A DNA stretch of 32,493 nucleotides from Chthonomonadia bacterium. Its GTDB lineage: Bacteria > Armatimonadota > HRBIN16. The stretch spans positions 1-32,493 of the forward strand of contig JABUFA010000038.1 of NCBI GenBank assembly GCA_013314755.1, written 5' to 3'. Positions 1-32,493 of the stretch are shown here, in pieces. The position numbers were made by a program, and so were the translations under genes. The notes under the pieces were generated by a model that did no database searches, was not told the DNA's origin, and saw nothing but the letters and a program-made list of their open reading frames with translations. Numbering within the stretch: position 1 is the stretch's first letter; every line of letters starts with the position of its first letter.

Positions 1-201
1 CACACGGTCAACGGCTTCAACGGCATCAAGTTCGCCGTCAAAGGCTGGAAGAAGGATTTTCTGGATGTGCAGATACAGAACCTGGACCAGTTAAAGGGCT
101 ACATGCCGCCGTTCCTCGGCACAGATGAAGAGCGCAAAGCGCTGGTGGAGTGGCTGTACAGTCTGAACAACCCGCCGCAGCAAACGGCGGCACTTCGGTA
201 A
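1..201 (+). CDS. C-terminal end of a c-type cytochrome (partial)
   Basis: The frame is open from base 1 to a TAA at 199-201, giving 66 residues of a protein whose beginning lies outside the window. The segment YMPPF followed by a short helix (EERKALVEWLYSL) is the usual end of a monohaem cytochrome c domain. There the Met supplies the distal haem ligand and the last helix packs against the haem. The CxxCH haem-binding motif must lie upstream and cannot be seen. The next gene starts 18 bases later behind a good ribosome binding site (AAGGAGG) and encodes a multi-helix membrane protein. The two therefore probably form a membrane-bound electron-transfer module. Identity beyond the cytochrome c fold is unknown. 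Confidence 0.75.
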   Translation, partial: HTVNGFNGIKFAVKGWKKDFLDVQIQNLDQLKGYMPPFLGTDEERKALVEWLYSLNNPPQQTAALR

Positions 202-219
202 AGGAAGGAGGTTCCAACG

Positions 220-1311
220 ATGCCTGACGTCGTTATCCCCCCGCCTGACCCCGCAGGACTTCCTGCGCCGGCATGGCTGCTGCAGATACTGCTGGTGTTC
301 ACTTTTATCCTGCACGTGCTGGCGATGAACCTGCTGGTGGGCGGCACTGTCATCATGGCGGTTAGCCTCTGGAGGGGCAAGAACAGCCCCTTCTGCGCGG
401 AGCTGGCAAATCGGCTTTCCAAAGCCCTGCCCGTTACCATGTCGCTTACCATCACGCTTGGCGTGGCGCCGCTGCTGTTTGTGCAGGTGCTGTATGGGCA
501 GGCTTTTTATACCGCCTCCGTGCTGATGGCATGGCCCTGGCTGTCGGTTGTTGCGCTGGTACTGCTGGCGTACTACGGGCTGTACCTGGTGCAATTCCGC
601 CCCGACTGGCTGGGCAAGTGGGTGACGCCCATTGCATGGGTCAGCGCGGTATTTATCCTGCTGGTGGGCTTGCTGTTCACCCATAACGCCACGCTGAACC
701 TTGCGCCTGCGAAGTGGGCGCAGATGTACGCGCAGAGCGCATCCGGCTTGCATCTGAACTGGTCTGAACCCACATTGATACCCCGCTACCTGCACTTCAT
801 GGTGGCGGCTTTCGCGGTGGCAGGACTGGGCATTATGCTGTTGGCATCCCTCTATCGCAAAGCTGACCCCACATGGGCAGAGGAAGCCGTGAAGTACGGC
901 GCCCGCTGGTTCGTGATAGCGACCATCCTGCAGTTTGCCGTCGGGCTGTGGTTCCTGTTCAGCCTGCCACAGAAGGTCATGATGAGCTTTCTGGGAGGCA
1001 ACGCGCTGGACACGATACTGCTGTGGGCTGGGGTCGCGCTGGCGGTGGTTGCCCTGTTGCTGGTGCAGCGCAGTGCCCTGCTGGCGACAGGAGCGGTTAC
1101 TCTGACGATAGCACTGATGGCGATTGTGCGCCACCGCATCCGCCAGATGTACCTCGGAGAGCATCTGAACGTCAACACCCTGCCCGTGAACCCGCAGTGG
1201 GGCATGTTCGTGATTTTCGCCGTCCTGCTGGTTATCGGGCTGGGCGTTGTGGGCTGGATGGTGTGGAAGTTCGCCCGAGCTGGCAGTCCTCAGCAAACCC
1301 CTGCAGGTTAA
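220..1311 (+). CDS. Polytopic membrane protein, cytochrome bd subunit I-like
   Basis: This 363-residue protein has about nine hydrophobic helices and no cleavable signal. It starts at an ATG behind AAGGAGG. The order of helices and several intramembrane or membrane-edge histidines (H32 in HVLAMN, one in FTHNA, one in RYLHFM, one in RHRIRQMYL) resemble the compact quinol-oxidising membrane subunits distantly related to cytochrome bd subunit I. Those subunits are often encoded beside a small cytochrome c. The preceding gene ends as a cytochrome c, so a quinol:cytochrome c electron-transfer role in the inner membrane is likely. This assignment is an inference from pattern and context. No subunit II partner is seen downstream, where a hairpin closes the unit. 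The exact family and electron acceptor are not established. Confidence 0.6.
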   Translation: MPDVVIPPPDPAGLPAPAWLLQILLVFTFILHVLAMNLLVGGTVIMAVSLWRGKNSPFCAELANRLSKALPVTMSLTITLGVAPLLFVQVLYGQAFYTASVLMAWPWLSVVALVLLAYYGLYLVQFRPDWLGKWVTPIAWVSAVFILLVGLLFTHNATLNLAPAKWAQMYAQSASGLHLNWSEPTLIPRYLHFMVAAFAVAGLGIMLLASLYRKADPTWAEEAVKYGARWFVIATILQFAVGLWFLFSLPQKVMMSFLGGNALDTILLWAGVALAVVALLLVQRSALLATGAVTLTIALMAIVRHRIRQMYLGEHLNVNTLPVNPQWGMFVIFAVLLVIGLGVVGWMVWKFARAGSPQQTPAG

Positions 1312-1318
1312 CGAACAC

Positions 1319-1345
1319 GGTGGAGACGCACTCTGCGTCTCCACC
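1319..1345. terminator. Perfect 12-bp intergenic hairpin
   Basis: GGTGGAGACGCA at 1319-1330 pairs without mismatch with TGCGTCTCCACC at 1334-1345 across a three-base loop, eight bases after the stop codon at 1311. It is placed like a transcription terminator for the cytochrome module. It lacks a T-run on either side, so it may instead stabilise the 3' end or be one of the short palindromes scattered between genes in this genome. Confidence 0.5.
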
Positions 1346-1375
1346 TCCACAAAGGTCTTCTGCTGTCCCTCACGG

Positions 1376-1405
1376 TTGCGCAGACTAAGAGACTGCTGGT
1401 ATCAT
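1376..1405 (+). promoter_or_regulatory. Possible promoter of the ribBA-glnD operon
   Basis: TTGCGC at 1376-1381 and TATCAT at 1400-1405 are separated by 18 bases and lie 32 bases before the ribBA start at 1438. Both boxes are imperfect matches to the sigma-70 consensus. The leader is far too short for an FMN riboswitch, and none was recognised in the region 1346-1437. Confidence 0.4.
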
Positions 1406-1437
1406 TAAGGTAGTCGGTGTGCGCCGAGGTGAAATCC

Positions 1438-2700
1438 ATGAGCGAGTTCTGTCCGATAGAGGAAGCCATAGAACGCCTGAAACAGGGCGAGATGATTATC
1501 GTGGTAGACGATGAGGACCGCGAGAACGAGGGCGATTTTGTGCTCGCCGCCGAGAAGGTGACTCCCGAAGCCATTAACTTCATGGCGAAGTATGGTCGCG
1601 GCTTAATCTGCCTCGCGGCGACGGCACAGCGACTGGAGGAACTGCGCATCGGTCCCATCACCAGCAAGTACACCGCCCGACACGGCACGGCGATGATGGA
1701 GCCGATAGATGCCCGACACGGCATTACCACAGGCATCTCGGCATACGACAGGGCACACACCATCCGCTTGTTTGTGGACCCTCGAGCGCGACCCGATGAC
1801 TTCGAAAAGCCCGGGCACGTTTTCCCTCTGCGGGCAGTAGAGGGAGGAGTTCTGCGACGCGCCGGACACACCGAGGCAGCGGTTGACCTGGCTCGCCTGG
1901 CAGGGCTGTATCCGGCAGGCGTTATCTGCGAAATCATGAACGAAGATGGAACAATGGCGCGCGTGCCTCAGCTGCTGGAGATGGCGCGTCAGTTCAAGAT
2001 GTGTATTGTGACCATTGAAGACCTCATCCGCTACCGGCGCCGCTACGAAAAGCTGGTGAATAAAGTGGCGGTGGCGAAACTGCCCACCCGATACGGCGAG
2101 TTCACCATCCACGCCTACGAGTGTACCGTAGACCCGAACCCCTACGTGGCGCTGGTGATGGGCGATGTCACGGATGGTAAGCCCACACTCGTGCGGGTAC
2201 ACTCCAGCTGCCTGACCGGGGACCTGCTGGAGTCCCTGCGATGCGACTGCGGAAGCCAGCTGGAGATTGCCCTGCAGACCATCGCGAAGGAGGGCAGGGG
2301 AGTATTGCTGTACATCCAGCAAGAAGGGCGCGGCATCGGCTTGTTGAATAAACTGCGTGCCTACGCTCTGCAGGACCAGGGACTGGATACCGTGGACGCC
2401 AATCTGGAGCTGGGCTTCCACGCCGACGAGCGGGACTATGGCATCGGGGCGCAGATACTGGCGGACCTCGGGCTGAAGGAGATACGCCTGATGACCAACA
2501 ATCCGACCAAGCGCATCGGTCTGGAGGCGTACGGGCTGAAAATTGTGGAAACCGTGCCCATCGTGGGCGAGATAACACCTTACAACAGGCACTACTTGCA
2601 CACCAAGCGGGAGAAGCTGGGACACACTCTCCCCGAAGACGGTGAGCAGGCTGAAGACATCAAAGCGGAGGATACCGTTTGCCATGCCCAAAACGTATGA
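1438..2700 (+). CDS. ribBA: Bifunctional DHBP synthase / GTP cyclohydrolase II
   Basis: This protein makes both precursors of riboflavin: 3,4-dihydroxy-2-butanone 4-phosphate from ribulose 5-phosphate, and the diaminopyrimidine product from GTP. Residues 1 to about 205 form the RibB domain, with the acidic [11 protein letters not shown] active-site loop near the N-terminus. Residues from about 206 form the RibA domain, with the zinc cysteines C258, C269 and C271 (C-x10-C-x-C) and the QEEGRGIG motif. At 420 residues it is full length. The ATG at 1438 is preferred over a GTG at 1417 because GAGGTG lies six bases before it and conserved sequence begins there. It is the first gene of a compact seven-gene run, and the next gene, ribH, overlaps it by 17 bases. 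No ribD or ribE lies in the window. Confidence 0.96.
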
Positions 2701-3166
2701 GGGACAGCTGGTTGCTACCGGCTACCGTTTTGCCATCGTGGTCAGCCGTTTCAACGAGTTCATCACTTCCAAACTGCTGGGTGGTGCGCTGGATGCTCTG
2801 GCGCGTCACGGAGTGGACACCGAGCGCAATGTGGAGGTCGCCTGGGTGCCCGGCTCGTGGGAGCTGCCACTGGTAGCGGGGCGATTTGCCCGGAGCGGGC
2901 GATACGATGCGGTTATCTGCCTGGGGTGCGTGATCCGCGGCGACACGCCCCACTTTGAATACATCGCGGCGGAGGCAGCGAAGGGTATCGCGCAAAGCAT
3001 GTTAGAGACCGGCGTGCCCATCACCTTCGGCGTGCTCACCACCGACAATATCGAGCAGGCGATCGAGCGGGCGGGCACGAAAGCGGGCAACAAAGGGGGC
3101 GACGCCGCCGTCAGTGCGATTGAAATGGTCAGCCTGCTTCGCCAGTTGCCCGAAGCGGAAAGGTGA
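2684..3166 (+). CDS. ribH: 6,7-dimethyl-8-ribityllumazine synthase
   Basis: Lumazine synthase condenses the RibB product with the ribityl-aminouracil made downstream of RibA, giving the direct precursor of riboflavin. The 160-residue length is normal. The substrate-binding FNEF segment, the GSWELP motif, the [13 protein letters not shown] segment with catalytic H90, and the TTDNIEQA segment are all present. The ATG at 2684 fits the family's N-terminus and has GGAGG twelve bases upstream. An earlier GTG at 2642 would add an unconserved extension. The gene begins inside the end of ribBA in another frame, which points to translational coupling and equal dosage of the two riboflavin enzymes. Confidence 0.95.
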
Positions 3167-3174
3167 TTGGCGGA

Positions 3175-4308
3175 ATGCTCAAACCCTGGAACACGGTTCT
3201 CGCCTTTGTGTTCGGCTTCCTGTCATGCGCGCTGATACTGCGCTGGATGGGCTACCAGCCTCCATCGCAATCCCGGCAGCTCGTGCTGGCAACGCTATCT
3301 GCGCCGCCGCCCCCGGCGGGCAGTGTGCCCGGCGCAGATGCTATCGCAGAAGCCAGCGCACGAATCGAACCGGCTGTGGTGAACATTGATACCTTTATGC
3401 GCCCTCGCCGGTCACGGGGACTGGAAGGCTTCTTTGGGCAGGAATCGGAGGCGATGCGCGGTTCGGGGTCTGGAGTGATTATCAGTCCCGATGGCTACAT
3501 TATCACCAATCATCACGTCATCCGCGGCGCCGATGAGATTGTGGTCTCCCTTGCCGACGGCAGACGGTTCCTCGGGCGGGTGGTCGGTGCGGATGAGCTG
3601 TCGGACCTGGCGGTCATCAAAGTGAACGCCTCCAACCTGCCGACCGCCATGTTAGGCGATTCGGACAAACTGCGCGTGGGTGAGTGGGCGATTGCGGTGG
3701 GTAATCCGCTGGGGCTGGGAAGCACCGTAACAGTGGGCGTTATCAGTGCGTTGAACCGCCGCAAGCTGTGGGTAGACGAGGGCAGGTTTCTGGAGGTCGC
3801 CATTCAGACAGACGCAGCTATCAATCAGGGCAACTCGGGCGGCGCGCTGGCTAACATTCACGGGCAGCTGATAGGCATCAACACCGCTATCGCCGCACCA
3901 CCCGGTGGCGGCTCCATCGGCATCGGTTTTGCCATCCCGGTAAACCATGTGAAGAAGGTGGTGCGCGATATTATCGTTCAGGGCGGGTCTATCAAACGGG
4001 CGAGGCCGTGGATAGGCTTCTATTTCGACGCGGTGCGCCCATCGCTGATGAAGCGGCTTGGCTTGCCCGACCTGAACGGCGTGGTAGTGGATGAGGTGCT
4101 GCCGGGCAGTCCCGGCGATAAGGCTGGACTTCGAGCAGATGATGTGATTCGCCAATTTGGCGACCGCGCTATCCACGCGCCGCAGGAACTGCTGGAAGAG
4201 ATTATGAAACGGCAACCGGGCGACCGGGTGCAGGTCAGGGTATGGCGAAACGGAAAAGAGATTACCCTGTCCGTTACCATCGGGCAGGCGCCCGAAACAC
4301 TGCGATAG
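3175..4308 (+). CDS. HtrA/DegP-like serine protease with one PDZ domain
   Basis: This is an envelope serine protease of the trypsin-like HtrA family. An N-terminal hydrophobic stretch (about residues 5-25) acts as a signal anchor or signal peptide, followed by a Pro-rich linker. The catalytic triad is visible as H114 (TNHHV), D144 (SDLAVI) and S221 (GNSGGAL). A single PDZ domain occupies about residues 275-370 (EVLPGSPGDKAGL). At 377 residues it resembles the one-PDZ DegS/HhoA type rather than the two-PDZ DegP. The ATG at 3175 has an excellent site (AAAGGTGAT) that itself covers the ribH stop. A GTG at 3163 overlapping that stop is the alternative. It likely handles misfolded envelope proteins. 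Its place between riboflavin and carboxylase genes suggests shared expression, not shared function. Confidence 0.93.
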   Translation: MLKPWNTVLAFVFGFLSCALILRWMGYQPPSQSRQLVLATLSAPPPPAGSVPGADAIAEASARIEPAVVNIDTFMRPRRSRGLEGFFGQESEAMRGSGSGVIISPDGYIITNHHVIRGADEIVVSLADGRRFLGRVVGADELSDLAVIKVNASNLPTAMLGDSDKLRVGEWAIAVGNPLGLGSTVTVGVISALNRRKLWVDEGRFLEVAIQTDAAINQGNSGGALANIHGQLIGINTAIAAPPGGGSIGIGFAIPVNHVKKVVRDIIVQGGSIKRARPWIGFYFDAVRPSLMKRLGLPDLNGVVVDEVLPGSPGDKAGLRADDVIRQFGDRAIHAPQELLEEIMKRQPGDRVQVRVWRNGKEITLSVTIGQAPETLR

Positions 4309-4322
4309 TTCAGGGGGCTGCG

Positions 4323-4769
4323 TTGACCGACGAGATAACAAGAACCGAAGCCTTGCTGAATCTGGCGAGGCAGTTTCAACTGTCCGAACTGGAGTGGCAG
4401 GAGGAGGGACTGCGTATCTTCATCCGCCGCGAGGGCACGCCGGCGGAGGTTGTAGCGACGCCTGGTGTTCCCGTGCCTGCGGTGAGCAGTGCGCCCTGCG
4501 TCTCCGCGCAGGCAACCCTCATTGAGCTGCGCGCTCCCATGACGGGAGTTTTCTATCGTGCGCCATCGCCGGATGCGCCGCCTTACGTGGAGGTGGGCGA
4601 TTTCGTGGAACAGGGGCAGATTGTGTGCCTGATTGAAGCTATGAAGGTGTTCAACGAAGTGCCTGCCGAGCGTTCGGGCAGGGTGGTCGAGATATGCGCA
4701 TCCAGCGGGCAGCTGGTGGAGCAGGGGAGCGTGCTCTTTCGTCTGGAACCGGAGGAGGAAAGCGAGTGA
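4323..4769 (+). CDS. accB: Biotin carboxyl carrier protein of acetyl-CoA carboxylase
   Basis: This protein carries biotin between the carboxylase and transferase parts of acetyl-CoA carboxylase, the first step of fatty acid synthesis. The 148-residue form begins at a TTG behind CAGGGGG. An upstream ATG at 4242 lies inside the protease gene and would add unrelated residues. Residues 1-40 are the usual helical N-terminal region, 41-65 are a short Ala/Pro/Val linker, and 66-142 are the biotinyl domain with the thumb-like insert (YRAPSPDAPPYVEVGD). The biotinylated lysine is K108 in EAMKVF, where EAMKLM is more usual. The carboxylase gene accC is not adjacent, but a biotin ligase gene lies at 28947 in this window. 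The stop overlaps the hom start (GTGA). Confidence 0.92.
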   Translation: MTDEITRTEALLNLARQFQLSELEWQEEGLRIFIRREGTPAEVVATPGVPVPAVSSAPCVSAQATLIELRAPMTGVFYRAPSPDAPPYVEVGDFVEQGQIVCLIEAMKVFNEVPAERSGRVVEICASSGQLVEQGSVLFRLEPEEESE

Positions 4770-6055
4770 AAGAGGTTATCCAGCTGGGCATCCTCGGTCT
4801 TGGCGTGGTAGGTTCGGGAACAGTAGAGGTGCTCCAGCGCAATCGCGACGCAATCGAGCGCAAGATCGGAGCGCGGCTGGAGATTCGCCGAATTGCCGTG
4901 CGTGACCTTGAGAAACCGCGCCGAGTGCGAGTAGACCGCTCATTGTTAACAAATAATGCCTACGATGTGGTAGACGACCCGCAGATAGATATCGTGGTGG
5001 AGCTTATCGGCGGCGTGCACCCTGCCAAAGAGTATGTCCTGCGCGCTCTGGAAAACGGTAAGCCGGTGGTGAGCGCAAACAAGGAACTGCTCGCCAAAGA
5101 GGGCGCAGACATCATGATGGCGGCAGGCAAGTGTCAGCTGGACTTTGCCTTTGAGGGCAGTGTGGGCGGCGGCATTCCCATCATCCAGCCGATGAAAAAC
5201 GCGTTGGCTGGCAACCGTATCGAGCGGGTGATGGGTATCGTCAACGGCACCACGAACTACATCCTGACGAAAATGGCGGAAGAGGGCACCGATTTCGAAC
5301 AGGCGTTGCGGGAGGCACAAGCGCAGGGCTACGCAGAGGCTGACCCCAGCGCAGATGTGAACGGACACGATGCCCAGTACAAAATCGCCATCCTCGCATC
5401 CATCGCTTTCACCGCCCGGGTGAAGGTGGATGACGTCTACTGCGAGGGCATCACGAAGATTACCCGGGCAGATATGGAATGGGCACAGCGGCTGGGTTAC
5501 GCCATCAAACTGGTGGCGATTGCGCAGGAGGTGTCGGCAAAGGCGGTGCAGGTGCGGGTGCATCCTGCGCTGTTACCGCTTTCTCATCCGCTGGCGAGCG
5601 TGCGCGACGTATACAACGCTATCATGGTGCGTGGCGACGCAGTGGGCGATGTGATGTTCTATGGGCGCGGCGCAGGCAGTCTGCCAACAGGCAGTGCGGT
5701 GGTGGGTGACATCATTGACGTGTCGCGCAACCTGCTGTTCGGCTCGACGGGGCGTGTGGGATGTACCTGTTTCGACCAGCGGTATGTGGTACCCATTGAG
5801 CAGATAGAGAGCAAGTACTACGTGCGGATGCGGGTGCAGGACCGCCCGAACGTGCTGGCTCAGGTGGCGGGAGTATTCGGCATCCACAATATCAGCATCT
5901 CCTCGGTGGTGCAGAGGCAGATTAACCCTCAAGAGGCGGAGATTGTGTGGATCACGCATCGCGCGCAGGAGGGCGCCATACGCCACGCCACCGAAGAGAT
6001 ACGAAGACTGCCTGTTGTGATGGACGTATGTAACACCATCCGTGTAGAAGAATGA
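4766..6055 (+). CDS. hom: Homoserine dehydrogenase with C-terminal ACT domain
   Basis: It reduces aspartate semialdehyde to homoserine, the branch point to threonine and methionine. The 429-residue length is typical of the monofunctional enzyme. The NAD(P)-binding GLGVVGSG lies near residues 8-17, the NGTTNYI motif near 160, the substrate-binding ADPSADVNGHDA segment near 190-205, and an ACT domain (about 350-429) probably binds threonine for feedback control. The GTG at 4766 is chosen because it sits in a GTGA overlap with the accB stop and has GGAGGAGG just upstream. An earlier ATG would encode an unconserved extension. Its own stop overlaps the next start in an ATGA, so expression is coupled. 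Confidence 0.96.
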   Translation: MKEVIQLGILGLGVVGSGTVEVLQRNRDAIERKIGARLEIRRIAVRDLEKPRRVRVDRSLLTNNAYDVVDDPQIDIVVELIGGVHPAKEYVLRALENGKPVVSANKELLAKEGADIMMAAGKCQLDFAFEGSVGGGIPIIQPMKNALAGNRIERVMGIVNGTTNYILTKMAEEGTDFEQALREAQAQGYAEADPSADVNGHDAQYKIAILASIAFTARVKVDDVYCEGITKITRADMEWAQRLGYAIKLVAIAQEVSAKAVQVRVHPALLPLSHPLASVRDVYNAIMVRGDAVGDVMFYGRGAGSLPTGSAVVGDIIDVSRNLLFGSTGRVGCTCFDQRYVVPIEQIESKYYVRMRVQDRPNVLAQVAGVFGIHNISISSVVQRQINPQEAEIVWITHRAQEGAIRHATEEIRRLPVVMDVCNTIRVEE

Positions 6056-7125
6056 AGCTGATAGACCGCATGTTGCTGTCGGAACTGCTGGTGCCTTTTC
6101 TGGTGGGCACGGTAGCGGTAGTGTTGATGCTCATCGGCAACATGCTGTTTTTTTATGCCGAGCAGTTCTTCGCGATGGGCGCGCCTGTCGTTGCCATCGC
6201 CCAGATGATTATCTACCACACTCCCTTCCTGCTGGTGTTGACCCTGCCGGTGGGCACTGCGCTGGCGGTATCCCTGGCGGTAAACCGCCTGGCGCGGGAC
6301 TCCGAGATTGTCGCGCTTCGCAGTGCGGGCGCCAGCCTCCGGCGGATTTTCCTTCCGCTGATGGTGGTAGGGATACTGGTTTCTGTGGTAAACTTCTGGC
6401 TTGAGGAGTCGGTGGTGCCGCGTGCGGAGCGCCAGTTCCGTCGGGTGCGCGACCGCATCTTTCTGATGCAAACCGCGCCGCTGTTTCGCTCGAACGTGGT
6501 GTTCCGAATGCGCGAGTACGCCTTTTACATCGGGCTGGTGGAGAGGACTGAGGGCAATCGCGCCGAATTGCGGGATGTTCAGGTATGGGAGATGCCGGTG
6601 TCGGGCTATCCACGCACGATACTGGCTCCACGCGCCGTTTACGATGATGGCATCTGGCGTTTCTACGATGCCCAGATACATATCTACGGCAAAGACGGGT
6701 TCGCCATTGACGCCCATACCGCTGGCGAGATTACGATTAACCTGAGAACCGCGCTGGAGGAGCTGATCAGTCCGCCGTCGCCCGAAGAGACCAACGCAGC
6801 GGAGCTGCGCCGTCAGGCGCTGGAACTGCAGCGGGCAGGCTTGCCTGCAACACGCCTGTGGGTGGGGTATCATTTTAAATACTCCATCCCGTTTGCGTGC
6901 GCGGTATTCGCGTTGTGCAGTGCGCCGCTGGCTTTGCGTTTCGCGCGGGCAGGAAGCTTTATGGGAGTGTTGCTGGCGATTATTCTCGTATTTCTGTTCT
7001 GGAACACTCTTTTGCTGGCGCGGTTGCTGGGTAATCATGGCTTTCTGCCACCCGTCGTGTCCGCATGGGCGCCCAACGTGCTGTTCGCGCTGGGTGGAGC
7101 GTTTATGTTATGGCGGTCGGAGTGA
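6052..7125 (+). CDS. LptF/LptG-family permease (YjgP/YjgQ)
   Basis: This inner-membrane subunit of the lipopolysaccharide exporter extracts LPS and feeds the Lpt bridge to the outer membrane. The 357-residue protein has the family plan. About three helices precede a soluble beta-rich periplasmic region (residues about 130-260), then two to three helices close the protein. The N-terminal segment MKLIDRMLLSELLVPFLVG is characteristic. It begins in a four-base ATGA overlap with hom and ends three bases before glnD. Only one such permease is in the window; Gram-negative species normally have two. Its presence supports a diderm cell with LPS or a similar glycolipid. LptF and LptG cannot be told apart here. 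Confidence 0.88.
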   Translation: MKLIDRMLLSELLVPFLVGTVAVVLMLIGNMLFFYAEQFFAMGAPVVAIAQMIIYHTPFLLVLTLPVGTALAVSLAVNRLARDSEIVALRSAGASLRRIFLPLMVVGILVSVVNFWLEESVVPRAERQFRRVRDRIFLMQTAPLFRSNVVFRMREYAFYIGLVERTEGNRAELRDVQVWEMPVSGYPRTILAPRAVYDDGIWRFYDAQIHIYGKDGFAIDAHTAGEITINLRTALEELISPPSPEETNAAELRRQALELQRAGLPATRLWVGYHFKYSIPFACAVFALCSAPLALRFARAGSFMGVLLAIILVFLFWNTLLLARLLGNHGFLPPVVSAWAPNVLFALGGAFMLWRSE

Positions 7126-7128
7126 AAA

Positions 7129-9822
7129 ATGAGCCGGTCACATACGAAAACACAGGATACTACCCTCACCGCACGTGAGATGGATGCCGCGCCCTCCAGC
7201 GACGGCGTTATCGCCCAGCACATGCGCGCGGAGTGGCTGAACACCCTGGCGGAGATGCAAGATGCCCGCGAGATAGGGGAATGGGTGCGCCATCAGCGCG
7301 AGCAGATGATGCAAAACCTGCGTGCCCCCGAAGATGGGCTGGAGGCTTGCCGTTCGTTTACCGCCCTTGCCGATGCAGTGGTGCGCCGCCTGTTTACCCT
7401 GGCCGTCCAGCGTGCGCGGGTTCCACACCCCCCCGAAATCGCGGTGGCAGCAACGGGCGGCTACGGGCGCATGGACCTGTCTCCCCATTCCGATATCGAC
7501 ATTACCTTCATTCCCGAACGAGACGGCGACGCCGCCACCGACCGCATCATCCGCGAGATGTTTCGCCTGCTCATGGACGTGTTGATGGAATACGGGCGTC
7601 TCAAGGTCGGCTACGCCTATCGCCTGCTGGATGACTGCCCGACGCTGGACCACACCACCCAGACGACGCTGGTGGATGCGAGGCTGGTAACTGGCAGTCG
7701 CCGCGTCTTCGCGCGGTTCCTTGAGGAGTTCTGGGCACATTTCAATCCCACCGACTTCCTGTTCCGAAAAATCCGCGAACGGCGACAGATACGCGCCAAA
7801 TACGGGACCACGCCCTATCTGGTAGAGCCTCATGTGAAAGAGGGCGCGGGAGGGCTGCGCGATATTCATCTGGTGCGCTGGCTGGGGGCAGGCTGGGCTG
7901 GGCTGCCAACCGCAGGAGAGTGGGAATATCTGGTATCGCGCGAGTGGCTGACCGAAGAAGATGCGCACCACCTCGCTCAGGCTCAGGAGTTTCTGACGCG
8001 GGTGCGCAACCATCTGCACGTGCTGGCGGGTGAACAGCGCGACCTGCTGACCATCGCCAAGCAGGAAGAGATTGCCCAGCGCATGGGCTACCAGCCACAG
8101 GAACATACTCCGGCGGTGGAGCTGTTCATGCACGATTACTATACCTACGCCGTGCACGCCCACCGAATCTGCGAAGAGATTATCCACCGGGTGGAGCAGT
8201 CGCGGCACGTGCTGGGCATTGGGCTGGATTGCGAGCGCAAAGAGGTAATTGCCTCCGAAAACTTGCTCCAGCGCGAGGACCCGGTGTGGATGCTGTGGGC
8301 AATTCGGCTGGCACAGCAGTACGAACTGAACCTGAGCGTCCCGCTCCAGCGGTTCATGCGTTCGGTTGCTTCTACGAAGCCCCAGACACGCGACCCCAAA
8401 CACCTGGCAGAGACCTTCCTCTCCATCCTGCAGGCACCGGAAGGAGTGGCACGTGCCCTGCGACAGATGGCGGAGACAGGCGTTCTCGGCTGGATACTGC
8501 CGGAGTTTGAAAGTATACGCACCCTGATTCCCTATGACCCCTCGCACGAGTTTACCGTCGGTGAGCATACCCTGCGAGTGATAGAGAATCTGGAGGGGCT
8601 GAACACCATCACTGACCCGCACTACGCAGATTACCGGCGTATCTTTCAGGAGACGCCCCATCGCGAGGTGCTGTATCTCGCCGCTTTACTGCACGACGCG
8701 GGCAAAGGCATCCCCGACAAAGACCATTCCGAGGCGGGGGCGGCGCTGGCGGAACAGGTCGGGCGAAGGCTCTTCCTCAGCGAGGACGCTATTGCCGACC
8801 TTGTTTTCCTGGTGCGACATCACCTGTTGATGGCGGAGACCTCGCGCCTGCGTGACCTGAATCTGGATGAAACCATCCGCGACTTCGTGCATGTGGTGGA
8901 TACCATCGACCGCCTGAACATGCTATATCTGCTGACCTATGCCGACACCCACGCGGTGGGCAGCGGCGTCTGGACGGAGGTCAAAGCGGCTTTTCTGCGC
9001 GAACTTCACCGCAAAGCCGAGCGATTCCTGATGGCAAGCGAAGCGGTGGAACATGCGCCTCCGGATATGGGACGGTTCCGGCGCAGACTGGTCAAGGAGC
9101 TGAGCCTGGAGAACCTGCCGGAGGAGATGGTCACGCGCCACCTGAACCTGATGCCCGCTACGTACCTGCTGAACACCGCTCAGGAACAAATTGGTCTGCA
9201 TATCCGCATGGTTCAGGAAGCGATTCAGGGAGTGCCTCAGCTGGCGTTCCAGACCCCACCCGACGCCTCGGTCACCGAGCTGACCGTATGTGCTATCGAC
9301 GATCCAGAGCCCGGTCTGCTGGCGAAAATCGCAGGAGTTCTGTACGCCGCGCAGGTGGCGGTGCACGCAGCGAACGTGTTCACCCGCTCAGGCGAGATTA
9401 AGGTGGCAATAGATACCCTGTGGGTGGACTATCGCGGGCGTCCCATCCCACCTGCCAAGCGCGCCGAAATCGAGGAGAACATGAAAGCAGTGCTGACCGG
9501 GGAGACATCGGTAACCGACCTGCTACACCGCGGTCGTCGGACAGGGCAGGCGCCTCCTGAGCTGGTCAACCTGGTCATCCACCACGACCTCTCCGAACAG
9601 TTTACCGTGATTGAGGTGCGTACCACAGAGCATATCGGTATGTTATACTGGGTGTGCCGTGCGCTCTCTCGGCTGGGATGGAACATTCACAGCGCCAAAC
9701 TCAGCACTTGGGCGGGGAAGGCGGTCGGCGTTTTCTATGTCACCGATACCGAAGGGCGCAAGTTCCACGCCGACGCTCAACGGTTGAAGGATACGCTGGC
9801 AGAAGGCATCAGCGCCCTGTAG
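7129..9822 (+). CDS. glnD: [Protein-PII] uridylyltransferase / uridylyl-removing enzyme
   Basis: GlnD senses glutamine and adds UMP to, or removes it from, the PII signal proteins that control nitrogen assimilation. The 897-residue protein shows the full domain order. A nucleotidyltransferase domain carries GGYGR at 110-114 and the metal-binding SDID at 121-124. A helical linker follows, then an HD hydrolase domain with LLHDAGKG near 515-525, and two C-terminal ACT domains at about 713-790 and 824-897 that bind glutamine. The ATG at 7129 follows the permease stop by three bases with GGAGTGA upstream. It is the last gene of the run. The next gene faces it with only ten bases between stops, so no separate terminator is seen. 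Confidence 0.96.
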   Translation: MSRSHTKTQDTTLTAREMDAAPSSDGVIAQHMRAEWLNTLAEMQDAREIGEWVRHQREQMMQNLRAPEDGLEACRSFTALADAVVRRLFTLAVQRARVPHPPEIAVAATGGYGRMDLSPHSDIDITFIPERDGDAATDRIIREMFRLLMDVLMEYGRLKVGYAYRLLDDCPTLDHTTQTTLVDARLVTGSRRVFARFLEEFWAHFNPTDFLFRKIRERRQIRAKYGTTPYLVEPHVKEGAGGLRDIHLVRWLGAGWAGLPTAGEWEYLVSREWLTEEDAHHLAQAQEFLTRVRNHLHVLAGEQRDLLTIAKQEEIAQRMGYQPQEHTPAVELFMHDYYTYAVHAHRICEEIIHRVEQSRHVLGIGLDCERKEVIASENLLQREDPVWMLWAIRLAQQYELNLSVPLQRFMRSVASTKPQTRDPKHLAETFLSILQAPEGVARALRQMAETGVLGWILPEFESIRTLIPYDPSHEFTVGEHTLRVIENLEGLNTITDPHYADYRRIFQETPHREVLYLAALLHDAGKGIPDKDHSEAGAALAEQVGRRLFLSEDAIADLVFLVRHHLLMAETSRLRDLNLDETIRDFVHVVDTIDRLNMLYLLTYADTHAVGSGVWTEVKAAFLRELHRKAERFLMASEAVEHAPPDMGRFRRRLVKELSLENLPEEMVTRHLNLMPATYLLNTAQEQIGLHIRMVQEAIQGVPQLAFQTPPDASVTELTVCAIDDPEPGLLAKIAGVLYAAQVAVHAANVFTRSGEIKVAIDTLWVDYRGRPIPPAKRAEIEENMKAVLTGETSVTDLLHRGRRTGQAPPELVNLVIHHDLSEQFTVIEVRTTEHIGMLYWVCRALSRLGWNIHSAKLSTWAGKAVGVFYVTDTEGRKFHADAQRLKDTLAEGISAL

Positions 9823-9832
9823 CGCGGAGGGT

Positions 9833-10459
9833 TCAGGGAACCCATCCCCACACCCTGAGCACTTCCAGCACCGCTGGACGCTCCCACAGCCATTCCACTC
9901 TTATCCAGAAACCTTCGACGGCGGTGGAGTGATACTCACCCGCTCCACCCATAAAGGCAGGGCGATAGATACCCTGTTCCGATAACACGTAAAACTCTAC
10001 CTGTTTCCGCTCTGGGTCCACAATCCAGTATTCTTTCACCCCTGCCCGCTCATATTCGTAGTACTTCTCACCGCGGTCGCGGGCACGGCTTTCAGGGCTG
10101 ATGATTTCTACCACCAGGTCGGCGGGACCGTCCAGAAAATGGCGCTGGATCAGGTGCTGGCGAGACGAGGCGACGAACAGGATATCCGGCGAGCGACCGG
10201 GTAAATCCGCGCCGCTCTTCATCTGGAAGGGTTCGGTCAGCACAATACCTGTTCCTCTGGTGCTCGCATACGTCTCAAGCAGGGCGGTCAGATAGCTTAC
10301 TATCAATTGGTGTTCGTCACTGATGGGACTCATCAGAATAACCTCTCCATCCACCCATTCCGCCCAAGTATCCTCATCCAGCCACTGCAAAAACTGCTCA
10401 TAAGACAGTTTGCCCTTTGGAAGGGGACGGGTGGAGGTTTTCAGTGACTCGGTCGCCAT
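9833..10459 (-). CDS. Uma2-family protein (DUF820, PD-(D/E)XK fold)
   Basis: This 208-residue protein belongs to the Uma2/DUF820 family of putative restriction-like nucleases, multiplied in Cyanobacteria and Armatimonadota. Visible signatures are the N-terminal LSYEQFLQWLDE segment, a motif with PDILFV (metal-binding Asp), VVEIISPESR (the E-x-K-like strand) and the EYWIVDPERKQVEFY strand. The ATG at 10459 follows GGAGGTGG. An upstream extension to 10879 in the same frame runs into the neighbouring gene's coding region and is rejected. It converges on glnD and is not clearly linked to any function here. No transposase is adjacent, so mobility is not shown. Biological role is unknown for the family. 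Confidence 0.87.
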   Translation of the reverse strand: MATESLKTSTRPLPKGKLSYEQFLQWLDEDTWAEWVDGEVILMSPISDEHQLIVSYLTALLETYASTRGTGIVLTEPFQMKSGADLPGRSPDILFVASSRQHLIQRHFLDGPADLVVEIISPESRARDRGEKYYEYERAGVKEYWIVDPERKQVEFYVLSEQGIYRPAFMGGAGEYHSTAVEGFWIRVEWLWERPAVLEVLRVWGWVP

Positions 10460-10497
10460 CGCCACCACCTCCACCCGTATTATAGCACACGCCAGGG

Positions 10498-13158
10498 CTA
10501 TCGCTCTATCAGATAGTACATCACCGATGGCTGTAGCGTGATGGTGCCTCCCGTGGAAGCCCTGCCCGTGGGATATCCGTTGCAGTCCAGAGGAGTAACC
10601 TTCAGCTGGCGAGCATCGGGGCGGGTGAGAGTGACCGTACCGCCGAAGCGCCTCACGTTGATGGGCGCTGTACCGAGGCTTCGAATCGCCCGTTTGCCCG
10701 TTCCGGGTGCGCTCCAGCCGTAGTTGGTGTCCTCGCTCATCACCTGCAAAAGCATTTTGCGCGAGGTACGCAGTGGCTGTCCGTCCAGCGGAACGAGCAG
10801 TACCGAGCCGTATTCCATATCCGCTTTCACGGTGACGTCGTTCAAGCGCAGAGTGCCCGCATCGCGCAGAAAGCCACACGCCCCCTGCGCCTTGGGTGCG
10901 TTCACCGTCACCAGCGCCTTCGCGTAATCCCAGAGCAGCTCGCCCGTCACACTGCGCACACGCCCGGCAGTGCGGTCAATGTAACGCGAGAGGTCGGCGA
11001 TTTGCGAGGGCGTGTCTCGCTCCACGAAGTTCATGACCACCTTGCCGACCAAATGCGCGAGCGGGTCAATCGCCTCCAGCTGCGAAACCGCTGTTGTCTG
11101 CCCTGCGGGAATATCCCTGGCTCGCAGTTCGTCCAGGTTGACAGGCTGAGAGACCGGCGCGCCCTTCAGCGCAAACAGGTCGGATAGCTTCAGGTTTGCC
11201 ACCACTACGGGGCGCGCCTCCTGCACCAGTCCCTGCCGGAAGACCAGCGCCGCGGCTGGAAACTGCCCGAAGACCACCGGCGTCTGGATGGAGAACTTGC
11301 TCAGTACCTGCTGCCAGCTCGGTCCGCTCAGCGCGAAAAAGTAGACGCCATCGGTTCCCTGCAGAACGCCGTAAGTGGCAAACAGGAAGGGGAAATCCGC
11401 GCGGAAGCGGTTTGGAGGCGTCCAGTTCACCTCGCTGATGATGGAGGGCAAGCCGTTGTAGATAACGTCCATCAGCGGCAGGGAACCCTTCGCCACCTCC
11501 GTGAGGGCGCAGGCATCGTCGTAGAGGTCGCCCACGCTCAGCGACCAACCAGCCCGCTCGCCTTCATGCGGTCCGCCGAAGTAGCCGTGCCGGTCCATAT
11601 AGTCACAAACGGCGTTGCTCCACTTGTCCAGCGGACCCAGTATCTGTGCGCTGGCGGTAATCCAGTTCGACGCCTGCACCAGCCCCTTGTAGCCGAGGTC
11701 ACGCTTCAGATAATCGCGCATCTGCGCGAAGAACTGACGCTGGTGTTTGGCGAGGAACTCGGCGGTGTCCTGGGCGCGTTTGGTTCGCTGGTTGAACATC
11801 TCCCACAGCCCCATGAAGCCCGCACGTCCCTCTGCCTCGTTGTCGCCGCGGATGCGTTCACCGCCCCACGCTGAAAACGCCGCGCCAAGCGAGCCGTACT
11901 TCTGCTTCAGCCACTCGCCAAACGCCTTCTCCAGAATCTCCATCTGCTGGGCGGGAATGTTCTGGTAGGGTGTGAACGTCCAGAAGAAGTACGAGTCCTC
12001 GTTAACCAGCTCCACCATCGCCACCGCTGGTTCGTCCTTCAGCGCAACGCCTGTGTAGGGGTTCGGCGTGGTCATCAAATCGCGCCACCAGCCGCGGTAA
12101 ATCTGCTGGAACCGCTGATTAAAGAAGGGCATGGCGAACGGATGCTGGTTGTTGTAGTCGCCATAGCCGTCTTCGCGGGTGAAGCGCAGCCACAACGGGA
12201 AGTAGATGGACAGGGTGCAGTAGATGCCCTGCCGTTTCATCGCGGAAATGAAGTAGAAGTACTTGTCGAGGTACTCTCGGTCTACCTTCGTGTAATCCTG
12301 TCCCCAGATGCCGCCGTGCATGCGTACCATGTTCACTCCATACTTGGCAAGCATCCGCGCCAGGTGGTCGACGGAAGCCCTGTCCATGCGGATAATGTCG
12401 GGACCAGCGTTCACCGCCCAGAAGCGCACCGGTTTGCCCGTCTTGCTGTGCACGAACTGCCCGTTTTTGACCACAATCCACCCGTTCTCGCCTGCAAACT
12501 TCTCGTTGAGAGAGCGCAGGTCGATAGGGGAGGGGCGGAACGTATCGGGATCAGGCTCAAAGGCGAACCAGCCATCCATTGCAAGGTTGTACTTTTGACC
12601 CGGCTTCAGTTTGCCGTTCGGCACAGTGTAGCTGGTGGTGAGCAGGAAAGCGTCAAAGCACACGGCTCCCTCGTTCTGCAGAACCTCAATGCGCAGACGA
12701 TGCGTGCCTGCACTCAGCTTCACCTGCCCCAGCGATACCCAGTTCGCAACGACGAACTGGCGGATAGGCGCCTCATCCAGCAGAGAAACATCGCGTCCAC
12801 AAACCTGCCACTCCTGCGAATCGAACCGCCAGCGGAAAGGACCGTGCTTCCAGAACTTGCGGGCGAAGAAGTAGTAGGTGGCGGTTTGCGGCACCTTCAC
12901 CTCGTATTCCAAAAACAGGGTTTTGCCGCCGTAGTTGCCGTCCGCACCAATCCACCTGCCTTCGGACAGCACGCTTGCCTCCTGCGCGTTCGCAGGCTCA
13001 AAGGTGTGCCTTTCGGGGAAGTTTGTTACAGCGGGCTTTTCTCCTTCCCACCACACCCACACGTTTTGCGCGTTACCCGGCGGCGCAGGGCGTGTTCCCT
13101 GCGCGTTGCATCCTGCCATCACGCTCACCACTAACAGAACTATCCATCTCCACCGCAT
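10498..13158 (-). CDS. Large lipoprotein, clan GH-A-like glycoside hydrolase
   Basis: This 886-residue secreted protein begins with a lipoprotein signal. A hydrophobic stretch ends in VMAGC, so Cys16 is probably lipidated. Residues about 30-190 look like a carbohydrate-binding beta-sandwich (WWEGE, then a cluster of aromatic strands). About 215-620 form a TIM-barrel of clan GH-A type, starting with a FWAVN strand. A likely acid/base Glu is E387 (LVNED) and a likely nucleophile is E576 (ISEVNW), with the order and spacing expected for strands beta-4 and beta-7. A beta-rich C-terminus follows. The precise GH family cannot be assigned by eye; GH5-like is the closest guess. The start has GAGGAGG upstream. 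It lies 63 bases downstream of another hydrolase on the same strand, so they may share a transcript. Confidence 0.78.
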   Translation of the reverse strand: MRWRWIVLLVVSVMAGCNAQGTRPAPPGNAQNVWVWWEGEKPAVTNFPERHTFEPANAQEASVLSEGRWIGADGNYGGKTLFLEYEVKVPQTATYYFFARKFWKHGPFRWRFDSQEWQVCGRDVSLLDEAPIRQFVVANWVSLGQVKLSAGTHRLRIEVLQNEGAVCFDAFLLTTSYTVPNGKLKPGQKYNLAMDGWFAFEPDPDTFRPSPIDLRSLNEKFAGENGWIVVKNGQFVHSKTGKPVRFWAVNAGPDIIRMDRASVDHLARMLAKYGVNMVRMHGGIWGQDYTKVDREYLDKYFYFISAMKRQGIYCTLSIYFPLWLRFTREDGYGDYNNQHPFAMPFFNQRFQQIYRGWWRDLMTTPNPYTGVALKDEPAVAMVELVNEDSYFFWTFTPYQNIPAQQMEILEKAFGEWLKQKYGSLGAAFSAWGGERIRGDNEAEGRAGFMGLWEMFNQRTKRAQDTAEFLAKHQRQFFAQMRDYLKRDLGYKGLVQASNWITASAQILGPLDKWSNAVCDYMDRHGYFGGPHEGERAGWSLSVGDLYDDACALTEVAKGSLPLMDVIYNGLPSIISEVNWTPPNRFRADFPFLFATYGVLQGTDGVYFFALSGPSWQQVLSKFSIQTPVVFGQFPAAALVFRQGLVQEARPVVVANLKLSDLFALKGAPVSQPVNLDELRARDIPAGQTTAVSQLEAIDPLAHLVGKVVMNFVERDTPSQIADLSRYIDRTAGRVRSVTGELLWDYAKALVTVNAPKAQGACGFLRDAGTLRLNDVTVKADMEYGSVLLVPLDGQPLRTSRKMLLQVMSEDTNYGWSAPGTGKRAIRSLGTAPINVRRFGGTVTLTRPDARQLKVTPLDCNGYPTGRASTGGTITLQPSVMYYLIER

Positions 13159-13221
13159 GTTTGTCCCAAGCCTCCTCGCACAGATGTTGGTATCGAGTTC
13201 CGCAGCTGTCTGCAGCTCCGT

Positions 13222-14775
13222 TTACTGTGTTGTTCCGACTCGTTGTCCCAGTTCTTTTGCCCACTCCATGACGGCTTTGAATTTGGGGGTAGGGGGTTCA
13301 TCGTAATACTGAATCAGCCCCCAGCAACCCCACTTGCTCCACCTGCTTACCGAAGAGAAGTGGCAGAACAAGCCACCTTCCATTTCTGCCCACGCCCGCA
13401 GATACTTGCGATAGATTTCCGCCATCCGCGGGTGATAGTTCGCCTCCATGAACAGCTTCGTCAGCTTCTCGTTGTTTTCGGAACCGCCAACCCCAACAAG
13501 ATGCTGACCTCCTTCGTAGGCTATCAGGCTCAACTTATACCTGTCCGCAACCTTCTTCTGTTCTCTCATCCAGCTGATTGCTTCAGGCAGGGAGACAGTT
13601 TCCACATGGTCCAACAGTCGGTCAACCGACCACGTGGCGACCTCGCTCTCGGAGGGGGTGCTTGTTGGCGAGACGTTCAGCGAAATATAGGGGGCGATAG
13701 CCAGCACATCGGCTTGCCTGTACGCTTCCCGGAAGGACAGGATTTGTTCTGAAACGTAGGGGTTCGCCGCCTGCGATGCCAGCACCCGAACAATCCGTTT
13801 CGTCCCGCCGAAGACCCTCTCCCAGATACGGAAAATCTGCATTGACCGATAAGCGTTGTACCGCCACCCTTCTTCCCAGGGTTTGTCGCCGAACCCCAGC
13901 TTTTGTCCCTGCTGTGCAGCGTACTGATGCTGGGGGAAGATGCCGTTCCAAACCTCGTTGGAGTACTCCACATACACCTTCAGCGACGGATCCAGCCTTT
14001 CCTTAACCGTCCTCGCAAACTGGTAAACGTAGTCGTCATCCGCCATGTGCGGCATACAGAACCATGCATCGGCTTTCAGGCGATTGCACAGGTCGACCAT
14101 CCATTCAACCGCCACACCCTTCGCGGAAAAGGTCGCATCTTCCACCTTCGGACGTTCGTCCCAGCGAGTAATCTGCGAACCGTTAGTTGCCATCCAGTCC
14201 ATAAATCGGAAACACGCTACGCCCCGCCACCGATTTAAGAACGCAGGATGCCAGCACGGAGTTCTGCGGTCTGAAAGCCTGAAACCGGGCATGACGACCC
14301 GGATATTCCGAACATGATTGCCCGGTCTGGTGCGCAGAAGACGCAGGAACATCGCCCCTTTGCTGGGATCAACCTGCACCGTGAGCCTTCCCGGCTCACG
14401 CCTGACAACTCTTGCTGCGTTCCAGAAATCGATATCGCCTTCTCCTTCATAGACAACCGTGTATTCGCCCGCGGGATAGTGCCCCTCATCTATGGTGCAC
14501 ATCAGTGTTTCCGCCCAGCAATCCGGTTCAAGGCGTTTGACCCAGCCGTAATCGTCCAGGACAAGTTTCGGTCCCTGTCCCCAGCCGGCATCTTTGCGCT
14601 GGCTGATCCATGGGCGGGACATTCGGAAGACATCAAAGAAGGGCAGTTCCGTGTTCCAGTCCGCGATGCCTGCAAGATTCATCCCAAGCCTTGCACCGGT
14701 TGCTCCACCCTGTCGCTGAGCACCTACCGGGAAACCAAGCAATGTCGTCAACAGCTCCTCTATGCTTTCCACCAT
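13222..14775 (-). CDS. Putative clan GH-A-like glycoside hydrolase
   Basis: This 517-residue protein has an N-terminal beta-rich region (about 40-160) and a TIM-barrel-like region from about 175. E274 in the YSNEVWN motif matches the acid/base position of clan GH-A enzymes. E421 in AYEGGQH is a candidate nucleophile on the second catalytic strand. The many tryptophans and the GLIQYYDEPPTPKF ending are typical of bacterial polysaccharide-degrading proteins. No signal peptide is evident: the N-terminus is MVESIEELLTTLLGFPVG. It is either cytoplasmic or the true start or a frameshift hides the signal. It is transcribed away from a GH20-like gene, with a LacI-type palindrome in the shared 75-base spacer. 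Family and substrate are unknown. Confidence 0.75.
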   Translation of the reverse strand: MVESIEELLTTLLGFPVGAQRQGGATGARLGMNLAGIADWNTELPFFDVFRMSRPWISQRKDAGWGQGPKLVLDDYGWVKRLEPDCWAETLMCTIDEGHYPAGEYTVVYEGEGDIDFWNAARVVRREPGRLTVQVDPSKGAMFLRLLRTRPGNHVRNIRVVMPGFRLSDRRTPCWHPAFLNRWRGVACFRFMDWMATNGSQITRWDERPKVEDATFSAKGVAVEWMVDLCNRLKADAWFCMPHMADDDYVYQFARTVKERLDPSLKVYVEYSNEVWNGIFPQHQYAAQQGQKLGFGDKPWEEGWRYNAYRSMQIFRIWERVFGGTKRIVRVLASQAANPYVSEQILSFREAYRQADVLAIAPYISLNVSPTSTPSESEVATWSVDRLLDHVETVSLPEAISWMREQKKVADRYKLSLIAYEGGQHLVGVGGSENNEKLTKLFMEANYHPRMAEIYRKYLRAWAEMEGGLFCHFSSVSRWSKWGCWGLIQYYDEPPTPKFKAVMEWAKELGQRVGTTQ

Positions 14776-14793
14776 ATCTCCCCATCTTCCCTC

Positions 14794-14809
14794 ACTAAAT
14801 CGTTTTAGT
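14794..14809. promoter_or_regulatory. LacI-family-type operator palindrome
   Basis: ACTAAATCGTTTTAGT is a 16-base inverted repeat matching at 14 of 16 positions with a central CG. This fits the AAnCGnTT core known for LacI/GalR and CcpA-type operators. It sits between two divergent sugar-enzyme genes (starts at 14775 and 14851), where one bound repressor could control both. A TAGTAT that could be a -10 element for the rightward gene overlaps its right edge. No LacI-family regulator is encoded in the window. Confidence 0.55.
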
Positions 14810-14850
14810 ATTCGGTAGAGAGCGAGGCACCTCCTGCAGGAACTCTATCC

Positions 14851-15816
14851 ATGCGTATAGAAGCAGTAGGGGAGGACTGCGAAAGGCGGGCAAACAACAT
14901 GTACTGGGCGTATCTGGTACACCTGAGTTTCAACATGTGGTGCGACCGCGAGGCGACAGAATGGCATGGCTACGGCATCTATAAGCCGTACCTGCGCTTT
15001 GACGAAACGCTGTGGAACGACCTGGTAGAGGAGATGGCACGCGCGGGCGTCAACATGGTGGTGCTGGACCTGGGCGACGGCGTGCAGTATCATTCCCATC
15101 CCGAAATCGCGGTGACCGGTGCATGGAGCAGGGAGAAACTGCGCCAGGAGCTCGCCCGCCTTCGCGATAGGGGCATGGAACCCATCCCCAAGATGAACTT
15201 CTCCACCGCGCACGACGCCTGGCTGGGAGAGTACTCCCGCTGTGTGTCCAGCCCGCGCTACTATACCGTCTGCCGTGACCTGATTGAGGAGGCGATTGAG
15301 CTGTTTGACCAGCCCCGCTTCTTCCACCTCGGCATGGACGAGGAGACGTGGGAGCACCAGCGGCACTATGCTTACGCCGTGGTGCGCCAGCATGAGCTGT
15401 GGTGGGAGGATTTTCACTTCCTGGTCCAGCAGGTGGAAAGGCATGGTGTGCGCGCGTGGATATGGTCGGACTACTGCTGGCATCATCCAGAGGCGTTTGT
15501 GCAGAACATGCCGCGCTCGGTTCTGCAGAGCAACTGGTACTACGGTGCGGAGATGGATACGCAGGACGTCGCGGTGCGTGCGTATATAGAACTGGCACAG
15601 CATGGTTTCGAGCAGATACCGACCGGCAGTAACTGGTCTAACGACGTGAACTTTGGGCGCACCGTGCGCTTTTGTCGGGAGAACGTTCCTGCCGGGCGTC
15701 TGCTGGGCTTTTTGCAAACCAGCTGGATGCCTACTCTGGAGGAGTGCCGGCAGAAGCATCTCGACGCGCTGAGGCAGATTGCTTCCGCGAGGGAAGAGGT
15801 AGAAAGAGAAAGGTAG
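14851..15816 (+). CDS. GH20-like glycoside hydrolase-fold protein
   Basis: This 321-residue protein is a compact TIM-barrel. The FHLGMDEE motif (D163-E164) resembles the H-x-G-x-D-E catalytic pair of family 20 beta-hexosaminidases and their relatives. Nearby strands (NMVVLDLGDG, PIPKMNFST, ARIWSDY-like RAWIWSDY, SNWYYG) fit the rest of such a barrel. There is no signal peptide, so it probably acts in the cytoplasm on imported oligosaccharides, or its true function differs. The ATG at 14851 has a weak GCAGGA site. An ATG at 14899 (MYWAYL) begins the more conserved-looking part and is a plausible alternative. It shares a regulated spacer with the leftward hydrolase. Substrate unknown. Confidence 0.7.
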   Translation: MRIEAVGEDCERRANNMYWAYLVHLSFNMWCDREATEWHGYGIYKPYLRFDETLWNDLVEEMARAGVNMVVLDLGDGVQYHSHPEIAVTGAWSREKLRQELARLRDRGMEPIPKMNFSTAHDAWLGEYSRCVSSPRYYTVCRDLIEEAIELFDQPRFFHLGMDEETWEHQRHYAYAVVRQHELWWEDFHFLVQQVERHGVRAWIWSDYCWHHPEAFVQNMPRSVLQSNWYYGAEMDTQDVAVRAYIELAQHGFEQIPTGSNWSNDVNFGRTVRFCRENVPAGRLLGFLQTSWMPTLEECRQKHLDALRQIASAREEVERER

Positions 15817-15834
15817 AAATTTGAGCACACAAAT

Positions 15835-15846
15835 AAAGTATACTTT
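15835..15846. promoter_or_regulatory. Perfect 12-bp palindrome upstream of the response regulator
   Basis: AAAGTATACTTT is a perfect palindrome located 20 bases before the -35 box of the next gene. It could bind a dimeric regulator. It is AT-rich against a GC-rich background. No function can be shown from sequence. Confidence 0.35.
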
Positions 15847-15865
15847 TCTCTACTATGCAGATATG

Positions 15866-15895
15866 TTGACAATCTGCCGAGAGGTATGATAGCAT
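15866..15895 (+). promoter_or_regulatory. Promoter of the response regulator gene
   Basis: A consensus TTGACA at 15866-15871 is followed after 18 bases by TAGCAT at 15890-15895, about 70 bases before the start codon. The leader holds a possible 19-residue reading frame (GTG at 15906) whose TGA overlaps the ATG of the regulator as TGATG. Confidence 0.55.
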
Positions 15896-15964
15896 CATTT
15901 AAGGAGTGAATACGAGGACATACGAGCCTTCACAAGAGGAGATGGAGGAGGAAAGGCGCAACTG

Positions 15965-16372
15965 ATGGAACGCAAATACAAGATTCTCGCGGTGGACGAC
16001 GAGCCGCACATTCGCCGTCTGGTGCAGGTCAACCTGGAGAGGCACGGCTACGAGGTGGTTACAGCCGCCGATGGCAAAGACGCGCTGGAGAAGGTCGCCA
16101 GCGAAAAGCCCGACCTGGTGGTGCTGGACGTGATGATGCCGTACATGGACGGTTTCGAGGTATTGCAAACCTTGCGCAAGAACCCCGAAACACGCGACCT
16201 GCCCGTCATCATGCTGACCGCCAAAGCGCAGGATGCGGACGTGTTCCGCGGATGGCAATCGGGTGCAGACCTGTACCTCACCAAGCCGTTTAACCCGATG
16301 GAGCTCATCTCGTTCGTCAAGCGCATCTTCAAGTCCAAAGAGACCGGTGGCGAGAAGCGCTACGAACTATAG
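15965..16372 (+). CDS. Stand-alone response regulator (CheY-like receiver)
   Basis: This 135-residue protein is a single receiver domain with no output domain. The phosphorylation site is D55 in LDVMMP, with the acidic pair D11-D12 (VDDEP), the switch T85 (MLTAKA) and K107 (LTKPF). All are intact, so it should accept phosphate from a histidine kinase. It has an excellent ribosome site (GGAGGAGGAAAGG). No kinase gene is present in the window. Only eleven bases separate it from a small membrane-anchored coiled-coil gene, and one terminator follows both, so the two form a unit. Which process it controls is not shown. Single-domain regulators usually act by protein contact, for example on motility, pili or phosphorelays. 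Confidence 0.93.
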   Translation: MERKYKILAVDDEPHIRRLVQVNLERHGYEVVTAADGKDALEKVASEKPDLVVLDVMMPYMDGFEVLQTLRKNPETRDLPVIMLTAKAQDADVFRGWQSGADLYLTKPFNPMELISFVKRIFKSKETGGEKRYEL

Positions 16373-16383
16373 CGAGGGGCGCA

Positions 16384-16587
16384 ATGGTCAGGAACCGTTT
16401 CGGGCTGTGGATTGGATTGGCAGTTGCCACGCTGGTGGGCATGGGCGTCGCGGCGTACCTTGCCCTGAAGTACGAGCGAACGCAAAGCGAACTGAACCAG
16501 GTTCAGGAGCTGATCGAGCGTTCCCAGGACATCGTCCGGCAACTGGAGGAGGAGCTGGGAAGCCAGACGCCGCTGGGAGCAGGCTAA
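16384..16587 (+). CDS. Small membrane-anchored coiled-coil protein
   Basis: This 67-residue protein has one transmembrane helix (about residues 8-27), followed by a charged heptad-rich segment (about 29-58: YERTQSELNQVQ then IERSQDIVRQLEEEL), which should form a short coiled coil. The ATG has GAGGGG just upstream, and the gene lies eleven bases after the response regulator and before a terminator. This placement argues that it is real despite its size. The coiled coil could be cytoplasmic or periplasmic; the N-terminal Arg residues before the helix suggest N-in, so the coil would face the periplasm. I do not recognise a family. It could tether or report to a partner of the regulator, which is speculation. 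Confidence 0.72.
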   Translation: MVRNRFGLWIGLAVATLVGMGVAAYLALKYERTQSELNQVQELIERSQDIVRQLEEELGSQTPLGAG

Positions 16588-16607
16588 ACGCCTCCGCTTT
16601 TCCCTTT

Positions 16608-16637
16608 ACACAGCCCGATCCCCTCGGGCTGTGTTTG
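16608..16637 (+). terminator. Terminator after the response regulator unit
   Basis: ACACAGCCCGA at 16608-16618 pairs perfectly with TCGGGCTGTGT at 16624-16634 across a five-base loop and is followed by TTGTATT. It lies between two convergent genes (stops at 16587 and 16640) and may also slow transcription of the opposing rhamnosidase gene. Confidence 0.75.
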
Positions 16638-16639
16638 TA

Positions 16640-19600
16640 TTACCGCAAAGTGACTGAGTACACCTGACGTAAGCCCACAGGTCCCAGCAGGCCCGAGGGC
16701 TGAAGCGGAGAGCCTTTCTGCCACAGCCTCCATGTGGTAAAGGTGTAACGCCCGGTAGGGCTGGGGCGCCCCGCCAGCAACCATTCTGGCCACTCGCGAA
16801 GGGTGCCGTCCGCGTTGCGCGAGCTGTCCTCCGGCAGTTCCTCGTCGCCAATCATGCGGTTGACCCACAGGTTGACAACCGTAACCTCTATCCGATTGGA
16901 ACCCGGGCGAAGCATATCCGTCACGTCTATGCGGAACGGCGGCTTCCACAGAATGCCAGCCTGTCTGCCGTTTACTCTAACCGATGCCACCACCTCCACA
17001 CGCCCAAGGTCCAGATAGACGCGCCTGCCTCTTTGGAGCCACTGCGCGGGAACCTGCACCTCTTTGCGATATGTGGCTGTGCCCGAAAAGTAACGGATGC
17101 CAGGGCTGGAATGTTCGCTCCACGAGATGAGCCTCGCGAACGTGGCTTCGGCAGGCGCGCCCCAGCCCGGAGCGAACCTGACACGCCAGGCGCCCTGCAC
17201 AGAGAGTGCCGGGGCGGGTGCAGATACCTTAAAACGCCATCTTCTACCCGCACGGGTAACCAGCACGTAATCGCCGGGCAAACTGGTTTCCGCAAGCAGT
17301 GTACCATCTGAAGCGCGTTGAATGCGCACGGCAGGCGCAGGGTCGGGCAGGGGATACAGCGCAATTGTGTCCGGGTCCGTAGCAGAAGCGGTGTAAACCT
17401 TACCCGCGGCTTCATACTCTACCCGAAGCGTTTTCACCACGCCAAACGCAGGGTCGCCCTCGGAAGCGAGTTCCGCGACAGTGAAGGTCAACTTGCCTGA
17501 ATCCACCATGCGCTGAACCTGGTTGGTCACGTCTTTGGTGCGGGCGGCGTCGCCTTCCGGTCCCCATAACGCTTTGCGTATGCGCAGCGCGGGCTGAGAA
17601 GCCGGCACGAAGAGCACTTCACGCCCGTCACGGGTTACCCGCACTATGGGGTCATCATTGCGTGAAGACGCCCGAAACACCACGAAAAACGCTTCCGCTG
17701 GCTCGAAGTACAGGGGAATCTGCGTGACCTGTCCCGTCTGGCGATACACCGCCAGCGGTTCAATTCTCCCTGTCTCGGGGTGCCAGATTTCGGGGCGTTT
17801 GCCTGCTACTCGGAACGTGCAGACGGCTTTCGCCGGGCGGTCACTGGTGTTCGCCACAAAGTACACATCCGCATTGCCAATCCGTCGGTGCGTGAACTGA
17901 ATCAACGGATGGCTGGCGCTGAAATCTGGAGGCACGCCCAGCGACGCCAGCACCTGCTCCACCGATTTGCCCCGGATAATCTTTCCGCTGTGCCACAGCT
18001 GCTGCGCCAGTTCCCGAACCTCCGTGTCACAGCGTGGGTAACCCGAAAGGCTGGGGGACTTCACCGGAGGCACGTCCCCAATTACCGTAGCCCCAGCCGC
18101 CGCCAGCTGCTGAACCCGCCGCAGGAGACGAGGCGTCATCGTGGGTACGGATGGCAGAACCAGCACGTGATAGCTCATGCCATGCGGCAGGACGAGTCGT
18201 CCGTTTTTGACCTGAAGATGGCGAAGCACCACATCCGCCGGACAGGCGTCGGCACTGTATCCTGCACGCTTGAGAGACGCCGGAGGAATGAAGCTGCGAG
18301 GTGCACCTTCGGGCGCCATGTAAAGCACGTCTACCACCGGCGTGCCCTGCTGAAGCAGATATTGACATCGCGCCAGATAGCGGTGCCATGGGAGCGAAAA
18401 CTCCCACCAGGTCTGCGTGCGCTCATAGTGCAAGCCCCAGGGACCCATGGTCATGCCGGGCACACGGTTCTCCTTCCAGGGCTGAAGGGCGTATCGGTGA
18501 AAAACAAAGCGATTAATCCCCTGACAGAACGCCCAGTCGCCCAGCGTCTTGATGGAGCCCGGATGGTGCAGCCAGCGTTCGGCCGAATCGGCGGTAAAGG
18601 CTTCCGCGCCCACCACGCGCTTGCCGTACACGTGCGCCGCGGATACCATTAGCGGTAGCGTTGTGCCTCCGCCGAATCGTGGAGTCGTCCAGAACTCCGC
18701 CATGGGTTCGTCTGCCTCGCCCGCATAACGCATATCGTCAAACACGCAGTCGCCATAGGCTTCGATGCTCAGGCGCAAGCCATATCGCTTCGCCAGCGTG
18801 CGCAGGTGACGCGCGTAGTTCTCCACCAGCAGGTCGGATATCGTCTGCCGCCAGTCCCACAAAAGGCGCTCGGATACCTCCATGCTGTCCACCACGTATC
18901 CTGCGATGACGGGAAGGTAGGGCAGGGGATCGTATCCCCGGCGGCGGATAAACTCCTGCCGGAAGTTCGGCGTCCAGTTCTGCGAGCCAACCTCCCAGCT
19001 ATCCACGTGCGTTGCCACAAGCGTTTTGCCCGCCAGCGCACCCACGTCCTCAATCAGCTTCTGCATGAAGCCCGCGAAGTGCATCTCGATGCCCTGTTTG
19101 CTCAGTTTATCGCACTCCAGACCGCGCCCGGAAGCAGGAGAAGGAGCGTTGACCGCTCCGGTGGGCGTGTGCCCGATGCGCAGGATGGTCCAGCGTCCGG
19201 GCGGCACCTGCCACCGTAAATACCCATTCTCTTGCATATATGTTGTAAGAAAAACTACATTTTTAGTAGAAATTACAGAATCGTTGGAAACGGCGGGATA
19301 CTCCGCGACAGAACCGAACTCCTGACGCACAAAACCGGCTTTGCCAGCGATGTCGGGGATTCGAAAATCTGCGGGCGTAGGGAAGGCAATCACCGCAACA
19401 TCACGGTAGAAGCCCGCAACAGCAGGAGGCTGGGGCAGAACGCCGTCGAACAGCGCGGGTCCCTCAACCCGCGTCTCCGTCCACACAAGCTTCTGCATGG
19501 CGTGTTCAGGAGGGACCCAGGGACCGCCGCTTCCGCACCAGCCGGCGTCGTTGTTCATGTTGACCTGCAGACCAAGGCGATGTGCCTCAGAAACCACATG

Positions 19601-19885
19601 CTTGAACAGCTCGCGCCACTGAGGGCTGGCAAACGCCACGCCGCCAGCAGGCACGCCCTGGTCAACCTCCATAATCAGCACGCCGCCAATCCCGACGCGG
19701 CGCATCGCCTCGAGGTCAAGGGTGATGCCTTCGCGCGTGATGTTGCCGTTCAGCCAGAACCAGTAAACCCACGGACGCGCCCAGTCTGGTGGGTTTCGGA
19801 ACCCGGCTTCCAGCGTTTGCGCCGTCGAACCGCCGGCAAACACAAAGAGCAGGGCACAAGCAAGCACACAAAGGCTCCGTTTCAT
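16640..19885 (-). CDS. Secreted alpha-L-rhamnosidase-like hydrolase, family GH106
   Basis: This 1081-residue protein matches the GH106 pattern of bacterial alpha-L-rhamnosidases. A signal peptide (MKRSLCVLACALLFVFAGG, cut near residue 22) is followed by the family's hallmark opening FRNPPDWARPWVYWFWLNGN, then a barrel with IGGVLIMEVDQG and the N-M-N-N-DAGW strand. Middle and C-terminal beta-sandwich modules end in a GH2-like galactose-binding fold (about 900-1081, YRKEVQVPAQW and VNLWVNRMIGDE). It should release terminal rhamnose from plant or bacterial polysaccharides outside the cytoplasm. The start has GGGGGGAG four to five bases upstream. An RbsC-type sugar permease ends 42 bases upstream on the same strand, so uptake and release of the sugar may be coexpressed. 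Length is usual for the family. Confidence 0.87.
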   Translation of the reverse strand: MKRSLCVLACALLFVFAGGSTAQTLEAGFRNPPDWARPWVYWFWLNGNITREGITLDLEAMRRVGIGGVLIMEVDQGVPAGGVAFASPQWRELFKHVVSEAHRLGLQVNMNNDAGWCGSGGPWVPPEHAMQKLVWTETRVEGPALFDGVLPQPPAVAGFYRDVAVIAFPTPADFRIPDIAGKAGFVRQEFGSVAEYPAVSNDSVISTKNVVFLTTYMQENGYLRWQVPPGRWTILRIGHTPTGAVNAPSPASGRGLECDKLSKQGIEMHFAGFMQKLIEDVGALAGKTLVATHVDSWEVGSQNWTPNFRQEFIRRRGYDPLPYLPVIAGYVVDSMEVSERLLWDWRQTISDLLVENYARHLRTLAKRYGLRLSIEAYGDCVFDDMRYAGEADEPMAEFWTTPRFGGGTTLPLMVSAAHVYGKRVVGAEAFTADSAERWLHHPGSIKTLGDWAFCQGINRFVFHRYALQPWKENRVPGMTMGPWGLHYERTQTWWEFSLPWHRYLARCQYLLQQGTPVVDVLYMAPEGAPRSFIPPASLKRAGYSADACPADVVLRHLQVKNGRLVLPHGMSYHVLVLPSVPTMTPRLLRRVQQLAAAGATVIGDVPPVKSPSLSGYPRCDTEVRELAQQLWHSGKIIRGKSVEQVLASLGVPPDFSASHPLIQFTHRRIGNADVYFVANTSDRPAKAVCTFRVAGKRPEIWHPETGRIEPLAVYRQTGQVTQIPLYFEPAEAFFVVFRASSRNDDPIVRVTRDGREVLFVPASQPALRIRKALWGPEGDAARTKDVTNQVQRMVDSGKLTFTVAELASEGDPAFGVVKTLRVEYEAAGKVYTASATDPDTIALYPLPDPAPAVRIQRASDGTLLAETSLPGDYVLVTRAGRRWRFKVSAPAPALSVQGAWRVRFAPGWGAPAEATFARLISWSEHSSPGIRYFSGTATYRKEVQVPAQWLQRGRRVYLDLGRVEVVASVRVNGRQAGILWKPPFRIDVTDMLRPGSNRIEVTVVNLWVNRMIGDEELPEDSSRNADGTLREWPEWLLAGRPSPTGRYTFTTWRLWQKGSPLQPSGLLGPVGLRQVYSVTLR

Positions 19886-19927
19886 GACGCTCCCCCCTGA
19901 TGCATAGATAACGTCCGATAAGAAATA

Positions 19928-20926
19928 TTATGTTTTATTATGCCGTCTTTGCCACACGTCCCCCAGCACCGCCAGGAGAATCACCACGCCTTTCACTACT
20001 TTCTGATAAAACGCCGAAACTCCTGCCATCACCAGCCCGTTATCCAGTGCGCCGATTAACACCGCGCCAACCACCGTGCCGCCGACGCCACCGCGCCCGC
20101 CGGCAAGACTCGCCCCGCCAAGCACTACCGCCGCGATGGCGTTCAGCTCGTACATCTCGCCGTATTTCGGGTCGCCCGCGCCCAGCCTCGCCGCCTGCAC
20201 AATGCCGCACAGACCCGCCAGAAATCCCGACAGCATATATACGGCAATCTTTACCTTCGCCACGTCCACGCCCGACAGCCTCGCCGCCTGTTCGTTGCCG
20301 CCAACGGCGTAAACTGAGCGCCCGAAATGCGTGCTTCGCAATAAAATCAAAATGCATAGTGACACTAAAACTGCAATCCATACTGGAATTGGAACGCCCA
20401 GCACTTCGCCACCTGTGCCCCCGCCCAGCCGGTTGAAGGCATCGGGCAGGTTGCCCACCGGCTTGCCATCCGAATAGACGAACGCCGTTCCGCGCGCGAT
20501 AGTCATGGTCGCCAGTGTGACGATAAACGGCGCGATATTCCAGCGGGCAATCAGCCAGCCGTTCCACCAGCCAATGAGCGTGCCCAGCAGACAGGAGACC
20601 ACCACCGCCAGCACTATGCCCGTCGCCAGGTCCGGCTTCGGAACCAGGGTTCGCCCACCCAGCACCAGACCGTTCATCATGAGGTCGGTGCCTATCAGTC
20701 CGCACAGCGCCAGCACCGAACCGACCGAAAGGTCTATGCCCCCGGTGATAATCACCAGCGTCATGCCCACAGCCAGAATGGTGTTGATGGCACTTTGCAG
20801 GAGAATGTTCAGCAGGTTGCGGTGCTCGATGAAGCGGCCGTCGGTGAGTACGGCAAAAAAGACGGTGAGAGCCAGAAGGTACAGAGCGATAGAGTATCTA
20901 CTCACGCGCAGACGGCTCATCGCCAT
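19928..20926 (-). CDS. RbsC-like sugar ABC transporter permease
   Basis: This 332-residue integral membrane protein belongs to the ribose/xylose/rhamnose-type permease family (BPD_transp_2), with about ten helices. Diagnostic segments are GMTLVIITGGIDLSVGS, IAPFIVTLATM, RSVYAVGGNEQAARLSGV and the GGRGGVGGT loop near the end. The permease would form the membrane channel of an importer that also needs an ATPase and a binding protein, and neither is in the window. The start is an ATG at 20926 or 20920, both inside the 3' end of the upstream small gene (overlap 29 or 23 bases). No strong ribosome site precedes it, so translation may depend on the upstream gene. A GH106 gene follows after 42 bases, which suggests rhamnose or another deoxysugar as substrate. 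Confidence 0.9.
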   Translation of the reverse strand: MAMSRLRVSRYSIALYLLALTVFFAVLTDGRFIEHRNLLNILLQSAINTILAVGMTLVIITGGIDLSVGSVLALCGLIGTDLMMNGLVLGGRTLVPKPDLATGIVLAVVVSCLLGTLIGWWNGWLIARWNIAPFIVTLATMTIARGTAFVYSDGKPVGNLPDAFNRLGGGTGGEVLGVPIPVWIAVLVSLCILILLRSTHFGRSVYAVGGNEQAARLSGVDVAKVKIAVYMLSGFLAGLCGIVQAARLGAGDPKYGEMYELNAIAAVVLGGASLAGGRGGVGGTVVGAVLIGALDNGLVMAGVSAFYQKVVKGVVILLAVLGDVWQRRHNKT

Positions 20927-21224
20927 TAGCAGGTATCTCTAGGTTCTTGAAGCGTTCTATTGGCTCCGTCGCAGGCTCTGTTTCAGGCGGGGATGGAACC
21001 TCCACGTCCCGACTGCTGGCGCTAGGCTGTGACGCAGGTTGAGCAGTAGCACCCGTCCTGACCCGCTCTTCCAGTTCCTTCAGCGCCCGCTCCACTTCGT
21101 TTTCGCGCTCTTGCTTCCACTTCTTCAGGTCAGACTCGGCAAGCTCTTCTCGAGCCTTCGCTTCCGCCTCCTCGCGCTCAATACGCTCGTCCATCCGTTC
21201 AAGGTCGGCTTCCAGGTCCTCCAT
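20898..21224 (-). CDS. Small acidic coiled-coil protein resembling PspA helix 4
   Basis: This 108-residue, highly charged protein has an alpha-helical first half (about 1-55) and a Ser/Pro/Thr/Glu-rich disordered second half. Its first 29 residues align without gaps to residues 159-187 of the PspA-like protein encoded three genes upstream, with 15 identical by eye, including DLER and EAEA. This is the region equivalent to helix alpha-4 of PspA/Vipp1. The ATG at 21224 has GAGGTGA at good spacing. A GTG at 21230 is less well placed. The gene lies six bases after the J-like gene, and the downstream permease begins inside it. No family is known to me. It could be a duplicated PspA fragment that modulates assembly. 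Confidence 0.7.
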   Translation of the reverse strand: MEDLEADLERMDERIEREEAEAKAREELAESDLKKWKQERENEVERALKELEERVRTGATAQPASQPSASSRDVEVPSPPETEPATEPIERFKNLEIPANGDEPSARE

Positions 21225-21230
21225 GTTCAC

Positions 21231-21713
21231 TCACCTCACCCCCTCTTCTCCCAGGTCAATCCTGCTGACACGCGCAAAAGTGGGGTCTATCTGCTCGCGT
21301 ATCTTCCTGTACGCCAGCTGAATCTTCTCCTGGATCGACTCAGCGCGTTTGCGTTCTTCAGAGCCCTCCGGGAAACGCGAAGGGTCCGCTCGTTTCATCA
21401 GGTTGTGATAGGTAGTTTCCAGCTGTTCGAGCGTGGCGTCTTCTGGCAAACCGAGCAATCGGTAACACGCCGGCAGGTCAACAGCAGGAGTGTCAGGCTG
21501 GATAGAGACCTCCCCTGCCCTGCTCGGCGAAGCCGGTTGATCGGCAGATGTCACAGGGTCCAGTCTGGGCGGCTCATCACGCAAGCCGCCTCCCGGCTGA
21601 AGAGCCTCTTCCAGCTCGCGTCGCGCCAGTTCCGCTTCCAGGTCGTCCAGCCTTTGCCGGGCGCTTCGGAGGTATGCCTTTGCGATTCGTTTGATGCGCC
21701 GTGTGATTCCCAT
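21231..21713 (-). CDS. Degenerate J-domain-like protein of the PspA operon
   Basis: The 160-residue protein has a basic amphipathic N-terminal helix and a charged coil (1-40), a flexible linker rich in Pro, Ser and Asp (41-80), and a C-terminal J-like domain (about 82-145). The J-like part shows CYRLLGLPEDAT, a helix with a YHNLMKR ending, and a final helix with IQLAYRKIRE, as in DnaJ. The catalytic HPD loop is replaced by DPS (residues 110-112), so stimulation of Hsp70 ATPase is not expected. It starts with a one-base TGATG overlap to the barrel gene, which suggests coupled translation. It may act as a scaffold or adaptor for PspA. Function is inferred only from context. Confidence 0.75.
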   Translation of the reverse strand: MGITRRIKRIAKAYLRSARQRLDDLEAELARRELEEALQPGGGLRDEPPRLDPVTSADQPASPSRAGEVSIQPDTPAVDLPACYRLLGLPEDATLEQLETTYHNLMKRADPSRFPEGSEERKRAESIQEKIQLAYRKIREQIDPTFARVSRIDLGEEGVR

Positions 21714-22591
21714 CAGAAACTCGCCCTCAATTCCAGATTAGCCTGCTCGAAATCGGACTTTCGGAAGACAACCTGCGGGTAAAGCGCGAACCCACCTCCC
21801 ACGTTCTGCTGCACCGATACCATCCAGCGCACCTCACGCGCCCGGACGTTCGTCTCAGCACGTACTACTGGATTCAGCCCCGCTGGTAGCCGCAGCGATG
21901 CTTGTACCATCACAAAATCGGCGTCGGGCAGATCTCCTCGCCTGGCAAGTATGACCTCTCCCTGCCACAAAGTGATGCCTGCCACCTGCCGAACGTCCAT
22001 TCCAAGCAACAGTCCATAGCCCTTGCCCAGATCAGGCTGGTAGTCTTCGCCACGAATAAAGCGAAACGCCGTCTGCCCCATACCCAGGTTGTTACCGTAA
22101 GCCACCGACGCACCGAGCGTGCGCGAACCAAATCGGCAGAACACGCCACCCTGTCTGTCTCTACCGTTGCTGGCGATGGCTATCTCCAGCGCGTTATCTT
22201 TCCACAATCCTACTCGGAGCAAAGCGCCCTTTGCCAGCTCGCGCTCACCCATGCCCTGCCCGAAGGGCATCCACATCTTGCCCAGCTGAGCCTGCCACCC
22301 TCGCCCCTCGTATCTCACGAACGCCTGTTCAATCTCTTCAGGGTCTACCGTGCGGTCGAAGTTCTGCAGCTTCTGGGCGAAGTAGACGCTGAAACGGTTC
22401 TCTCCATACAGCGCCAGATGCGCATCGGAGTACTCCCCGAACTGTGAGTACAACAGCAGGTTGGCGTTGCGGTTGCTGTCCATGCGCATGCGAGCACGAA
22501 TATTGAAGCCGAACTCATACAGCGGTTCTGCCCCTGCCCATGTGCACAGCGCCAACCATCCCGCCAGCAGTAGTGCTGTCAGCCGTTTCAT
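21713..22591 (-). CDS. Outer-membrane beta-barrel (porin-like) protein
   Basis: This 292-residue protein begins with a cleavable signal peptide (MKRLTALLLAGWLALCTWAGA) and then consists of alternating polar and hydrophobic strands typical of a beta-barrel. The segment FVRYEGRGWQAQLGKMWMPFGQG is porin-like. The last residue is Phe in a strand LELRASF, which matches the C-terminal signal recognised by the outer-membrane assembly machinery. It overlaps the PspA stop by one base (TGATG) and the following J-like start in the same way, so the three proteins are probably made in fixed ratio. Channel or sensor activity is not shown. A barrel inside a PspA operon is unusual, because known psp operons encode inner-membrane and cytoplasmic partners. 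Confidence 0.8.
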   Translation of the reverse strand: MKRLTALLLAGWLALCTWAGAEPLYEFGFNIRARMRMDSNRNANLLLYSQFGEYSDAHLALYGENRFSVYFAQKLQNFDRTVDPEEIEQAFVRYEGRGWQAQLGKMWMPFGQGMGERELAKGALLRVGLWKDNALEIAIASNGRDRQGGVFCRFGSRTLGASVAYGNNLGMGQTAFRFIRGEDYQPDLGKGYGLLLGMDVRQVAGITLWQGEVILARRGDLPDADFVMVQASLRLPAGLNPVVRAETNVRAREVRWMVSVQQNVGGGFALYPQVVFRKSDFEQANLELRASF

Positions 22592-23379
22592 CAGGACGCT
22601 GGATTCTCGTTGCTCCCCTTATTGACCTTTGCTTCCAGTTCCTGCAGCTCCTTGTCAATCTCGCTAGTGCTAACCGTTGTCGGTTCGGACGTCTCCGCTT
22701 GTGCAGGAGTGGGTTGAGCTATTCCTAACCGCAACTCCAGCTTTGCCAGCTCTTCCTCCGCCGCCTGATTGGCTGCGTAATCGTCCAGCTGCGCCATGCG
22801 TCCCACCACGCTTTCACGTGCCATTTCGGCGCGTGCCTGCGCTTCCGCTTCGGCGCGGCTGATTTTGTCCTCTACGCGCTCAAGGTCACGGGACACGTCA
22901 TCTACCGACATGCCCTCCAGCGCCTTGTTGATGGAGGATTGAATCTGTGCGCTCTTCCAGCGTGCCTTCTGCGCCAGGATTTCCGCCGTTTTCTGACGTA
23001 CGCGTTCCTCATCGCGCTTGATGGCAATCTTCACCTGCTCTACTACCTCTTCTGCCTGAGCCAGAGCCTGTTTCACCGCCTCCAGCGAGCGCGTATAAGA
23101 GGCTTTCTCCAGCAGAAACTGCTTTGCCAGCTCCCTATCTCCCTTGCGAAGCGCCATCTCGGCACGCCGCTCCAGATCAATGCACGCACGCTCCAGTTTC
23201 TCTGCCTCGCCGCGCAAACGGTTGCGCTCGGTAATCGCCTGCACCGCCCGCTCCTTGTTCCTGAGCAGGTTCTCCTGCAACTCCTCGCGTGCGTGTTCCA
23301 GAATCACCTCGGGGTTCTCTACCTGTCCGAGCAGACTGCTGAACAGAGCGCGGATATATCGGAAAAATCGTTTGAGCAT
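22591..23379 (-). CDS. pspA: PspA/IM30 (Vipp1) family membrane-remodelling protein
   Basis: PspA-family proteins are bacterial ESCRT-III relatives that coat and stabilise stressed inner membrane. The 262-residue protein is almost wholly alpha-helical. It has an amphipathic N-terminal helix (residues 1-20), the conserved GQVENPEVILEHA turn, a long charged hairpin (about 25-145), the AQIQSSINKALEGM turn and a helix-4 region at 159-187 (DLERVEDKI). An acidic, Thr/Ser-rich tail ends in a final predicted helix (about 240-252) that recalls the extra C-terminal helix of Vipp1. A strong promoter precedes it. It is the first gene of a five-gene run with barrel, J-like, mini-helix and permease genes. 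No PspB, PspC or PspF homologue is adjacent, so regulation differs from the enterobacterial system. Confidence 0.92.
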   Translation of the reverse strand: MLKRFFRYIRALFSSLLGQVENPEVILEHAREELQENLLRNKERAVQAITERNRLRGEAEKLERACIDLERRAEMALRKGDRELAKQFLLEKASYTRSLEAVKQALAQAEEVVEQVKIAIKRDEERVRQKTAEILAQKARWKSAQIQSSINKALEGMSVDDVSRDLERVEDKISRAEAEAQARAEMARESVVGRMAQLDDYAANQAAEEELAKLELRLGIAQPTPAQAETSEPTTVSTSEIDKELQELEAKVNKGSNENPAS

Positions 23380-23420
23380 CCGCTACGGCTCACTCCTTTC
23401 GCCCTTGTTTGTTCACAGGT

Positions 23421-23450
23421 ATTATCGCACCAATCGCAGGGCGTTGTCAA
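23421..23450 (-). promoter_or_regulatory. Strong promoter of the pspA operon
   Basis: Read on the minus strand, a consensus TTGACA (23445-23450) and GATAAT (23421-23426) are separated by 18 bases, about 40 bases before the pspA start. The match is to the housekeeping sigma-70 pattern, not to the sigma-54 GG/GC pattern of enterobacterial psp operons. The ribosome site AAAGGAG lies about 13 bases before the ATG. Confidence 0.7.
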
Positions 23451-23510
23451 CCTGCCCCGCGTCTGGATTCCATCTTATTGACCTATCTCGCGGGTACAAA
23501 GTTGCGCCCC

Positions 23511-23545
23511 AAACAAAAAAGCGGGGGGAGGTGCGCTCCCCCCGC
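23511..23545 (-). terminator. Strong intrinsic terminator of the pseudopilin gene
   Basis: A ten-base perfect stem (GCGGGGGGAG at 23521-23530 with CTCCCCCCGC at 23536-23545, five-base loop) is followed on the minus strand by a run of T (23515-23520). It lies 15 bases after the stop of the pseudopilin gene and separates it from the pspA promoter. Confidence 0.92.
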
Positions 23546-23559
23546 CGATGAGTGTGCTG

Positions 23560-24345
23560 TTACTTCCACAGCTCCCAATGTTGTGGCGCCTGATCGGGTG
23601 TCAGGTTGAGGGTCGAACAGCCCATGCCTCCCGACTCGTCGCACAGCTTTTCATTCACAGGATACAGCGATTCGAAAGGCAGAGCTTTAACGTGACCGTC
23701 GCAGAAGATAGTGGTCACCTTACCCGTGTGCCTGCCGTGCGGTCGCTGGTGCCAAGGCTGCCAGCTTCCCGTCAACCCCCACGCCGCTGGCGTGAACGGC
23801 GGAGACAGATGGTTCATATACGCACCCCAGGAGGTATGTAGAGGCAAGCTGCTGGGACCGTCCGGAACCGCGTCCGCTACCAGCACGTGCCCTGCCGGCG
23901 CTTCAATGCGTGCCATCGCACCGAATGCCCCACTGCTACCGGGCACCGGCACCGCCATCCCGTAGCCGACGCGCCCTTCCATCCACAACCGCTTCCCCCC
24001 TGCGCCGCTGGTGTCGAGCTTTTTCGCCTCCGGGCACTGAGAGTAAGAGTACAGGTTGTTTTTGGAGTACGGTTGAACCAGATACAGATACCCTGCGGAT
24101 ACCAGCGATGTACCGCATATATCGGGCCACGGGCACGGGATGACAATCTGATACGGAGGATATGTCTCTTCATAGTCCTGCGCGTACATCATGATTGCCA
24201 GTCCGATTTGCTTGCTGTGGCTGATACATGCGGTCTGTCGCGCTTTGGAACGCGCCTGTGCGAAAACGGGAAACAGAATCGCCGCCAGTATCGCGATAAT
24301 CGCGATAACCACGAGCAATTCGATCAGGGTAAACCCTCGCTTCAT
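23560..24345 (-). CDS. DUF1559-type pseudopilin (prepilin N-terminal methylation)
   Basis: This 261-residue protein begins with a type IV pilin-like leader. A short basic start (MKRG) precedes the cleavage and methylation site [16 protein letters not shown], so cleavage is after Gly4 and the mature protein begins with Phe. The next segment [12 protein letters not shown] and the [20 protein letters not shown] region are typical of the DUF1559 family, greatly expanded in Planctomycetes and Armatimonadota. The C-terminal [13 protein letters not shown] is the family's HX9DG-like motif. The folded part contains several cysteines. It is probably exported by a type II secretion or type IV pilus system, but no assembly genes are nearby. 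It is monocistronic, with its own promoter and terminator. Confidence 0.9.
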
Positions 24346-24410
24346 GGATGAAACACCCCCCTTGATAGATTTTTTCGTTTGGCGTTCTATAACGTTTTGA
24401 GTTTAGTTAC

Positions 24411-24439
24411 AATATACCACAGCACCCAAATGGAGTCAA
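24411..24439 (-). promoter_or_regulatory. Promoter of the pseudopilin gene
   Basis: On the minus strand TTGACT (24434-24439) and TATATT (24411-24416) are separated by an ideal 17 bases. The leader of about 60 bases contains AACGTT (part of a weak inverted repeat near 24390) and a G-rich ribosome site (AAGGGGGGTG). Confidence 0.75.
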
Positions 24440-24471
24440 GCAATTTGCATGGTTCACGAGGAGATTCAGCT

Positions 24472-26217
24472 CTACTCTACAACCAGCAGGTCTGCCGCCG
24501 ACTTGAACTGCTCCTCGTAGAGCGTGCGGTACACACCGGGCTTGTTCACCAGCTCCTCGTGCGTGCCGATGTCCACCACCTCGCCGTTGTCCAGCACCAC
24601 AATCTTGTCGGCGTTCACCACGGTGGACAGGCGATGCGCAATCACGATGCTGGTGCGCCCCTGCATCACATGCTCCAGAGCCTCCTGCACGTTCGCCTCG
24701 GTCTGGCTGTCCAGAGCGCTGGTTGCGTCGTCCAGTATCAGTATCTTGGGGTCGGTCAGGATGGCACGCGCGATAGAGAGTCGCTGTTTCTGTCCCACCG
24801 AGAGCTTGATTCCGTCCTCCCCGATTTTGGTATCGTAGGCGTCTGGGAGCGACAGGATAAAGTCATGCAGGTCTGCCTGTTTTGCCGCACGAATAATCTC
24901 TTCCTCCGTCGCATCATGTCTGCCGTAGGCGATGTTCTCTTTAATGGTCACCGAGAACAGCAGAGACTCCTGCATCACCATGCCCACATTGCGCCGGATA
25001 GAGTCCAGTTTGATATCGCGCACGTCCACCCCATCTATCAGCACCTGCCCGTCGGTTACATCGTAGAAACGGGCAATCAGGTTCACGAGGGTGCTCTTGC
25101 CGGCTCCGCTGGGACCTACCAGCGCCACCACCTCGCCCGGTCGGATGTGCAGATTCACGTTCTTCAGCACCAGCTGTTCTGGTCGGTAGCCAAAACTGAC
25201 GTTGCGGAACTCTATCTCCCCGCGCATGTTGGGCATGGGGCGGGCGTTGGGCGAGTCTTCAATGTCCGGGCGGGTGTCCAGCGTTTCAAACACACGGTCA
25301 ATGGCGGCACCTGCCCACTGCAGGGTGATATTGAAGTCCACCACGCGCACCGCTGGGTCATACAGGTAGCCCATGTAGAAGGTAAACGCCAGCAATTCTC
25401 CCGCCTGCAGATGCCTGCCCAACACGAGCACGCTTCCGTAGTACCACACCGCCGCCGTTCCTACCGCGCGTACCAGACCTGCCAGAAGTCCCAGCTGCCG
25501 GTTCAGGTGCACCTGCTTCATGCCCAGCGCGAAGTTCTCCTTCACCGTCTGCATGAAGCGGTCGGTTTCGTAGTCCTCACGCACGAAGGCTTTGACCACG
25601 CTGATGCCCGCTATCTTCTCCTGGAGCGTGCCCAGCATCGCATCCCACTTTTCACGCAACTGCACGCTCAGGTCGCGGATGTACTTCAGATAGAGCTTGT
25701 ATACCACCACGTACAGAGGCACCACCGCCAGCGTGATGAGCGCAAGCCGCCACTCTTTCCAGAAGATAACTCCCGTCACCGCCACTAAAGTCACGATGTC
25801 GGTAATCAAAGTTACGAAGCCGCCGGTAATCATGTACTGGATGACATCGATATCGCCGGTCAGGCGTGCCATAATCTTGCCCGTTTGACGCTGGTCATAG
25901 TAACTGAGTGAGAGGCGGTTGAGGTGGCGATAGCTCTGGAAACGCAGGTCAAAAACCACACGCTGTCCCAGCCAGGTAATCAGGTAGTTTAGCGTGAACG
26001 AAACGATACCACGAAGCACATGGATACCGATCACCGCCCAGAAGACCCAGTTCAGCGCGGACCAGTTCTTCTTGGGGAAGACATCATCGATCACATACTG
26101 GAACAGCAGGGGCATGGGCACTGCGCTGACGGTAATGAGTGCCATCAGCACCACCGCCGACACCACCCGCCAGCGATAGGGTTTGAGGTATCCCAGAAGC
26201 CGCCAGAAATTGTTCAT
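24472..26217 (-). CDS. ABC exporter half-transporter (MsbA/BmrA-like)
   Basis: This 581-residue protein fuses a six-helix exporter domain (about 1-305) to an ATPase domain (about 335-575). Walker A is GPSGAGKST at 368-376, the Q-loop is in VMQESLLF, the signature is LSVGQ instead of LSGGQ, and the switch His is in IAHRLS. The Walker B motif is ILILDD: the usual catalytic Glu is Asp at position 497, as in the weak site of heterodimeric exporters. No second half-transporter lies nearby. The start overlaps the LolA-like stop in an ATGA, so hisI, the LolA-like gene and this gene are one unit. The substrate may be a lipid or lipopeptide, inferred from the MsbA-like sequence and the neighbour. Confidence 0.93.
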   Translation of the reverse strand: MNNFWRLLGYLKPYRWRVVSAVVLMALITVSAVPMPLLFQYVIDDVFPKKNWSALNWVFWAVIGIHVLRGIVSFTLNYLITWLGQRVVFDLRFQSYRHLNRLSLSYYDQRQTGKIMARLTGDIDVIQYMITGGFVTLITDIVTLVAVTGVIFWKEWRLALITLAVVPLYVVVYKLYLKYIRDLSVQLREKWDAMLGTLQEKIAGISVVKAFVREDYETDRFMQTVKENFALGMKQVHLNRQLGLLAGLVRAVGTAAVWYYGSVLVLGRHLQAGELLAFTFYMGYLYDPAVRVVDFNITLQWAGAAIDRVFETLDTRPDIEDSPNARPMPNMRGEIEFRNVSFGYRPEQLVLKNVNLHIRPGEVVALVGPSGAGKSTLVNLIARFYDVTDGQVLIDGVDVRDIKLDSIRRNVGMVMQESLLFSVTIKENIAYGRHDATEEEIIRAAKQADLHDFILSLPDAYDTKIGEDGIKLSVGQKQRLSIARAILTDPKILILDDATSALDSQTEANVQEALEHVMQGRTSIVIAHRLSTVVNADKIVVLDNGEVVDIGTHEELVNKPGVYRTLYEEQFKSAADLLVVE

Positions 26218-27002
26218 CGCTTCGTTCCTCCCCTCCCCTGCTGGATGCGAAACAGACTGGGCGGAGGCGGTTTCGCCAGCTGGCTGTTATCCCAGCGCTG
26301 ACCAATCACCACATGGAGCCACGCCTGCGCCCCATAGCCCACGCTGAACCGGTACTCTACCCTCTGCACGGTCGCCGTTCGGGCATCCACCACACAGGTT
26401 ATGGTCCCCTGCCCTTTCATCCCCTGATATGCAATTGGTTCAGACCACACCAGCAGTTTCAGGTTCGGCTTGTCGCCGGCCTGCTCCTTCGCCCGCAGAA
26501 GTCGGTCACGCAGAGAGGGCGCGCCCACCAGAAGCAGGTTCAGCACATCGATATCGGCTCCCGAGTCCAGCCCCAGGTACGGGCGGTATTTCGCTTCCGA
26601 CATCTGCTGAAGAGTTGAAGGTGCCGAAACCTGCTGAGCTTCCCCTCCCTGCTGCTGCAGTCGCCACACTTTGCCGTCGCACACACTGCGAAACGAGCCG
26701 AAGGCCGACTTTTGTTCGAGGTAGAGGCGATTGGGTCGCTGTACGGCGATGTGCGTCTGCACCTCCTGCCCTATCAGCCGTCTGACCTCCTGCTCCATCT
26801 GTTTCCACTGGGCAGGGTCCGTGTTTTCAAACGCGCTGGGCTTCGCCTCCAGAGATAGGTCTTCAAAGCGCGACACCGCCCGAACCTGTACGCTGGGTGC
26901 ACTGGTGTAGCGTCGCCACACACGCTGTGCCAGCGTGTCCGCGACCGCACCCGGAAGCACAGCAACCGCTAACACTATAGCCAGAACGAATCGTATCTTC
27001 AA
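26214..27002 (-). CDS. LolA-like exported protein
   Basis: This 262-residue protein has a signal peptide (about 1-21, ending near VADT) and a beta-rich body with the pattern of the LolA/DUF2092-like lipid-binding fold: a helix, then strands such as [15 protein letters not shown] and a [13 protein letters not shown] strand pair, then [20 protein letters not shown]. Proteins of this fold carry lipoproteins or lipids across the periplasm. The start is a TTG in a four-base overlap with the hisI stop. Two in-frame alternatives are not better placed. It is followed in an ATGA overlap by an ABC exporter gene, so the pair may move a lipid-like compound. Sequence similarity to true LolA is weak and the assignment is tentative. 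Confidence 0.65.
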
Positions 27003-27385
27003 CGCCCGTACACCTTGTCCGGGTCTACCAGCCGCTCTGCCACTACCTTCAGAGTGCCCCCTTCCGCGTCAACCTGCCGGAAGAAGCAACTGCGATACCC
27101 CTCGTGGCAAGCCGCGCCCGTCTGTCGCACCTTCAGCAGAACCGTGTCGGCGTCGCAGTCTATGTAAACGCCCTGCACCTCTTGAAAGTGCCCGGAGCTC
27201 TCGCCCTTTACCCAGAACTTCTGGCGCGAGCGGCTCCAGTAGGTCGCTTTGCCCGTTTCAATCGTTCGCTGTAAGGCTTCTCGATTCATCCACGCCATCA
27301 TCAGCACCTCGCCGGTGTCGGCATCCTGTACGATGGCGGGTATCAGTCCCTGCTCATTGAACTTGAGCTGTTCGATGAACTGCAC
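26999..27385 (-). CDS. hisI: Phosphoribosyl-AMP cyclohydrolase
   Basis: HisI opens the purine ring of phosphoribosyl-AMP in histidine synthesis. At 128 residues it is the stand-alone form without the HisE domain. The [19 protein letters not shown] segment, the metal-binding DCDADTVLL motif and the zinc-binding CHEGYRSCF segment are intact. The start is a GTG behind GGAGGG at five bases, 25 bases after the likely transcription start. No other his gene is present in the window, so the pathway genes are scattered. It is the first gene of a unit with the LolA-like and ABC exporter genes, joined by four-base overlaps. Confidence 0.95.
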
Positions 27386-27417
27386 CTTTCCCTCCTGCTC
27401 TTTTCCGTTTCCCTAAA

Positions 27418-27446
27418 ATTATACCTCTGTTGTTGCAGAAGGTCAC
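27418..27446 (-). promoter_or_regulatory. Promoter of the hisI unit
   Basis: On the minus strand a perfect TATAAT (27418-27423) is preceded after 17 bases by GTGACC (27441-27446), which matches the -35 consensus at four of six positions. The start codon lies 32 bases downstream of the -10 box. Confidence 0.6.
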
Positions 27447-27466
27447 GGGTGTATGGATGGTAAAGT

Positions 27467-27497
27467 TACAGGAGCAGGCAGACAGCCTGCTCCTGTA
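27467..27497 (-). terminator. Hairpin after the octahaem cytochrome gene
   Basis: TACAGGAGCAGGC at 27467-27479 pairs without mismatch with GCCTGCTCCTGTA at 27485-27497 over a five-base loop, 18 bases after the stop codon at 27515. On the minus strand it is followed by AACTTTACC rather than a pure T-run, so termination may be incomplete. It lies just upstream of the hisI promoter. Confidence 0.6.
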
Positions 27498-27514
27498 TGA
27501 GTTAGGCGGCGGTG

Positions 27515-28816
27515 TTATTGGTGCCTGCGACGCAGTTCTTCCGCCGTCGCGCGGATTTCGCTCAGGTCGCGTACCATTTCGCTCCACCCATACCACAGCG
27601 CGTAGTCGGGGTTAGCGTGGAACGTACCCTGGAAGGTGCGCATACGGTGCTCCAGGAACATCACGAACAGCTTCTGCTCAATCGGCGTGGGCGCGTCGTG
27701 GAAAGTCAGCAGGTCGGGGAACGCATGGGCATACCCTTCGGGCTTCTTCAGGATGCCGTCCCGATACAGGTCTGCCACGATGCGGATGGCTTCTGCCATC
27801 AGGCGGTCTGCCTCGCGGATCATGCGGTCGCCCTTCTCCAGCTCGCCCCTCGCGAAGGTGCGCGAATGACACTTCGTGCAGGTCTTCAGCATCTTGTCGC
27901 GCTCCCTCTGCCAGTCCTCCTGCGTCAGCCGAGCCACATCCGCCGCTTTCACTACATCCAACCGCGCCGTCGGCTTGCCGTCGGGGTCGAGAACGCCCAG
28001 CGCTTGAAGGATGGTCATGCGGTCCTGAGCCCACCCTTTATCTTCAGGCAGAGGCAGACGAACAGCCAGAAAGCCCCACGCGGTGCGCACCTCGTGGTTG
28101 CCATCCTGCATGTGGCAGGTCTGGCAGGTCGGCGCGGCGGCGTTAGCGGGCAGGGTTTTGTTCTGCTTCAGCAGGTAGCGCACACCGTGCTTGGACGCCG
28201 AGTACATCTCCCATTGCGGATGGTCGAAGCCCATGTGGCACGTCTGGCAGGCTTGCGGCTGGCGTGCCTCCTCTTTCGAGAACAGATGGCGGGTATGGCA
28301 GGCGTCACACGACGCCAGCCCGAAACCGACGTCGCCCGCCTTCTTCATCTCCTTGATGTCGGCTTCGCTCTTTAAGCCAATCTTGTGGCATCCGCCACAA
28401 CCCTTCATGCCCTCCATCAGCGCCATCGGTTGCCAGTGCGCTGTGGGCATGGCTTTCATCGCTGCCCAGGCGTGGGCATGCTTCCCTTTCTTAAACTGCT
28501 CCACCTGATCGGGATGGCAGGTTGCACAGGTTTCGGGCGTGGGGATTTTCGCCTTCGCAACGTCCGCCGCCGATTTGTGCTCGCTACCATGGCAGTCAGA
28601 GCAGTCTACCGCGTTCTTGGAGTGCTGGCTCAATGACCAGTCCACCACGATTTGCGGGGTTACCGTCTTGTGACACTGCACGCACACCGACGTTGGTTGT
28701 GCTTTGGTGGGCTTCGCTTGCTTTGCGGTCTGCGAGCTCACCGCCTGCATAATCAACGCCATCAGCAGGGTTGTGGCGCACAACAGCCCCGTTCGGCTCA
28801 ACAACGCGCGTCGCAT
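27515..28816 (-). CDS. Octahaem cytochrome c, hydroxylamine oxidoreductase-like
   Basis: This 433-residue exported protein has a signal peptide (about 1-29: MRRALL, a hydrophobic core, then AVSSQT) and eight CxxCH haem-binding motifs (CVQCH, CSDCH, CATCH, CGGCH, CDACH, CQTCH twice, CTKCH). Haem count, length and the long helical C-terminus after the last haem (MIREADRLMAEAIRIV) match the HAO-like octahaem family, which oxidises hydroxylamine or reduces nitrite in the periplasm. The NPDYALWYG segment near the C-terminus is where HAO carries its haem-crosslinking Tyr, but whether it is that residue needs alignment. All motifs are CxxCH, so it is not the CxxCK nitrite reductase type. The ATG at 28816 has GGAGGTGG; the frame upstream of it is rejected. 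No quinol-oxidising partner is adjacent. Confidence 0.83.
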   Translation of the reverse strand: MRRALLSRTGLLCATTLLMALIMQAVSSQTAKQAKPTKAQPTSVCVQCHKTVTPQIVVDWSLSQHSKNAVDCSDCHGSEHKSAADVAKAKIPTPETCATCHPDQVEQFKKGKHAHAWAAMKAMPTAHWQPMALMEGMKGCGGCHKIGLKSEADIKEMKKAGDVGFGLASCDACHTRHLFSKEEARQPQACQTCHMGFDHPQWEMYSASKHGVRYLLKQNKTLPANAAAPTCQTCHMQDGNHEVRTAWGFLAVRLPLPEDKGWAQDRMTILQALGVLDPDGKPTARLDVVKAADVARLTQEDWQRERDKMLKTCTKCHSRTFARGELEKGDRMIREADRLMAEAIRIVADLYRDGILKKPEGYAHAFPDLLTFHDAPTPIEQKLFVMFLEHRMRTFQGTFHANPDYALWYGWSEMVRDLSEIRATAEELRRRHQ

Positions 28817-28946
28817 CGTGACCACCTCCTTGAAATAGCTACTCTCTAATTTTGGATATTCAGATGCGTAAATGTTCTTATTCTGTTCTCCGATATCCTG
28901 CTCCCGTGCAGGGAGATTTACGGTTTTCGTCAAAATGGTGTTTGCC

Positions 28947-29696
28947 ATGAGCGAACTGGGATTGATTGTGTACTGCGGCACGGTTCCATCCACGCAGGAC
29001 CTGGCGCGGGAGATTTTACAAAGCCCTCCAGTGCAGATACGGGCGGTGGTAGCAGAACATCAGACCGCCGGGCGGGGACGGTTTGGCAACAGGTGGTTGG
29101 ACACTCCCAGCGAGAGCCTGCTGATGACCTTGCTGTTACGCCTTGAGCCTCGCGAGGTCGCACAAGCAGGACAGCTGGCGTTTGTGATGGCGCTGGCGGC
29201 TGCGGATGCTCTGCGTGTGCAAACGGGACTGGAGGCGGGTTTCAAATGGAGCAATGATGTGCTGGTCAACGGACGTAAGATAGCCGGTATTCTGATAGAG
29301 ACCGCACACGACGCCCAACACAACCCCTGGGCGCTGGCGGGTGTGGGCATCAACCTGCTCCAGAAAGAGTTCCCCGAAGAGATACGCGGTAAAGCGACCT
29401 CTGTGATGCTGGAGACAGGGCAGTCGCCTGCGGTAGAGCCTATGGCTCAAGAGCTCCTGCGCTGTGCCGACCGATGGATGCAAGCGTGGCGTCAGAAAGG
29501 TTTCACGCACATCATCACCGCATGGCGCCAGCACGATGTCACAGCCGGACACCTGTATCGCCTCCCCTCCGGCGAGGTAGCGACTGCGCAGGGCGTCACC
29601 GATGAAGGGATGCTGATACTGCGCAAGGGCAGTGATGTCCTTACCGTAAGCACTGCGGAACCGGTGTGGGGCATATACGGTACAGCAGAGGAATAA
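28947..29696 (+). CDS. birA: Biotin-[acetyl-CoA-carboxylase] ligase
   Basis: This enzyme activates biotin as biotinyl-AMP and attaches it to carrier proteins such as the AccB at 4323 in this window. The 249-residue protein has the catalytic domain with the conserved AEHQTAGRGRFGNRW loop, FKWSNDVLVNGRKIAGIL (catalytic Lys) and GVGINL, plus a small C-terminal SH3-like domain (about 205-249). There is no N-terminal DNA-binding domain, so it is the non-regulatory type and should not repress biotin genes. The start is uncertain: ATG at 28947 or 28935, neither with a strong ribosome site. It is divergent from the octahaem cytochrome gene, with about 130 bases between them and no clear promoter seen. 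Confidence 0.94.
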   Translation: MSELGLIVYCGTVPSTQDLAREILQSPPVQIRAVVAEHQTAGRGRFGNRWLDTPSESLLMTLLLRLEPREVAQAGQLAFVMALAAADALRVQTGLEAGFKWSNDVLVNGRKIAGILIETAHDAQHNPWALAGVGINLLQKEFPEEIRGKATSVMLETGQSPAVEPMAQELLRCADRWMQAWRQKGFTHIITAWRQHDVTAGHLYRLPSGEVATAQGVTDEGMLILRKGSDVLTVSTAEPVWGIYGTAEE

Positions 29697-29746
29697 AGAA
29701 GGCTCCTGCAGGACATTCCGCAATCCCCCGCGAAAAGTACTCTCCC

Positions 29747-29763
29747 CTGCGGTACCACCGCAG
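29747..29763. other. Short hairpin between birA and the aminotransferase gene
   Basis: CTGCGGT pairs with ACCGCAG over a three-base loop, about 50 bases after the birA stop and 35 bases before the next start. It has no T-run, so it is at best a weak terminator or an mRNA structure in the leader of the following gene. Confidence 0.35.
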
Positions 29764-29797
29764 GAGATTACCCTACATCTGCGGTCGGGAGGTAACC

Positions 29798-30916
29798 ATG
29801 CAAGTCGGATTCTACGGTCACGTCCGCCAGTACCACAACCTGAAGGCGGAGATTGATAAGGCGATTGTGGACGTTCTGGAGAGCGGCTCCTACATTACAG
29901 GACCAACCCTGGAGCGTTTCGAGCACGAGCTGGCTCAGTTCTTCGGCATGAAGTACGCCGTCGGCGTGAACTCTGGCACTGATGCCATCTGGCTCGCGCT
30001 CATGGCGCTGGGCATCGGTCCGGGCGATGAGGTCATCACGGTCACCAACACCTTCTTTGCCACGGCGGAGGCTATCTGGATTGCCGGCGCGAAGGCGGTG
30101 TTCGTGGACACCGAGCCGAAAACAAACAACATTGACGTCACCAAGATCGAAGCGGCTATCACCCCGCGCACCAAGGCGATTATCCCCGTGCACCTGTACG
30201 GACAGTGCGCCGAGATGGACAAAATCGCGCAGATTGCCCGCAAACACAACCTGCTGGTCATTGAGGACTGCGCTCAGGCGATTGACGCGCACGGCGATAC
30301 CTTCAAGGTGGGCGAGCTGTCGGATGCGGTGGCAATCAGCTTCATCGCACACAAGAACCTGGGCACGCCCGGCGACGCAGGCGCAGTGATTACCAATCGC
30401 GAGGATGTGGCAACAGGCGTGAAGCGACTGCGCAACCACGGCTCACTGAAGCGCTCGGTGCACAGCTTCGGTTTCAACAGCCGGCTGGATGACCTGCACG
30501 CGGGAATACTCAGCGTGAAGTTGAAGTACATCCACGAATGGAACAACCGCCGGCGGGAAATCGCGAAGATGTACACCAGCGCGCTGAAGGATACCTCGCT
30601 CAAACTGCCTTACGAACTGCCCGGTTATCGGCACGTGTACCACCTGTACGTGGTGGAGACCACGAACGGCAAGCGCGATGACCTGCTCAACTTCCTGAAC
30701 AAGAACGGCATTGACGCCAAGTGCCACTACCCCATCGCCATCCACCAGCAGGAGGGCTTCCCGTGGGGTAAAGAGGCGGAAATCGTCGGCGGCGTGCCCA
30801 ACAGCGAATGGAACGCGGCGAACTGCGTCTCCCTGCCGATGTTCCCCGAGCTGTATCAGGAAGAGATAGACTACACCATCGAGAAGGTGCTCGAGTGGTG
30901 TAAGGCAAACCCGTAG
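29798..30916 (+). CDS. DegT/DnrJ/EryC1/StrS-family PLP aminotransferase
   Basis: This fold-I, pyridoxal-phosphate enzyme family transfers an amino group to keto-sugars, usually nucleotide-bound. The 372-residue protein shows the GSYITGPTLERFE start, VNSGTDAIWLAL, the cofactor-binding D157 in VIEDCAQAIDA and the Schiff-base lysine K186 in SFIAHKNLG. HLYGQ and the RLDDLHAGIL dimer segment are also present. The ATG at 29798 lies behind GGGAGGT; an earlier in-frame start at 29666 is in the birA end and is rejected. The next gene, a Gfo/Idh/MocA dehydrogenase, starts ten bases after its stop. Such pairs make 3-amino or 2-amino sugars: the dehydrogenase oxidises and the aminotransferase adds the amine. 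The substrate cannot be told. Confidence 0.93.
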   Translation: MQVGFYGHVRQYHNLKAEIDKAIVDVLESGSYITGPTLERFEHELAQFFGMKYAVGVNSGTDAIWLALMALGIGPGDEVITVTNTFFATAEAIWIAGAKAVFVDTEPKTNNIDVTKIEAAITPRTKAIIPVHLYGQCAEMDKIAQIARKHNLLVIEDCAQAIDAHGDTFKVGELSDAVAISFIAHKNLGTPGDAGAVITNREDVATGVKRLRNHGSLKRSVHSFGFNSRLDDLHAGILSVKLKYIHEWNNRRREIAKMYTSALKDTSLKLPYELPGYRHVYHLYVVETTNGKRDDLLNFLNKNGIDAKCHYPIAIHQQEGFPWGKEAEIVGGVPNSEWNAANCVSLPMFPELYQEEIDYTIEKVLEWCKANP

Positions 30917-30925
30917 GTGATTGCC

Positions 30926-31999
30926 ATGAGCAAACCGGTCTACAAAGTGGTTGTGGTGGGCATGGGCAAGCGCGGAATGCATCATGCCACCACGTTTCAC
31001 GCTAACCCGCGCTTTGAAGTGGTGGGCATCTGCGACATCGACGAGGCGAAACTGCAGTCTGCTGCCGCACAGCTGGGCAATCCGATGACCAGCACCGACG
31101 CGGCAGACCTGCTGGCGAAGACCAAGCCCGACGTCTTCTGCCTCACCACCATGCCCAACATCCGCTACAGCATGATTCGTCTCGCGGTGGAGGCAGGCGT
31201 CAAGCTAATCGCCTATGAGAAGCCGATGGCACTGAGCATGGCGGAAGCCCGCCAGATTATGGAGCTGGTGCGCCGCGCAGGCGTGAAAACGGTGGTTAGT
31301 CATCAGCATCGCTACGGCGCACACTACCAGAAGGTGAAGGAGATTGTTGCCAGCGGCGCGCTGGGGCGCGTCCACACAATCTATGCACACGCTACCGGCT
31401 GGCTCCTGCACATGGCAACCCATCTGATCGACTACATGCGCTGGTACAACGACGGCGCCGAGGCAGAGTGGGTCATGGCGCAAGCCAGCGGGCGCGGCAA
31501 GCTGAGCGATAACCACCCTTCACCCGACTATCTGGCAGGCTTTATCCACTTCGCCAACGGCGTGCGCGGTGTGGTGGAGGTCGGCGCGGGTGCGCCCGAC
31601 GTGCCTGAAGTGGACTACTGGTGGCGTAAAGCACGCATCAGTGTTCAGGGCACAGACGGCTTTGCGGAGGTGCTCACCGGCGGGGGCTGGCGTGCCCTTA
31701 CCAGAGACGGCGCGATGCAGGGCACTGGCACGATGGACTACGCGCTGGACATGCCGCCCTACATTGAAGACATGGCTCGCTGGTTGGACGACGACAACGC
31801 CGTACATCCCTGCAATGGCGAGGACGCCTACAAGGGCTTCGAAATCATGATGGCGATGGTGCGGTCGGTGGTCGAGCGCGGACAGGTCGCCCTGCCTCTG
31901 CCGGACGGACCGCCGGAGCTGGAGGAGCTGGCAAAGGTCCTGCCCGAAAAGCCTGTGCTGCTCTCTACTCCAGAGAACCGCAAAGAGTACCCGGCGTAA
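30926..31999 (+). CDS. Gfo/Idh/MocA-family oxidoreductase
   Basis: This is an NAD(P)-dependent sugar dehydrogenase-like enzyme. The 357-residue protein has a Rossmann domain with VVVVGMGKRGMHH near residue 7, the CDID acidic end of strand two, the YEKPM motif with catalytic Lys, and a C-terminal alpha/beta substrate domain containing the HLIDYMRWY segment. The ATG at 30926 has AGGTGAT five bases upstream, a better site than for the GTG at 30917. It forms a two-gene unit with the DegT aminotransferase, which suggests a 3-keto-sugar or related amination pathway, and ends at a strong terminator. The substrate is unknown. Confidence 0.93.
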   Translation: MSKPVYKVVVVGMGKRGMHHATTFHANPRFEVVGICDIDEAKLQSAAAQLGNPMTSTDAADLLAKTKPDVFCLTTMPNIRYSMIRLAVEAGVKLIAYEKPMALSMAEARQIMELVRRAGVKTVVSHQHRYGAHYQKVKEIVASGALGRVHTIYAHATGWLLHMATHLIDYMRWYNDGAEAEWVMAQASGRGKLSDNHPSPDYLAGFIHFANGVRGVVEVGAGAPDVPEVDYWWRKARISVQGTDGFAEVLTGGGWRALTRDGAMQGTGTMDYALDMPPYIEDMARWLDDDNAVHPCNGEDAYKGFEIMMAMVRSVVERGQVALPLPDGPPELEELAKVLPEKPVLLSTPENRKEYPA

Positions 32000-32007
32000 G
32001 CACGATA

Positions 32008-32043
32008 CCCACCCGGAGGAACCTTCCTCCGGGTGGGATTATT
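32008..32043 (+). terminator. Strong terminator after the aminotransferase-dehydrogenase pair
   Basis: CCCACCCGGAGGAA at 32008-32021 pairs perfectly with TTCCTCCGGGTGGG at 32024-32037, and ATTATT follows. It lies eight bases after the stop codon at 31999. Confidence 0.88.
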
Positions 32044-32086
32044 CAAACGCGAGCCACGCTCACCAAGTTACCCCGCAGATACGATA

Positions 32087-32160
32087 TGGAGTGCTGAAGC
32101 CGTGCTTCAGCGGTGCAAGGTCACAGAAGTGGATTTGCTGAAGCAAGCTTCAGCACTCCA
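32087..32160. repeat. 74-base inverted-repeat element with nested hairpins
   Basis: TGGAGTGCTGAAGC at 32087-32100 is the exact reverse complement of GCTTCAGCACTCCA at 32147-32160. Each arm also belongs to a small hairpin: GCTGAAGC-CGT-GCTTCAGC at 32093-32111 and GCTGAAGC-AA-GCTTCAGC at 32137-32154. The whole resembles a REP/BIME-like or miniature inverted-repeat element. No target-site duplication is visible at its ends and no transposase is present. Confidence 0.65.
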
Positions 32161-32446
32161 AAGAGGTTAGCCTCCCTAGGAGGCTTCGTCATGGGTAGCC
32201 CGCAACTTGCAGTTGCAGAGATGCCTTCTTCTCTTTTTGTCCTGTCCTTACGACTGGAAGTCGCAGGCAACACTTGACGAAACCTGCTGACGCAGGTTAG
32301 AGCCTTATGCCCGTTGAAGCCGTGCTTCAGCAACCCAAAGCCATCCGGTTCCCACTCAGGTTTTTAACACCTCCCCTACCCCCTTATCAATCTTGCACGG
32401 GCGTGCTATAATAGAGTGCCTCTTGGGCGTAAGGAGTGAGGGGAGG
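32161..32446. repeat. Non-coding stretch packed with short hairpins
   Basis: Five more hairpins follow: AGCCTCC/GGAGGCT (32169-32185), GCAACT/AGTTGC (32202-32216), CGACT/AGTCG (32251-32263), AACCTGC/GCAGGTT (32281-32298) and GTTGAAGC/GCTTCAGC with one G-U pair (32313-32331). The last has the same core and CGT loop as the first hairpin of the neighbouring element. Loops are three to four bases. No credible gene lies here; a minus-strand frame of 70 codons crosses the hairpins. The rest (about 32335-32400) is CT-rich with nothing recognised. Confidence 0.55.
32404..32412 (+). promoter_or_regulatory. Extended -10 promoter of the last gene
   Basis: TGCTATAAT combines a consensus TATAAT (32407-32412) with the upstream TG of an extended -10 element, 34 bases before the next start codon. 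The -35 region is weak (TATCAA near 32385). Confidence 0.55.
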
Positions 32447-32493
32447 ATGATTTCGAAAGCGATAGGTACGGTCACGGAAGTGCGCCAGACCCG
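32447..32493 (+). CDS. Start of an unidentified gene (cut by the window end)
   Basis: An ATG at 32447 follows AAGGAG and GGGGAGG, with a promoter-like TGCTATAAT upstream. Only about fifteen residues (MISKAIGTVTEVRQT) are in the window, too few to name a family. The frame stays open to the end. Confidence 0.5.
   Translation, partial: MISKAIGTVTEVRQT

Follow-up and report, generated by a model that had tools for sequence, protein, structure and literature searches.

What do an outer-membrane barrel, a protein of the J type and a small charged protein do in an operon headed by pspA, and could they act on the PspA polymer? The question is raised by a locus in a window of 32,493 nucleotides (the whole stretch of DNA that was analysed) from one of the hot-spring Armatimonadota. 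A sequence-only reading of the window had described four genes, and all four open reading frames exist, on the minus strand: pspA (22591..23379; 262 aa), the barrel gene (21713..22591; 292 aa, with a signal peptide and a C-terminal Phe), the gene of the J-like protein, hereafter J (21231..21713; 160 aa), and P4 (20898..21230; 110 aa). The pspA/barrel and barrel/J junctions are one-base TGATG overlaps, as had been described; the six-base gap also reported ahead of P4 holds for an ATG start at 21224, whereas the alternative GTG start immediately follows the stop of J. A fifth gene on the same strand, encoding a sugar ABC-transporter permease (19928..20926; PF02653, 7.4e-49), overlaps the end of P4 by 29 bases, so the transcription unit probably extends past P4. 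The permease lies 8-10 bases after J in three genus members (G001, G006 and G009) and does not adjoin J in the other lineages whose loci were read; it is probably co-transcribed, outside the conserved module.

The claim of one strong promoter ahead of pspA is borne out. About 40 bases before the gene lies a sigma-70 type promoter, TTGACA-N18-GATAAT (23421..23450, minus strand), with 11/12 consensus bases. Comparison of upstream DNA showed the -35, -10 and RBS blocks to be kept in 8/8 of the genus genomes that carry the operon, the surrounding DNA having diverged. Judged by its hexamers, the promoter looks like a vegetative sigma-70 promoter and not the sigma-54 type, which is the type used with PspF.

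The product of the first gene scores 120.4 bits over residues 2-215 against PF04012 (1.1e-34), above the family cut-off of 33.9. It is encoded by the sole pspA copy in the source genome and is a membrane polymer protein of the ESCRT-III superfamily with a C-terminal extension and a final helix. The C-terminus (22591-22700, minus strand) carries a conserved helix, S-x-[IV]-D-x-x-L-x-x-L-E, which resembles both helix 5 of the same protein and the C-terminal extension of Vipp1. PspC (PF04024) has no match anywhere in the source genome, which is 98.7% complete, and the control search was positive in 7 genomes; this agrees with the description of the locus as a PspA operon without PspB/C.

Which of these genes belong together was examined across 291 Armatimonadota genomes. 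The source genus (f1) contributes ten genomes and is the sole genus of its family and class in the set; families f15-f18 are Fimbriimonadia-like. PspA is present in 223/291 genomes (at locus L123 of G082 its frame is interrupted by an in-frame TAG and reads as two ORFs). The J-like family, defined by alignment A2, is found in 175/291, almost always as a single copy. The barrel is found in 110/291, exactly one in each, and is restricted to f1 and f15-f18. Two genes were scored as linked when close together on the same strand, and all linkage counts below are among the matches listed.

The idea of a four-gene module fails at P4, which is found only in two sister genomes, G000 and G008. The pairs within it fare differently. 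Among the scored genomes of seven families (f1, f6-f10 and f19), 45/49 have J immediately downstream of pspA and in the same orientation; the four exceptions are f6 genomes with the two matches on different contigs. For f15-f18 the pspA-J linkage falls to 3/54 scored genomes. The barrel is directly upstream of J in 78/93 of the genomes scored for both (f1 8/8, f15 5/6, f16 49/62, f17 16/16, f18 0/1), again among the matches listed. Linkage of pspA with the barrel is found in 8/8 genomes of f1 and 2/61 of f15-f18 among those matches; in one unscored f17 genome, G185, direct reading of the locus shows the two to be adjacent. Co-conservation across the phylum, proposed as a check on the gene order, thus holds for the pairs pspA-J and barrel-J.

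Direct reading of the loci gives the order pspA-X-J, where X is a further family described below, in f8, f10, f19, f28 and f35, and pspA-J in f7 and f9. Only f1 and three genomes of f17 have the order pspA-barrel-J; f15 and f16 have barrel-X-J, and most of the remaining f17 genomes have barrel-J. Some f6 genomes have a class II glutamine amidotransferase, identified by eye, between pspA and J. Since the third gene varies between lineages (X, barrel, glutamine amidotransferase or none), J and pspA are the constant pair; this applies outside f15-f18, and inside those families the constant pair is J and the barrel (with X). Two expectations were rejected at this stage: the barrel is not part of every pspA operon, the middle gene of f8, f10, f19, f28 and f35 being X, and P4 homologues are not the fourth gene elsewhere, genes of about 90 aa proving by eye to encode ribosomal protein S20 (f8) and a PCD-like protein (f9). 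At four f16 loci (L133, L135, L136 and L140) the barrel follows a histidyl-tRNA-synthetase-like gene, also identified by eye.

Because these gene pairs are found repeatedly in the phylum, the gene order is far above chance. This bears on the view that the arrangement reflects housekeeping order only, that is, a strong vegetative promoter in common and evolutionary inertia, with no physical interaction. Such a view draws on the promoter, which is vegetative and not of stress type, and on the varied genes that adjoin the module in different lineages (rpsT, PCD, hisS and the ABC permease); however, J and pspA (or J, X and the barrel) are kept adjacent in many families even as all other neighbours change, and we regard housekeeping order as rather improbable. 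The J gene tree tracks the families, as vertical inheritance would give. The barrel-bearing f1 and f15-f17 do not form one group in it, and their distribution may reflect two separate origins, a transfer, or a single origin followed by losses.

X, encoded by the middle gene in most other lineages (loci L073-L082 and L088-L089, for example L078:3943-4782:-), is a membrane-anchored protein with N-terminal hydrophobic stretches and a long coiled coil. No Pfam family covers X, and the family is previously undescribed. X is matched in 118 Armatimonadota genomes, where the lowest-scoring matches are doubtful, and has no match in the source genome; it may be a membrane anchor that f1 lost. Its candidacy as a PspA homologue was weak (hhalign probability 36%).

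The third gene of the operon, said earlier to encode a degenerate J-domain protein, does encode a J fold. The protein comprises a cationic amphipathic N-helix (residues 3-38), a disordered linker (41-75), a J domain that lacks the HPD motif (80-142) and a C-terminal helix. The J domain is modelled by AF2 with pLDDT 92-94, the top Foldseek matches of the model are J domains (probability 1.00, E about 0.02), and PF00226 matches 25/27 J-like family members. The source protein falls below the DnaJ cut-off (23.7 vs 27.8), which a relative, L143, exceeds with 31.2. HPD is missing in 75/77 family members; the source protein reads DPS, and the remaining tripeptides at this position are mostly DPx, KPx and NPx. 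Both proteins that keep HPD are from f28, and both lack the C-terminal RF..[LI] motif (RFxxL) that is present in 73/77. The N-helix has a hydrophobic moment of 0.71, a value matched by 1% of shuffled sequences. The similarity of this helix to PspA alpha-0 was not significant (hhalign probability 3%), and homology between the two was rejected.

These features bear on the proposal, made from analogy with chloroplast CDJ2 and Hsp70, that the J-like protein is a functional co-chaperone which recruits DnaK to PspA polymers for ATP-dependent disassembly, as CDJ2 and HSP70B act on VIPP1 (PMC13051332). The J fold, the presence of DnaK in the source genome and the conserved pspA-J order would all suit such a role. 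However, the motif that activates DnaK has been lost from nearly the whole family, which argues against the analogy and makes stimulation of Hsp70 unlikely; moreover, the source genome encodes six ordinary J proteins that score over the DnaJ cut-off, the J-like protein alone falling under it. A co-chaperone role seems unlikely to us. From its sequence, the J-like protein is better read as a putative pseudo-J adaptor, a reading that has an even chance jointly with the whole of the explanation proposed below.

The product of the second gene is predicted to be a porin-like barrel, which agrees with its earlier description as an outer-membrane protein. The signal peptide MKRLTALLLAGWLALCTWAGAE... 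and the end ...ELRASF can be read from the sequence; f17 homologues of the barrel end in Leu. No Pfam family and no sequence match in the PDB were found. The AF2 model (pLDDT 81, pTM 0.76) has about 16 long strands and matches OmpT, Omp32 and OmpF with Foldseek probability 1.00 and a VIA Z of 21. Against general porins Z is 20-21.6 over ~245 residues, the highest value (21.6) being for 6ehe. The barrel is thus predicted to have the 16-strand fold of the general porins.

The sequence-only reading had gone further and cast the barrel as a sensor or pore linked to PspA control. A sensor of outer-membrane stress that signals to PspA through the J-like protein would find some support in the pspA-barrel-J operons of f1 and three f17 genomes and in the frequent barrel-J pairing. 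However, the predicted fold is that of a plain porin, and the barrel lies away from pspA in 59/69 scored genomes among the matches listed. A porin is located in the outer membrane, whereas PspA works at the cytoplasmic face of the inner membrane and J is likewise expected in the cytoplasm, so direct contact is excluded barring some connector; we know of no periplasmic connector, no member of the module has a periplasm-spanning domain, and nothing was found that physically links the outer-membrane barrel to cytoplasmic PspA. A wired sensor is in our judgement very improbable. Co-expression is preferred on the same grounds, the porin being either a load that PspA guards against or a gene with a shared regulatory need.

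The first of these possibilities can be stated more strongly, with the porin as client: misinsertion of the porin into the inner membrane would be the stress, and PspA and J would be co-expressed as protection. PspA is known to protect against mislocalised secretins, the predicted fold is that of a porin expressed from the same promoter, and the barrel-J pairing persists where pspA is elsewhere. Most pspA-J lineages, however, have no barrel detected, and a client role of this kind is doubtful as the explanation of the operon.

P4, described earlier as a mini helix-4 protein, is a fragment of PspA helices 4 and 5 with a low-complexity tail. It scores 35.3 bits against a PspA profile built without P4, and the best of 1000 shuffles of its core, which do not preserve the heptad pattern, reached 12.8. 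Comparison with PspA alone by BLASTP was not significant; comparison with the profile was. When whole genomes were searched with P4, pspA helix 4-5 ranked second only to P4 in the source genome and ranked first in six relatives. P4 keeps six of the seven residues of the stretch that are invariant in PspA (I173, A182, R183, E185, L211 and E215; alignment A9). The tail contains the motif ERFKNLEIP (ERFESLEVP in G008), which is like the C-terminus of the J family; a short RFxxLE-type motif is thus common to P4 (21224-20898, minus strand) and 73/77 J-like proteins. Polymer formation by Vipp1 and ESCRT-III is explained by the binding of one subunit's helix 5 to the hairpin tip of a different subunit (PMC8281802). 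Because the polymer interface lies at this contact, a helix 4-5 segment on its own could plausibly act as a cap or decoy, and by analogy such a role for P4 is plausible.

We propose, with evenly balanced confidence, that the locus is a variant of the PSP/ESCRT-III system in Armatimonadota, with a pseudo-J partner of PspA, P4 as a cap or competitor and a co-expressed porin. PspA would assemble into polymers at the cytoplasmic side of the inner membrane, in the known manner of PspA and Vipp1. Its dedicated partner would be the J-like protein, which probably docks on the membrane by the cationic amphipathic N-helix and reaches out on the disordered linker; the HPD-less J domain and the C-terminal RFxxL would serve as a binding adaptor, modulating how PspA assembles while leaving DnaK unstimulated. 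In the sub-lineage of G000 and G008, P4 would probably cap or compete with the polymer. The small porin would be co-expressed and tied to J (and X), not directly to PspA; our guess is that this tie is most likely one of dosage or stress coupling and not of physical signalling. The genes, promoter, predicted folds, fragment homology, conserved linkages and loss of HPD are the observed basis of the proposal. Counting against it, J almost always lies away from pspA in f15-f18, so that the tie is breakable, the N-helix bears little resemblance to PspA alpha-0, P4 is confined to two sister genomes, and we know of no periplasmic connector. A more tentative extension, which we consider possible and less probable than the proposal itself, is that the PspA polymer is regulated without an ATPase by the pseudo-J adaptor together with a filament-capping helix-4/5 decoy, the two sharing the RFxxLE-type docking motif. 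To our knowledge, no Vps4-like ATPase is known for most bacterial PspA polymers.

Foremost among the new findings is that a pseudo-J partner of PspA occurs phylum-wide. A single-copy, HPD-less protein that accompanies pspA across a large part of a phylum is a candidate PspA regulator, and the coupling of J with a porin offers a way to approach envelope stress in a little-studied group with predicted outer-membrane porins.

As in known PSP systems, PspA is the central component and shares an operon with membrane and chaperone-like partners that are specific to the lineage; unlike the systems built on PspB/C, the source genome has no PspC. The partners of PspA in the 2024 PSP survey include PspB/C/F, LiaFSR, PspAA/AB, Toastrack, band-7 and CesT/Tir (PMC11237479). 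The main text of that survey mentions neither Armatimonadetes nor any partner of DnaJ or J-domain type, nor any porin or outer-membrane partner (PMC11237479), pointing to a set of partners absent from the main text of the main published survey. In function, the nearest precedent is the chloroplast VIPP1 system with HSP70B-CDJ2, which is Hsp70-dependent (PMC13051332): there too a J-fold protein is paired with a polymer of the PspA family, and DnaK is present here. Unlike CDJ2, the J-like protein lacks HPD, has an N-helix and a long linker, and is the operon partner of a bacterial PspA. The barrel shares its predicted strand number and fold with the general porins OmpT/OmpU, Omp32, OmpF and OprO (Z about 21) and differs from them in its 8-15% identity, its compact 292 aa, the lack of a Pfam family and the pairing of its gene with J. 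In Tim16/Pam16 and the plastid proteins CJD1 and CPP1 the J fold is kept, the catalytic HPD is lost and the role is membrane-linked and regulatory. The J-like protein likewise keeps the J fold without HPD and, compared by J fold alone, has its closest structural precedents in these HPD-less proteins (Tim16/Pam16 and the plastid J-like proteins); unlike them, it carries a cationic amphipathic helix in place of a transmembrane anchor and ends in the C-terminal RFxxL.
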